IMG/VR virus record: IMGVR_UViG_3300046836_000237
Location: 1 to 48,137 of that record
Reading direction: 5' to 3' (one strand)
DNA from: a virus
DNA length: 48,137 bases
The notes beneath the pieces were generated by a model, which did not search any database, was not told the DNA's origin, and saw only the letters and a list, made by a program, of their open reading frames with translations. Below, piece after piece: positions 1-48,137 of the stretch. Numbering within the stretch: the first letter of the stretch is position 1; each line of letters begins with the position of its first letter. The position numbers were made by a program, and so were the translations under genes.

Positions 1-7
1 CTTCCCC

Positions 8-31
8 ACCCCTGCACTGTCATACAGGGGT
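8..31 (-). terminator. Hairpin beyond the end of the early leftward operon
   Basis: ACCCCTG (8-14) and CAGGGGT (25-31) form a 7-bp stem around a 10-nt loop. It lies just past the last leftward early gene, so it could end or attenuate that operon. No T-tract follows on either strand, so a strong intrinsic terminator is not supported. I see no gene in bases 1-112. Confidence 0.35.
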
Positions 32-112
32 CTACCTATTCGCGTGCGCGTCGCTGATAACGGTTGACGCCTTGCTGCTCTCATGCAGGCGCGCAGCACG
101 GTGAGCGTGGGC

Positions 113-289
113 CTACTCATGCTTGCTGCCGCACACCACGCACAGGCCGTTGGCCACACGCCGCGCGTGCTCGGCTTCGTCTGCAGCGTCGTTGTTGGCA
201 GCACGCAAGTCGCACGCAACGCCCTCGCCATACTCGCGCAACAAACGCTCAACCATATCGCGCAGCACATCGAGTTGGTGCACGTTCAT
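113..289 (-). CDS. Small CxxC protein, 58 aa
   Basis: This short frame starts at ATG 289, which overlaps the TGA of the gene upstream (286-288) as ATGA, and ends with TAG at 113-115. The product is an acidic, helical-looking protein (MNVHQLDVLRDMVERLL at the start) that ends in a CVVCGSKHE tail. The CxxC pair could be half of a metal site, or two chains could share one. It is the last gene of the leftward early operon. The start overlap and protein-like composition make it a real gene; its function is unknown. Confidence 0.7.
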   Translation of the reverse strand: MNVHQLDVLRDMVERLLREYGEGVACDLRAANNDAADEAEHARRVANGLCVVCGSKHE

Positions 290-573
290 GGCTGCGTGCC
301 TGCGGGCGGCGGCGGTGAGCTTGCAGCTGTTGGCTTCACTGACGCACGCATGACCTGTGCGACTTGTTGGGGCTCAAGCGCTTCGAGCATTTTGCTCACG
401 ACGGGCGGGAGCGGCTTGAATCCCATGGCGCCATAGAGCCCCGTCGCGAGCGAGCAAAGCGCTGTGGCGATCGCGGGTTGTGTCTTGAGCACCGTGAACG
501 CGAGCGCGTAACACGCCGCACACACGCTCACGCCAAGCACGTGTATCCAGTTCACTTTGGTTTGGTCGGTCAT
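286..573 (-). CDS. Small two-span membrane protein, holin-like in shape
   Basis: A 95-aa protein with two hydrophobic stretches (about residues 9-29 and 33-52), a charged amphipathic segment (about 58-78) and a Pro/Ala/Ser-rich tail. Two spans in under 100 residues fits many phage holins and small superinfection-exclusion membrane proteins, but no specific family motif is visible. ATG 573 overlaps the TGA of the upstream gene (ATGA). It lies at the far end of the early operon; on a circular map that is just upstream of the late operon, which leaves a lysis role possible but unproven. Confidence 0.65.
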   Translation of the reverse strand: MTDQTKVNWIHVLGVSVCAACYALAFTVLKTQPAIATALCSLATGLYGAMGFKPLPPVVSKMLEALEPQQVAQVMRASVKPTAASSPPPPAGTQP

Positions 574-773
574 TGTTTCTCAGTCTCGACTTTCAGCATG
601 CACTCGATCGTTAGATTGCTCGCGACGAGGACCCTCGCGAGACTCGCGAGCGCGTCGGCGTTCACGCGCAGTGCTTCGGCGATAACCGTCACCGCTTGGG
701 CGTGCGCTGGCGAATACTGCACGCCCACGAAACTGCAGTCAGACACACGCGTCGACTTGCTCGCGGTTTTCAC
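570..773 (-). CDS. Small helical protein, 67 aa, GTG start
   Basis: GTG at 773-771 overlaps the TGA of the preceding gene (GTGA) and is preceded at 8 nt by GGAG, so this start is preferred. The frame stays open further upstream, but there it is an arginine-rich shadow of the neighbouring gene. The product has one predicted helix-rich core (SPAHAQAVTVIAEALRVN, then ALASLARVLV). I do not recognise a family. It is translationally coupled to the Acb2-like gene upstream and the membrane protein downstream. Confidence 0.6.
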   Translation of the reverse strand: MKTASKSTRVSDCSFVGVQYSPAHAQAVTVIAEALRVNADALASLARVLVASNLTIECMLKVETEKQ

Positions 774-1012
774 TTGCCGATCTCCGCTGGCGGCGCAGCT
801 CCGAGATCGACCGCTATCGACGCGCGCACAGCTGCGTCCTTGGCTTCGAGCAACTTGCGAAGCATTGCGGTGCGCTCGGGGTTGCGTGGCAGCTTCACCA
901 CCATGTCGTTCGCGAGCTCGCAAAACGGACGCGAGATCGCCTGCATGGCTGGCCCTAAATGGGCGAAGTTGAAGTATTGCATGATGTGATCGGGTGGCTC
1001 GTGTGGTGCCAT
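770..1012 (-). CDS. Candidate Acb2/Tad1-type hairpin protein, possible CBASS or Thoeris antagonist
   Basis: An 80-aa protein. Residues 13-68 run from YFNFAHLGPAMQAISRPF through PRNPERTAMLRKLLEAKDAA to VRASIA. A helix, then P-x-x-x-ER-x-x-x-LRKLLEAKD-x-x-VRA, matches my memory of phage proteins annotated with the Acb2/Tad1 hairpin domain, which sequester cyclic nucleotide signals used by CBASS and Thoeris immunity. ATG 1012 is preceded by AAAGGA at about 13 nt; the long upstream extension of the frame is a shadow. The gene sits in a row of tiny early genes, a common place for anti-defence genes. The family match is by eye only, and signal binding is inference. Confidence 0.5.
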   Translation of the reverse strand: MAPHEPPDHIMQYFNFAHLGPAMQAISRPFCELANDMVVKLPRNPERTAMLRKLLEAKDAAVRASIAVDLGAAPPAEIGK

Positions 1013-1043
1013 GATGACAGTTGTGTCCTTTCTGACTGTGTGA

Positions 1044-1193
1044 CTACTGCAAGTTGACTTTGGGGTGCTCGATTTGTGCGAGCTTGTCGCGCGCACACGC
1101 CACGCATAGGTGCCAGTGCACGCCGCGGTAAACGAGCAGCACGGTCGACGCGCGACCGCACGCGCTACACATGCGGGGCTTGCTACTCGGCAT
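1044..1193 (-). CDS. Zinc-ribbon-like microprotein, 49 aa
   Basis: ATG 1193 to TAG 1044-1046. The product has two Cys pairs, C9-x-x-C12 and C30-x-x-C33, with a short beta-like stretch between them (VLLVYRGVHWHL), the layout of a minimal zinc ribbon. It overlaps the end of the HTH gene upstream by 11 nt and has no clear Shine-Dalgarno, so translation is probably coupled. The paired CxxC spacing and the fit into the gap between two genes support a real gene. A small DNA-, RNA- or protein-binding zinc module is likely; no function can be assigned. Confidence 0.65.
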   Translation of the reverse strand: MPSSKPRMCSACGRASTVLLVYRGVHWHLCVACARDKLAQIEHPKVNLQ

Positions 1194-1410
1194 GCGCGCG
1201 TAGCCATTTGTCGACGCGAACGCGTGTGCTTTTCACTGGCGCATGCTTTTGCTTGCCCAGTTCGATCCGGTGAATCGTCTGTTGGTGCACGCCCACGAGC
1301 TTCGCCAGCTCGGCTTGTGTGAGCTTTTGGGCTCGCCGCGCCTTGCGTAGCTGCAGCGAGTAGGGCGGCACACACAACACGCGTTCGAGTTCTTTTGTGC
1401 AGTACGTCAT
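1183..1410 (-). CDS. XRE/Cro-type HTH regulator, 75 aa
   Basis: Residues about 17-52 form a classic five-helix Xre helix-turn-helix (LRKARRAQKLTQAELAKLVG, then VHQQTIHRIELGK). The basic C-terminal part may be an extra DNA contact. ATG 1410 is supported by GGAGG 12 nt upstream and by an ATGA overlap with the gene before it. At 75 aa it has no dimerisation or cleavage domain. It sits late in the early operon, so it could be a Cro-like timer or late-gene regulator; the target is not visible here. Confidence 0.85.
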   Translation of the reverse strand: MTYCTKELERVLCVPPYSLQLRKARRAQKLTQAELAKLVGVHQQTIHRIELGKQKHAPVKSTRVRVDKWLRAHAE

Positions 1411-1664
1411 AGCTTCGTGGTTCCTCCGTTGCTGTTGAGTCGTTCGACGATCGCGTTTATGTGCCGACGCGCTTGCACTTCGAGATCGCACGCGCGGCTT
1501 CCGTACGTTGCCGACCATCGGATCTCACCGAGATCCCACAATCGCTTTTCGACCATTTCGAGCGCTGCGATCGCTGCTATGTGCAGCTTGTATACGTGCC
1601 GCACGAGCTCGTGTTGCTGCGCCGATTGATAGGCGTCTTGAAGCAAGCGTGCGCTCTCACGCAT
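1407..1664 (-). CDS. Hypothetical helical phage protein, 85 aa
   Basis: ATG 1664 has AGGTG nearby and overlaps the end of the preceding gene by 8 nt; the stop overlaps the start of the HTH gene (ATGA). The protein is largely alpha-helical and charged (AAIAALEMVEKRLWDLGEIR, later LEVQARRHINAIVERLN). No catalytic motif is visible. The longer open frame upstream is the antisense-like shadow of the neighbouring gene and was not used. Function unknown. Confidence 0.65.
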   Translation of the reverse strand: MRESARLLQDAYQSAQQHELVRHVYKLHIAAIAALEMVEKRLWDLGEIRWSATYGSRACDLEVQARRHINAIVERLNSNGGTTKL

Positions 1665-2205
1665 GGGCACACCTGGCCAGCGAAACAAACCACTCTGCGA
1701 GCGCGAGCGGCGTGAGTCGAACGCGCTTGCCGCCCGCACTTGGCAACCGCGATCCGCGCGGCCCGCTCGTGACTCGATGCGTAGCCGTGCCGCCGTAGCG
1801 CATGCCATGCATCACGAGATCGGGCGGCACACGCACCGTGTAGATCCACGTTGGTTTGACACAACAGTGCCCCCAACTGACTTGGTTGATCAGCCACGTC
1901 CGACCGCTGTGCGCGTCGGGTAGCTCGCCCGGGAACGGCATGCGGCAATGACGAAACAGAGTGCTATGTGCGGGGTGTTCAAGTACGCCGCCAAACGCGC
2001 GCACTTGCTCGACCGCGCGCGGTGCGCACGATGGATCTTGCTTTGTGCACATGAAGCGCAAGCGCGACCATGGGCCGCATGGTGGATGCGCGACGACAGC
2101 GTGCGGCCCGTCGTAGCGCTTCGCATCGCGCGCTACGTCCCACGCATCGACGCCAGCCATGTGCGCGTATGGGCCGCGCGGGTCGATGTACAGTGCAGCG
2201 ATCAC
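1657..2205 (-). CDS. Phage PPC-motif protein, cytosine-methyltransferase-like fragment
   Basis: A 182-aa protein starting MIAALYIDPRGPY, with a strongly conserved-looking AHPPCGPWSRLR segment near residues 39-50, then GGVLEHPAHS and a WGHCCVKPTWIY segment. Such short proteins recur in tailed-phage genomes. The PPC motif recalls the catalytic motif IV of C5-cytosine methyltransferases (nucleophilic Cys), but the SAM-binding N-terminus and the target-recognition region of a full enzyme are missing. GTG 2205 overlaps the upstream TGA (GTGA). I treat it as a conserved phage protein with possible nucleotide- or DNA-modifying ancestry; activity is unproven. Confidence 0.7.
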   Translation of the reverse strand: MIAALYIDPRGPYAHMAGVDAWDVARDAKRYDGPHAVVAHPPCGPWSRLRFMCTKQDPSCAPRAVEQVRAFGGVLEHPAHSTLFRHCRMPFPGELPDAHSGRTWLINQVSWGHCCVKPTWIYTVRVPPDLVMHGMRYGGTATHRVTSGPRGSRLPSAGGKRVRLTPLALAEWFVSLARCAHA

Positions 2206-2882
2206 GGGCGCACCGTGCCCGCCGCTGGTAGCTGCACAGACAACTCACGCACGCGCTTGGGGAGCACCTTGCCGACTTGCGGCGCGCGTGCGGCCCAACG
2301 TGCGATCAAGATCGCCGCCGCTTCGTCGTCGCCGACGCCATACGTGGGAAAGCGCGCCTTGCGTGCGATGGCACACGCGTTGACTTCGTGCTGCGCCGCC
2401 GCGATCTCGTACGGGCGCACTTCGTCGCGCTTCATACGCGTGCAACCGCGCGGCAAGATCAGCGCGCGCCACGTGACGGGGTACACAGACACGACGTGGC
2501 CGATCGAGCGGCGCGCACGCCGCCAACCCGCAAGCCAACGCTCACGCGCTGCAGCGAGACCCGCGATCGTCGACATCGAGCCGCCGTATGCGCGTTCGAG
2601 CACGAGCACGAGCGGCCGATCGCTGTTTATGTGAGCGAGCCCGCTTGCCGTCGCGATCACGTCGTCGAGTTCTTGCGCGTCGAGCGTGTCGAGCTCGCCC
2701 GAATAGGCGAGCTTGCCATCGCAGCGAATGGCCCAGCCGCTATTGGCTGCAGTGTCGACCGCGAGCACCACGCACCGCCACGCGAGCAAACTCCCGCTAT
2801 CGCGCGGTGACTTTGCGCGGGTTTTCTTTTTGGCGGGCGCGCCGAGCTGCGCGCGCAACTTCGAGATCCGAATGCGCGTCAT
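2202..2882 (-). CDS. RuvC-like Holliday junction resolvase
   Basis: A 226-aa RNase-H-fold endonuclease. Strand one carries LAVDTAANSGWAI (Asp43), the central strand LVLVLERAYGG (Glu96) and the last helix YGVGDDEAAAILIARW (Asp185/Asp186), matching the acidic metal-binding triad of RuvC-like resolvases. A basic N-terminus (about 1-30) probably binds DNA. It would resolve branched intermediates from replication and recombination before packaging. ATG 2882 overlaps the upstream TGA and has GGGAG at 10 nt; the longer upstream frame is a shadow. It lies downstream of the primase-helicase in the same operon. Confidence 0.85.
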   Translation of the reverse strand: MTRIRISKLRAQLGAPAKKKTRAKSPRDSGSLLAWRCVVLAVDTAANSGWAIRCDGKLAYSGELDTLDAQELDDVIATASGLAHINSDRPLVLVLERAYGGSMSTIAGLAAARERWLAGWRRARRSIGHVVSVYPVTWRALILPRGCTRMKRDEVRPYEIAAAQHEVNACAIARKARFPTYGVGDDEAAAILIARWAARAPQVGKVLPKRVRELSVQLPAAGTVRP

Positions 2883-3118
2883 GGTGCGGGCACTCCCGCG
2901 TGCAGCTCGAAGGCGTGCGCGGCAACAATGCGGGCCTCCCATGAATCCGCTGGGTTGGGGATCGCGTGCGTACGGATCGCCTCACGGATCCGCAGCTCGA
3001 CCCAGGCGATCGCCACGCTGCGCCGCTCCCAGTACGAGGGGTGATCGCGGTGTGTGCCGCATGTGGCGAGGTAGCTACGTATGCGCCACCACGTCGCCGA
3101 GTCTTTTAGGTTGCTCAC
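2879..3118 (-). CDS. Hypothetical protein, 79 aa
   Basis: GTG 3118 overlaps the preceding TGA (GTGA), and the stop overlaps the resolvase start (ATGA), so the gene is coupled on both sides. The protein is aromatic-rich (ATWWRIRSYLATCGTHRDH, YWERRSVAIAWVELRIREAI) and looks compact and helical. No family is recognised. Its position suggests a small accessory to DNA metabolism, but nothing in the sequence shows this. Confidence 0.65.
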   Translation of the reverse strand: MSNLKDSATWWRIRSYLATCGTHRDHPSYWERRSVAIAWVELRIREAIRTHAIPNPADSWEARIVAAHAFELHAGVPAP

Positions 3119-3642
3119 ACGGGCCTCGCTTTCCGTTCAGTGCCATCCACGGTCACGCTCAAGAGCTCGGCGCCCCACAGCCACAGCACGCGCCCGAGCG
3201 GCATGCGCGGCGAGCTCGGCACGTCGACCGCGCTCAAGCCCCCCAGTGCCTTCGACGCCGTGAGGGGCTGCGACGGGTGCGCGCGCAGCTCGGCGAGCCA
3301 GGCGCGTAGCGTCACGTGCGACGCGCGGTCGTTCTCAGCGGCTAGGCACAACGCCATGAGCTCTGGCGGCCCGAGCACGAGCCCGCCCGTCGCGCGTAGC
3401 CCCTCGTACTGGGCACGTGACCAAGTGACAGCGAAGAGGTCCCGCCCGCCACGTAGGCGGCACCAAAGCGTCGTCGGGTAGTCGTACTCGCCGAAGTGGT
3501 CGCACGGGACCGTGAGCGCTTCGGTGACCGCGATCGGGCCGAGCTCGGGCGGCGGCAAATAAGCCACACTCGACGTTTCACCGTCAACGGATTCGGCCGC
3601 TGACAACGCATTCAGGCTCGGAGCTGTACGCTTCTTGCTCAT
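3115..3642 (-). CDS. Hypothetical protein, 175 aa
   Basis: ATG 3642 follows GGGAG at 8 nt, which fixes the start; a longer in-frame start at 3684 lies inside the repeat region and is less likely. The protein has a Ser/Ala-rich lead, a central segment (LTVPCDHFGEYDYPTTLWCR, then LFAVTWSRAQYEGLRATGG) and an amphipathic C-terminal half. No catalytic motif is recognised. It is the first gene after the palindromic repeat region and is coupled to the next gene by GTGA. Confidence 0.65.
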   Translation of the reverse strand: MSKKRTAPSLNALSAAESVDGETSSVAYLPPPELGPIAVTEALTVPCDHFGEYDYPTTLWCRLRGGRDLFAVTWSRAQYEGLRATGGLVLGPPELMALCLAAENDRASHVTLRAWLAELRAHPSQPLTASKALGGLSAVDVPSSPRMPLGRVLWLWGAELLSVTVDGTERKARPV

Positions 3643-3956
3643 AAGCGAAGCTCCCGGTAGCCAAGTAGCCAAAAAGGTAGCCAAAATACCTTTTGGTATT
3701 GCTCAATGATTTCTAAGCGGTAGCCAATATAGCCAAGGTAGCCAGTCCTAAAAACGACCCATGTAGGAATTTTATCGTTGCTACCCCCATGCGCCACGGT
3801 ACCCGCATACGGAATTGATAAAATTCCTTGCATGGGTCGTTGTTTTCCCTTGGCTACCTTGGCTATTTGGCTACCATGCGCGAAATCATTGAGGATTTCG
3901 GCGAAAAAGGTAGCCAAAAAGGTAGCCAAGTAGCCAGTTTTCCGTCTGCTGGTCAT
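3639..3956 (-). CDS. Doubtful open frame across the palindromic repeat region
   Basis: A 105-codon frame starts at ATG 3956 overlapping the primase-helicase TGA (ATGA) and ends with TGA overlapping the next ATG (3642), exactly like its neighbours. Its content is odd: the repeats translate as LATFLATFF, GYLGYIGYRL and FWLPFWLLGYREL, and the region is AT-richer than adjacent genes. Either a low-complexity protein is made, or the frame is kept open only to pass ribosomes across a DNA element. I favour the DNA element but keep the frame because both junctions are coupled. Confidence 0.35.
   Translation of the reverse strand: MTSRRKTGYLATFLATFFAEILNDFAHGSQIAKVAKGKQRPMQGILSIPYAGTVAHGGSNDKIPTWVVFRTGYLGYIGYRLEIIEQYQKVFWLPFWLLGYRELRL
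3656..3936. repeat. TAGCCA iterons and large imperfect palindrome, candidate replication origin
   Basis: Twelve TAGCCA units, most as GGTAGCCA, occur in three blocks: forward at 3656, 3666, 3676, 3719, 3730 and 3737; inverted at 3851, 3860 and 3868; forward again at 3909, 3921 and 3931. The blocks at 3719-3744 and 3851-3875 are inverted copies with one length difference. Inside them GATAAAATTCCT and CATGGGTCGTT pair with 3751-3776, and outside them CTCAATGATTTC (3702) pairs with GAAATCATTGAG (3882). The whole is a roughly 190-bp imperfect inverted repeat with a 40-bp centre (3777-3816). Its place beside the primase-helicase suggests an origin; this role is inferred. Confidence 0.75.
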
Positions 3957-6535
3957 ATAGACCCCGCATCGGCTGACATTTCGGACTGTGGCTTTAGGTA
4001 GGTAAAGCGAAGGTTTTTCCCTCCGACTTTCACCTGCTTATCAAGCCGGGCTGCGTCGTGCTCGACCCAACCGAGCTTGATCCATTCGCGTATTACCGCG
4101 CGTTGCGCAAGCCCGTTGCGCAAGCAAAACGCTTTCAGCTCGGCCGGGATGATCAAGACCGCGCCATCCGGCCTGCGGAAGCCATGGCGAGCGCGCGTCG
4201 CCCCGTGCGACTTCTTCGGATCTTCGCCTGTCAATGGATTCGCTTCCAATTCTGGGAACGCTTCGGGGTCGGATAAGACCCACTGCTCGACCGCGTCGCG
4301 CGCACGCTCGCCCAAGCCGGCGATCGCTTCGCGCTGCGAGGTGTTGCCAAACAGGCGGATCATGGTCGACCCGTCCGCCGACCCGAGCCCGAGCTCGGCC
4401 GCCATGACCTCGGCAAGTGCGAGCACTCCAAAGTAGGACGCGACCCGACCTTGCAAGGCGTCTTTGGTTTGCAAGCGAAGCGTCTTCGTGAGCTTGGCGA
4501 GCGCGTCGCGGTAGGGCGCCCAGTCTTCGATCGCGAGCAGCGTTTCGATCCACGCTTGACCGAACTGGCCACAGTGCGCGGCGCACTCGGCGCGAAGCGC
4601 GTCGACGTCGGCGGCGTTCAGCATGCCGAAACCGTTGACCGGCACCTGTATGACGCGCACTTGGGCGCCCGTGGCGTTCGACTCGTCGGCGAGTTCACGC
4701 TCGCCAGTCGAGAGCACCACAGTGCGCCATGAGACTGTTTCGCGTAGCGACAGGTCACGCTGCGCGCGCGTGCGACCGCCGCCGTTGATCAGCGCGTACA
4801 CCTGTCGCTCGGCCGCTTGCGGATCGCCGCCGCCGATCTCGTCGTAGCACTGTGGCAAGTCGTTTAGGATCGACGCGCGCAGCTCGGCGCCCGACGCTGT
4901 GACGTTCCATGAGGCAAGCCACTGCGGCGAGTTGGGATCGCCGAAAATGCTCGCGGCGATCTTGAGCATCGACGTCTTTCCGCGCGACGACTCGCCGACC
5001 AAGTGCACCGCGAAGTTGGTTGCGCCAAGCGGCTCGAGTAGCGTTGCGGCAAGTGCGGCCGCAATCATCGCCGCGCACACGGGGTCCGCCGACCATGCAC
5101 GCTTGAGCGCTGCTAGGTGCGCCTCGAACGTCCCGCGCGGTGCGAGCGAGCCAAACATCTTTTTGCGATCGCCGCGCGTGTCGAGCGCGACGAGCGGTTT
5201 CGATTGATCGGCGGTGATCGGCTCGTGCGAGACGAACGTGCGAACGCCCGCGATGCGATGCCAACCGGTTTGCGCAACGCAGTCGATGCGCTCGATGATC
5301 GATGCGTTGACGCGCTCGAAGTCTTCGAGCCAGTCGACGATCTTGCTCGCCGAGTTCGATGTAACGGGCGCGCCGATCGGGCCGAGCTCGGCGACCATCG
5401 TGCGCGCGTCGACGACTGCCTTGCGCGACACACACGCCGAGTGCCAGCGCTGGTTAGTCTCGAAGGCAAGATCAAAGCGGGCGTCGCCGGTGTAGTGATC
5501 GACCAAGTGTCGCGTGATGAAAATTGGCGATGGTGCGATGCGAGCTGCGCCGTGCTTTTCGTCGACGGCTTCGCGCCACAGTGACCCGTCTTTTTGCAGC
5601 TCGTACCCAAGCGGCATAACAAGCGCCTCGGGCACTGGCGCCTCTCGCATGGCCTTGATCGAGCGCACGCGCTGCAGCGGCTGGCGCGGATCGATCGGCT
5701 CGATGTCAGCGGCGGACGCGATCAGTGCGCGCACAGCGTCGCCGCCGTGAGCGGCATAGTAATCGTCGATGCCTTTGTGTTTGCCGGGCGGCGGCGTGAC
5801 GAACTTGACCGAGCGCGCACCCGCTGCGAGCAGCACGCCCGCGAGCGTTTGGGCCGCTTTCATCACCCTGTCATTCGCGCTCGCATCGTTGTCGAACACG
5901 ATCACGTGATCGCATCCAGTGATCAGCACGTGCTCGACGATCTCGGGGTGCAACGCGTGCTCGGGTCGCTTCGCAGCGTCGACCCAGTTCCACACGCCAG
6001 TCAGCCCGACGCACACGCAACCCTCTTGATCGAGCGCGAGCGCTTTTTTCTCACCTTCGGTCCACAGCTTGGGCTCGGCCGACCGATAGTTGCCGCTTGC
6101 TCGTGCGCGCGGTGCAAAAAACACCATCGACGCCGAGCCCTCGGGTTGCTCGTACTTGACTACGCGCTCCTTGCCCTTGCCCTTGCGAATGATGCGCGGA
6201 TAGGTCGGACGTAACCGGTACGCGTGCGGCGCGGCTTCGCCTGGCCGAAAAAACGGAAACACTAGGATCCCACCCGATGCGCGCGTGTACTTGGCAACCT
6301 TCAAGAGCTCGGCGATCCGCACGCTGTGCAGCTCGGTATAGAGCGCGGCGAGCGCGATCGTTTCGTCGGTGAGCCCCGACGCATGCAGCTGCTCTAAGTG
6401 CTCGGCGCTCACTTCGCGCTTGGGCGGCAGCTGCACAACCACCTCTCGCAACTTCGTGGGCGGCGGCGGAACGGGCGCGCCCGTGCCGTCTTTGGTGTTC
6501 GTCCCGTCGCCGTCCTTTGTGTTGTCTTCGCTCAC
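3953..6535 (-). CDS. Primase-helicase: DUF3854 TOPRIM-like plus DUF927 ATPase
   Basis: An 860-aa replication protein. Residues about 60-270 look like a DUF3854 TOPRIM-like primase part: LWTEGEKKALA (157-167), VGLTGVWNW, VIVFDNDAS (211-219) and KGIDDYYAAHGG (254-265). Residues about 300-700 form a DUF927-type helicase core with Walker A GESSRGKT (514-521), Walker B-like LPQCYDEIG (560-568) and a sensor-like VLSTGERELADES. It should open and prime the phage origin. GTG 6535 is preceded by AAAGG at 8 nt. It is the major gene of the early leftward operon and lies directly beside the palindromic repeat region. Confidence 0.88.
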   Translation of the reverse strand: MSEDNTKDGDGTNTKDGTGAPVPPPPTKLREVVVQLPPKREVSAEHLEQLHASGLTDETIALAALYTELHSVRIAELLKVAKYTRASGGILVFPFFRPGEAAPHAYRLRPTYPRIIRKGKGKERVVKYEQPEGSASMVFFAPRARASGNYRSAEPKLWTEGEKKALALDQEGCVCVGLTGVWNWVDAAKRPEHALHPEIVEHVLITGCDHVIVFDNDASANDRVMKAAQTLAGVLLAAGARSVKFVTPPPGKHKGIDDYYAAHGGDAVRALIASAADIEPIDPRQPLQRVRSIKAMREAPVPEALVMPLGYELQKDGSLWREAVDEKHGAARIAPSPIFITRHLVDHYTGDARFDLAFETNQRWHSACVSRKAVVDARTMVAELGPIGAPVTSNSASKIVDWLEDFERVNASIIERIDCVAQTGWHRIAGVRTFVSHEPITADQSKPLVALDTRGDRKKMFGSLAPRGTFEAHLAALKRAWSADPVCAAMIAAALAATLLEPLGATNFAVHLVGESSRGKTSMLKIAASIFGDPNSPQWLASWNVTASGAELRASILNDLPQCYDEIGGGDPQAAERQVYALINGGGRTRAQRDLSLRETVSWRTVVLSTGERELADESNATGAQVRVIQVPVNGFGMLNAADVDALRAECAAHCGQFGQAWIETLLAIEDWAPYRDALAKLTKTLRLQTKDALQGRVASYFGVLALAEVMAAELGLGSADGSTMIRLFGNTSQREAIAGLGERARDAVEQWVLSDPEAFPELEANPLTGEDPKKSHGATRARHGFRRPDGAVLIIPAELKAFCLRNGLAQRAVIREWIKLGWVEHDAARLDKQVKVGGKNLRFTYLKPQSEMSADAGSI

Positions 6536-6564
6536 GCTGCGCGCCTTTCAGTGTGGTGACGGAC

Positions 6565-7152
6565 TCAGGCGTGCGCGTGACGGGTGTGGCCTTTCGGTTT
6601 GGGTTTGGTCTTGACGGGCTTCGCTTTGGCTTTCGACTTTGCGGCGGGCGGCGTGGTGGTGCGCTTGCGCGCTGGCTTTGCGGGCGCAGCTGCGAGCGGC
6701 GGCTCAGTGTCGGCTGTCTCGAGCAGCTCGGCTTGGTCGACAAAACTGATTTCGCCTTCGTCGTCGCCGTCGCCGTCGAAGCCAAGCCCGACCTGACGAT
6801 CACCGCCGCTCATGGGCCGCGTGTCGATTTGTTCGCCCGTGTCCTGTCGGATCAGCTTGAAGCAATTTTGTTTGATCTCTTCTATCCACTTGCACTCGAC
6901 CATTCGCGACTCGGCGCCGAGCTCGATCACCTTGGCGAGCTTGGCGCGTTGCTCGGCGAGGTCATTGATCTGACCTGTCAGGCCGCGGCGGCTCGACTTG
7001 ATCGAAAGGATTTCGTTTTCGCAGTGCGCCATTTGATCGCCGCGCACGAGCATTTCGTCGGCGCTGAGCTTGCACACGCACTCGCGTTGCTCAGACTCGA
7101 CGTGCTGCGCGCGCGCGTGTCCGTTGCTGCCGTTTGATTTTGTCTTCGACAT
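6565..7152 (-). CDS. Conserved-looking early protein with coiled coil and basic tail
   Basis: A 195-aa protein. The middle (about 38-85) is charged and heptad-like (ILSIKSSRRGLTGQINDLAE, then QRAKLAKVIELG), consistent with a short coiled coil. It is followed by a segment with paired Cys/Trp (VECKWIEEIKQNCFKLIRQD), an acidic linker (DGDGDDEGEISF) and a Lys/Pro/Ala-rich tail (about 160-195) suited to nucleic-acid binding. It sits between the Cro-like gene and the primase-helicase, so a replication or DNA-binding accessory is plausible. Family not recognised. Confidence 0.7.
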   Translation of the reverse strand: MSKTKSNGSNGHARAQHVESEQRECVCKLSADEMLVRGDQMAHCENEILSIKSSRRGLTGQINDLAEQRAKLAKVIELGAESRMVECKWIEEIKQNCFKLIRQDTGEQIDTRPMSGGDRQVGLGFDGDGDDEGEISFVDQAELLETADTEPPLAAAPAKPARKRTTTPPAAKSKAKAKPVKTKPKPKGHTRHAHA

Positions 7153-7214
7153 GTGTCCCGTGTCCGATCTGGTGGTGAGAGTGTTTGCTGTAGCGGTCGG
7201 TCGCGCGCGTGGTG

Positions 7215-7502
7215 CTAGGCTGCAGCTGTTGGCTGCGGATCACGCTTGCGTCTGCTGCGCTGTTTGGGCTGCGACGACTTCGTATCGCTCGGCGGCTCGC
7301 ACAGGTCGGCGATCGTCGGCTTGCCCTTCGAGCGCGGTGCGAGTGCGCGGATCGCTTCGACGATCCGCTTTGCCGTCGCGTAGTCAGCCACGTTTTGATC
7401 GCCCTTGAGGCGCATCAAGGTCGCGTAGCCAATGCCTGCACGCTCACACAGACGCGAACCGGTACCGTAGGGTTGAGCCGCAAGCCACTTGCCTAAACGC
7501 AT
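7215..7502 (-). CDS. Small Cro-like HTH regulator
   Basis: A 95-aa protein whose first 55 residues form a compact helix-turn-helix (MRLGKWLAAQPYGTGSRLCE, then AGIGYATLMRLKGDQNV), followed by a basic tail (QPKQRSRRKRD). It is the first gene of the leftward early operon, the usual position of Cro. ATG 7502 is preferred to ATG 7514 because the latter overlaps the predicted -10 hexamer. The inferred transcript would begin near 7505, so the mRNA would be almost leaderless. It may bind the double operator just upstream. Confidence 0.75.
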   Translation of the reverse strand: MRLGKWLAAQPYGTGSRLCERAGIGYATLMRLKGDQNVADYATAKRIVEAIRALAPRSKGKPTIADLCEPPSDTKSSQPKQRSRRKRDPQPTAAA

Positions 7503-7512
7503 GGGCCGGAGC

Positions 7513-7548
7513 ATATCTCAGGCGTGCGTTAGCCCGTCAATGAGATAA
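7513..7548 (-). promoter_or_regulatory. Leftward early promoter with double operator
   Basis: Read on the minus strand, 7548-7529 is TTATCTC-N6-GGGCTAA, and 7532-7513 holds a second degenerate site 16 bp away. TTGACG (7540-7535) and GATATG (7517-7512) are spaced 17 nt apart and could be the -35 and -10. The first 14 bases, TTATCTCATTGACG, are identical to 8707-8720, and the whole 36-bp element matches 8707-8742 at 28 positions. A repressor bound here would cover the promoter. Confidence 0.75.
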
Positions 7549-7552
7549 TGCA

Positions 7553-7579
7553 GTGTCGGGCGCCCCCTACTTGCGACAC
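7553..7579. promoter_or_regulatory. Inverted repeat upstream of the second regulator
   Basis: GTGTCG (7553-7558) and CGACAC (7574-7579) form a short inverted repeat in the 106-bp stretch between the leftward operator and ATG 7655. It differs in sequence from the TTATCTC operators, so it may be an autoregulatory site for the regulator at 7655. Six-base arms can arise by chance. Confidence 0.3.
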
Positions 7580-7654
7580 ACATCGCCGGGCCGGTACCTA
7601 GTTCGTGCGAGCGGGGTGCGTTGCGCGCAAAAACTGAGTAAAGAAAGCACCGCC

Positions 7655-8263
7655 ATGCCCGCACGACCGAAGCACACGCCGAACGCACTTGATCCCTTGG
7701 GCGAAGCAACGATCAACCTTCGCCTTTGGGCGACGTACTTGCAGGCCGGTTACACGCGATCATCGTTCGCGCGCGCGCTCGGCGTCCCGCCTAACACCGT
7801 GTCACGGTGGGACAAGGGCGAGTGCGAGGTACCGCTCTATCGTTTGATCCAGTGTTGCCGCGTGCTGCACTGCAGCGCCGACGGGATCCTATTCGGTCGA
7901 GCTGAACGGCCTGTGTCGACGTACGACGAGCCGCCACTCACGCGCGACGCGATCCGTGCGTTGCTCGACGACGTGAACGCGACGACTGAGCAACGCATCG
8001 CGCTCGCCACGCACGAAGAGTCGCCAGAGGGCCGCTACCAGCCGATCACGCGCTCGTACGTGGTGAGCTTCGTCGACACCTACCGCGATCAACGCGCGGC
8101 GGGTGCGAGCCCGCAAGTCGCTACAGCGCACGCGTTTGCTGCAGCGGTGAACACGCGAGCGCGCGTGCAGGCTATCGCGCTCAAGGCTGGCGTTACCGCT
8201 GCGCCGTCCCGTGTGGTCGGTGCTCGGCGCCCGCGGCTTCCGGTTGCCAGGCCAGTCCACTAA
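7655..8263 (+). CDS. HTH transcriptional regulator, candidate repressor
   Basis: A 202-aa protein. An Xre-like HTH lies at about residues 20-65 (LWATYLQAGYTRSSFARALG, then VPPNTVSRWDKGE). The remaining 130 residues lack the Ser-Lys protease signature of LexA/CI repressors, so RecA-stimulated self-cleavage is not indicated. ATG 7655 follows AAGAAAG; longer frames upstream run through the intergenic region. It lies between the two early operators, the position of a lysogeny repressor, and is the best candidate to bind both. Its 3' end overlaps the convergent ImmA-like gene by 71 bp. Confidence 0.75.
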   Translation: MPARPKHTPNALDPLGEATINLRLWATYLQAGYTRSSFARALGVPPNTVSRWDKGECEVPLYRLIQCCRVLHCSADGILFGRAERPVSTYDEPPLTRDAIRALLDDVNATTEQRIALATHEESPEGRYQPITRSYVVSFVDTYRDQRAAGASPQVATAHAFAAAVNTRARVQAIALKAGVTAAPSRVVGARRPRLPVARPVH

Positions 8264-8570
8264 GACCCGTCGCGACGTAGGCGACGAGCTCGCGGTGCGC
8301 CAGCGGATCGAAGCCGCGCACCGCGAGCACGTGCGCCGCGCACCCGAGCGCGATTTGCCATTGCTGATCGGGAAACGGGCGCCGCGGGTCGTACGTCAGG
8401 ACGCCCACGTGGTTCGCTGACACGGTCGGGTCGCACTGCACGCCAACGTCGGGCCACATGTACAGGCCGAGCACGTGCGCGACTGTTTGTGCGGGCGCTG
8501 GCAACGCCAGCCCAAACGCTTGGCCAAACTCGGATGCAACTTCGCTCAGAATGCGATCGCCGGTCTGCAT
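8193..8570 (-). CDS. Degenerate ImmA/IrrE-like protein
   Basis: A 125-aa leftward frame amid rightward genes. HVGVLTYDPRRPFPDQQWQI followed by ALGCAAHVLAVRGF resembles the strand-plus-helix core of ImmA/IrrE metallopeptidases, whose helix normally carries HExxH; here that position reads ALGCAAH, so zinc ligands are missing and proteolysis is unlikely. ATG 8570 is the only ATG before an upstream stop; the codons just before it read like the end of an HTH (RRSISRMQTGDR), suggesting a shortened HTH-ImmA protein. ImmA proteins often inactivate phage or ICE repressors, which fits its position facing the regulator gene. Family call is tentative. Confidence 0.5.
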   Translation of the reverse strand: MQTGDRILSEVASEFGQAFGLALPAPAQTVAHVLGLYMWPDVGVQCDPTVSANHVGVLTYDPRRPFPDQQWQIALGCAAHVLAVRGFDPLAHRELVAYVATGLSGLAWQPEAAGAEHRPHGTAQR

Positions 8571-8706
8571 GCGGCTGATAGATCGCCGCGATCGCGTGAC
8601 GTTTCAACATGGATCCGTCAGGCGGCTCACCGATTGGTCACACCGATCCGCCCCGCACCTGACACGCGCGCACGGTGGGCGCATAGCTTTTTTTAGTCAG
8701 TCGTTA

Positions 8707-8743
8707 TTATCTCATTGACGCGTTATCTCACGTGCGAGATAAA
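8707..8743 (+). promoter_or_regulatory. Rightward early promoter with double operator
   Basis: Two sites 16 bp apart: TTATCTC-N6 (8707-8726, right half weak) and the near-perfect palindrome TTATCTC-N6-GAGATAA (8723-8742). TTGACG (8715-8720) and GATAAA (8738-8743) are separated by 17 nt and form a good promoter inside the operators. The predicted start falls near 8750, one base before ATG 8751, so the transcript may be leaderless. Bases 8571-8706 upstream contain no gene that I can support. Confidence 0.78.
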
Positions 8744-8750
8744 CGCCGCC

Positions 8751-9977
8751 ATGCCCTGGAACTTCAAGCGCTACGGCACAGCGAGCGATCCAATACACAA
8801 GTCGCACTTGAACGCGATCACGGGCGACTACGGTTGCCCGCGTAAGTTTCGCTACGAAATGGACGCCCGCGCCGATCACCACGCGGGCGACGACGAGCGG
8901 CGTGAAGTGTCAGGCAAAGCCGCGGCGGGCACGGCTGCGCACGAGACGATCGCGCGCGCGCTCACGAATCCCGACGCCGTCGCAAAGATCTTGCTCGGGC
9001 CGGACGCGTTTACGCGCGACGCGATCCGTCATGTCTATGACATCGAGTACGAGCGCGAAGTCGCGGGGCGCGCGACGCGTTGGAACAAAGAAGACGCGGG
9101 CGACGTCGCCGACGAGCGCGTGTGGATGATCTTCGGTCTATTGAATCGCTTGCACGAACGCGTCGCGCGCGTCGAGCTTGTCGAACCTGGTTTCATCGCA
9201 CCGATCGGCGAGTACTGGCTAAGCGGTCACATCGATCTCGTGTACCGGCCCAAGTCGGCGCCCGACACGATCGCGATTTGCGACTGGAAAACAGGCGCCA
9301 GCAAACCAGATGAGATCGAGCTCGATCACGGTTGGGAGGCGGGCGTCTACTCGTCAGCGGTTCACAGCGGGCTGTTTTTGCCTCGCGAACAGATCAGGGT
9401 GTCGGAGGACAAAGGCGTCAACGTCGCCCGAATAGTCGACATCGAGCGCAGACACGCGTCCAAGTATATCGCCGAACGCGAAGCGCTCGAAGCCGCGCTG
9501 ATCGATCTTGCGAAGCTCGACGGAGAGGGGGCGCTTGAGCCGAGCTGTTACGATATTCGCGCATTCCGTGAGTTCCCCGGGCTCATTCATCACGTGCACT
9601 TGGCCGACTTCGTGCCCTACAAAAAAGCGGGCGCGAAGGAAGTGAAGCGACCCGAGGATCTCAAACACTTCGGCTACGTGCAGCCGACCAAGCACAAGTA
9701 CACCGCGGGCGAGCTGCGCGGCCCGGCATGGCTTCCGGTGAAGCTCTCCGAGTACGACATGCCGCGGCTCGAGTCGCGCCTACGCAACGTCGTCGGGTCG
9801 ATCCGCATGGGTCGTTTCATCGATCAAGTCGGCGAGCGCTGCAAACGCTGCTCGTTCAAGGGCGACTGTTTGACGGGCGGATATGCGCCGACGGGCGACG
9901 CACGCAAGTCACTCGAGCGCACGTTGCGCACGCTTCCAAGCGAAGCGCTCGACGTTGATATGTCGTTCGACGAGTAG
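8751..9977 (+). CDS. Cas4/RecB-like PD-(D/E)XK nuclease with probable Fe-S cluster
   Basis: A 408-aa protein. The nuclease core has AAHE (His64), GHIDLVY (Asp162) and AICDWKTG (Asp178, Lys180), the PD-(D/E)XK motifs of RecB/Cas4 nucleases. Cys29 (YGCPRKFRY) together with Cys364, Cys367 and Cys373 (CKRCSFKGDC) reproduces the one-plus-three cysteine layout that holds a 4Fe-4S cluster in Cas4 and AddB. It is first in the rightward operon with an ssDNA-binding-like protein and RecD2-like helicase parts, suggesting DNA-end processing for recombination. ATG 8751 lies just after the promoter; the frame upstream runs through the operator. Confidence 0.85.
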   Translation: MPWNFKRYGTASDPIHKSHLNAITGDYGCPRKFRYEMDARADHHAGDDERREVSGKAAAGTAAHETIARALTNPDAVAKILLGPDAFTRDAIRHVYDIEYEREVAGRATRWNKEDAGDVADERVWMIFGLLNRLHERVARVELVEPGFIAPIGEYWLSGHIDLVYRPKSAPDTIAICDWKTGASKPDEIELDHGWEAGVYSSAVHSGLFLPREQIRVSEDKGVNVARIVDIERRHASKYIAEREALEAALIDLAKLDGEGALEPSCYDIRAFREFPGLIHHVHLADFVPYKKAGAKEVKRPEDLKHFGYVQPTKHKYTAGELRGPAWLPVKLSEYDMPRLESRLRNVVGSIRMGRFIDQVGERCKRCSFKGDCLTGGYAPTGDARKSLERTLRTLPSEALDVDMSFDE

Positions 9978-10026
9978 AGATAACCGGGCCGCTGTACCGG
10001 GCCGCAATGGGAGAGAGAAAGTCACC

Positions 10027-10896
10027 ATGTCCAAAGCAGCAGCAAAGTCAGACGCGCTCGCAACGGCTCCGACCACGGCACTCGCGACAGGCCCCGTCGA
10101 CGCGCTCGCGGGCCTAGAACTACCGTCCGATTACAACGATGGTCTGTCCGAGGTCGAGCGCGAAGACATCAAGATCAGCGCGCGCGTGTTCAACTTCAAG
10201 GGCGTTGGCAAGAACGGGCGCAAGATCCCCGAAGACGAGTTTTACGACACCGTCGACGAAACCGTGTCGCAGTCGATCGATGCGGTGTTTATCGACATGC
10301 ACAAGACGCACCTTTACACGGTGTATGACAACGAAGAAAAGCGTAACCGCATCGTGTGCCGCAGCTTCGACCGTGTGACTGGCACAATGGAGGATGGCAC
10401 CGATCGCCCGTGCAAGGGTTGTCCGGACTGGCAATGGCGCAAGGATCCCGAGACGGGCAAGCGCACGAAGAATTGCGGGACCGTAGTCAACATGTACTCG
10501 GAGGATCGCGCGACGCGTGCGCCGTTCCTGATCCGCTTCAAGCGCACGAGCTTGCCCGTGATCATGCAGCACCTGCAAAAGCATCACATTTTGCGCCGCA
10601 TGCTTCCGGGCGGCGTGCGCGGTCACTACCCGCTCTTCATCTACCCGGTAAAACTCACGTGCAAGATGAGCGATAACGGGAACTATGCGATCCCGGTTGT
10701 CGAGCGCGGCGAGCAGTTGTCGAACGACGAAATCATTTCGTACGCACGCCAAGCAACCGAGCTGCGCGAGTCGTTCCTCGCGGCGGCCGAGCGGCTCGAG
10801 ACTCAGGTCGAATCGCAGACGTCGGCGGAAGCCGGAGACACCTCATTCGATACGGACAAGTTCGAGCAAGGCGCTGGTCAAAACTTCGTCGAGTGA
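10027..10896 (+). CDS. Putative phage ssDNA-binding / recombination protein
   Basis: A 289-aa protein with a Thr/Ala-rich N-terminus, a core (DIKISARVFNFKGVGKNGRK, ending near SLPVIMQHL) and an acidic tail (EAGDTSFDTDKFEQG), a layout shared with phage SSB proteins of the gp2.5 kind. Four cysteines (C-x13-C-x2-C around DRPCKGCPDW, then KNCGT) could form a zinc site. GGGAGAGA lies upstream of ATG 10027. The place between the Cas4-like nuclease and the RecD2 N-terminal part supports a role in coating or handling single strands. Fold assignment is inference. Confidence 0.6.
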   Translation: MSKAAAKSDALATAPTTALATGPVDALAGLELPSDYNDGLSEVEREDIKISARVFNFKGVGKNGRKIPEDEFYDTVDETVSQSIDAVFIDMHKTHLYTVYDNEEKRNRIVCRSFDRVTGTMEDGTDRPCKGCPDWQWRKDPETGKRTKNCGTVVNMYSEDRATRAPFLIRFKRTSLPVIMQHLQKHHILRRMLPGGVRGHYPLFIYPVKLTCKMSDNGNYAIPVVERGEQLSNDEIISYARQATELRESFLAAAERLETQVESQTSAEAGDTSFDTDKFEQGAGQNFVE

Positions 10897-10905
10897 TCGC
10901 GCACT

Positions 10906-11895
10906 ATGCCGACCATCGAAACAGAAGCCGCCCGCTTGGTCGGGCGGCTTTCGGAGTGGAACGCCCGCGGTCAAAAGGGTTGGGGCTTTGGCAAGCTCAC
11001 CGACGAAGCGGGCGCGGTGCACTCGATCAAGGGGCGCACACTCGGCGCACGCGTCGGGCTCACACTCGAGCTCGTCGGGCACTGGCAAGATGACCCGACG
11101 TACGGGCGACAGTTTGATATCCGCACGTGCGTTGCGCGTGTGCCGTCGGACGCCAGCGGTGTGATCGCGTGGATTAGGGACACGTTCCCCAACGTCGGCG
11201 CCAAGCGTGCGGCCGCACTGCTTGAGCACTTCGGAGGCCCGGACGCGCTGTGGCGTGTTGTCGAGCACGAGCACGAGCGGCTCGCCGAAGTGTCAGGCAT
11301 TACCGGCGAGACTGCCGAGCGCATCCGTGCGGCCTATCTCGAAGACAAGTGCGACCGCGACAACAAAATCAAGCTGCGCGGTTGGGGTCTCACAGACTCG
11401 CAAATTGCGCGGTGCCTCAAGGAATGGAAAACGCTCGACACCGTCGTGCAACGCGTGTCGGCGAACCCCTTTCAGCTCACGCACCACGTGCATGGGTTTG
11501 GTTTTAAGAAGGCAGACGAGGTCGCGGCGCGCGCGAAAATGCCGCACGACGCGCCCGAGCGCATACGCGCCGCGCTCGAGTTCGTGCTCGAACAGGCGAT
11601 CGACGCGGGACACTGTTTCATCTCGGGCGCGCAGCTGCAGCGCGACGCGGTGAAGCTGTTAGGTGTGCCGCCCAAGCTCGTCGCGCGCGAAATCTACCGC
11701 GCTTCACAGCACAAGGTTGTCGCGCGACGCGCGCGTGACTGGCGCTGTTACAGCTCGCGAATGGAACGGCTCGAAGCCGCCGCCGCCGAGCAAGTCGCCA
11801 TGTTGATCACCTCCGACGCAGTCGAAGAAACCGACGACCCTCATGCTTCGCTCGAAACTACCGATCCCGTCCCGCCGCGCGATCTATTCAATTGA
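10906..11895 (+). CDS. RecD2-like N-terminal part (OB fold plus helix-hairpin-helix), split gene
   Basis: A 329-aa protein corresponding to the part of RecD2 that precedes the motor. Residues about 12-80 look like the OB domain (VGHWQDDPTYGRQFDI); residues 85-190 carry the helix-hairpin-helix region (IRDTFPNVGAKRAAALLEHF, then LAEVSGITGETAERI). The protein stops after MERLEAAAAEQVAMLITSD, where intact RecD2 would run into its first ATPase motif. No Walker motifs are present. The missing motor is encoded separately at 13108-14367, beyond four small genes. The two chains probably assemble. Confidence 0.8.
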   Translation: MPTIETEAARLVGRLSEWNARGQKGWGFGKLTDEAGAVHSIKGRTLGARVGLTLELVGHWQDDPTYGRQFDIRTCVARVPSDASGVIAWIRDTFPNVGAKRAAALLEHFGGPDALWRVVEHEHERLAEVSGITGETAERIRAAYLEDKCDRDNKIKLRGWGLTDSQIARCLKEWKTLDTVVQRVSANPFQLTHHVHGFGFKKADEVAARAKMPHDAPERIRAALEFVLEQAIDAGHCFISGAQLQRDAVKLLGVPPKLVAREIYRASQHKVVARRARDWRCYSSRMERLEAAAAEQVAMLITSDAVEETDDPHASLETTDPVPPRDLFN

Positions 11896-12229
11896 TGATC
11901 ATGAGGCGAACCGCAAGCACGTCGCGCACGCGCTCGGCGTGCTTGCGGGCGAGTCGCTGCTCGACTGCGCCTACCGCTACTATACCGAACACCACGCCGC
12001 CACCGACGCGGCTGTCAGAGCACTCCTTGATTACGTATTGGGCGGCGACATGCCGTCGCCGCCGATAGCTGCACAGCACCGCACAGCCGCAAACCCCGAC
12101 CGACTCGTGCGCCTAGCGATCGCGGTGACGCTCACTCAGGCGTTCGCTGACTCGGATAGCGCGTTTGTGCGCGCGATCGACATCGCAGCCAAGACACTCG
12201 ATCAACACTTCGCAGAGGGAGGCACGTGA
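11843..12229 (+). CDS. Hypothetical protein between the RecD2 halves, 128 aa
   Basis: ATG 11843 overlaps the end of the RecD2 N-terminal gene by 53 nt, and no later ATG gives a sensible protein. The product is helical (HEANRKHVAHALGVLAG, TDAAVRALLDYVLGG, later DSAFVRAIDIAAKTLDQHF). No family is recognised. It is the first of four genes that separate the two helicase halves and is coupled to the next gene by an overlap. It might be a partner of the split helicase or an unrelated insertion. Confidence 0.6.
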   Translation: MLRSKLPIPSRRAIYSIDDHEANRKHVAHALGVLAGESLLDCAYRYYTEHHAATDAAVRALLDYVLGGDMPSPPIAAQHRTAANPDRLVRLAIAVTLTQAFADSDSAFVRAIDIAAKTLDQHFAEGGT

Positions 12230-12732
12230 CCACCATGGGAGTACTAACAGACGCCGCACCGCGACCACTCGTCGTGATCGAATCGCCACTCATGGGTAAG
12301 GTGCCGCTATGGGTGCCGACCCTTTTTTATCCGCTTGTCGAATGGATGCTGCGACGGCGCAACATGCGATACGCATTCGCGTGCGTGCGTGACTCGCTGG
12401 CGCGCGGCGAGGCACCATACGCATCGCACGTTTTTTTTGACCGTCGCGGGCTCCTAAACGACGCGATCCCCGATCAACGAAACCTCGGGATCGAAGTCGG
12501 TTTCGCATGGGGACGTCCCGCCAAGCTGCGCGCGGTGTACTGCGATCACGGGATCAGCGGCGGCATGTCGCTTGGCATCGCGCAGCGCCCCTACGGCCAA
12601 CAGCTCGACTACCGCCATTTGTACTTGCCAAAAAAGGCGCGGCCCAACGTGTGTCTGGATTGCGGCCGCAACGCGTTCCCCGGATCTGACAGCTGCGGAC
12701 TGGGCTCGTGCCAGGAAATGATCGCGCCATGA
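12226..12732 (+). CDS. DUF7768-like phage protein, nucleoside 2-deoxyribosyltransferase-like fold
   Basis: A 168-aa protein. Residues 17-100 (VIESPLMG, then NMRYAFACVRDSLARGEAPY, ASHVFFDRRGLLND and LGIEVGFAWG) match a widespread phage family, DUF7768, related to nucleoside 2-deoxyribosyltransferases. The C-terminus carries a small Cys cluster (CLDCGRN, then SCGLGSC) that could bind zinc and is not typical of the core family. Such proteins may act on nucleotides or nucleotide signals; activity is unproven. GTG 12226 overlaps the preceding stop. Confidence 0.75.
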   Translation: MTTMGVLTDAAPRPLVVIESPLMGKVPLWVPTLFYPLVEWMLRRRNMRYAFACVRDSLARGEAPYASHVFFDRRGLLNDAIPDQRNLGIEVGFAWGRPAKLRAVYCDHGISGGMSLGIAQRPYGQQLDYRHLYLPKKARPNVCLDCGRNAFPGSDSCGLGSCQEMIAP

Positions 12733-12923
12733 CGACCACCGATCTCATGCTCGAGATGATCACCAAGTTCTCGCTTGCCGAGCGGTTGCGCACCGCCGCC
12801 GGACTGCTCGACGACGCGCGTGCGGGGAGGTCCGACCCGCGCGCGCTCACAGCACACGCACAAATGATCGTCGCGAACGTCCAAACACATTTGATCGAAG
12901 GGTTGAGGCCCGAGCGCTCATGA
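12729..12923 (+). CDS. Small helical protein, 64 aa
   Basis: ATG 12729 overlaps the preceding TGA (ATGA), so this start is preferred to the codon at 12708. The protein is helical and charged (MTTTDLMLEMITKFSLAERL, then RTAAGLLDDARAGR). No motif is recognised. It lies third among the four genes separating the helicase halves. Confidence 0.6.
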   Translation: MTTTDLMLEMITKFSLAERLRTAAGLLDDARAGRSDPRALTAHAQMIVANVQTHLIEGLRPERS

Positions 12924-13111
12924 CCATCGTTTTCTACATGTCGCACGCGAACAGGATTCGGTTGCACGTTGCGATGGCGGTTGAGCGCTACGGACGGGCT
13001 CACAGTCCGCGAACGTTTAGCCCTGTGTACGTAGCAGCGCTCGCGGTGGGGAACGCAGTCGCCGCCCGCTCCGAGGATCGAGACGACGAACGCCGCGAGT
13101 TCGTCTCATGA
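12920..13111 (+). CDS. Small protein, 63 aa
   Basis: ATG 12920 overlaps the TGA of the preceding gene, and the stop overlaps ATG 13108 of the helicase motor gene. The protein has a hydrophobic start (MTIVFYMSHANRIRLHVAMA), a middle segment (VYVAALAVGNAVAARSE) and an acidic end. It could be a small scaffold or regulator, but I do not recognise it. Coupling to the helicase suggests matched expression. Confidence 0.58.
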   Translation: MTIVFYMSHANRIRLHVAMAVERYGRAHSPRTFSPVYVAALAVGNAVAARSEDRDDERREFVS

Positions 13112-14367
13112 CAACCGCCGAACCACCGATCGAACTCGACGACTCACAGACGCTCGCCGTCGACCTCATGACGTCGAACCGCCACGGGCTCACGATCATC
13201 ACGGGCGGCCCGGGTCGCGGAAAAACCATGTGCCTAAAGCACGCGCTCGACATGCTCGACGCGCGCGGCGTGAAATACGAACTGTGCTCACCGTCCGGCA
13301 AAGCCGCGAAGCGCATGCAGGAAGCGACGGACCGCGAGTCGCAGACCATTCACCGGTTGCTTGCCTACCATCCGGAGATTGGGTTTCGCCGCTGCGCCGA
13401 ATGGCCGCTCGAGACGCGCGTCGTGTTTATGGACGAGTCGAGCATGCTCGACATCGAGCTCGCCGCCGCGTTCTTTACCGCGGTCAAACCGGGTCGCACG
13501 CGCGTCGTGATGATCGGCGACGTTGACCAACTCCCGCCCGTCGGACCGGGCCGCGTGTTCGGTGACCTCATTGACTCGGGCCTCGTCAAGACCGCGCGGC
13601 TCACGAAGCTACACCGCTCGGCAGCTGGCTCATGGGTTGCCGTGAACGCGCCGCGCGTGCTCACGGGAGGCCCGCTCGATCTCGAGCCGCGCGCCGACTT
13701 CCGTTTCGTGCGTGTCGCGAGCGCGGTCGACGTAGCGAAGGCGGTGTGCGCGGTCGCAGCTGAGCACAAAGCAGACCGCAAGCGTAGCCAAGTGCTCGTG
13801 CCGCAAAAAGCGGGCGACGCTGGGATCGAGTCGCTCAATGGCGCTCTCCAGCGAATACTCAACCCGCTCGAGTCGGTCGACGAGCTGCATATCAGGCGCA
13901 AAAAGTACGTGCTGCACACGGGCGATCGCGTGATTCAGACGCGCAACGATTACCAGCGCAACGTGTTCAACGGCGAGGCGGGCGAGATCGCGTCAATGGT
14001 CGACGGTGAGATCGTGGTCGACTTCGAAGAAGCGCGCGGCGCGCGCGCTGTGACGTATTCAAACGAAGCAACCGAAGCGCTCACGCTCGCCTACGCGCTC
14101 ACGATTCACAAGTCACAGGGGAGCGAGTTCGATCACGTGATAGCGGTCGTGCACTCGTCGCACGCGCACATGCTGAGTCGACAGCTTTTCTACACCGCGA
14201 TCACGCGCGCCAAAAAGTCGGTGACGATCATTGGCGACGACAAAGGGATCAAGGGCGCGCTGTCAAACGGGCGCGTTGAGAAACGCAACACGACTCTGAT
14301 CGAGCGGCTCAAGGGCGAGCTCGACGACGTGATCGACGACTCCAGTTATGAAGGCGGTGCGGCATGA
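13108..14367 (+). CDS. RecD2-like SF1B helicase motor, split gene
   Basis: A 419-aa protein with nearly all the RecD-type SF1 motifs: Walker A GGPGRGKT (33-40), motif Ia SPSGKAAKRM plus TIHRLL, Walker B-like VVFMDESS (DE at 109-110), motif III GDVDQLPPVGPG (137-148), GDRVIQTRNDY, the TIHKSQGSEF motif and the YTAITRAKKSV motif. It lacks the N-terminal OB/HhH part, which is encoded at 10906-11895. Together the two total 748 aa, close to one RecD2. It should translocate 5'-3' on ssDNA and probably works with the Cas4-like nuclease. ATG 13108 overlaps the preceding stop. Confidence 0.9.
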   Translation: MTTAEPPIELDDSQTLAVDLMTSNRHGLTIITGGPGRGKTMCLKHALDMLDARGVKYELCSPSGKAAKRMQEATDRESQTIHRLLAYHPEIGFRRCAEWPLETRVVFMDESSMLDIELAAAFFTAVKPGRTRVVMIGDVDQLPPVGPGRVFGDLIDSGLVKTARLTKLHRSAAGSWVAVNAPRVLTGGPLDLEPRADFRFVRVASAVDVAKAVCAVAAEHKADRKRSQVLVPQKAGDAGIESLNGALQRILNPLESVDELHIRRKKYVLHTGDRVIQTRNDYQRNVFNGEAGEIASMVDGEIVVDFEEARGARAVTYSNEATEALTLAYALTIHKSQGSEFDHVIAVVHSSHAHMLSRQLFYTAITRAKKSVTIIGDDKGIKGALSNGRVEKRNTTLIERLKGELDDVIDDSSYEGGAA

Positions 14368-15029
14368 TGTCCGACGGCAAGATCGACGCCGATGCGTTTC
14401 CACTCTACTGGCCCGAGGCATGGCCACGCACGCTACCGTCGCGACGCCGCCGCACCGCGCGCTTCAAGGTCTCGTTTGCCAGCGCACGCGATCGCGCGGT
14501 GCGCGACCTCAAGACGGGCGGCGCGTCGGACGTGATCATCTCGACAAACATCCCGCTGCGCCGCGACGGGTTGCCGCGGCAGGACGTGATCGCGCCGAGT
14601 GATCCGGGCGTCGCGGTGTACTGGATTGACCACGGCGCGCACCGCGTGATCGCGTGCGATCAATGGACCACTGCGCGCGACAACATGCGCGCGTGCGGGC
14701 TCGCGATCGAAGCGCTGCGCTCACTCAAGCGCTCGGGCGCCACGCAAGTGATCGATCGGGTGTTTGGTGGCTTCGCTGCTTTGCCGGCGAGCACTGCGTC
14801 GAGTGCTGCGCCCGAGCGGCCATGGCGCGCGGTGCTCGACCTTGACGCGACCGAAAAGTTTCCCACGATGATCCTTCGGTCGCTCGTCGAGCAGGCCTAT
14901 CGGCTCAAGGCGCGCACCGCGCATCCGGACGCGGGCGGCTCGAATGACGCCATGATCGCGCTCAACCGCGCCCGCGCCCAAGCGCTGGACTACTGCGACG
15001 GGCGCGACGCAAACGGGGCCCGCCCGTGA
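14364..15029 (+). CDS. Phage J-domain protein
   Basis: A 221-aa protein. The first 140 residues match a phage family by pattern (PLYWPEAWPRT, later ASDVIISTNIPLRRDGLPRQ and VAVYWI). The C-terminus carries a J-like helix-loop-helix with the HPD tripeptide at 187-189 (KARTAHPDAGGSNDAMIALN), the element by which J-proteins stimulate Hsp70. It could recruit host DnaK to a replication or recombination complex. ATG 14364 overlaps the helicase stop (ATGA); ATG 14367 is a possible alternative start. Confidence 0.82.
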   Translation: MMSDGKIDADAFPLYWPEAWPRTLPSRRRRTARFKVSFASARDRAVRDLKTGGASDVIISTNIPLRRDGLPRQDVIAPSDPGVAVYWIDHGAHRVIACDQWTTARDNMRACGLAIEALRSLKRSGATQVIDRVFGGFAALPASTASSAAPERPWRAVLDLDATEKFPTMILRSLVEQAYRLKARTAHPDAGGSNDAMIALNRARAQALDYCDGRDANGARP

Positions 15030-15217
15030 CCGACGACGAGCTCGAACGCGTTGCCCAACGCGTGTTTGCGCTCGTGATGGGCCAGCTGGCCAAGGCTGCC
15101 GCCATGCCGCTCCCAGCTGTCCCTACACGTTGCACTTCTCTCATTGGCGAGATAAAGCCCACAGCTGCGGAGCTGGACGCCGCACGGGCTCGTATCGCCC
15201 GAAAGAGAGGATCGTAA
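15026..15217 (+). CDS. Small protein upstream of the integrase, 63 aa
   Basis: GTG 15026 overlaps the TGA of the J-domain gene. The product has an amphipathic N-terminal helix (MTDDELERVAQRVFALVMGQ) and a basic end (ARIARKRGS). No family is recognised. Unusually, an operator-like palindrome lies inside the coding region at 15136-15155. The gene ends nine bases before the integrase start. Confidence 0.6.
   Translation: MTDDELERVAQRVFALVMGQLAKAAAMPLPAVPTRCTSLIGEIKPTAAELDAARARIARKRGS
15136..15155. promoter_or_regulatory. Third operator-like palindrome, ahead of the integrase
   Basis: TTCTCTC-ATTGGC-GAGATAA has the same half-sites and the same 6-bp spacer as the early operator at 8723-8742, with one mismatch in the left half. 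It lies inside the small gene before the integrase, 71 bp upstream of its ATG. A weak TTGCAC and GATAAA flank it with a 15-nt spacer. The same regulator may control integrase separately from the upstream operon. Confidence 0.5.
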
Positions 15218-15226
15218 GGTGCGCAC

Positions 15227-16453
15227 ATGGGACGAAAACGAACAGGCGCGATCGAGCCGCGCGGCGGCAAGTATTACGCGCGCGTCGGTCGCGATCGGTT
15301 AGGCGCTTACGACACGGAAGCGGCGGCGGCGCGAGCGATCGCGATTCACCTGCACGTAGAAGGCGAATCACGCAAAGACAGCCGCACGCTCGCTGTGCTG
15401 GGCACGTCGTACATGGAAGCCGAGGAAGTTCTAACGCGCGCGCGTCGCGGTGATGCTGTCGTGTTTTGCAATCGAGACTGGCCACTGTGGCGGCGATGGA
15501 TCTGCACTGCGAAGTTTTGGCGCAAGGATGTCGACAAGATCACGCGCGACGACGTGCGCGACTTGCTTGATGCCATCGTGGGAGCGCCCGCGATGCGCTT
15601 CAACGTAAAGACGAAAACGTATTACCCGACGGGCGAGATCATCGGCACGCGCACGGCCGAAGCCGTGCGGTCGCGGCTCGTGCATTTTTTCAATCAATGC
15701 CGCGGGCTCAAGCACAACGCGGCAAAGGGCGTGCCGATCCGCAACATCCAGCGGATCAAACGGAAGCTTGATGGCGACGCCGTGCCGCACCTTCACCTTG
15801 ACGAGATCGAGCGGCTTTACGCGCTACCGCTCGATCTCTTCACACTCAAGCACCGCGCGATTTACGCACTCGGGATTTACACCGGGCTGCGCGGCGGCGA
15901 GATCGTCGGGCTCGAGTGGCCAAGCATCGTGCGCCTGTACGGTGAGCGGCCCGAGATCCATGTGCGAAGTTCTTACAACTTGCTGACTAAGACGCAGTCG
16001 TCGCAGCGCGAGGTGCCGATGCTTCCGCAACCCGTGCAGCACTTGCAGGCCTACTGCGACTCGCTCGGCGCGCGTCCGATCACTGGTCTCGTTTTCCCTA
16101 ACCCGTTCGGCGGACACTATGCGCGCGGTTGGTCGGCGGGTTGGTACACAACCGATCGCAAGGATTACCGCCCGCGCAAAACCGCGGTGCGCTTTCAAAA
16201 GCGCGGAACGCGTTCGGACGTCGGCTTTCGCGAGCTCGCCAAGATCCGCGATCACATCCTGTACAAGCACCTAAGGCACACGTGCGCGACGCAGCTGCGC
16301 GCGGGCCACTTCACCGCCGATCGATGGTCCGCCGATATGGTCGCGCGGTTGCTCGGGCACACTGACGTCAAGATGCAGTCACACTACGTGTCGAGCGGCG
16401 TCGCCGACCTTCACGAGTACTTGGAAACCAACAAGCCAAAGGTGATCGGATGA
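15227..16453 (+). CDS. int: Tyrosine recombinase (phage integrase)
   Basis: A 408-aa site-specific recombinase. The N-terminus (1-50, KYYARVGRDRLGAYDTEAAA) looks like an AP2-type arm-binding domain, then a core-binding region to about 180. The catalytic domain has Arg222 (TGLRGGEIVGLEW), Lys255, Arg350 (KHLRHTCATQL, with Lys347 where His is more usual), His378 (LLGHTDVKM) and the nucleophile Tyr387 (SHYV). It integrates and, with accessory factors, excises the phage. AAGG lies 8 nt before ATG 15227. It is embedded in the rightward operon, so no attachment site lies immediately beside it. Confidence 0.93.
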   Translation: MGRKRTGAIEPRGGKYYARVGRDRLGAYDTEAAAARAIAIHLHVEGESRKDSRTLAVLGTSYMEAEEVLTRARRGDAVVFCNRDWPLWRRWICTAKFWRKDVDKITRDDVRDLLDAIVGAPAMRFNVKTKTYYPTGEIIGTRTAEAVRSRLVHFFNQCRGLKHNAAKGVPIRNIQRIKRKLDGDAVPHLHLDEIERLYALPLDLFTLKHRAIYALGIYTGLRGGEIVGLEWPSIVRLYGERPEIHVRSSYNLLTKTQSSQREVPMLPQPVQHLQAYCDSLGARPITGLVFPNPFGGHYARGWSAGWYTTDRKDYRPRKTAVRFQKRGTRSDVGFRELAKIRDHILYKHLRHTCATQLRAGHFTADRWSADMVARLLGHTDVKMQSHYVSSGVADLHEYLETNKPKVIG

Positions 16454-16863
16454 GGTGGGTTGATCTCGTGCCCGAAGACGGTCCCGACGACGACGACGTC
16501 GAATACGAATTCACAGACATCCCGCTCCCCGCGGGGTGCTTGCCGGACGCCGACGCGCGTCGAATCGTATGCACGGCGTGCGTGCGCGCGTGCTGCATGC
16601 TTGAAGAAAACATTTGCGCTCGGAGGGAAGCAAACCCCGGCCTTGACGTGCGCGCAGTGCTGGCTACAGCCCTGCAAGAAATCGACGTCGAGCACCCCGC
16701 TTACTACTCGATCGCCATGCTGTACGGGCTTGGGTTGATAGGCGGCTCGCCGACCGAAGACGACACAATCGCCGCCATCGCCTTGAAATTTCAGGCGGCA
16801 GACGAACGCAAACGCAGGTGGACACAAGTGCGATCGGACATAGACGAAGACGAAGGGCGGTGA
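16450..16863 (+). CDS. Hypothetical acidic Cys-containing protein, 137 aa
   Basis: ATG 16450 overlaps the integrase stop (ATGA). The N-terminus is very acidic (PEDGPDDDDVEYEF), and a cysteine group follows (IVCTACVRACCMLEENICAR), then a helical tail. The Cys spacing could hold a metal, but matches no family that I recognise. It could be an excisionase-like partner by position, though it is acidic rather than basic, which argues against this. Confidence 0.6.
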   Translation: MRWVDLVPEDGPDDDDVEYEFTDIPLPAGCLPDADARRIVCTACVRACCMLEENICARREANPGLDVRAVLATALQEIDVEHPAYYSIAMLYGLGLIGGSPTEDDTIAAIALKFQAADERKRRWTQVRSDIDEDEGR

Positions 16864-16867
16864 TCAG

Positions 16868-17173
16868 ATGAAAGTCGAGAGACTTGTTTTACGGCCAGCG
16901 ATCGAGCAAGTGGAGACCGATTATTTTCTATGCGATTTGTGCGCCGTGCGGATCGAGCAACGGTGCTCGTACGAGATCGACGAGACAACGGTGGAGAGTC
17001 GAGCAGTGCCACGCAAGCAAATGATCGAGCGCAAGATCGGCACGTCGTACCCAGAGGGTGGAGACTGGCGAGCGACGTGCGTTGACCTGTGCGGCACGTG
17101 CTTCGAGACGCGTTTGATCCCGTGGCTCGAGTCGCAGGGTGCCGTGCCGCGGACCGAAGAGGGAGAGTGGTGA
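16868..17173 (+). CDS. Zinc-ribbon-like protein, 101 aa
   Basis: Two Cys pairs, CDLC at about 22-25 and, after a long basic loop, CVDLCGTC at about 71-78, give a split zinc-ribbon layout (FLCDLCAVRIE, later ATCVDLCGTCFETRL). The protein is otherwise polar. Function is unknown; such ribbons are common in small phage proteins that bind host factors or nucleic acid. It begins the row of small Cys-rich genes that runs to 20.5 kb. Confidence 0.65.
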   Translation: MKVERLVLRPAIEQVETDYFLCDLCAVRIEQRCSYEIDETTVESRAVPRKQMIERKIGTSYPEGGDWRATCVDLCGTCFETRLIPWLESQGAVPRTEEGEW

Positions 17174-17177
17174 TCCG

Positions 17178-17492
17178 ATGACGACGACAATCATTCAGCT
17201 TGGACTACCGCCAAGAGGTTTTTGCCACTTCGATTTGCCGGGCGGCGCGCAACCGATCGGCGTGGGTATGCACGACGGCGTGCCCGTCATCTGGGTCCGC
17301 TGCAACGTCGCCGATCAAACCTTGGCCAAGCGCGCGCTGCACTTGAGGATCGCGCGCACCGACGATCGGCTCGATCGGGGAGTCGGGCGACACATCGGAT
17401 CGATCGTGCTCGATCACTCACACGGGGAGATGACGCTGCACGTGTTCGAGCACGACGGGTACGACTACGACATGAGGGAGCCCGTGCAATGA
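17178..17492 (+). CDS. DUF7352-like phage protein
   Basis: A 104-aa beta-rich protein. The pattern HFDLPGGAQPIGVGMHDGVP, then VIWVRCN, and later HIGSIVLDHSHGEMTLHVFE matches a small phage family (DUF7352-like) that I know only as conserved and uncharacterised. ATG 17178 is preferred because the upstream frame is a shadow of the preceding gene. The stop overlaps the start of the next gene. Confidence 0.65.
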   Translation: MTTTIIQLGLPPRGFCHFDLPGGAQPIGVGMHDGVPVIWVRCNVADQTLAKRALHLRIARTDDRLDRGVGRHIGSIVLDHSHGEMTLHVFEHDGYDYDMREPVQ

Positions 17493-18301
17493 CGCTGCTG
17501 CGCGAATACATCCAGTGCGGCGCGTGCGGCGCGCGCAGCTACCATCCCAAGGATATCGAGGAAAAGTTTTGCGGCGCTTGCCGCAAGTGGCACGCGAGCG
17601 CGAGTGAATACGAGCTCGGCGCGATTGCCGACCCGTTGCCCGATGGCTGGGAGCACACGGGCGCAACGCACTGCACGCACGTTAGCGGCGCGTGCGTTTG
17701 GCACTATGGCGGCGCGGGCGGCTTGCGGCTGTGGGCGTGGCAATCTCAGAGCGGGCCGGGCGTGACGATCGATCCCGACGGCTTCGCCCCGACGCGCGCC
17801 GACGCAATGCGCTGCGCGTGTCGCGACGCGATCGGCGAGCTGTTGAAGCTGCCGAATATCGTCGAGCTCGACGCGCAGCTGCCGCCGCCCGACTTCGAAA
17901 TCATCGACACCGATGCGTACTGGGCGAAGCTCGACGAAGCCGTGCGGAGCCGCATGCTCTACATCGCCATGCACAAAGAGCACTTGCTCGAAGCGTGGAT
18001 CGCTGAGACGGGCATCAAGCCGAGCGAAGCGTCGCTGATCATGGCCGAGCACTTCGATCCCGACCGCGGCATGGTCACTAAGATCAGCGTCGAGCGCCGT
18101 CTCTTGCCGATCATCGTCGAAGACGCCGAATCGATCCGCAACGCGGGGCGGCTCGAAATGCTCAATGCCGTGCTGCACGAGCTCGGCGAGACAAGCGGGA
18201 CGTTCGCAGCGATCGGCTCGCCCGCGATCACGCGCCTTGACTTGCTCATGCAACAGCTCGCCGATTGCTTCCGAAAGCCGGGATTCGGGGGTCGCAAGTG
18301 A
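17489..18301 (+). CDS. Hypothetical protein with N-terminal zinc ribbon, 270 aa
   Basis: ATG 17489 overlaps the preceding TGA; a longer frame upstream is a shadow. Residues 10-33 form a zinc ribbon (CGACGARSYHPKDIEEKFCG, then ACRKWH). A small domain with a Cys/His/Trp-rich stretch follows (ATHCTHVSGACVWHYGGAGG), and the C-terminal 130 residues are helical and acidic. No enzyme motif is clear. It may be an adaptor with a metal-binding head and a helical body. Confidence 0.62.
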   Translation: MTLLREYIQCGACGARSYHPKDIEEKFCGACRKWHASASEYELGAIADPLPDGWEHTGATHCTHVSGACVWHYGGAGGLRLWAWQSQSGPGVTIDPDGFAPTRADAMRCACRDAIGELLKLPNIVELDAQLPPPDFEIIDTDAYWAKLDEAVRSRMLYIAMHKEHLLEAWIAETGIKPSEASLIMAEHFDPDRGMVTKISVERRLLPIIVEDAESIRNAGRLEMLNAVLHELGETSGTFAAIGSPAITRLDLLMQQLADCFRKPGFGGRK

Positions 18302-18579
18302 GCATCACCACTACGATCGACACGACGTGTCCCGAGTGCGGCTCGCCGCTCGACCAACACACGAGCACAACCGAAGACGTGTCACCGGGTGTAGGGGATT
18401 GGTCGATCTGCCTCATGTGCGAGCACGTGCTTCGGGTACGAGATCAGGCCCGGCGAGACGCGGTTGACGTTTTCGAAAAACCACGCCGACCGAATGCCCT
18501 CGCCAACCCCGATGCCATCCAGCTGATCCGCGTCGCCGTGGCCATCCGATCGGTGAAAGCCAGCGGGGGTCGCAAGTGA
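18298..18579 (+). CDS. Zinc-ribbon protein, 93 aa, GTG start
   Basis: GTG 18298 overlaps the preceding TGA (GTGA). CPECGSPLDQH and, after 20 residues, CLMCEHVLRV form a standard four-Cys zinc ribbon in residues 11-45. The rest is a basic helical tail. This ribbon layout is frequent in phage and host regulatory proteins. It is coupled to the next gene by GTGA. Confidence 0.65.
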   Translation: MSITTTIDTTCPECGSPLDQHTSTTEDVSPGVGDWSICLMCEHVLRVRDQARRDAVDVFEKPRRPNALANPDAIQLIRVAVAIRSVKASGGRK

Positions 18580-18764
18580 CGCCCGACGAGTTCTTATCGT
18601 GGCACCGCGAGTGCTTCATGCGAGCGCCAACCACCACATGGATCGTCACGCGTGCGTTCCTCGCCATGCCGCGATGGTTCAAACGCTGGCTCGTCGGAGT
18701 CGTAACGGACGCGGTCGACGCCGACGAAAAGGTCGACTGCGCGGCTTACGACGAGCTCGAATAA
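18576..18764 (+). CDS. Small protein, 62 aa
   Basis: GTG 18576 overlaps the preceding stop. The product has an amphipathic middle that may touch the membrane (TTTWIVTRAFLAMPRWFKRW, then LVGVVTDAV) and an acidic end. No family is recognised. It is the last gene before a 300-bp gene-free island. Confidence 0.55.
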   Translation: MTPDEFLSWHRECFMRAPTTTWIVTRAFLAMPRWFKRWLVGVVTDAVDADEKVDCAAYDELE

Positions 18765-18926
18765 AACCCACGATAAAACCCACGCCGTTTTTGACCATAT
18801 GCGCAGCGCACCGAAACTGTTCGCGAAATAGGCGTTTTCCGAAGTCGCCACGTCGGACCAGTGCAAACGCCTCGCACTTAGCGGTTTCATATAGTTGCGA
18901 GCCAATTGCACCGCTGTGGGTTTTAT
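18761..18926. repeat. Direct and inverted ATAAAACCCAC repeats in a gene-free island, possible attP
   Basis: ATAAAACCCACG occurs twice in tandem (18761-18772 and 18773-18784), and its inverse GTGGGTTTTAT lies at 18916-18926. Bases 18765-19066 are the longest stretch of the rightward operon without a supportable gene. Integrase arm-type sites are often short direct and inverted repeats flanking an AT-richer core, so this may be the phage attachment site; a tRNA-like core is not visible. A regulatory RNA or promoter region is an alternative. Confidence 0.45.
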
Positions 18927-18932
18927 CCGCGG

Positions 18933-18967
18933 GGAGGGTGTGGCGCAGCGTGAGCGCAGCACCCTCC
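18933..18967 (+). terminator. Stable hairpin in the gene-free island
   Basis: GGAGGGTG (18933-18940) pairs with CACCCTCC (18960-18967), and inner GCGC (18943-18946) pairs with GCGC (18954-18957). This makes a long GC-rich stem with a 7-nt loop. No T-tract follows, so it may pause transcription, protect an RNA end or be part of an attachment site rather than be a simple terminator. Confidence 0.45.
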
Positions 18968-19066
18968 AATCGTCTGCAAGGGGGTTGCGACGGTACCCGC
19001 ATACGCGCATGCTTAGTTCTATCAGCAGTGAGCGAAGTGCTCGGCTGAAACAAAGGGGCGGAGAGC

Positions 19067-19360
19067 ATGGCGCGCGAATGGTCACCTACGAAAGAACCGG
19101 TCACTGTCAGCGGCTGGTACGAGCACGTTGACGGCACGTGGTCGCTTTTCACGTGGCGCGACGGACAGCTCGTGCACGACGCGACTGCCGCGAGCGCCGC
19201 GGAAATCCCGTCACGCGAGGAACGTTGGAGCGATCGCGGCTTCGAGCGCGTGTTCGTCGACACGTCGACATACCCCGATGACGGTCACGATCACGATCGC
19301 GCGGTGTGCGACTGCTGCGACTGCGCCAACTGGCGCCACGCCATCGCGTCGCACGCATGA
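19067..19360 (+). CDS. Hypothetical protein, 97 aa
   Basis: ATG 19067 follows GGCGGAG, a good ribosome-binding site after the gene-free island. The product looks beta-rich at first (VSGWYEHVDGTWSLFTWRDG) and ends with a His/Asp/Cys-rich stretch (YPDDGHDHDRAVCDCCDCAN) able to bind metal. Family not recognised. The strong initiation signal suggests it opens a new translational group. Confidence 0.62.
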   Translation: MAREWSPTKEPVTVSGWYEHVDGTWSLFTWRDGQLVHDATAASAAEIPSREERWSDRGFERVFVDTSTYPDDGHDHDRAVCDCCDCANWRHAIASHA

Positions 19361-19422
19361 TCGCTGGCGTGTGGCAGCTCGACGGCGAGCGGGTCACACG
19401 CGAGCAATCACGCTCGACATGA
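19357..19422 (+). CDS. Doubtful 21-aa microframe
   Basis: ATG 19357 overlaps the TGA of the previous gene (ATGA) and runs 21 codons to TGA. Only the coupling argues for it; the peptide has no recognisable feature. The rest of the gap to 19441 shows nothing else. Confidence 0.2.
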   Translation: MIAGVWQLDGERVTREQSRST

Positions 19423-19441
19423 CACGAGTAGCCAAACACAC

Positions 19442-19879
19442 ATGACTGACACCACTACCACCACGCACGACGCCGACAGCAAGCTCAAGATCACGCTCTC
19501 CGAGCAACGTCCGATCAAGATCAGCAAAAGCGACTGGCCGCTGATCGCGCGCGCTGACCGACACAACGGGCGCGTCGAGTGCCAAGCGAATCACGAATGG
19601 ACGATTCGTGTGCGCGAACACGCCGACGGGCGACGGATCGTGTACGGATGGATCATTGCCGGCAACGGCGGCGTGCACGCTGGCTGGCGCGAAACACGCG
19701 CGGGCTTCGTCGTCGAGCCGACTGGCCAGCTACGCGACCCAGGCAACGGCGGAGCACTCGTCCGCACGCCCGACGACGACGAGACGATCCGCGCGATCCG
19801 TCGCGTAGCTGGCGCCATCGGCGACGACGATATGGGTAGCGAATGCATCGCCGATCTTCCGGCGATCGAGATCGCCTGA
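19442..19879 (+). CDS. Conserved-type phage protein, 145 aa
   Basis: After a Thr/Asp-rich lead the core reads KLKITLSEQRPIKISKSDWP, then LIARADRH, ECQANHEWTIRVREHADGRR and VYGWIIA. I have seen this pattern in other phage genomes annotated only as hypothetical. The fold looks beta-rich. It is followed directly by a strong terminator, so it ends a transcription segment. Confidence 0.65.
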   Translation: MTDTTTTTHDADSKLKITLSEQRPIKISKSDWPLIARADRHNGRVECQANHEWTIRVREHADGRRIVYGWIIAGNGGVHAGWRETRAGFVVEPTGQLRDPGNGGALVRTPDDDETIRAIRRVAGAIGDDDMGSECIADLPAIEIA

Positions 19880-19889
19880 CCTAAAAAGC

Positions 19890-19926
19890 GAAACGCCGCC
19901 CGGTGCACAAGGCCGGGCGGCGTTTC
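19890..19926 (+). terminator. Strong intrinsic terminator-like hairpin
   Basis: GAAACGCCGCCCGG (19890-19903) pairs perfectly with CCGGGCGGCGTTTC (19913-19926) around a 9-nt loop. The A-rich lead (CTAAAAAGCGAAA) and GTTTC end make it bidirectional in form. It sits in the gap between 19879 and 19970 and probably ends or attenuates rightward transcription. Confidence 0.8.
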
Positions 19927-19969
19927 AATCCCACACACAACGTCACGCAACGCAAGGAACGAACGTCAC

Positions 19970-20275
19970 ATGTCGCCGCTACAGCATACCCAGTATTCCG
20001 ATCCCGTCACCCTCACCAGCGACCTCGATTGCGAGCTCGCGGCGTCCGCACGTCAAACTGTTGACGCCGTGTGGGCCGCGCACGTCGGGCCCCGACCGCT
20101 AGACCCGCCCGAGCTCGAACAGCCCGAGGCGTGGGCGTGGGCGGTCGCGCTGTACGATCTCACCGACGCCGAGCTCGCTCACCATCGCGCCGTGTTCGAA
20201 GCCGCCGCCCGCAAACGTTGGGCCGAGCTGCGCGCGGGCGTCACGATCTCCGAACGCGCTACGGTCGCACCGTGA
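19970..20275 (+). CDS. Hypothetical protein, 101 aa
   Basis: ATG 19970 follows AAGGAACG, the first start after the terminator. The protein is helical and rich in Ala and Trp (EAWAWAVALYDLTDAELAHH, then RAVFEAAARKRWAEL). No family is recognised. Its stop overlaps the GTG of the next gene. Confidence 0.6.
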   Translation: MSPLQHTQYSDPVTLTSDLDCELAASARQTVDAVWAAHVGPRPLDPPELEQPEAWAWAVALYDLTDAELAHHRAVFEAAARKRWAELRAGVTISERATVAP

Positions 20276-20493
20276 GCGCCTACCGCTGCGCCGACTGTGC
20301 CGACCGTCTCGAGCGCTGCAGCGCGTGCCGACTGCGTCGAGCGAACGCGCGCCGCAACTCCGAAGCGCGCCACATGCGAGCGGGCACGTGCCGCAAGTGC
20401 AGCGCGACGCCGCTCGAGGATCAGACCATGTGTGCGAAGCACGCAGCTGCAAACCTTAGGCACTCGGCAACGAGTCGGAGCAAAGCATCGTGA
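20272..20493 (+). CDS. Cys-rich small phage protein, 73 aa
   Basis: GTG 20272 overlaps the preceding TGA. Two cysteine groups (YRCADCADRLERCSACRLRR, later TCRKCSATPLEDQTMCAKH) are separated by a basic helix, a layout I know from small phage proteins with two zinc-knuckle-like ends. It probably binds nucleic acid. The frame upstream of 20272 is a shadow. Confidence 0.65.
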   Translation: MSAYRCADCADRLERCSACRLRRANARRNSEARHMRAGTCRKCSATPLEDQTMCAKHAAANLRHSATSRSKAS

Positions 20494-20726
20494 GCGAGAT
20501 CGAATCGATGCTGCGCAGAGCCGTCGGGTACCTACGCGACATTAGCAACACGCTCAGTCTGATCGGGCTGTTCTTGCTCGGCTCGTTCGCCTATCACGCG
20601 TGCAGCGCGCCCGCGCACGCCGACCCGCAGCCCGCACTCGACCGACAGCTCGTCGAGCGCATGGTGCGCGCGCTCGAAGACTCCGCACGGGCGCAGCACA
20701 AGCTCGCCGATCGGTCGTGCAAGTGA
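20490..20726 (+). CDS. Single-span membrane protein, 78 aa
   Basis: GTG 20490 overlaps the preceding stop. A hydrophobic segment lies at about residues 21-40 (NTLSLIGLFLLGSFAYHACS), followed by a charged helix (QLVERMVRALEDSARAQHKL). The Cys right after the span could be a lipid or disulfide site. It may be a membrane anchor or a small lysis or exclusion protein; no family is recognised. Confidence 0.6.
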   Translation: MSEIESMLRRAVGYLRDISNTLSLIGLFLLGSFAYHACSAPAHADPQPALDRQLVERMVRALEDSARAQHKLADRSCK

Positions 20727-20971
20727 GCTTGCGGAAAAACCTAGACACTGCGCGAAAAGAGCAGCTCCGCCTACTCACGGAACTGGCAGCGCTGTCGGTC
20801 GAGATCGAGCGCTACGACGACGCCGTGCGGGCGCTGCTCGTCGAAATTCTGCCGCGCGATGAAAACGATTCCAGCGACATCGACTTGGATGCAGTGCGTG
20901 CGGCAGCGGCAGCGCTCAACGCGATTCGCGCGGAGCTCAAGTGGCTCGCTCAACCGTCCGATACAAAGTAG
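20723..20971 (+). CDS. Coiled-coil protein, 82 aa
   Basis: GTG 20723 overlaps the preceding TGA and is preferred to the shadow frame beginning at 20600. The protein is heptad-like and charged (NLDTARKEQLRLLTELAALS, then VEIERYDDAVRALL), and probably dimerises. It may pair with the neighbouring membrane protein. Family not recognised. Confidence 0.6.
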   Translation: MSLRKNLDTARKEQLRLLTELAALSVEIERYDDAVRALLVEILPRDENDSSDIDLDAVRAAAAALNAIRAELKWLAQPSDTK

Positions 20972-20979
20972 TGCTCCCT

Positions 20980-21627
20980 ATGAAGTCCACCGCTGTAACC
21001 CTGCTGCTCGTGATTGCGTGTGTGGCGTGCGCCGACGAAGCCGCGCCGCCGACCATGTACACCGCGCCCACCTATCCCGTCGCCGCCTATGCAGCTGCAG
21101 CGGGGAGCGAAGCGCCGCCGCCCGTGCAGGTCGACACTGCTGCTGCGGGTGCTCCCGCACAGGTGATCGTGCCGTCGCCCGTCGTAGCGCCGCCCGTCGC
21201 GGTCGACGAGCCCGTGTCACCCGTGTCACCCGTCGCAGCTGGTAGCGGCGGCACGGGCGGCACGGCGGCGAGTGTCGCGGGCTCGGGCGGCGTAGGCGGG
21301 ACCGTTGCAGCTGGTAGCGGCGGCGCGGGCGGCGCGGCGGGTGCCAGCGGATCGAGCGGTGCGGCGGCGGGCGGCTCACCCGCACCCGTGCCAGCAAACG
21401 CGCACTGCGCTTTGCCGCTCCCCGCGTATGGCTACACCGTCGACTGTGCGAGCTCGGCGGCGCGTTGGGCTTACTCCCAGCTGCGCTGGGATGTCGTGCG
21501 GCAGGACGGCTCGCACGCGAACACCGGTTGCGGCTTCGCCGATCCCGGTGACTCATGCATGAGCGGCGCGGCGTGCCAGCTGTATATCGTGGGCAAGGCC
21601 AACCCGATCGTGGGCGTGTGCCAGTAG
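20980..21627 (+). CDS. Host-type Gly/Ala-rich secreted lipoprotein
   Basis: A 215-aa protein. Residues 1-17 form a lipoprotein signal (MKSTAVTLLLVIACVAC, acylated at Cys14 or Cys17). A Pro/Val-rich stalk follows, then repeats such as GSGGTGGTAA, GSGGVGGT and GSGGAGGAAG, then a C-terminal domain with six cysteines (ANAHCALPLPAYGYTVDCAS to IVGVCQ). The Gly-rich stalk is typical of myxobacterial surface lipoproteins as I know them. ATG 20980 gives the signal peptide. In a phage it may alter the host surface (receptor masking, superinfection exclusion); that role is inferred. Confidence 0.8.
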   Translation: MKSTAVTLLLVIACVACADEAAPPTMYTAPTYPVAAYAAAAGSEAPPPVQVDTAAAGAPAQVIVPSPVVAPPVAVDEPVSPVSPVAAGSGGTGGTAASVAGSGGVGGTVAAGSGGAGGAAGASGSSGAAAGGSPAPVPANAHCALPLPAYGYTVDCASSAARWAYSQLRWDVVRQDGSHANTGCGFADPGDSCMSGAACQLYIVGKANPIVGVCQ

Positions 21628-21628
21628 C

Positions 21629-21658
21629 TTGACACTTAGCCCACACGCGACCTAACGT
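21629..21658 (+). promoter_or_regulatory. Possible promoter after the lipoprotein gene
   Basis: A perfect TTGACA (21629-21634) is followed after 18 nt by TAACGT (21653-21658), a weak -10. The predicted start near 21665 precedes the GTG at 21688 and its ribosome-binding site. It could restart transcription for the last part of the rightward region. Confidence 0.4.
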
Positions 21659-21687
21659 CGCCAGCGAATCGCATTCAGGAGTCCCCC

Positions 21688-21822
21688 GTGCCCGACCACA
21701 CTCCCGCGGTCGGCGATCCGGGCCGGCGAAACCCTCACCGATTCTCCGGTCCGCCCATTTTCCGCAAGGCGGGCGTGGGCGACGGTGCGCAAAAAGCGAA
21801 GGGAAGCGGATCGGGTAACTAG
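21688..21822 (+). CDS. Basic microprotein, 44 aa, GTG start
   Basis: GTG 21688 is preceded by AGGAG with a 6-nt spacer. The product reads MPDHTPAVGDPGRRNPHRFS, then GPPIFRKAGVGDG and a Lys/Gly/Ser tail. It is Pro/Arg-rich and probably disordered. It lies in the gap after the lipoprotein gene behind a possible promoter. The ribosome-binding site is the main support. Confidence 0.5.
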   Translation: MPDHTPAVGDPGRRNPHRFSGPPIFRKAGVGDGAQKAKGSGSGN

Positions 21823-21926
21823 ACAGTTCGCTCATGAGCGAGCTAACTTCCGCCGCGGGTTGCTACGAACAGCCCACCGTCCCGGGGACACCTTTTCGAC
21901 CGCGTTGCAAAGGGAGATCGATCGCC

Positions 21927-22391
21927 ATGTCCGAAATCGCCAGCGCAGCACCACCCCTAATCGAGTCGCCAACAATGGGAACCGCGCCACCTATGTCAGA
22001 CACCACCCCAAAAACGTTTCGCCGCGGATCGAAGGCTGAATTTATTCGCCTGCAACCGCTAAGCCGCACAGCTTCTGAGGTGATCGCCGCCGCCAAAGCG
22101 AACGGGATACGCCTCACCGATAAGAGCGTTTATTCGGTGCGGAGCATGATGAGACAGGCCGCCGCGAGCGCTGCCAAACGCAAGCCCGGCCGACAGGCCG
22201 GAGCGCTCAACAAGCCGAAGACGTCGCAGCTATCTCTCGTGTCGGTCGCGAGCACCGTGGCTGCCAATGGACGCGCGGGCTCGTCGTCAAACGCCGAGCA
22301 GTCATTCAAGCGCATCTTGATTCGCCTCGGAGTCGATCGCGCTCAAGAAATGCTCGACACCTATCTCAGGGAAGCCGAGCAGCAGCAGTGA
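21927..22391 (+). CDS. SKAEF-type protein resembling a myxobacterial family
   Basis: A 154-aa protein. The core (KTFRRGSKAEFIRLQPLSRT, then ASEVIAAAKANGIRLTDKSV and YSVRSMM) has the SKAEF, AxxVxxxAKxxGIxLT and VYxxRS pattern that I associate with a family common in Myxococcota, followed by a basic linker and a C-terminal helix (FKRILIRLGVDRAQEMLDTY). The fold suggests a winged-helix-like DNA-binding module. ATG 21927 has GGGAGA upstream and is preferred to ATG 21834. It may be a host-acquired regulator. Confidence 0.65.
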   Translation: MSEIASAAPPLIESPTMGTAPPMSDTTPKTFRRGSKAEFIRLQPLSRTASEVIAAAKANGIRLTDKSVYSVRSMMRQAAASAAKRKPGRQAGALNKPKTSQLSLVSVASTVAANGRAGSSSNAEQSFKRILIRLGVDRAQEMLDTYLREAEQQQ

Positions 22392-22933
22392 CTACCCGTC
22401 GCCGTGCCACACGCCAGCGGATCGAGGGCAACGCGCTGAGACGCGCGGAGCGCGTGGCACGGCGACGGGTGCGAAGCGAGCTCGACCGCACTGACCTAGG
22501 GCTCGTCGACCGTCAAGGGCGCCCGTGCACGCTTGGGCAATGGTCCGACTTGTTTTCGCGACGCAAACCTGGTCGCGATATGTGGGAGCGTGAGATCGCG
22601 GGTCGCTTGTGCGTGTCTACCGTGTGGATCGGGATCGATCACTCGTTTGGCCACGGGCCGCCGCTCTATTTCGAGACCATGCTCTTTTTGGACGGCGATA
22701 TGGGCGGGTGCGGCCAGTGGCGCTACCAGACCGAAGCCGCTGCGAAGCGTGGGCACCACGCGATCGCGGACTTCCTAAAAGAAGCGATCGAGGTGAACGG
22801 GCTCACGATCAAGCAAGCGGTCGACATGGTGCGCGTCGTGACAGAAAAGCGACGCGTTCCCTCGCTGACAGCTGCAGCGCCGGAGGAAAACCCGCCAACA
22901 CTTGCCCTCCCCCGGACGAGGTCTAACGGGTAG
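22388..22933 (+). CDS. Conserved phage protein, 181 aa
   Basis: GTG 22388 overlaps the preceding stop. After a basic N-terminus the core reads CVSTVWIGIDHSFGHGPPLY, FETMLF, then CGQWRYQTEAAAKRGHHAI, a pattern I have seen in many phage genomes as an uncharacterised protein. The mixed His/Asp/Trp content could form an active site, but no known catalytic motif is present. Confidence 0.72.
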   Translation: MTTRRRATRQRIEGNALRRAERVARRRVRSELDRTDLGLVDRQGRPCTLGQWSDLFSRRKPGRDMWEREIAGRLCVSTVWIGIDHSFGHGPPLYFETMLFLDGDMGGCGQWRYQTEAAAKRGHHAIADFLKEAIEVNGLTIKQAVDMVRVVTEKRRVPSLTAAAPEENPPTLALPRTRSNG

Positions 22934-22985
22934 CTTTCTCCGGGCTGCAGCTCTGAACGAAGAAAAAGGAGGGGACTTCCGACCG

Positions 22986-23240
22986 ATGTCATCGTTATCC
23001 AACGACACTATCGACCAGGCAATCGCCGAGACACGCCAAGAGTTCGAGAGGATTTTAGACCCGCCGCGACGACTCGAGATCATTGCGTTCTTGATGCGAA
23101 TGGCGCAGTCCGTCGACAGCCCGAGGCTGCTTCGCGGATGTCTCATGCTGCTAGGCGAACAGGTGCCACGCCTCGAAAAACTGTGCGACCAGGTCGACGC
23201 TATCCACGCGGCGGCGGCGAAGAAAGCGGATAGGGCATGA
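22986..23240 (+). CDS. Helical protein, paralogue of 23612-23824
   Basis: An 84-aa protein from ATG 22986, with AGGAGG about 14 nt upstream. Its core (PPRRLEIIAFLMRM, RLLRGCLMLLGEQVPRLEKL) matches the product of 23612-23824 (PPRRLAILGALLEN, RLQACLYLIKLEVHALEKL), so the two look like copies. Function unknown. Together they flank the frameshifted gene 23237-23615. Confidence 0.6.
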   Translation: MSSLSNDTIDQAIAETRQEFERILDPPRRLEIIAFLMRMAQSVDSPRLLRGCLMLLGEQVPRLEKLCDQVDAIHAAAAKKADRA

Positions 23241-23615
23241 CCCGAACACCGACGACATATGCCGAGTGGCTTGCGACCTTGCCCGAGCGCGTGCGCGCAG
23301 TGGCAGAGCGGTACCCGTCGACCACTGCGGACGGTGAGACGCTGGTCTGCTACCGCTCGACGCAGGACCCGCGCTACCACTACACGATCGGCTCGTACGG
23401 TGAGTCGAAGCCCGAGCGACACTTGCCGCTGCCGCTGCCACCCGGTGACGCTAACGCTCGTGCACGGGCACGACTCGACGCTCCCGGGCGCTGCCACGCT
23501 TGGCCAGGAGCCCGAACAGTTGATCCCGTGCGGGTGCGGTCATTGGGAGTGGCCGTCCGACGAACAGAGGCAGGCGACGCAAGCGCGCATGAAGCGCATG
23601 AGCTGGATGCCATGA
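23237..23615 (+). pseudogene. Frameshifted conserved phage protein
   Basis: The first part (23237-23443: AEWLATLPERVRAVAERYPS, TLVCYRSTQDPRYHYTIGSY) and the second part (23445-23615: VTLTLVHGHDSTLPGAATLG, then LIPCGCGHWEWPSDEQ) look like one known phage protein, but lie in different frames. The change occurs at CCC-G-GTG (23441-23447) and needs one base skipped. The second part has no ribosome-binding site; its TGA overlaps ATG 23612 in the usual way. Without a shift, translation reads on into the next gene's frame. It may be a mutation, a sequencing error or programmed +1 frameshifting. Confidence 0.6.
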
Positions 23616-23824
23616 GCGAGGCCGATGAAAAGATGGTTGCCGATCTCGTGGCAGTGGCACTCACGCGGCTGCACGACGTCTCGCCGCCCCGACGTCTGGC
23701 GATACTCGGCGCGCTCCTAGAGAACGCGTGCAGGCGCGTGTCGAAGCACAGGCTGCAAGCGTGTCTGTACCTGATAAAGCTCGAAGTCCACGCGCTCGAA
23801 AAGCTGATCGAAGGCATGTCATGA
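23612..23824 (+). CDS. Helical protein, paralogue of 22986-23240
   Basis: ATG 23612 overlaps the TGA that ends the frameshifted gene. The 70-aa product keeps PPRRL, a Cys-x-x-Leu helix and an LEKL end in the same order as 22986-23240. Its role is unknown. The pair suggests a duplication with divergence, or two subunits of a heteromer. Confidence 0.62.
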   Translation: MSEADEKMVADLVAVALTRLHDVSPPRRLAILGALLENACRRVSKHRLQACLYLIKLEVHALEKLIEGMS

Positions 23825-24111
23825 GCGCGGGATCTGGCAAGTACGACGACCTGTGCACGGCGGCGCGTGAGGCGTCCGATGCAAACGCTGTGGTACTCGT
23901 GATCATCGGCGGCAAGCTCGGGCACGGCTTCGCTGTGCAGCTCGCAACCGATTCCCCTCACGACCCTAGCGAGGCGATCGAGGGCGCGCGCGGTATGGCG
24001 CGCGCTATGCGCGAAGTCGCCGATCAAATGGAAGCCGACGCGCGAACGCTAGAGCTCGCGTTCGAGCTCACCGCGGCGGCGGCCGCTCCGACTCCGAAAG
24101 CACCCGAGTAA
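23821..24111 (+). CDS. Conserved-type phage protein, 96 aa
   Basis: ATG 23821 overlaps the preceding TGA. The core (YDDLCTAAREASDANAVVLV, then IIGGKLGHGFAVQL and MREVADQMEAD) is a pattern common in phage early regions, with one Rossmann-like strand-helix and no catalytic residues obvious to me. Its 3' end overlaps the convergent late gene 24068-24331 by 44 bp. Confidence 0.68.
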   Translation: MSAGSGKYDDLCTAAREASDANAVVLVIIGGKLGHGFAVQLATDSPHDPSEAIEGARGMARAMREVADQMEADARTLELAFELTAAAAAPTPKAPE

Positions 24112-24331
24112 CGCGCTTCGCTGCAGCAGCTTCGCGCTCGAAGCGCTCGACCGCGGTGCGCATGGCTTCGGCGGTTTGCGACTGCGCAATGGTCACGCGC
24201 TCGAGTGCGAGATCGATCACGCCCGTCACGTCTTCGGGCTCGAGTGCCGTCGCGGGCTCGAGTGCGTACGGGTGCAACGATTCGAGCTTGCGCACGAGCA
24301 CTTCGCGCGGCGGCGACGGGGTGTTAGCCAC
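24068..24331 (-). CDS. Hypothetical last gene of the late operon, 87 aa
   Basis: An 87-aa helical, charged protein (VTGVIDLALERVTIAQSQTA, then EAMRTAVERFEREAAAAKR), probably coiled-coil. It starts inside the end of the preceding membrane protein gene and ends 44 bp inside the convergent gene 23821-24111. It could be a lysis accessory by position; no family is recognised. Confidence 0.6.
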   Translation of the reverse strand: MANTPSPPREVLVRKLESLHPYALEPATALEPEDVTGVIDLALERVTIAQSQTAEAMRTAVERFEREAAAAKRVTRVLSESERPPPR

Positions 24332-24647
24332 GGGTCTTCCGCGTCGGGCGTGGGTTGATCCCGCGGTCGGCGAGCACTGACTCGACGAGCATGCGTTGCT
24401 CGCCGAGCGCTTCCGAGCAACCGTTGAGCGCGTCGACGAGCTGTCGGTTTTCGGTGTGCTGCGACTCGACGAGCTCTAACAGCTTCGTTGTGTACGACTG
24501 CGCATCCGCGATGCGTTTTTCCTGCAGCTCCGACACCTGCTTGTACAGCGTGCGAATGATCACGCAAAAGCCGGCAACCACAGCCCCCCAGCCGCCCGCG
24601 TTTTGCAGGAACGTTACAAGCACCGCGTTCACCGAAACGCCAGCCAT
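24324..24647 (-). CDS. Membrane-anchored coiled-coil protein, holin- or i-spanin-like
   Basis: A 107-aa protein with one N-terminal hydrophobic span (about 7-32, LVTFLQNAGGWGAVVAGFCV, then IIRTL), followed by a long charged helix (YKQVSELQEKRIADAQSYTT, KLLELVESQHTEN). An inner-membrane anchor plus periplasmic coiled coil is the shape of an i-spanin; a class III holin is another option. It lies two genes after the endolysin. No overlapping o-spanin is evident. Confidence 0.65.
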   Translation of the reverse strand: MAGVSVNAVLVTFLQNAGGWGAVVAGFCVIIRTLYKQVSELQEKRIADAQSYTTKLLELVESQHTENRQLVDALNGCSEALGEQRMLVESVLADRGINPRPTRKTRG

Positions 24648-24802
24648 AGGCGAGCTGTGAACGCGACGACGAGCGCGAGCACGACGCCGATCATGATCAC
24701 CATGCGTTCGAGCGCCATCACACGCGCTTCGAGCGCCATGATCCGCCCGCGCAGTGCACGTGCGCGCGGTGCTCCTGGCGTGGTGATCTCTTCTGTGGTC
24801 AT
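24629..24802 (-). CDS. Small single-span membrane protein, 57 aa
   Basis: ATG 24802 to TGA 24629-24631. A basic Ala/Arg-rich head (RARALRGRIMALEARVMALE) leads into a hydrophobic span at about residues 34-50 (MVIMIGVVLALVVAFTA) and a short tail. It overlaps the next membrane gene by 19 nt and sits 8 bases after the endolysin, so it is probably part of the lysis cassette, perhaps a small holin. Confidence 0.65.
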   Translation of the reverse strand: MTTEEITTPGAPRARALRGRIMALEARVMALERMVIMIGVVLALVVAFTARLWLAFR

Positions 24803-24809
24803 ACGGGTG

Positions 24810-25412
24810 TTAGGCGGCGCGCGCCGCTTCGAGCAACTCGGCCAGTGGAAAGTTGGGCCCGGGATCGGTGTGCGTGGTGTCGCGCGGAAACGCCGCGGTG
24901 ATGTCGGCGTGCGTGGTGATGCCGGGTTGCTTCGCGCGCAACCCCTCAGCGGTCACGTGCACGAGCGGGAGCCGCAGCACGTCGCTTCGCCACTTGATCA
25001 CATGCGCGGCGATCGCGAGCATGGGTAGCGATTGCGCGTCGAGCCACTCGGCGCGCGTCTGTTCGGCCATGCCGCACAGTTCGATCCCCTCGCCGTAAAT
25101 GTTGCCCGTCGTGCCGCAGTGGTACGCCTCACGCTCGAACGGTACGCACTGGATGCAGTCGGCCGAGTCGATCACCAGGTGCGTCGAGCGTGGGTTGCCG
25201 CCCTTGTCGCGCGGCGCGATGTTCGCGAGCTCGTGCGCGCAGTCGAATGCCTTGCCCGCACCCTCGTGACCTTCGGTGCAGTGGATCACGATCCACAGCG
25301 GCACGCCGCGGCGGACCGATCGCCGGTACCACTTCGACTCCACGAACGCGATCCGTGGCAGCGCTCGCACTGCCACGATCGGATTCGCGTATGGAGTCTC
25401 GAGCGGGTTCAT
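24810..25412 (-). CDS. Endolysin, N-acetylmuramoyl-L-alanine amidase
   Basis: A 200-aa Amidase_2-type enzyme. Probable zinc ligands are His44 (VIHCTEGHEG), His168 (ITTHADITAAF) and Asp183 (THTDPGPNFP); Glu111 (GIELCG) lies near the expected catalytic region. It cleaves the amide bond between MurNAc and L-Ala of peptidoglycan to release progeny. It has no signal peptide, so it needs a holin, with small membrane proteins encoded next to it. ATG 25412 overlaps the preceding TGA; the upstream extension is a shadow. Confidence 0.9.
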   Translation of the reverse strand: MNPLETPYANPIVAVRALPRIAFVESKWYRRSVRRGVPLWIVIHCTEGHEGAGKAFDCAHELANIAPRDKGGNPRSTHLVIDSADCIQCVPFEREAYHCGTTGNIYGEGIELCGMAEQTRAEWLDAQSLPMLAIAAHVIKWRSDVLRLPLVHVTAEGLRAKQPGITTHADITAAFPRDTTHTDPGPNFPLAELLEAARAA

Positions 25413-27490
25413 GGGATGCCGTATGTGCTGCGAGCGATATTGATCGCACGGTCTTGTACGCTCTTCGGGAGCCACGCTTTGAGCGCGGCAACAAACGCAA
25501 CTTCGCAGTCAGCCGCTGCCGCTGCCGCATTGTTCGCGCCGATGCAAGCGGCTGTCAGCGCAGCTAGCAGCGCGCCTTGCAAGGGTCCGGTGTGGTGCTC
25601 GGCAGCAGTGTCGATTCGCTGATAGGGCGCGGCGTTCGTTGGCAAAACAAACCCGTAATCAACGTGCGCGTCTTCGTCGTTGAAACTCGGATATTGATCG
25701 GCGGAGTAACCACCCGCTGCCGACGCATACAGGATGTAGGGCGCGGGGAAGTTGGCGTCCGAACCGCCGAGCAACATTGCCGACGTGACCGACGTAATAC
25801 CGGCGATGTAGCGCGACCCGCTCACGCCAGTGCCGACCAAACGATAAACGACAAACAGGCCAGGAAAGGCGCCTGTCGGGACTGCGTTGGCAAGGGTGCC
25901 GGACAACTTCAGATCGCCAGTGGCGGCAGGCGCGAACGTCGGACGGTTTCCGAAGAGCGGGTTAGCGGCAACGAATGGCGGCCGATTCAAACTCGTCGCC
26001 GCCGACAGGACCGTTCCTGCAACCAAACCCGTGAGCGAATCGAGTGCGCCCGCTATCACGACCCGCTTTGACGCCACAGCGGGATCCCAAATGTCCGTCG
26101 CATACGGCGCCAAGAGATCGGCGAGCGAAACAGCATCGTCGGCAAACGCGACGTCGTGAAACGCCGAGGCGCCGCGAACGCGCGGGCGCTTCGATGACGA
26201 GTTCCAGCTAGCATCGCCCTCGATCGGCGAAGCAGGCTCACCGCCTTCCGCAAACGGCGCGAGCTGAAACGGGATCGGTGACGTCAGTCGCCCGCCCGCA
26301 TAGACCTCGCCAGCGCCCAAGCACGTGAGGTGCGCGGCCGATGTCGCGTCGAGATCGAACAGTCCAGGCTGTGAGGCGGGCGTGCCCATGTTCGTGAGCG
26401 TGATGCTGTAATGACTATTTCGGGCTTTGAGCGTCGTCGTAGCTGTGCCCGACCCCGGCATCGTGTGCGCGTTGATCGTGGTGAAATCGTCTGTGTCGAA
26501 CACTGTGCCGATTGGAGATCGCAGCTCGAACCGCTGCACGTCGAGAAAGTTCGAGGTCACAGCGGGAACCCCGCACTTGAATGCGATCGACGATGTCAGT
26601 CCCGACTCGTGATAAAAATCTTGAAACGACAAGCGGTTACCGCCGTCGCCAGCAAGCTCAACGAACACGGGCGCGGCGGACTGGATGAATCCGCCGATCA
26701 TCACCATAAACGTTGAGTCAAAAATAAAGTCACGATACACGGGCGAGTGCGAAAACAACCCGTTGATCGCGACGCAATTTGTCATTTGCGCAAAGTCGAA
26801 ATTGACGTAGTTCGCCGACGCGCCGCAGCCGAAAAAATGGATGTATTGCGAGTTGCTCGACCCGCCCGCGTAGTCGCGACACTGCCAACCCGTGCCGCCC
26901 GTGCCCTGCAACCGAGCAACGCCGACGTCTTTGAAAACGGTGTACACACACGCGTCGATCTTGACGCCGATTCCGGTGTTCGAATCGTCGGCGGTTGCTA
27001 CTCCGAGCGCGATCCCTTCCATGCCGCCGAACAAAAACGGACCCGGCGCGGGCGTGGTTCCGCGAAAATGGATCATCGTGGTTGAGAACCCTGTCGGGAA
27101 TGTTAGGGCGCAGCATCCACTTCCGGGCCCCTTTAGATAGATCGGGCACGGCGCGCCAAAGTCGCCAGTGCCATCGAGCACAAGCTCGCCGCCCGCGCCC
27201 ATGATCCAGTCGCCAGCAGGGATCAATACTGTCCCGCCGCCCGCTGATTTCGCAGCCGCGATCGCGTTGCGAATCGACTGCGCCACGTTCGAGTTTGTGA
27301 GCGCTGCCAACCCGAGCGGCGAGCCCGGTGTGTAGTGCGCGATCGGATACTCGGCGAGGTGCGCCAGCTGTCGCGCGCTCGCGGCAAGCACCGCACGCGC
27401 TTGAATCTCAGCCTTAACGCGCCACTTCGTAGGGCCGGACCCTACAGACTCGATCGAGTCGTCGTAAATGATGTCGCCGAACTCACTCAT
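25409..27490 (-). CDS. Tail spike with right-handed beta-helix
   Basis: A 693-aa protein. Residues about 55-130 (NVAQSIRNAIAAAKSAGGGT, then VLIPAGDWIMG) are the typical start of a pectate-lyase-like beta-helix. About 300 residues of short repeated strands rich in Asn, Gly and Phe follow (QYIHFFGCGASANYVNFDFA). The C-terminal half (about 430-693) is another beta-rich and then helical domain, perhaps for trimer formation or receptor binding. It probably binds or degrades host surface polysaccharide. The N-terminus would attach to the baseplate. Confidence 0.8.
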   Translation of the reverse strand: MSEFGDIIYDDSIESVGSGPTKWRVKAEIQARAVLAASARQLAHLAEYPIAHYTPGSPLGLAALTNSNVAQSIRNAIAAAKSAGGGTVLIPAGDWIMGAGGELVLDGTGDFGAPCPIYLKGPGSGCCALTFPTGFSTTMIHFRGTTPAPGPFLFGGMEGIALGVATADDSNTGIGVKIDACVYTVFKDVGVARLQGTGGTGWQCRDYAGGSSNSQYIHFFGCGASANYVNFDFAQMTNCVAINGLFSHSPVYRDFIFDSTFMVMIGGFIQSAAPVFVELAGDGGNRLSFQDFYHESGLTSSIAFKCGVPAVTSNFLDVQRFELRSPIGTVFDTDDFTTINAHTMPGSGTATTTLKARNSHYSITLTNMGTPASQPGLFDLDATSAAHLTCLGAGEVYAGGRLTSPIPFQLAPFAEGGEPASPIEGDASWNSSSKRPRVRGASAFHDVAFADDAVSLADLLAPYATDIWDPAVASKRVVIAGALDSLTGLVAGTVLSAATSLNRPPFVAANPLFGNRPTFAPAATGDLKLSGTLANAVPTGAFPGLFVVYRLVGTGVSGSRYIAGITSVTSAMLLGGSDANFPAPYILYASAAGGYSADQYPSFNDEDAHVDYGFVLPTNAAPYQRIDTAAEHHTGPLQGALLAALTAACIGANNAAAAAADCEVAFVAALKAWLPKSVQDRAINIARSTYGIP

Positions 27491-27506
27491 GGTGCTCGAT
27501 CTCCTG

Positions 27507-28076
27507 TTAGCCGACCGTGATCGGCACCCCGTCGTTGGTGACGATATCCCCGTCGTTCGTTAGAAAATCCGCGCTCGGTTGCCCGTCGTTCACCAGCCAC
27601 AACTGTGAGATCGGGTCGAGCACGAGACGCACTGAGTCACCGGGCTGCAGCGTGCGTGCGCGTCCGAGCAACATCCCCGGATCGTCGGAGTCTGACTCTT
27701 CGCTACGGAAGTTCGCGACCACGAACGCGTTCGATCCCGCGTTCAAGATCGTCTTGCGCTTCACCGTCGCGTTCGCTGCGAAGCCCGCAAAGCGCACGCT
27801 CCCGCTCGACGCTGTTAGGTACACGTCCTGCGCGGCGGACCACCCCGACGAAACCGAGCTCGCCGGTGCGCCGAACCACGAAGGCACGTTGACCCAGTAA
27901 TCGCCCGTGCCGATCGTCACATTGAGGCGCGTGCGCGTCTTCGCATCGACCGACATGATCAGCCGCTTGCGCGCGGGATCGTCGACGATCGCAGCACCCT
28001 CGATCCGCAACGCTGGGCGCGACGTGATCGCTACCCCGTCGTTTACGCGGATTTGTGTGACGCCGAGCAAGTTCAC
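27507..28076 (-). CDS. Tail-fibre-associated protein with NDG repeats, 189 aa
   Basis: GTG 28076 overlaps the preceding TGA and has GGAGG 8 nt before it. The protein is beta-rich. Near its start it has RVNDGVAITS and near its end VNDGQPSA, LTNDGDIV and TNDGVPITVG, so a short NDG motif recurs four times. A similar double motif ends the protein of 38758-39363. It lies between spike and fibre genes, so a fibre adaptor or tip protein is likely. Confidence 0.65.
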   Translation of the reverse strand: MNLLGVTQIRVNDGVAITSRPALRIEGAAIVDDPARKRLIMSVDAKTRTRLNVTIGTGDYWVNVPSWFGAPASSVSSGWSAAQDVYLTASSGSVRFAGFAANATVKRKTILNAGSNAFVVANFRSEESDSDDPGMLLGRARTLQPGDSVRLVLDPISQLWLVNDGQPSADFLTNDGDIVTNDGVPITVG

Positions 28077-28579
28077 GGGAGCAGCCTCCAAAGGTGCGAC
28101 GTCGCGTCGTAAAGCATGTCGATCGAAGAGTATTGGGCGAGCGTGTAATCGACGCCGAGCGGGCACGAAAAGCGCGCGTGCGCGGTCGCTGTGCTCGAGA
28201 GGTGCTTGAGCTTGATCGCAAAGCCCGACCCGTTCGCGTAGGCGAGCGTCTTGCGCGGGTCACCCGTGATCGAGGGTTCGGCTGCGCCGTGGATGGCGAT
28301 CACGTCTTCGCTCGCGGTGATGATGCGCACGAGATCGGCTCCGTCGAAGCCGTCCGGATCGAATAGCGTCACGTCGTCTTCGAGCGGCGGATCGACCGTG
28401 ATCGTTTCGCTCGGCGTCGAGCCCGACGCGCCAAACGTCAACACGGTCTCTTCGGCGTCGGGATCATCGGTGAGAATGATCCCGACGCCCGCCACGTGCA
28501 GCGTGTCGCGCGTCGGCACAGGATCGGCGCCATCGGCGGTGACCTGTTTGATTCCGATCAATCCATCCAAAAAAGACAC
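28073..28579 (-). CDS. Probable tail fibre accessory protein, 168 aa
   Basis: GTG 28579 follows GGGAGG at 6 nt; the longer frame upstream is rejected. The protein is acidic and beta-rich (TLHVAGVGIILTDDPDAEET, then VLTFGASG), with an aspartate-rich middle that may bind calcium (VDPPLEDDVTLFDPDGFDGA). The C-terminal LAQYSSIDMLYDATSHLWRL resembles fibre-tip segments, and a similar strand (ISQLWLVNDG) occurs in its neighbour. Exact role unknown. Confidence 0.62.
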   Translation of the reverse strand: MSFLDGLIGIKQVTADGADPVPTRDTLHVAGVGIILTDDPDAEETVLTFGASGSTPSETITVDPPLEDDVTLFDPDGFDGADLVRIITASEDVIAIHGAAEPSITGDPRKTLAYANGSGFAIKLKHLSSTATAHARFSCPLGVDYTLAQYSSIDMLYDATSHLWRLLP

Positions 28580-28595
28580 GTGCGACCTCCCGCGG

Positions 28596-29702
28596 TTAGT
28601 AGTTTCGCGGCCCGGGATCGACCCAATTGACGATTTGCATCGCAATCACTTTGTTGCCGGCGAGCGACGGCGCGTCGGCACGATCGACCACGTATTCGAG
28701 TCTGTAGTCTTCATCCGCTGCGACGACGCGAGCGAGCGAGATCATGTCGATCACAGTGGTCTTGTCGCCCGTTGCTGTGGTGGCGGCTTGATTGATCACG
28801 ACCTCGTCGACGAGCCCCGCACCGAACGCGGTGTGTCTGCACTTCACAACGAAGTGATCGATGTGCGTCGAGCCGGTTGTTTGATGGTGTCGCACTTCGA
28901 TCGTTGACAGGGCTGCGCCGCGCGGCAAGTCGAGCGACCATGTGGGCGGCACCTCGGGTGTCCCGCCCGACGCGTCGACGGGGTTGGGCGCGATCGAGCC
29001 GTCTAGGTTTTGCAGGTATCGCCCGGTGACGTTCGCGATCTTGACGGGCGTCGTGCGCGTAGGAGATCCCGTGTAGAGATATCCTCCCGTCCCCGCGGTG
29101 ACCGTTCCCGCTTGCATCACGTTTTGTACGACCTGTGCGAGACACAGGATCGTCGGCACGCTGAAAATCCCGACCGACGTGGGCCACGTTGACCAGCCGG
29201 CTGCGCCGATCGCTTGCGTCGCGTAGCTCATGCCAGACGACGAAATGATCAGCGCTTGCGACGTGCGCGCGCTGTCGTCTTGATGCCACTTCTGATCGCC
29301 GAGCACCCACACCGCGTTTACGACGATCGCAAACAGACCCAACGTCCCGTCGCCGACGTACAAGTGCGCCTCGCTCGGGCCCGACGCCGCACCGTTCGGC
29401 ACGCGCATAACGTGCTTCCACGCGTTCGACGTGTCTGTGGTGTAGTCGTGCGGCGTCTTCGTCGACCGAATCATCGCGTGCGAAGGGTCGTTACCGATGT
29501 CGATCTTTTGCGTGTCGATGAATGTGTTTTGCTGATCGGTGCGCGCGGTGTGATCGGCGACCTCTTTTAGGAACGCGGTGCGGTTCGCCAGCACTTGGGC
29601 GAGCGCGATCACCACTTCCGCAGCATCGTCCATGAAGTCCGTTCCCTCGGGAACGATCACGGGCGAGTCGTACGACGCGACGTCTGTGATTGAAGTTGCC
29701 AT
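28596..29702 (-). CDS. Probable tail fibre protein, 368 aa
   Basis: A 368-aa protein. The N-terminus has VVIALAQVLANRTAFLKEVA, a helical stretch often seen before fibre shafts. The middle is beta-rich (EAHLYVGDGTLGLFAIVVNA) and the C-terminal half has Thr/Gly/Asn-rich strands (GSIAPNPVDASGGTPEVPPT). It follows the gpI-like tail protein as expected for the fibre gene of Mu- and P2-like phages. Sequence identity to a named fibre cannot be claimed. Confidence 0.68.
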   Translation of the reverse strand: MATSITDVASYDSPVIVPEGTDFMDDAAEVVIALAQVLANRTAFLKEVADHTARTDQQNTFIDTQKIDIGNDPSHAMIRSTKTPHDYTTDTSNAWKHVMRVPNGAASGPSEAHLYVGDGTLGLFAIVVNAVWVLGDQKWHQDDSARTSQALIISSSGMSYATQAIGAAGWSTWPTSVGIFSVPTILCLAQVVQNVMQAGTVTAGTGGYLYTGSPTRTTPVKIANVTGRYLQNLDGSIAPNPVDASGGTPEVPPTWSLDLPRGAALSTIEVRHHQTTGSTHIDHFVVKCRHTAFGAGLVDEVVINQAATTATGDKTTVIDMISLARVVAADEDYRLEYVVDRADAPSLAGNKVIAMQIVNWVDPGPRNY

Positions 29703-29705
29703 GTG

Positions 29706-30368
29706 TTAGACCGCGATCCTTGTGCCTGTGCCGTGATCCCATCGCACGTGCCGATTCCACGTGCGGCTAGGCGGGTAGTCCCAAAGTTCCGTATCGGTCC
29801 GCATGATCAGGATCTCGCCGATGATGTGACCCGCGACCCACTCGCGCGGAATGAGCGCGAGATCGATCAGGTCCTGTGCGCTCGGCGGATCGCTGTACGT
29901 GTCGGTGTAAAACAGCAAAAACCACCTTGCCCACTGCGGATATTTCACGTCATGCGGGTTGTAGTAATCGCGCGTGATGTCCCCGTCCGCTTCCATTCGA
30001 AAGATGCGGCCCGAGCGATACAGGAGATCGATCGGGAACGCCGCGGGCGCGTAGTACGCATACAGCTGCGCGAGCAGTGCATAAGCGCCGCCGCGCCGCT
30101 GGTGATCTTGCAGCCACCGGCGCAAACGCACCGCGTAGACACTGTTGGGCTCGATGCGACCGCGGCGAATGCGGCGCTCACGCCCGATCATCGGCAGCGA
30201 CTCATTCGTATACAGGCCGGGGAAACGAAGTTTCACGCCCGCGACGAGTGCGTCGCCGAACGCGTCGAGCTGCAGCGCGACGGCGTACAGGAGTTTTTGC
30301 GCGTGCCCGATTTGCAGCCACGTCGGCGACTTGGCGCGAATGGTGTCGCGGAAAGTAATCGTGCTCAT
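29706..30368 (-). CDS. Baseplate wedge / tail protein in the gpI or Mu gp48 position
   Basis: A 220-aa protein rich in aromatic residues (VYAVRLRRWLQDHQRRGGAY, then ALLAQLYAYYA and YPQWARWFLLFYTD). It directly follows the baseplate J gene with an ATGA overlap and precedes the fibres, the position of P2 gpI and Mu gp48, which link wedge to fibre. The sequence itself is only weakly like those families, so the call is positional. Confidence 0.65.
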   Translation of the reverse strand: MSTITFRDTIRAKSPTWLQIGHAQKLLYAVALQLDAFGDALVAGVKLRFPGLYTNESLPMIGRERRIRRGRIEPNSVYAVRLRRWLQDHQRRGGAYALLAQLYAYYAPAAFPIDLLYRSGRIFRMEADGDITRDYYNPHDVKYPQWARWFLLFYTDTYSDPPSAQDLIDLALIPREWVAGHIIGEILIMRTDTELWDYPPSRTWNRHVRWDHGTGTRIAV

Positions 30369-31537
30369 GACGCAAACCCTTCGGGCGGCGCGACTTGATT
30401 CACCGCGGTCGGGGTCACCGCGCCGAGCACTGGCACCTCCGAAATCGCGAGCGTTGTGTCACCCGAGGGCAGTGTCACATCGACGTGGAAGATCTCAGGG
30501 ATCGTGCTGGCGATCGCGGCGCGGATGGCGTCGTGAAACACCTTGCCCGGATCGGAGCCGATCACGTTGCCGCCGATCGGTTGCCCCGACATGAAAGCGA
30601 TCAGGCGCGCGGAGATCAGCGCTTCGATTTGTGCCTGCGTTTTGCCCGAGGTGTTGTAGGCCCACACTTGATAGGTGACAGGGATCGATACCGGTGTGGC
30701 ATTCGTCGCCGTTGCGGTGATCCCTTGCGGCACAGCCCACTGCTCGATCGCTTCCTGTGAGATCGCGAGATCGGGGGAGGTGAGTGCGCCGCTCGCGGTC
30801 GCGACGTATACCGTCACGTTGCCAAAACCATCTTTTGTGAGGCGCACGCGCGTCACACCCAAGCGCGAACCGTCGTCGTGCTTGGCGTTACGCACCGCGC
30901 TCGAGTACGCATCCCACGGCCCGAACGGGGAGAGCGCACCCAAGCGCTCAGAGCATCGTGCGCGCAGCGACGGATCCTCTTCGTCGTCGAGCCCGGCAAG
31001 CGCCGCCGCGTTTGTGCACGTCACCCCGAGCAGCGGAGTCACAAACGATGTGATCGCGGCGGCGGCCGAGTTCGCTCCCGAGCCCGCTTCGATCGCTTGA
31101 ATCGGAACGATCAACCCGGTCTGCAGTGCGCCGAGCGAGAAGGATGCGGTGTTGCGGAATGTCTGATTCGTCGTCGGGTTGCGTACGACCAAGTCGCCAG
31201 GCGCACCCGAGTACACGCCGCCGCCCGCATTGTTGAGTGTGAGATCGCCAGCGGCAAAAGTCGCGACCTCCCGTTCGACGTTGTAGACGTAGCGCGCGAC
31301 GAGCGTGAGCCATGAGCGAGTGGCGAGCTCAAGAAAGCCCGAGCGCGCGATCTGCGCCATCAGCACCGTGAACGCGGCGCCCACGATCGAGAATGCGTAA
31401 ATCGTCGTGCGCACCACTGCGCCGGGTTTCCATGACGTGGTGTTGACGCCGAGCGCTGACAGGATCGTGTAAATCGAGTCCCGCACTTCGGCGGTCGTCA
31501 TGGGCGTTGTCAGATCGTCGACTGAGTAAGTCGTCAT
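30365..31537 (-). CDS. Baseplate J-like protein
   Basis: A 390-aa wedge protein of the gpJ/Mu gp47 type. The N-terminal helix region (EVRDSIYTILSALGVNTTSW) precedes a beta-rich body (LTLNNAGGGVYSGAPGDLVV, later SSAVRNAKHDDGSRLGVTRV) and a C-terminal domain with LISARLIAFMSGQPIGGNVI, PGKVFHDAIRAAI, typical of the family. It forms the baseplate periphery with the gp25-like protein. ATG 31537 overlaps the preceding TGA. Confidence 0.9.
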   Translation of the reverse strand: MTTYSVDDLTTPMTTAEVRDSIYTILSALGVNTTSWKPGAVVRTTIYAFSIVGAAFTVLMAQIARSGFLELATRSWLTLVARYVYNVEREVATFAAGDLTLNNAGGGVYSGAPGDLVVRNPTTNQTFRNTASFSLGALQTGLIVPIQAIEAGSGANSAAAAITSFVTPLLGVTCTNAAALAGLDDEEDPSLRARCSERLGALSPFGPWDAYSSAVRNAKHDDGSRLGVTRVRLTKDGFGNVTVYVATASGALTSPDLAISQEAIEQWAVPQGITATATNATPVSIPVTYQVWAYNTSGKTQAQIEALISARLIAFMSGQPIGGNVIGSDPGKVFHDAIRAAIASTIPEIFHVDVTLPSGDTTLAISEVPVLGAVTPTAVNQVAPPEGFAS

Positions 31538-32022
31538 GTGGCGACGCTCCCAAGCAACGCAGCGCCATCGCGCGTCACAGCAAACGTGAAAGTAAACGTG
31601 CCGGTGCGAGCGTTGACGCCGCGCACCACAGCGGTGATGTCGAGCGTTTCGGTCGCGAGCGTGAACGTCGGCGTGATCGCGATTTCGTCGACGCGATCAT
31701 CTTTCTTCGCTTCGTTGCGAAGCCGCACCGCGATCGCGTCGAGCCCGCTCGGCAGCACCACGCCAGTGTTCAGCTCCTGCCGCACGTCGCAGCCATAGTC
31801 GGCGTCGTCGGCGAGCCCGCCGCGCGGCGTGATCCATCGACGCCCGATCGCTTGGGCGACTGCACGCGGCGAAAACGGATCGACTTCGGCGAAGTCTTCG
31901 GTAACGTCGGTGAGGCAATCCCAATCGACGCCGTAGCCGAGCAGCCCGGTCGGCACGTCGGCGACGGGTGTTAGTCCCGCGACCTCTGCCGCGATAAACG
32001 CGTCCATGATCGCGTTGCTCAC
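31534..32022 (-). CDS. gp25-like baseplate wedge protein
   Basis: A 162-aa protein with the gp25/W layout: GVDWDCLTDVTEDFAEVDPF, then VAQAIGRRWITPRGGLADDA and DYGCDVRQ, then ITPTFTLATETLDITAVVRG. This family starts sheath assembly at the baseplate of contractile tails. GTG 32022 overlaps the preceding TGA and follows AAGG; the frame upstream of it is a shadow. Confidence 0.85.
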   Translation of the reverse strand: MSNAIMDAFIAAEVAGLTPVADVPTGLLGYGVDWDCLTDVTEDFAEVDPFSPRAVAQAIGRRWITPRGGLADDADYGCDVRQELNTGVVLPSGLDAIAVRLRNEAKKDDRVDEIAITPTFTLATETLDITAVVRGVNARTGTFTFTFAVTRDGAALLGSVAT

Positions 32023-32534
32023 GGCGTCACCTTCAAGATCGCCTGCATAGCGACCCACGCCGACGGTGAGGTGGTGACCAGCACGACGCCGTCGGCGTGC
32101 GCGGTCGAGCCGCCGAGTGCTGTGGCGAGCTCGGAGCCGAACACGTTGCGCGCGCCGTCGAACGCAAACGCATCGACGCCGCCGACCGACAGCGACGCGG
32201 CGATCCCTGTGAGGATCGTGAGCTGCGCATTGACCGCTGTGACCTGCACAGTGAGTTCGGCGATCAGCGCTTCGATTTGTGCGATTTGCGCGGAGAGCGA
32301 CGGGACGGGTAAGCCCGCGGTGATCCCCGCTTGAATGCTCGCGACGATCGATTGTGCGACGACGAGCTGCGCGGCGAAGTCGACAGGCGTCGGGGTGAAG
32401 TCGGTGAGCGCTGCGAGGCGGGCAAGGATGTCAGGCAAGGCGCCATTGATGCCAGCGGTGCCAGCGACCACAGCGGCGTCGGCGCCTGGAATCGCGACGC
32501 CGAGCGTCAGTGACCCGAGCGATTGTATGGTCAT
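32019..32534 (-). CDS. Tail or baseplate protein with hydrophobic helices, 171 aa
   Basis: ATG 32534 overlaps the preceding TGA. The middle is a long Ala/Ile/Leu-rich helical region (FAAQLVVAQSIVASIQAGIT, then LSAQIAQIEALIAELTVQVT and AVNAQLTILTGIA) that should form a coiled coil, and the C-terminus is beta-like (GVVLVTTSPSAWVAMQAIL). It lies between the hub/spike gene and gp25. The family is not recognised; a needle, hub extension or trimeric connector is possible. Confidence 0.62.
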   Translation of the reverse strand: MTIQSLGSLTLGVAIPGADAAVVAGTAGINGALPDILARLAALTDFTPTPVDFAAQLVVAQSIVASIQAGITAGLPVPSLSAQIAQIEALIAELTVQVTAVNAQLTILTGIAASLSVGGVDAFAFDGARNVFGSELATALGGSTAHADGVVLVTTSPSAWVAMQAILKVTP

Positions 32535-33718
32535 GCGATTTTGACCTTCGCGCTGCCAGCGGTGATCACACCTTCGGCTTTGGGGATCAGCCAGCTCACG
32601 ACGCCCGACGCGGGCGACGGCGTGCCGCTCACCACGATCGTGCCGGTGAAGATCGCGGGCGGGATCAGCACTTCGACTGCGTCGCCTTGGCGGGCCGCTG
32701 GCTGGCCCGCTTCGTCGCCTAGGGTGAGCGTCGCCGGAGAAAACCCCGGGCCCTGTAGCCCCGCGAAGCCCGTCACGATCGGCTGCGCGCGATCGCCTTC
32801 GACGAACTGCACGAGCACCTCTGTCCCGAGTTGCAGGTCGGCGTGTGCGCCGGCAACGCCTGGCCACACCGAGATCGGGGCGAGATCGGGCAGGCCGGGG
32901 AGCTGTCGCACCGCCTGCAACTCGAGCCGCCCGTCGACCGCCAGGCGCACGACGCGGTAGCGGTAGACGCCGAACACGCGCCCGTCGAGCGCGCGGCGAG
33001 CGAGCGCATTCAGCAAGCCGGCGAGCTTCGAGCGGTCGACCGCCCCGACGCCAACCCACGCCAGCACGCGCAGCTCGTGATCCTGAAAACGGATTTCGAG
33101 CGCGCGCACCACGCCGGGCGTCTCGAGCCGATCGGTAATCGGGGTGCCGATGACGATCGCCGCTGGGTCGTCGACCTGAAACGTCGCCATTCGTTCCCGC
33201 GGATCGAACGCTAGGAGTTGGAACGCGCCGCCGCTCGTAGCTGCACGCGCGCCGACGTGCGTCACCCCGGCATAGTCGACATACCAGCCCACGCCGCGGC
33301 CCGCGGCGTCTTCGAGCACGGCCGATGCAAGGCCCGCTTGCCGCGCGTAGTCCGCTCCTATGCGCTCGGCGGCAGGCACAAACGAGCCGAGCACCTCACC
33401 GACTTCGCGCGCGGCGTCTTCGGCGACGAGCTGCGCCTTTACGCCCGCGTCAGAGTGGTAGGCCTTCGCGGCAACGGTGCGCCCCCAACCGCCGCCGCCC
33501 GCGACCACACGCACGCCGCGCTGCAGCTCGAAGGCACCCGACGACGTGTCGAGCACCGTCCCGCGCAGCGTGAGCGTGCCGATTGTGATCGCGACTGCGC
33601 CGGTGAGCGCGTCGGCGTCGAGCACGTCAACGTCGGCATACCACGGGCCGCCCGCTTCGACGTACACGCGCACGCTCGACACGTCGCGACCGTTGATCGA
33701 TGCAAACGCGTCTGTCAT
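32531..33718 (-). CDS. Baseplate hub / spike protein with gpV-like OB fold
   Basis: A 395-aa protein. The first 250 residues resemble a hub domain of the gp27/gpD kind (VRVYVEAGGPWYADVDVLDA, then FQLLAFDPRERMATFQVDDP). Residues about 285-335 read ISVWPGVAGAHADLQLGTEV, LVQFVEGDRAQPIVTGFAG, the OB-fold pattern of gp5/gpV spike proteins (Mu gp45). The hub and spike seem fused in one chain here. It would cap the tail tube and pierce the outer membrane. Confidence 0.75.
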   Translation of the reverse strand: MTDAFASINGRDVSSVRVYVEAGGPWYADVDVLDADALTGAVAITIGTLTLRGTVLDTSSGAFELQRGVRVVAGGGGWGRTVAAKAYHSDAGVKAQLVAEDAAREVGEVLGSFVPAAERIGADYARQAGLASAVLEDAAGRGVGWYVDYAGVTHVGARAATSGGAFQLLAFDPRERMATFQVDDPAAIVIGTPITDRLETPGVVRALEIRFQDHELRVLAWVGVGAVDRSKLAGLLNALARRALDGRVFGVYRYRVVRLAVDGRLELQAVRQLPGLPDLAPISVWPGVAGAHADLQLGTEVLVQFVEGDRAQPIVTGFAGLQGPGFSPATLTLGDEAGQPAARQGDAVEVLIPPAIFTGTIVVSGTPSPASGVVSWLIPKAEGVITAGSAKVKIA

Positions 33719-34263
33719 GGCAGCGCGTTCCCTTCGGCGGCGAGCGAGTCGGCTTGATCGTGCAGCTTTTGGATCAAGTCTTCGACGGGATCGTGTTCGT
33801 CAGCGGCGGCACCATCGGCCTTACCCTGTGCCGCGGTCAGACGCCGATACTCGATCAGCATGATCTCGATCATCCACACGCCGTTTTCGACTTGGTCGGG
33901 CGCGCGCACGTCTTCGATCACCACTGCCACGATCCCGAGCTCGGCCAAGATCGGGTGTTCGATATCCATCGCACGGCCGAACTTGCCGATCGCCGGACGC
34001 TTCACGAGCCCGCGAAACGACTCCCATGCAGTCCAGTCGTCGACCGTGTACAGAGTGAGGCGCAGCGAAAAGTGTGAGAGCGCGATCCCGCGATACCAGA
34101 GGATCGCGCCGCTCAACCCCGGGCCGGTGCTTTCCTCCCATTTGCGCGGCGAGCTCGCCCCGACGATCTCACACACCCCGGGCGTCACGTGACCGGCGAG
34201 CTTGCACGTGTCGACGGGCCGAGTGATCGGATTGAAAATCCGCGATGTGAGATCTTGCGCCAT
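33715..34263 (-). CDS. Tail/baseplate protein after the tape measure, 182 aa
   Basis: ATG 34263 shares one base with the tape-measure TAA (TAATG). The protein has a mixed core (CEIVGASSPRKWEESTGPGL, SHFSLRLTLYTVDDWTAWES, then FRGLVKRP) and an acidic helical tail. In Mu-like phages this position holds gp43-type or tail-tube-initiator proteins. I do not recognise the family by sequence. Confidence 0.65.
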   Translation of the reverse strand: MAQDLTSRIFNPITRPVDTCKLAGHVTPGVCEIVGASSPRKWEESTGPGLSGAILWYRGIALSHFSLRLTLYTVDDWTAWESFRGLVKRPAIGKFGRAMDIEHPILAELGIVAVVIEDVRAPDQVENGVWMIEIMLIEYRRLTAAQGKADGAAADEHDPVEDLIQKLHDQADSLAAEGNALP

Positions 34264-36128
34264 TACAACGTGGGCACTCCCGACTGAATGGCGATGCCTT
34301 CGAGCACTTGCTCAAGCGCGCGCTTCACGTCGAACGCTTGCGCTTGAGCGCCTGGCCCCGACGCCTGCACTGTGAGGTTTTGAATCGTCACGCTCATGGA
34401 GCGGCTTGCGTTTGTGGTCGACGCACCGCCCGCGGCAGGGGCGGCGGCTCCCGGCGCTGCAGCTGTCGGCGGCGGGTTGGGTAGTGACACCATCCCCGCG
34501 ACCGATGCTTGGGCGTCGGGCGTGCCTTGCTCGACGCCGAGCTTGACGCCTTGCGGGATCGCGAGCCCGTAGGCCATGAACACTTTCGACGGCGACTGAA
34601 TGCCGAGCGCTTGGGTAAACGCGCGCGACACGCTCGACGCGAGATCGTCTGCCACTGTGGCGATCGCGGTGAGCCCGCTCGAGAGACCCTTTACGAGCCC
34701 TTGCCAGATCGACGACGCGAGGCCGGACCAGTCGGTATCGGTGATCAGCGACACGAGAGTCTTGATCGCGAACCACGCGCCCACGAATGGCGCAGCGATC
34801 AGCGCGAGTGTCGCAGCGAACGGGATCGCGAGCGATGCGACCACAGCTGCGAGCAAGCCGAGCACGACGACGAGTGCACCGCCCGCTGCAACGCCAGCCC
34901 ACAGCGCGGCGGTAGTGAGATCGATCCCCTTCGTGTCGGGCTTGCCGAACGTGCGCCACCACGCGTTGCGGATCTTGAGATAGGCGATCTCGACGAGCAG
35001 CGCCGAAATGATCAGCCCCTGAAAGAAGCGCTTCATAATCGGCTGTGCGCGCGTCGCGGCGTCGACGAGCGGTTGCACGATGCGCTCGAGTAGAGACTTG
35101 AGCGCGCGGCCCGACGCGGTCGACTGCGATAGCAAGGCGTTTACCTGTGCGGCGGCGTGCAGGTATTCGTCGACGTGGATGTCTCTAAACATCGCATCGA
35201 ATGCCTCCTTTTGCTTGAGCGCCTGAACAGTGGTGTCTTCCATTTGCTTGCGCGCAATGCCGCCGAGTCGGTTTTTGACGCGGTCGACGAGCCCGTCTAC
35301 CGATCGGCCGGTGAGCGCGTATCCCGCTCCCCACTGCGCGAACACTTGGGCTTGTGCTTCGCCTTGCGTCGACGCTTTGATCGCGACGCCTTCGAGCACC
35401 TTTTCGAGGTTCGAGCCGCGCAGCCCCATCTTGTAAAGTTGATCGGTGTAGCCAGCGATCTTGTCGCGACCGATTGCGCTCGACGCCGACACGCGATCGA
35501 TCGCGCCTTGCAGGTCTGACGCCTTGCCCGCTGTCAGGCCGAAGTAGGCGGCGTGCATGGTCCGCAGCTTCGTGAGCCCTTCGAGCCGTAGCAGCTCGGA
35601 TCGGCGCGCGTTCCCTTGCTCGATCGCGTACTTGGCCAGCTCGGTTGCGGCATGCGCCGACGCCGCCACGAGCAACACGAGTGCGGCCGCAATCGCGACG
35701 ACTCCGAGCGCGATGGCGCCGCCGGCGAGCGCACCCTTGAGCTGCGAGAAACCTGACACCATCGAACCGAGCGGGCCCGGCATGAGTGCGACTTGTTTTT
35801 CGAGCGACGCTATCTGCGCTGCGAAGCCCGACACCTTCGGCGAGGTCTGCTGATAGATCTGACCTAGGTCGGCGAGCTTCGCGCCCGCCTCACCGATCGC
35901 CTTTTTCTTGCCAGCGATCGCAGCCCTGAGTTTGTCGACCTGTTCGACGTTGACCGATGTGTCTTTTTTGAGCGCCCGCAATGCCTTCTGCATTGTGGAA
36001 AGCGCTTTGGTGTCGGCGTCGATCTGAGCCTTGAGATCCTTGAACGCGTTGGCCGCTTGCGCGATCGCTTCGGAGTTGTCGACCTCAAGGTCGATGCCAT
36101 ATTTCGCGGTTGCGCCGGCCTCACTCAT
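34263..36128 (-). CDS. Tail tape measure protein
   Basis: A 621-aa protein. The N-terminal 120 residues are coiled-coil (LKAQIDADTKALSTMQKALR, then VEQVDKLRAAIAGKKKA). Strong hydrophobic stretches lie at about 134-160 and 425-480, as expected for a tape measure ejected into the membrane, and the C-terminus is Ala/Pro-rich then beta-like. Length is moderate, giving a fairly short tail. It follows the frameshifted chaperone genes, the standard order. Confidence 0.88.
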   Translation of the reverse strand: MSEAGATAKYGIDLEVDNSEAIAQAANAFKDLKAQIDADTKALSTMQKALRALKKDTSVNVEQVDKLRAAIAGKKKAIGEAGAKLADLGQIYQQTSPKVSGFAAQIASLEKQVALMPGPLGSMVSGFSQLKGALAGGAIALGVVAIAAALVLLVAASAHAATELAKYAIEQGNARRSELLRLEGLTKLRTMHAAYFGLTAGKASDLQGAIDRVSASSAIGRDKIAGYTDQLYKMGLRGSNLEKVLEGVAIKASTQGEAQAQVFAQWGAGYALTGRSVDGLVDRVKNRLGGIARKQMEDTTVQALKQKEAFDAMFRDIHVDEYLHAAAQVNALLSQSTASGRALKSLLERIVQPLVDAATRAQPIMKRFFQGLIISALLVEIAYLKIRNAWWRTFGKPDTKGIDLTTAALWAGVAAGGALVVVLGLLAAVVASLAIPFAATLALIAAPFVGAWFAIKTLVSLITDTDWSGLASSIWQGLVKGLSSGLTAIATVADDLASSVSRAFTQALGIQSPSKVFMAYGLAIPQGVKLGVEQGTPDAQASVAGMVSLPNPPPTAAAPGAAAPAAGGASTTNASRSMSVTIQNLTVQASGPGAQAQAFDVKRALEQVLEGIAIQSGVPTL

Positions 36129-36779
36129 TCGGAACCACCAAAGCCTTTCGGATGATCCGTAGGTCCTGCATGAACTCGATGATCATGAGTGCGCCGACGT
36201 ACGCGCGCGCGTGCTCGTGATCTCCCTCTGACTCTTCGTAACCAAGCGCGGTGAGCAAACACGCCGCCGCCGTGCCGCCGTCTTCACGCGCCCGACGGCG
36301 GAGCGCTTCTATTTTCCCGCGGCGTCGCTCGATCTCACACCCGCGAGCGCGCACACCGCGTTCGCGCAGCGTTGCAGTAAGGCGGGCTCGTCTTTCACGA
36401 GCACGTCGAACTCCGCTTTTGACGGCCACACGATGCACGGCTTTACGAGCGCTTCCACGCTATCCGAGGACAACGATCCGTTGTCCTGGAATTTGCGGTA
36501 GGTGGCCATGTGCGGCCGCTTGAGCACGATCGCGCCATCGCGCCCGCGCACGAACTCGACGCGCTTCGCACCGTGTTCGGCGATCGCAGCGTCGAAGGCT
36601 TCGTCTTCGGCGAGCTGTCGCTTTTCGACCGCGACGAGCTCGGCCGCTGTCGGCTCGGCGCGCGCTTCACGTGCTTCGGCGAGCTGCGCGCGCTTCAGCT
36701 TGATCGCGGCGAGCTCGATCTCCTCGGGCGTCTGCCGCGAGTCTACGGCGGCGGCCTGATCGGCGAGTTGGAGAGCCAT
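36121..36779 (-). CDS. Tail assembly chaperone, -1 frameshift product (gpGT-like)
   Basis: Ribosomes that slip -1 at GGGAAAA (36318-36312) read past the TAG at 36309 into a second frame ending at 36121. The extension is 63 aa (IEALRRRAREDGGTAAACLL, then TALGYEESEG and EHARAYVGALMIIEF), giving about 219 aa in total. It occupies the place of lambda gpGT, whose T domain binds the tape measure. The slip site matches the canonical X-XXY-YYZ form and abuts the stop codon. Confidence 0.8.
36309..36779 (-). CDS. Tail assembly chaperone, unshifted product (gpG-like)
   Basis: A 156-aa protein from ATG 36779. The first part is helical and charged (IELAAIKLKRAQLAEAREAR, then ELVAVEKRQLAEDEAFDAAI), followed by a compact part (VLKRPHMATYRKFQ, later RCANAVCALAGVRSSDAAGK). 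It precedes the tape measure and ends exactly at the slip site. In phage lambda the equivalent protein is made in large excess over its frameshifted form. The upstream frame before 36779 is a shadow. Confidence 0.8.
   Translation of the reverse strand: MALQLADQAAAVDSRQTPEEIELAAIKLKRAQLAEAREARAEPTAAELVAVEKRQLAEDEAFDAAIAEHGAKRVEFVRGRDGAIVLKRPHMATYRKFQDNGSLSSDSVEALVKPCIVWPSKAEFDVLVKDEPALLQRCANAVCALAGVRSSDAAGK
36312..36318 (-). promoter_or_regulatory. Slippery heptamer for -1 frameshifting
   Basis: On the minus strand the bases read G-GGA-AAA directly followed by TAG. This has the form X-XXY-YYZ and differs from lambda's GGGAAAG only in the last base. A -1 slip joins the two chaperone frames. 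Stop codons next to the slip site tend to promote slippage. Confidence 0.85.
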
Positions 36780-36781
36780 GA

Positions 36782-37273
36782 TCAGACCGGGCTTCCCTGC
36801 GACTCGTCGAAGAGAGCAAGGCCGTTGCGACGGATCACCATCGCATCGATCTCGATCTCTTCTTTCAGGTTTTCGGGCGCTTCTTCGTGTGCAGTGGTCG
36901 AGCCGACCCACACGCACCCGTCGATCTCCACGATCAAGGGCGTTTCATCGATCTCCGAATAGAGCACGACGATTTGAAACTCGACGTCCGAATAGGACGT
37001 GCCAGCGTCGCCGCCCTGCACTCTGAGCGCGAGCGCAGCGCGCGCAGCTTCAACCGAGCCTTTCCAACCTGTCAGCTTCACCGGCTCGATCGTGTACTTA
37101 CCGCGCGACCGACCGCGCGGCGCGTGGTGTCGACCCATGCCGTAGGCTTTGACGCGTTCGCGCTTGTCGCCAAACGAGATCGCGGTGAAGCCGAAGTAAT
37201 CCTCGCCCGCGATCTTGAGGCGGATCGATCCCCATGAATATTGGTTGTTGTTGACTCTGAATGCGTCGGACAT
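36782..37273 (-). CDS. Probable tail tube protein
   Basis: A 163-aa beta-rich protein lying directly after the sheath gene and before the chaperones, the fixed place of the tube gene. It reads FRVNNNQYSWGSIRLKIAGE, later DVEFQIVVLYSEIDETPLIV and EIDGCVWVG. Tube subunits stack as hexameric rings around the tape measure. The call rests on order, size and beta content. Confidence 0.75.
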   Translation of the reverse strand: MSDAFRVNNNQYSWGSIRLKIAGEDYFGFTAISFGDKRERVKAYGMGRHHAPRGRSRGKYTIEPVKLTGWKGSVEAARAALALRVQGGDAGTSYSDVEFQIVVLYSEIDETPLIVEIDGCVWVGSTTAHEEAPENLKEEIEIDAMVIRRNGLALFDESQGSPV

Positions 37274-37291
37274 GGCTTGGCTGGGCTCCTA

Positions 37292-38743
37292 TTAGACCTG
37301 GACGATCTGCAGTGCGGGGTTTTCGAAACCCAGCGAGAGGTTGATGAACTCCGGATATCCGAGCGGGATCACACGCCCGTCGCCGGTGAGCGTCTTCGTT
37401 GAAAGGATGTTGTCGGTGCGCGACAGCACGAAGTTCACCGCCGACGCCTTGGGCTTCGCCATCAGCACCGACTTCATCGAGTTGCGCGCGCCCGACTCGA
37501 TCTCGAGCGCTTCGGTTTCGAGAATGAAGCCCGTGGTGCGCGACACCTGGATCGGCTCGTTTAGCCGCAGCCGGAAGTAAGAGAGCAGCGCGATCTCTGC
37601 GAGGTTGAGCACGCGACGGTGAGGGATCAGCGCGTAGTCACTTCCATCCGCGGAAAACAAACGCGGGCGATTGATGTACACGCCTGGGTAACCGTCGAAC
37701 GTGCGCGCAGTGACGAAGCGCGCATCATCCAGCCCCGGGTTGATCGATTCGTCGTGCTCGTCGGGGTTACCGTTGTCGTCGCGAATCGACACGCCCGGAA
37801 GTGCGCCGAGTTTGATCGAGGCGCCGTTTTGTTCCTCCGAAAGTGCCGAGTGAAACGCCGCGACGCTGTGCGACAGCGGGCGGCGATACTTGCGGCCCGA
37901 GACGCCCGACGTGATTTTTGCGGCGCCCGCGCACAGCGCGCCGAAGGTCGACACCTTCGCCGAGAACACACCCGAGACGGATGCGAGGTAGGTCGCTTCG
38001 CTTTCGGCTTCGGCCGGTACGCGACAGTTGCCGATCCACGATCGCGGTTTGCCCGCTGCGCGCAGTGCGGACATTTTGGTTTCGATCGCGTCGAACGCAT
38101 TCGCGTCGATCGGTCCAATGATTTGCACTTGCTCCCACGCCACTTGCGAGGCGACGAGTGCTGCGAGTGCCGAGCTGAGTTCCGACGTATTCCAGCACGG
38201 GGCGACCGACCGTGCGTAAAACGTGTCGCCGGCAACCAACGTGCCCGACGCGATCGCAAACGACACGCCGCCCGCGCCCGTGATCGGAAACGAAGTGCCA
38301 GTGCCGAGCGCGGTCACTGCGCCGAAGTTGCGGCCGCCGTCGAGTGACACTTGATAGGTGATGCCCGCGACACCACGCGTGCCTCCCGCGATCACCTTCA
38401 CTAGGATCTCGTAATCGTCGTCGGGCGTCGGGCTCGCGGTCACAGTGACCGCCGCCGTGCCTGTCGCGACGGACGTGATCGTCCCGACCGTGCCCGCTGT
38501 CGTGTTGCCCGAGCGGATCACGAGCACGGGCTTTCCTTGCGTGTCGATCGCGTGCCCGACCGCTTCGACGAGCGGCCCGCTTGCGAAGTTGGTGACCACG
38601 TCCTTGACGCGCGCGAATGTTGCGGGCGTGTTGACCGGTCCGGCCGAAGCCGCGCCGACAAACGCCATCAGGCGCCCGGCTGTGCTCGGCAGGATACCTA
38701 GCGCGCCGTCGAGTTCGGTGATGTTGACTGCCGGTTGTGTCAT
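37292..38743 (-). CDS. Tail sheath protein (DUF2586-like)
   Basis: A 483-aa protein. The N-terminus (VNITELDGALGILPSTAGRL) and the C-terminal region (SYFRLRLNEPIQVSRTTGFI, later VIPLGYPEFINLSLGFENPA) fit contractile sheath proteins of the DUF2586 type. A central beta-rich insertion (about 85-185, TVTASPTPDDDYEILVKVIA) may be surface exposed. The presence of a sheath gene shows a contractile tail. Next in order come tube and chaperones. Confidence 0.85.
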   Translation of the reverse strand: MTQPAVNITELDGALGILPSTAGRLMAFVGAASAGPVNTPATFARVKDVVTNFASGPLVEAVGHAIDTQGKPVLVIRSGNTTAGTVGTITSVATGTAAVTVTASPTPDDDYEILVKVIAGGTRGVAGITYQVSLDGGRNFGAVTALGTGTSFPITGAGGVSFAIASGTLVAGDTFYARSVAPCWNTSELSSALAALVASQVAWEQVQIIGPIDANAFDAIETKMSALRAAGKPRSWIGNCRVPAEAESEATYLASVSGVFSAKVSTFGALCAGAAKITSGVSGRKYRRPLSHSVAAFHSALSEEQNGASIKLGALPGVSIRDDNGNPDEHDESINPGLDDARFVTARTFDGYPGVYINRPRLFSADGSDYALIPHRRVLNLAEIALLSYFRLRLNEPIQVSRTTGFILETEALEIESGARNSMKSVLMAKPKASAVNFVLSRTDNILSTKTLTGDGRVIPLGYPEFINLSLGFENPALQIVQV

Positions 38744-38757
38744 GTGACGAATCCTTT

Positions 38758-39363
38758 TTAGGGAGCCTGAATCTGTTCAAACTCGGATGAGAAAAGAGGC
38801 TCACCATCGTTCGTGAGCGGATCGCCATCGTTGGTAACGACGTCGGTTTGCAGACCGACCGACATGTCGATCACTGCCTTCGTGTCGACGGGTGCGAGCA
38901 ACGCGGGCTCGTCGGGGACCATCGCTTCGACCTGAAACAGCACGCGCATCGTTGCGCCGAAACGCCGCTCTAGTTTGTCGGGCACCCAGCCCTGACTCAG
39001 GATCGCGAACGTGCCGTGCGCAGCGAGATAGACCGCGCGCTCCCATGCGTCGCGTAGGAGGCGAGTCGCTTTGTATTGGAGGCGTTCATTTTCGAGATCG
39101 GTCGTGTCGTACGCGTAAATGTAGACAGTGAAGACCTCGAGAAACGTCCCGATCGGTCGCGGGTTGCGGCCCGGGTTGCGTGCGGGTGCGGCTGTGCCAG
39201 CTGCGCCGCTCTTGTCGTCGCCCGGCACCCACGCAATGCGGTTGCTCAATGGATGCTGAGCGGGCTGTCGCCAGCCGAACACGTTGACCGCGTTCGTCCC
39301 TTCGGCAGTGAAGCGCGCTGTGACCGCGTCGAACACCGCTTCAATTGCGAGTGTGTCGGTCAT
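38758..39363 (-). CDS. Tail terminator / completion protein (gpU-like) with NDG tail
   Basis: A 201-aa protein. The core (AIEAVFDAVTARFTAEGTNA, EVFTVYIYAYDTTDLENERL, then LRDAWERAVYLAA) resembles tail-completion proteins that cap the tube under the head. The last 30 residues hold VTNDGDPLTNDGEPLF, a doubled NDG motif also found in the tail protein of 27507-28076. It lies just before the sheath gene, as expected. Confidence 0.68.
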   Translation of the reverse strand: MTDTLAIEAVFDAVTARFTAEGTNAVNVFGWRQPAQHPLSNRIAWVPGDDKSGAAGTAAPARNPGRNPRPIGTFLEVFTVYIYAYDTTDLENERLQYKATRLLRDAWERAVYLAAHGTFAILSQGWVPDKLERRFGATMRVLFQVEAMVPDEPALLAPVDTKAVIDMSVGLQTDVVTNDGDPLTNDGEPLFSSEFEQIQAP

Positions 39364-39740
39364 GCTGTGAGCCTCCGAAGAAACTCAGCGCTAATTGCTT
39401 CGTCGATCTTCGCCGCCATGGGCTGCGGAAGCGAGTCGACTGGAATCACTTGACGCTTCACGCCGCCGCGCGCGCGCCCTTTGTGGTGCAACGCTTCGGG
39501 GCCCGTCAGAGTCACCAAGATCCGCGTGCCAAACGATGTCACGCGAATCGCTTTGGCTGCGCCGGCGAGCGGTTGCCCGCCTCCCTGCTTTTTCGGATCC
39601 CACGCCGCTCCGTCCGGAGTCGTGCCCGCTGCGATGGTGCGCTGTAGTTCGCGCTCGACAGCCACAGCGACCGCGGGCGCCACGTCCCGTGCGATCCCGG
39701 GTAGCGCTTCCAAGCGCTCGATCATGTCTTCGAGAGTCAC
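39360..39740 (-). CDS. HK97 gp10-like / virion morphogenesis protein
   Basis: A 126-aa basic protein: LEDMIERLEALPGIARDVAP, then TIAAGTTPDGAAWDPKKQGG, and a C-terminal helix KIDEAISAEFLRRL. The TPDGAAWDP segment and size match head-tail joining proteins of the gpS/gp10 type. It overlaps its neighbours by 4 bases on each side. Confidence 0.72.
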   Translation of the reverse strand: MTLEDMIERLEALPGIARDVAPAVAVAVERELQRTIAAGTTPDGAAWDPKKQGGGQPLAGAAKAIRVTSFGTRILVTLTGPEALHHKGRARGGVKRQVIPVDSLPQPMAAKIDEAISAEFLRRLTA

Positions 39741-40225
39741 GTGAACGTGCCTCCCCCGCTTTGGTCTTCGTTGACGCCGACGCGACGTTGCTGATCCATG
39801 CCGACGTAAGGCGACTGCTCGGAATACGCCTTCGGCATACCCTTCACGATCGCGCTACCTCCCACGCCGCTCGCGAGCAGCGGGAGATCGAAGAGACCAT
39901 TCACCGCGTCAGCGGCCTCCTTGATTTCGGAGTTCGCTTGGTCGCGCAGTTTTGCGACCTCTTTCCACTGCTCGTCATTGGACTGCACGCCGCGCTTGAG
40001 CCACGCCTCATACGTGAGCAAGCGTTCCATCCACTCCTGCACGATCAGCGGCGCTGGCGAGCCGAACGGACACGCGTAGCGTTTGTTGAGCCGCGTATCG
40101 ATCGAGCCCGAAATCACCGCGCACTTCGCGTCGACCCAGCCCGGGGTCAACGTCTCAATTTGATCGACGAACGATGCAGGCATCGTGGTGATCAGCTTGA
40201 ACGTTGTGAGGGTTAGATAGGCCAT
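39737..40225 (-). CDS. Head-tail connector protein (gp6 / DUF1320-like)
   Basis: A 162-aa protein: LTLTTFKLITTMPASFVDQI, PGWVDAKCAVISGSIDTRLN, then VQEWMERLLTYEAWLKRGV. A helical adaptor of this size next to the capsid gene fits the connector that binds the portal ring. ATG 40225 gives the sensible N-terminus; the frame upstream of it is cysteine-rich shadow sequence. Confidence 0.72.
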   Translation of the reverse strand: MAYLTLTTFKLITTMPASFVDQIETLTPGWVDAKCAVISGSIDTRLNKRYACPFGSPAPLIVQEWMERLLTYEAWLKRGVQSNDEQWKEVAKLRDQANSEIKEAADAVNGLFDLPLLASGVGGSAIVKGMPKAYSEQSPYVGMDQQRRVGVNEDQSGGGTFT

Positions 40226-40254
40226 AGCGCGCGCAGCACCACACAGGACACAAA

Positions 40255-40300
40255 CCCGGACACAACACGGCGCCAGCAATAACGCCGAGCCATGTCCGGG
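40255..40300 (-). terminator. Long hairpin after the major capsid gene
   Basis: CCCGGACA (40255-40262) pairs with TGTCCGGG (40293-40300), and inner GGCG (40269-40272) pairs with CGCC (40283-40286). It sits in the 133-bp gap after the capsid gene. It may partly end transcription so that capsid mRNA exceeds downstream mRNA, or protect the capsid mRNA 3' end. No clear T-tract. Confidence 0.5.
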
Positions 40301-40358
40301 CCTCTCCGCCGACCACTCAAGAGAACTTTTTCTGGACTGTTAGGTCTCGCTGCGCCTG

Positions 40359-41396
40359 TTAGGCGGCCTTGACCTTTATCAACCCGTACGGGTGACCCGG
40401 TGACACGCGGTTACGGCCTTGGCACTGCCACTCGAGCTCCTGTGCGCGACCGAGCGTGACTTGGTCGGGGATCCCGTAGTAGTTGATCGCGAACGGCTCG
40501 CGCTCGGTGTAGACGATCGCACCGAGTTGAGATTGTGAGATCGCTTGCGTGCCCACGAAATACGTGGTGTCCGACTCGAAGCCCTGCAGCTCGTCGACCA
40601 TCACAGGTGTTGCGAAGCCGAGCGCCTTGATCAGCGCTTCGACGTCGCCCGTGCCAGCGGCCGAGCCCGCGGCTTGCGCAAGGAACTTCGCCGAAGTCAG
40701 CTGCACGAGTCGCGGAAACAAACGCGGCGAGCAGTAGATTTGACGCCCGCGCAAGTAGCGGGGATCCTCGCCGTTCGCCTGTTTGATCGAAGCGATGTAC
40801 GAAAACAGCTTCGAGAGGTTTTGCAACGCGACATCCGTGGTCACGCCGTCATCGATCGGCAGTGCACCGGGATACACGCCCGACGCGCTTCCGGTCAGCA
40901 AGTTCGCGTAAGTGCCCGCACCCGTGTTGTACGGATTGAGTGGATGGTCAGTCGCGAAATACGCCTTCGCGTCATAGCCGGTGTACAGCGCCAGCGTGTG
41001 ACCGTTCTTGAGCAAGTCGACGACTTGCTTTTGCGGCCAATACGCCATGTAAGCGCCGATGTCGCCCGACCACTGGCCGGCGAGATCGAAGCCGCCGCCG
41101 TCGGAATCGGTGAGCTGCGCTTTGGTGAGCTTGAGTCCAGCGCCCGCGTACTTGACTTCGATCTCGGTGAACTGAGACACGAGATCGTCGAAGTGGACGT
41201 TGCCGCCACTTCCTTCGTCTTTGATTTGCGCGGTCGACAAGAGCCACATGAGCACGTCGCGACGTGCGCCAGTGGTGCGCAGCTTCGCCAAACCCTTCCA
41301 CCAAAGGTTGGCGGCGAGTTCGTTGTAAGCGCGTTCGGTGATCGTCTGCATTCGTGATTCGACATCCATCACGATTTGCGGGGTAATTGCTCCCAT
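40359..41396 (-). CDS. Major capsid protein (Mu gpT-like)
   Basis: A 345-aa protein with the gpT pattern: YNELAANLWWKGLAKLRTTG, VHFDDLVSQFTEIEVKYAGA, then LYTGYDAKAYFATDHPLNPY. The fold should be HK97-like. Earlier in the late operon come the protease/scaffold and decoration genes, and later the connectors, the order of Mu-like head clusters. It forms the icosahedral shell. Confidence 0.88.
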   Translation of the reverse strand: MGAITPQIVMDVESRMQTITERAYNELAANLWWKGLAKLRTTGARRDVLMWLLSTAQIKDEGSGGNVHFDDLVSQFTEIEVKYAGAGLKLTKAQLTDSDGGGFDLAGQWSGDIGAYMAYWPQKQVVDLLKNGHTLALYTGYDAKAYFATDHPLNPYNTGAGTYANLLTGSASGVYPGALPIDDGVTTDVALQNLSKLFSYIASIKQANGEDPRYLRGRQIYCSPRLFPRLVQLTSAKFLAQAAGSAAGTGDVEALIKALGFATPVMVDELQGFESDTTYFVGTQAISQSQLGAIVYTEREPFAINYYGIPDQVTLGRAQELEWQCQGRNRVSPGHPYGLIKVKAA

Positions 41397-41443
41397 GTTC
41401 GTTTTCTCCTATGTCAGCCGATTTGAGTGACGTGAGTCAGCGA

Positions 41444-42199
41444 TCAGGGGCTGACGTAGGCGGCGGCGTTCCACAGCCCGTTGAGATATGCGGCGGTCAC
41501 CATGTGACGCTTTGAAGCCGTGAGCGCGGTTGTGAGATTCACGGGACCGGTTGCGTCGCGATATTGAACGGTGTGACCGTTCTTCGTGCCGTCGGCGACG
41601 AAATACAGGATCGTTCCTTCGACCGCCGTCGCCGGCAAAGTGATCGTCGACGCCGCAGCAGTGGTCGGGACGTCGTAGATCGCGAACGAGTTGGGTGACG
41701 CACCCAGGTTGATATTGTTCGAGCTGAACGCGGCGAGCGTTGTCTCGAGTGCGCCGAGCCCGTCGAGCGAGGCGGGCGTCGCGGGAACGGCTTGTAGGAA
41801 CTCGACCGCGACACCTTTGGTCGCGTCGACGCCCCACACGCGACCCGCTGCGGATGCGCCCGTCGCGACGAGCGTCACGCTTTGATCGTCCTTGACGTAG
41901 CAAAGCGATCCGAGATCGGTGGCAGCGATCGACGTCCCGTCGTTTGCAAACCAGTCGATCCACACCTCACGGTCGAGATCGACCGTTACGAGTTTTTCGG
42001 CCGAGGTCGCGTCGACCGTTTCGTGAAAGTGACCGATCACGAATAGGTCACTTTCGGTGTGACCTGGTTCGATCTTGCCAGTGGAGAGATCGATCGCTGC
42101 GATCCCGCCCTTCCAAGCCTTGTTGCCGACTGCGAGCGGGAATTGCTTTCGCTTCCACACCTCGCGATTCGTCATGCGTTCGATTGCAAGTGCGGTCAT
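41444..42199 (-). CDS. Probable capsid decoration / head protein
   Basis: A 251-aa protein. N-terminal part: FPLAVGNKAWKGGIAAIDLS, TGKIEPGHTESDLFVIGHFH, which resembles small beta-barrel decoration proteins. The C-terminal half is Thr/Ala-rich and beta-like (TLPATAVEGTILYFVADGTK, then NGHTVQYRDATG), similar to surface Ig-like modules. It lies between the scaffold and the major capsid gene. The name is by position and fold impression. Confidence 0.7.
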   Translation of the reverse strand: MTALAIERMTNREVWKRKQFPLAVGNKAWKGGIAAIDLSTGKIEPGHTESDLFVIGHFHETVDATSAEKLVTVDLDREVWIDWFANDGTSIAATDLGSLCYVKDDQSVTLVATGASAAGRVWGVDATKGVAVEFLQAVPATPASLDGLGALETTLAAFSSNNINLGASPNSFAIYDVPTTAAASTITLPATAVEGTILYFVADGTKNGHTVQYRDATGPVNLTTALTASKRHMVTAAYLNGLWNAAAYVSP

Positions 42200-42909
42200 T
42201 TCGCGCTCCCGGCCGAAGCCTTAGCGTCGGCGGCTGAGACATGTTGAATTCCGAAAACGAGGGAGTTGCCTTCTCGGCGACAGCCAAGCGTTGGCTCGGC
42301 GAGACCCATGGCGATGTCCATTTTGTGGGCGCGCGCTGCGGCTTCGTTCGTGCTCGCGGCGGCGGCGATTGCATCCGTTCCGCCTTGCGCTGCGCCGCGC
42401 GTGCCCGCGGCGGTCGCTGCAGCGGCGGCGGCTTCGAGCTTGGGTGCGGGACCCTTGGGGAGGTCCTTGCAAAACTTCCGCACCGTCTTGATGTCGGAGG
42501 TTTCCAAGAGACTCCGCATTTCGGGCGCGAAGTCGGGACGCGACGCGAGCAGCTTCGCGCGCTCGGCGGTGATCTCCTTTTTGGCGCCTTCGGCTTTCAG
42601 CGTGTGCACTTCGGCCAGCGCTTGAAGCGCGAGATCGCGCGCGCTCGCTTTGGTGCCCGTGCCGTCGGCGGCGGCGTCTTTGTCGCTCGAGTCGTCGACG
42701 GCGTCTTTGTCGCTCGAGTCGTCGGCGGCGTCTTTGTCGCTCGAGTCGTCGGCGGCCTTTTCGTCCGGCTTGTCCTTTTCGTCGTCGTCGCCCTTTGCCG
42801 GCGCTTCGTCGAGCGCTGCTAGTGCGCGCTTCGCGGCAGCTGCGTTGGCGTCATCGCCCTTCGCGGCTTCTTCGAATGCGGCGCGCCCCTTTTCGTAACT
42901 CGTTGCCAT
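42196..42909 (-). CDS. Internal in-frame scaffold protein
   Basis: ATG 42909 (MATSYEKGRAAFEEAAKGDD) has AAAGG upstream at about 10 nt and falls exactly where the protease domain ends. Initiation here would give a 237-aa scaffold in the same frame, as lambda Nu3 is made inside gene C. The body is acidic and helical with a C-terminal region likely to bind capsid protein. Not proven, but the site and the domain border agree. Confidence 0.7.
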   Translation of the reverse strand: MATSYEKGRAAFEEAAKGDDANAAAAKRALAALDEAPAKGDDDEKDKPDEKAADDSSDKDAADDSSDKDAVDDSSDKDAAADGTGTKASARDLALQALAEVHTLKAEGAKKEITAERAKLLASRPDFAPEMRSLLETSDIKTVRKFCKDLPKGPAPKLEAAAAAATAAGTRGAAQGGTDAIAAAASTNEAAARAHKMDIAMGLAEPTLGCRREGNSLVFGIQHVSAADAKASAGSAK

Positions 42910-43677
42910 TGGGGTTACCTTTCCGCTCGCAATGTCCGCGAGCACTTGATCAAACTGCTGGACCCGATCCGCGAGTCCCGCGTCGATCGCGGATTGCCCG
43001 TGGAACACCTGTGCATCGAGCGCGGCGATCGCTTTCGGATCGGCCTTGCGAAACTCGCCGACGATCTCGAAGAACACCGCCGCCATTGAGTCGACGACGC
43101 CCTGACTCGCCTTGAGCTCTGCCTCTGTGATCGGGAGGTCTGGGTTTCCATCCCCTTTGCGTGAGCCGCTCGCGATCAACGCGACCTTGACTCCGCGCTG
43201 CGCGTTCGCCGCCGAGTAATCTGATCGCGTACTCACGACGCCGATCGATCCGACTATGCCGCTGTCGCCCAGCACAACTTGGGACGCCGCGCACGCGTAG
43301 CAGTAGGCCGCCGAGCACGCTTTGCCATCGACGTACGCGATCAGCGGTTTGCCCGCCGCGTCACACGCTTCGCGCATTTTCCGCGCGCCGTCGAAACACC
43401 CTCCAGCGTCACCGCCCGGTGAGTCGATGCGCAGCACGATCGCGGTCGCAGCGGAGTCGCATGCCTCCTGCACGCGCACCGCGATCGCTTCGTACGAGTC
43501 GCACCACCCGTCATCGTGTTGGGTGAGCGGGCCGCGGATGTCGAGCACCGCGACGCTTCCGATCATCTCGAGTTCGCGCGTCTCGGGCACTGCGAAGAAA
43601 GAAAAGAAGGCGCGTTGATCGACAGCGAGGAGGCTGCCAGGGGTCGGCGAGTACTGCTGAGGCATGCGTCGCGTCAT
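42196..43677 (-). CDS. S49 (SppA/ClpP-like) prohead protease fused to scaffold
   Basis: A 493-aa protein. Residues about 40-235 are a ClpP-like S49 protease: SVAVLDIRGP, VLRIDSPGGDAGGCF (oxyanion part), nucleophile Ser122 (DGKACSAAYCYACAA) and probable general base Lys174 (GSRKGDGNPD). From about 257 the chain is an acidic, Ala-rich scaffold with three DDSSDKDA repeats (encoded 42673-42753). The protease matures the capsid and removes the scaffold. ATG or GTG near 43677 overlaps the portal stop. An internal start at 42909 probably makes free scaffold. Confidence 0.88.
   Translation of the reverse strand: MTRRMPQQYSPTPGSLLAVDQRAFFSFFAVPETRELEMIGSVAVLDIRGPLTQHDDGWCDSYEAIAVRVQEACDSAATAIVLRIDSPGGDAGGCFDGARKMREACDAAGKPLIAYVDGKACSAAYCYACAASQVVLGDSGIVGSIGVVSTRSDYSAANAQRGVKVALIASGSRKGDGNPDLPITEAELKASQGVVDSMAAVFFEIVGEFRKADPKAIAALDAQVFHGQSAIDAGLADRVQQFDQVLADIASGKVTPMATSYEKGRAAFEEAAKGDDANAAAAKRALAALDEAPAKGDDDEKDKPDEKAADDSSDKDAADDSSDKDAVDDSSDKDAAADGTGTKASARDLALQALAEVHTLKAEGAKKEITAERAKLLASRPDFAPEMRSLLETSDIKTVRKFCKDLPKGPAPKLEAAAAAATAAGTRGAAQGGTDAIAAAASTNEAAARAHKMDIAMGLAEPTLGCRREGNSLVFGIQHVSAADAKASAGSAK
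42673..42753 (-). repeat. 27-bp tandem repeat, three copies, in the scaffold region
   Basis: Three near-identical 27-bp units begin at 42673, 42700 and 42727 and encode DDSSDKDA(A/V) three times. The few differences (GTCGAC versus GTCGGC) indicate recent duplication. Copy number may vary between related phages. The encoded linker is acidic and flexible. Confidence 0.85.
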
Positions 43678-45116
43678 GCGGCCTCGCTTTCTTCGTCGTC
43701 GTCGTACTCGGCGTCAGGCTCGGGCTCGGCGGTGAGCGGGCGCGGTGCGAGCTTGAGCACGCTCCCTTTGGGTGAGCCCACTGTCGCCGCAACGGGCGCC
43801 ACGTCGGGCTTGCCGTCGCCGCTCACGTCACCTTCGATCGGGATCGCAAAGCGCGCCGTCATGGCGCCGATGTCGACCTGTATGCCGTATGGCTGCAGCG
43901 CAGCGGTGAGCATGCTGATCGCGTTCGCCGCGGTGACCATCGACGTCGCTTCGGCGTTGCGATCCTTGGGCGGCGTCACATCCCATTCGACGCACACGCC
44001 GCGCGCGGTGATCGCGTCGACGCCGTAGCGCAGCGCGATAAAGGCCGGGATGCCTTGCGTGTTGATCGTGTACGCGAGCGCGTCTGCAGTCGCTTTGATC
44101 AGGTCGGCGCGAATCGATTTGTGGATATCCGAGTTTTGGAAACCCGCGCCGCCATCGACGGTCACAGTTTGACCGGCGATGGCGATGATCATCTCGTTGT
44201 TACAGTTCGCGATCGTCGTATCGAACGAAACGAAGCCGCGCCCGTTCGACTCGATCAGTTTGACTTCGTAGCCTTGGGGAAGGCTGAAAACCGTGTTGAT
44301 CCCCCACGCCATGAGCTGGCGAAAGAGGGTGTCTTTTTGGGTCTCGCCCGCGCCCGCCGGCGAGTAGGCGACACGTGCAGGGTTGGCAAGCTTCGCCTCC
44401 CAGTTGTCCTTGTGCAGCGCGGCGTGTTGCTTGCGAATGAACGCTTGCCCGACCGCGCGCCATAGGCCGTGCTGCCATGGCGTCATGCGTCCGCCCGGGG
44501 TGTGGAGTATCCACTTGCCGTCGCCCGGGGTGATCGGGATTTGTCCCGCGATCGAATTGTAATACCAGCGGTTTTCGGCCCAGCGGTAGATCAGGAACTC
44601 GGGCGACAGCCGCACGAATACCGGATAGTCGCGACCCTTGACGGGCACGAGCTCGCCGACGCCGACGCCGAGCAACTCACCGTCGGCGGCGATCAACGCG
44701 AGCTCGGTAGGCGGAAAGATCTCGTCGAAGATCGCGCGCACCTTGTCGTGCCCGATCTCGAGGTCGGCGATGATTTCAGCGTCGCCGCGAAACTTTTTCG
44801 GCAACCGCACGAGCCCCGACGTGCGCGTCGACAGCACGCCCGCAAGCACGCCGTCTTTTTTCGCCGACGTCATGAGCCGCGCCGCGTGCGAGATTTGACC
44901 CGTGTCCGCTTGCAGCTCGGCCCATTCGAGATCTGACAGGTACCAGCGCGTTTGGGTTAGCGGCTGCAGCGCGAGTTGCCCGCCCATGCGGCGGCGCGTG
45001 TCTTCGACCTCGGGCGAGTCGAGCGTGAACGTCGCTGCAGCCAAGGGCGGCGCTTGGTAAGCGGACCGACCTAACAGTGCATCGGCGGCGGCTGACAGTC
45101 TGGCGCTGAGACTCAC
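43674..45116 (-). CDS. Portal protein (DUF935, Mu gp29-like)
   Basis: A 480-aa protein with the gp29 pattern: GQISHAARLMTSAKKDGVLA, LVPVKGRDYPVFVRLSPEFL, DGKWILHTPGGRMTPWQHGL and IIAIAGQTVTVDGGAGFQNS. The C-terminus is acidic (DAEYDDDEESEAA). Twelve copies would form the portal for DNA entry and exit. GTG 45116 is the start. No gp30-type (SPP1 gp7-like) minor head gene follows, unlike Mu. Confidence 0.9.
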   Translation of the reverse strand: MSLSARLSAAADALLGRSAYQAPPLAAATFTLDSPEVEDTRRRMGGQLALQPLTQTRWYLSDLEWAELQADTGQISHAARLMTSAKKDGVLAGVLSTRTSGLVRLPKKFRGDAEIIADLEIGHDKVRAIFDEIFPPTELALIAADGELLGVGVGELVPVKGRDYPVFVRLSPEFLIYRWAENRWYYNSIAGQIPITPGDGKWILHTPGGRMTPWQHGLWRAVGQAFIRKQHAALHKDNWEAKLANPARVAYSPAGAGETQKDTLFRQLMAWGINTVFSLPQGYEVKLIESNGRGFVSFDTTIANCNNEMIIAIAGQTVTVDGGAGFQNSDIHKSIRADLIKATADALAYTINTQGIPAFIALRYGVDAITARGVCVEWDVTPPKDRNAEATSMVTAANAISMLTAALQPYGIQVDIGAMTARFAIPIEGDVSGDGKPDVAPVAATVGSPKGSVLKLAPRPLTAEPEPDAEYDDDEESEAA

Positions 45117-45157
45117 GAGAGCGAGTCAGCCACGCCGCGGGACACTTCGCGCGTATA

Positions 45158-45397
45158 CTAGACTGTATGTCTGACACAACGGACGCTAATAGCGCTGCGT
45201 CCCCAGCGATCGGGCGAGATCCCGTAAATGCTCCACAGCCGCTCGCGTGACTCGGCCGATGGCGTTGTTAGTCCTGACACCCAATTGCTTACGCGCGGCT
45301 GTTTCACCCCGCAACGCGCAGCCACTTCCAGTTCGCTCGTGCGCTGTAGCAACGCGATCAGACTCCGACGGCTCGTGACTACGGGTGTCATCGCCAT
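45158..45397 (-). CDS. Small HTH protein after the large terminase, 79 aa
   Basis: ATG 45397 has AGGAG 7 nt upstream and overlaps the terminase end by 10 bases. The HTH is SELEVAARCGVKQPRVSNWV, followed by ESRERLWSIYGISPDRWG, much like the N-terminus of the protein at 47484-48104. It may regulate late genes or be an extra DNA-binding part of the packaging machine. The frame upstream of 45397 is a terminase shadow. The 41 bp before the portal gene show no other gene. Confidence 0.75.
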   Translation of the reverse strand: MAMTPVVTSRRSLIALLQRTSELEVAARCGVKQPRVSNWVSGLTTPSAESRERLWSIYGISPDRWGRSAISVRCVRHTV

Positions 45398-47055
45398 GTA
45401 TTCGCTCCTGCGTACGGGTCCATGATAACGGGTGCGTAGTTTTCGCTTGCTGCGGCGTGCTGTTGTCCGCCCGCTGGCAGCGCTTCGAGCAAGCTCAACG
45501 GCTCCCACGCCGACATTGCCAGCGCGTCGTAGCGGTCGGGTGAGCGGCCGATCAGTTTGCGGATCTTGTCCTTGGGCGTGACCTTGAGTCGACCGTTCAG
45601 CGCCTTCGACCATTCGAAGGCATGTAGCTCGCGCTCGAGTTTCACATCCTCGAGAATGGCGCCGCCGTCGCGAAACCACTGTTCGAGGTTCGCAGCGAGC
45701 TCGTCGCGCATGCGGTCGTAAATTTTCGGGAGGCGCATGGCCTTGTCTGACGCGCGCAGCCCGGTCACCTCGAACGATCCCGGGTTGGCGTCGGCGTAGT
45801 CGAGCAGCATGCGATATAGCTTCGAGCCGATCGAGCCTTCGCGGTCAACGATCACCACGGGTGTTTCGCGCGGCAGCTTGAGCAAGCGAATGTAATGCAG
45901 CAGCTGCGCAAGGTGTCCCGCTTCGTCGAGTCCCAAGTGCGCGCGTAGCAAGAGTTGCTTGAAGCCGCGACGCGCGCTGAATGCTGACTCGTCGCCCGTG
46001 CCCGACTCGCCCGCGGGATCAAGCCCGATATACAGCCGCCCCGCCTCGGGCGTGTCGGCCCATTTCTGCTGCGACGTAAGGATCGTGTGAATAGAGAAGA
46101 TCTTGCCAGCTTCGGCGATCGCGTGCTTGCCCTTGACGCGAATGCAATACAGCGCCGAGTCCGGTCCCCACTCTTCGCGCTTTTCTTCGATCCATTCGGA
46201 CGTGGCGAGGCCCGGTATCACCACGCGCTTTTGTACGACGTTCGGAGTTTCTTCGCTCGAAACTGTAAGCGTCTTGTAGTGTCCGGCCTTCCCATGGAAA
46301 GCCTCGTAAAACTCGCCTTCGTTCTTCGTTGGGTTGCCAAACATCACGATACGAGCACCGCCCGCGCGGTTACCCTCGATAGCCTCGAATATCTCGTCGG
46401 GCACGCCCGACGCTTCGTCGATGATGTAAAGCAGGTTGCGACCGCTGATCCCCGCGACCGCTTCGGCCTCGCGCGCAGTGAAGCCGACGATCTCGCGAAA
46501 GTCGCGCGACTTGAGCCCAGTGCGCGCAAGCTCTCCAAGATCACCGTCGATGATCGCTGAATGCGGGCACGGTGCGGGGATCACGAAACCGTCAGGATCG
46601 GCCGCCTTGCAGTCGTTACACCGACCGCTGCGCGCGCGCATCATTTTGAGTTCGCGCCAAAGGATTTGATCGACTTGGCGCGACGTCGTCGACGTCATCA
46701 CCACGCGCGCGTCGGGGAAGCTGCAGTAAAACCACAGCGCGATCCCCGCGGCGGTGTGCGACTTCGAGACCTTGTGACCGCTGCGCACCGCGACGCGCGG
46801 GTGTTCGCGCACGGCTTCGATGATCTCGACTTGCTTCGCCCATGGTTTGACGCCGAGCACGTCGCGAAAGAAGCGCACGGGCTCGGCGGCGTAGATTGGC
46901 GAGGGGAACCGCACCGCGGTCATGTTCGCGACCGCCGCTTTGGCCGAAATCAGGAAGTCCCGCGAAAACGTCAAGAGCGTTCCCGCGGGCTCGTCGTCGT
47001 CGGCACTCTCGCGGCGGCGCTTGGCGAGCTCGTACGCTTTGGAAGCGGTCACCAT
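45388..47055 (-). CDS. Large terminase subunit
   Basis: A 555-aa packaging motor. Walker A-type RSGHKVSKSHT (91-101), Walker B LLYIIDEASG (Asp213, Glu214), motif III-like IVMFGNPTKNEG, then a nuclease domain starting YIGLDPAGESGTGDESAF (Asp346). Within the ATPase, Cys146, Cys149, Cys163 and His165 form a possible zinc knuckle that I do not expect in most large terminases. The gene follows small terminase and precedes portal, the standard order. A Mu gp28-like headful mechanism is likely. Confidence 0.93.
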   Translation of the reverse strand: MVTASKAYELAKRRRESADDDEPAGTLLTFSRDFLISAKAAVANMTAVRFPSPIYAAEPVRFFRDVLGVKPWAKQVEIIEAVREHPRVAVRSGHKVSKSHTAAGIALWFYCSFPDARVVMTSTTSRQVDQILWRELKMMRARSGRCNDCKAADPDGFVIPAPCPHSAIIDGDLGELARTGLKSRDFREIVGFTAREAEAVAGISGRNLLYIIDEASGVPDEIFEAIEGNRAGGARIVMFGNPTKNEGEFYEAFHGKAGHYKTLTVSSEETPNVVQKRVVIPGLATSEWIEEKREEWGPDSALYCIRVKGKHAIAEAGKIFSIHTILTSQQKWADTPEAGRLYIGLDPAGESGTGDESAFSARRGFKQLLLRAHLGLDEAGHLAQLLHYIRLLKLPRETPVVIVDREGSIGSKLYRMLLDYADANPGSFEVTGLRASDKAMRLPKIYDRMRDELAANLEQWFRDGGAILEDVKLERELHAFEWSKALNGRLKVTPKDKIRKLIGRSPDRYDALAMSAWEPLSLLEALPAGGQQHAAASENYAPVIMDPYAGANTWR

Positions 47056-47059
47056 GCGA

Positions 47060-47200
47060 TCACAACTCCAGCGGCTTGAGACATCGCTTGCAGCTCACCG
47101 CGCCTTGCCCGACTTGCGACTCGCGGTTGTAGACCCAGCGCACGACAGGCCGGTGACCGAACACCGCGCATATGAGCTCTGAGAACCGCACGAGCGTCAC
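47060..47200 (-). CDS. Small CxxC phage protein, 46 aa, GTG start
   Basis: GTG 47200 overlaps the preceding TGA (GTGA), and the frame ends at 47060, five bases before the terminase ATG. The product reads LVRFSELICAVFGHRPVVRW, then VYNRESQVGQGAVSCKRCLK. The H-x-P-x3-W and CKRC spacing looks like a small zinc module and matches a type of short phage protein I know as conserved. Function unknown. Confidence 0.7.
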   Translation of the reverse strand: MTLVRFSELICAVFGHRPVVRWVYNRESQVGQGAVSCKRCLKPLEL

Positions 47201-47487
47201 GGGGCGCCGCCATCGGCTGCGCTTGCGGGCACGGGCGGCGGGCCAGCGTCAACCGCCGTGATAGGCGCGGCCACGGCGGTTGACGTCGCAGCGGCTTCGG
47301 CCTTGCGATACTTGGTCACCGCGTCGTCGACGCACTGCGACAGCTCGATCGCCGCTGTGGCTTTGGCGAGCACGTCGGGGTGATCGGCGGCGTACTGCGA
47401 CAAGATCGAACCGCAACCCGAGAGCACACAACCCGTGCTGACGACGACGACGAACACGCTACACGCTCTTACGTTGGTAATTCTCAT
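47197..47487 (-). CDS. Small lipoprotein, 96 aa
   Basis: A signal peptide ends in a perfect lipobox, VLSGC, with Cys25 as the acylation site. The mature part is short and helical (ILSQYAADHPDVLAKATAAI, ELSQCVDDAVTKYRKAEAA), with a Pro/Ala-rich tail. It could be an o-spanin-like or exclusion lipoprotein, but it lies far from the lysis genes, next to the terminase. Family not recognised. Confidence 0.7.
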   Translation of the reverse strand: MRITNVRACSVFVVVVSTGCVLSGCGSILSQYAADHPDVLAKATAAIELSQCVDDAVTKYRKAEAAATSTAVAAPITAVDAGPPPVPASAADGGAP

Positions 47488-48104
47488 GATGCTTGTGACC
47501 TTTCAGTTGACTGGACAGTGTCTATGGCAGTGCACACGGCGCGCAGTGCCTCGGGATGTTTGGCGAGCGCATCCAAGATCACGCGCTTGAGCCGCAACCA
47601 TGCGGGGTGTTCATGGACGAACTTGTCTTCGCGCAACGCGCCTTCGCGTTCGAGCTTGGCGCGTAGTGCGTGATACTTGAGCTCGATGTCGGCGAGCTTC
47701 GTGAGCTCGCTCGCGATCAAGTTCGTCCCGCGCTGCGCACGCAGCTTTGCGAGCACGTCAAGACAATCTTGAAGCGCGCTCGGCGGCTCGAGTGACGTGT
47801 CGAGCGGCGGCGGCTCGGGCTTCGCCGGCAACGATTTCTTTTTGCCGTCGGAGCCGAGCCGCTGATCCCACGCATCGGGATCGATCTCATACGCCGCGTA
47901 AATCTTCGCGCGCATTTCGCGCGCGGGTCGGAGCGTTCCCTTGAGCCACTCGAACACGTTCATACGCGAGCGCGCGCCGATATTCGTCGCGACGCGTTGA
48001 TACGAATCTTTCCCGACCGCGATCTGCAAAAGTCGCTGGCCCTCTGTCGTCGGCGCTGGGAACTTTTTGACCATATACGTATCGTCTGTGCGTTGCGTGG
48101 CCAT
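47484..48104 (-). CDS. Probable small terminase subunit with HTH head
   Basis: A 206-aa protein. The N-terminus carries an HTH (KDSYQRVATNIGARSRMNVF, then EWLKGTLRPAREMRAKIYAA) followed by a Pro-rich linker and a long helical region (LDVLAKLRAQRGTNLIASEL, LADIELKYHALRAKLEREGA) suited to ring formation. It is the first late gene before the large terminase, as expected for the small subunit that recognises the packaging site. ATG 48104 or ATG 48074 could be the start; neither has a clear ribosome-binding site. Confidence 0.75.
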   Translation of the reverse strand: MATQRTDDTYMVKKFPAPTTEGQRLLQIAVGKDSYQRVATNIGARSRMNVFEWLKGTLRPAREMRAKIYAAYEIDPDAWDQRLGSDGKKKSLPAKPEPPPLDTSLEPPSALQDCLDVLAKLRAQRGTNLIASELTKLADIELKYHALRAKLEREGALREDKFVHEHPAWLRLKRVILDALAKHPEALRAVCTAIDTVQSTERSQAS

Positions 48105-48137
48105 ACTGTAAAAAAATGCCCGAAACGTTTTCTTGAG

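Follow-up and report, generated by a model that had tools for sequence, protein, structure and literature searches.

RecD2 (YrrC; family TIGR01448) is known as a single-chain helicase, and the structures of the Deinococcus radiodurans protein (3e1s, 3gp8 and 3gpl) have been public since 2008-2009. Its N domain of about 280 residues was described as uncharacterised in 2025 and is suspected to drive strand switching at forks (PMC12143592). RecD (RecD1) of RecBCD likewise combines an SF1B motor with an N-terminal domain engaged in protein-protein contact, in this case with RecC (PMC12143592), but RecD1 is one subunit in a complex encoded by three genes, and its N domain is short. Among phage genes that occur in pieces, NrdA of Aeromonas phage Aeh1 is divided by mobE and topoisomerase gene 60 of T4 by mobA, and gene 43 (DNA polymerase) of phage 25/44RR is also in pieces; the pieces of NrdA and of the phage 25 polymerase are reported to form active enzyme (PMC2988022). 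The phage family phrog_4412 (exonuclease V / RecD2) models the fused protein and does not describe a split. The locus analyzed here shares domains, domain order and motifs with D. radiodurans RecD2, and its halves are modelled in a similar packing, but it distributes them over two genes. It resembles the genes in pieces in that a phage replication enzyme is encoded as two chains with genes between them, but the enzyme is a different one, the cut falls at a domain border, no recognisable homing endonuclease is present in the gap of the window and relatives differ in what their gaps contain. In contrast to RecD1, the N domain itself would be the second subunit. We found no published report of a split RecD2 in the open-access literature, subscription papers being outside the scope of the search, and regard the two-gene form as new.

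The window, a complete IMG/VR record and a 48,137-base contig of an uncultured tailed phage, encodes terminase, portal, head, sheath and tape-measure proteins on its minus strand and a replication module together with an integrase on its plus strand. A sequence-only reading had proposed that this module contains a RecD2-like helicase split at its domain border, and both open reading frames were recovered with the family assignment it gave (Table 1). The N-terminal half matches residues 13-123 of 3e1s, while the motor matches residues 189-569 (E 3.6e-73) and is far closer to RecD2 than to Pif1 or Dda. Walker A and B, motifs III-VI and the SH3-like 2B domain are all present in the motor. Together the two TIGR01448 scores sum to 557 bits, but neither chain alone reaches the curated cut-off of 500 bits for one polypeptide. 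The 743 positions of phrog_4412 are likewise matched by both halves (48-306 and 328-739), and aligning the pieces with four intact phage RecD2s showed that they jointly cover the whole protein. The break lies in the linker that follows the last N-domain helix (RLEAAAAEQVAML), ahead of the Q motif (LDDSQ) and Walker A (GGPGRGKT) of the motor, just before the first ATPase motif as had been noted. The 1,212 bases from the N stop to the motor start are filled by four open reading frames, and their predicted coupling held: following the overlap of the first with the N gene, every joint up to the motor start is a GTGA or ATGA stop/start overlap. Because the halves match complementary stretches of one family and the split recurs in other phages, the split pair is confirmed far beyond chance.

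Table 1. Genes of the split RecD2 locus and its neighbours in the window.
Feature	Coordinates	Strand	Evidence and remarks
PD-(D/E)XK exonuclease	8715..9977	+	PF12705 2.7e-15; neighbour of RecD2 across clade (synteny)
g289, gene of unknown function, phrog_23155	10027..10896	+	between exonuclease and RecD2 N gene in clade
RecD2 N-terminal chain, 329 aa: OB fold, HhH, HHH_RecD2, winged-helix-like part	10906..11895	+	Pfam OB_YrrC, HHH_5, HHH_RecD2 (4.4e-20); TIGR01448 28-300 (E 3.1e-45, 154.5 bits)
Gap gene 1, 128 aa	11843..12229	+	53-base overlap with N gene end; no family
Gap gene 2, DUF7768 / nucleoside 2-deoxyribosyltransferase-like, 165-168 aa	12226..12732	+	DUF7768 1.1e-16
Gap gene 3, 64 aa (71 aa with GTG start at 12708), small helical protein	12729..12923	+	no family
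Gap gene 4, 63 aa, orphan	12920..13111	+	stop overlaps motor start (ATGA)
RecD2 motor chain, 419 aa: SF1B helicase core and SH3-like domain	13108..14367	+	Pfam AAA_30, AAA_19, SH3_13, UvrD_C_2; TIGR01448 313-712 (E 2.3e-120, 402.9 bits); motifs all intact
DnaJ-like phage protein, phrog_9210	14364..15029	+	coupled to motor gene; within gap in L112

Split RecD2 genes are found in many phage contigs and the break recurs at the same place. Related phages were collected through a terminase search, followed by scans with the aligned split motors and with the aligned N parts; scans with single proteins returned few or no relatives. Two of the terminase-related phages (G013 and G028) have the same split with different gap genes; in three more (G014, G019 and G027) the RecD2 gene at the syntenic position is intact. 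After removal of duplicates the set comprised 88 fused and 31 split loci, with the motor only in four contigs. One of the 31, Rctr197k (KX853510, L006), was rejected as a second split of this kind, since in-frame stops interrupt its gene, which is probably also frameshifted, and setting it aside leaves 30 split loci including the window. In all 30, two adjacent genes lie on the same strand with the N gene upstream of the motor. The break falls mostly in the same linker, and in nearly all loci the N chain stops behind the same helix, with the motor beginning just before LD.SQ. A TIGR01448 search over the whole split records yielded half-matches only and no intact copy. The distance from the N stop to the motor domain ranges from an overlap to about 2.1 kb: ten gaps are near zero, nine measure approximately 150-530 bases and eleven approximately 690-2,080 bases. 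About one third of the pairs abut or overlap, with GTGA/ATGA joints or short overlaps (L127, L128, L133, L136, L142 and others), and the remainder enclose one to about seven small genes. Near relatives from independent assemblies agree with each other (L117/L118, L123/L126 and L150/L162). Beyond these 30, a further contig (G065/L167) has its two halves on opposite strands with about 8 kb between them, and this separation indicates that tight co-expression is not always kept. RecD2 is a single chain in the four bacterial loci, in the structures and in the fused viral loci of the set. The split is a lasting arrangement, and many uncultured phages encode RecD2 as a DNA-binding arm plus a motor whose genes are often separated by small, unrelated ones.

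The nearest protein of an isolated phage to the window motor shares 38% identity with it and is fused; accordingly, no cultured phage of the clade was found. Relatives of the terminase, the best at 53-62% identity, are present in genomes of the phylum to which L191, a Myxococcales MAG, belongs, any host assignment based on them being a guess. Searching the seven genomes with terminase relatives for RecD2 returned intact RecD2 proteins along with further incomplete helicase matches; the N half was not matched, so that a split pair of the window kind is not present in them.

Both halves are conserved and their predicted packing resembles that of crystallised RecD2. Conserved N-domain residues and the motor motifs are retained at 40-50% identity, and the helicase motifs are retained in the three aligned split motors. 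The dN/dS ratios range from 0.07 to 0.53 and are below 1 for both halves in every computable close pair, indicating that both are under purifying selection. For structure prediction we used AlphaFold2 with the N half, gap and motor of the window, which share one frame, read through as one chain. This chain is a modelling device; the alignments were restricted to full-length rows, since MAFFT had set N-only rows on the motor, and included intact homologues together with four other read-through split chains. Both halves of the window model have pLDDT values above 90 over most of their length, while the gap is disordered, with 424 of the 1,153 residues of the chain disordered in total. The overall pTM is 0.67, and with about 63% of the chain ordered this value is not one expected for halves placed independently of each other. 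Using Foldseek, the model superposes on 3gp8/3gpl with a TM score of 0.87 over both halves, intact homologues being part of the alignment, whereas the motor alone reaches 0.70 against 3e1s. An independent pair (L101), in which the short linker is non-coding in the frame used, gave a pTM of 0.85 and a TM score of 0.84. The predicted contact between the chains, on which the earlier proposal depended, was thus recovered within the limits set by its inputs: the packing is not an independent test because the alignment included intact homologues and the RecD2 crystal structures were very likely part of the AlphaFold2 training data. The models suggest that the N half is compatible with packing on the motor as in crystallised RecD2, which is a statement of compatibility and not of binding.

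We consider it likely that the two genes encode a RecD2-type SF1B helicase made as two polypeptides that assemble non-covalently, interchain binding being the inferred part of this reading. The first chain would supply the OB fold, the helix-hairpin-helix parts and a winged-helix-like region, and the second the whole ATP-driven motor with its SH3-like domain. With both halves in one stop/start-coupled gene run, the chains would be made in step from one transcript and would then bind, without a covalent link, at the usual interface between the RecD2 N domain and motor. The resulting complex may act as a 5'-3' helicase within a replication/recombination module of primase-helicase, PD-(D/E)XK nuclease and RecD2. 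Small cargo genes would be gained and lost at the border between the chains, as riders of the operon and not as fixed subunits. The cut falls exactly between N domain and motor, repeatedly, with both pieces kept, and the few phage replication enzymes known in pieces are thereby joined by a helicase. Separate chains make the effect of the N domain on binding, processivity and strand switching testable without engineered truncation, and intact, abutting, cargo-filled and unlinked forms of RecD2 are available for comparison.

The N chain could also be an autonomous subunit connecting the motor with the PD-(D/E)XK nuclease, giving a multi-chain helicase-nuclease with a RecBCD-like layout in which the N chain is shareable or exchangeable. 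We regard this as a rather unlikely arrangement. Divergence rates of the N half and the motor correlate with r = 0.77, the highest value among the six pairs formed by four neighbouring genes, which favours the two-chain enzyme. With the other genes controlled for, the partial correlations are 0.55 for N-motor, 0.52 for N-exonuclease and -0.15 for motor-nuclease, so the N-motor value is only slightly above that of N and exonuclease. That N divergence tracks both motor and nuclease, while these two do not track each other, is a hint of an N-nuclease link; other hints are the clade-wide gene order of nuclease, g289 and N gene, and the unlinked halves in G065.

Somewhat less probable again is a parting of functions, in which the N chain would now bind DNA or serve as an adaptor independently, leaving the motor to work unaided in the manner of Pif1 or Dda. 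A crystallised RecD2 lacking its first 150 residues translocates (PMC12143592), which indicates that the motor can function with most of the N domain removed, and in G065 the two halves are unlinked. Against this stand the constant adjacency and order of the two genes in the 30 contigs, the much greater likeness of the motor to RecD2 than to Pif1 or Dda, and the observation that no contig has been shown to retain one half only.

Gap genes differ between phages, and we consider it improbable that they encode dedicated subunits of the split helicase, although they are stop/start-coupled to the N and motor genes and some recur. A DUF7768 gene occupies the gap in 7 of the 30 split loci, and the small helical protein is found in four gaps, those outside the window (L100, L101 and L122) holding weak relatives of gap gene 3. 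However, no gap gene is common to all split loci and about ten loci have none. In the three related phages with intact RecD2 (G014, G019 and G027), the DUF7768 gene lies downstream of RecD2 and not within it, and the DnaJ-like gene that directly follows the motor in the window is located within the gap in L112. Unrelated cargo is found in other gaps: an MT-A70 methyltransferase in L124, a MUG113/GIY-YIG-like protein in L100 and, in the independent split of L188, an HNH endonuclease with a homing-endonuclease-associated repeat. This gap content rules out the inserted proteins as general partners, and the earlier suggestion that they may be partners of the helicase is not supported; they behave as exchangeable cargo at an operon border. 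In the window, gap gene 2 matches phrog_24212 (5.9e-21) and phrog_355 (2e-10), gap genes 1, 3 and 4 match no family and none of the four matches a nuclease family. No relatives of gap gene 1 were found among the gap open reading frames of the other split loci.

A broken RecD2, in which a pseudogene, frameshift or assembly error leaves two pieces of one dead gene, is very hard to reconcile with the data. Intact RecD2 does occur in G014, G019 and G027, Rctr197k exemplifies a gene interrupted by in-frame stops with a probable frameshift, and intact relatives with a frameshift here had been named as the outcome that would overturn the two-chain reading. However, the split is no frameshift, because the motors have their own start codons, complete genes occupy the gaps and independent assemblies give the same result. 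The recurrence of the split at one linker in 30 contigs drawn from many metagenomes, the dN/dS values and the intact helicase motifs equally speak against a decayed gene. No more credible is a single protein restored by intron removal or programmed bypassing: mobile-intron-type nuclease genes do occur in some gaps (HNH in L188, GIY-YIG-like MUG113 in L100), but an Rfam search that included group I and II introns gave no match in the window region or nine other split loci, about ten split loci are gapless, each half is delimited by a stop or start of its own, and relatives differ in gap sequence.

The two-gene form is kept across a phage clade and arose more than once. In a tree of 57 rows built from concatenated N and motor sequences, the window belongs to a 26-row clade (97/95) of 21 split and 5 fused members, the latter forming a tight nested group (100/99). 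Most split loci fall into one clade that has a common replication-gene module. The whole tree requires at least eight state changes, which means that splits arose elsewhere too, and split loci outside the main clade comprise L131, L133, L109, L188, L170/L177 and the large-genome phages L136/L150/L162. For L188, the HNH endonuclease in the gap is a plausible cause of the split by analogy with NrdA of Aeh1. In a 40-row tree the 26-row clade is less supported (85/86), and forcing the core splits together was not rejected (AU p 0.148). A single split followed by re-fusion is favoured but unproven for the core clade, since the best tree nests the five intact genes and yet the single-split constraint is not rejected. 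In three fused proteins of this clade (L132, L141 and L158) the linker contains an insert with a CxxC motif, at the site where the other phages have the split.

Nested within the window's RecD2 clade, in which most members encode the helicase as two genes, are three intact RecD2s (L132, L141 and L158, from viral contigs G019, G014 and G027, respectively). Their linker contains a CxxC..H zinc-ribbon-like insert located at the exact point where the RecD2 of other clade members is split, possibly representing a scar of re-fusion. The gene order PD-(D/E)XK nuclease, phrog_23155 gene and RecD2 is conserved clade-wide, and the three may form a phage helicase-nuclease module. A DnaJ-like gene is found inside the RecD2 gap of the split locus L112 but just past the motor in the window, indicating that genes move across the motor.

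On a single contig (G065), the RecD2 N half and motor are separated by ca. 8 kb and encoded on opposite strands. An ERCC4-like nuclease gene adjoins this N half and likewise adjoins RecD2 in the fused locus L001. L188, placed outside the window's clade, represents an independent split, its halves being separated by an HNH endonuclease. The RecD2 of phage Rctr197k looks like a gene broken by in-frame stops and is probably also frameshifted upstream; its break point differs from the window-type split point.

Bacterial genomes from the same phylum as the Myxococcales MAG L191 encode relatives of the window's large terminase (53-62% identity), a hint that the phage host may belong to this phylum.

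Coordinates of RecD2 genes and other features discussed
Feature	Locus	Position	Strand	Remark
RecD2 N half	L195	10515-11441	+	record G065
RecD2 motor	L195	1400-2716	-	record G065
recD2_2 + recD2_1 (annotated names)	L006, phage Rctr197k	5917-8427		KX853510
HNH endonuclease with homing-associated repeat	L188	6314-6817		between RecD2 halves
DnaJ-like gene	L112	5870-6526		within RecD2 gap
DnaJ-like gene	window	14364-15029		directly after motor
PD-(D/E)XK nuclease and phrog_23155 genes, followed by RecD2	window	8715-10896		
Large terminase	window	45388-47055
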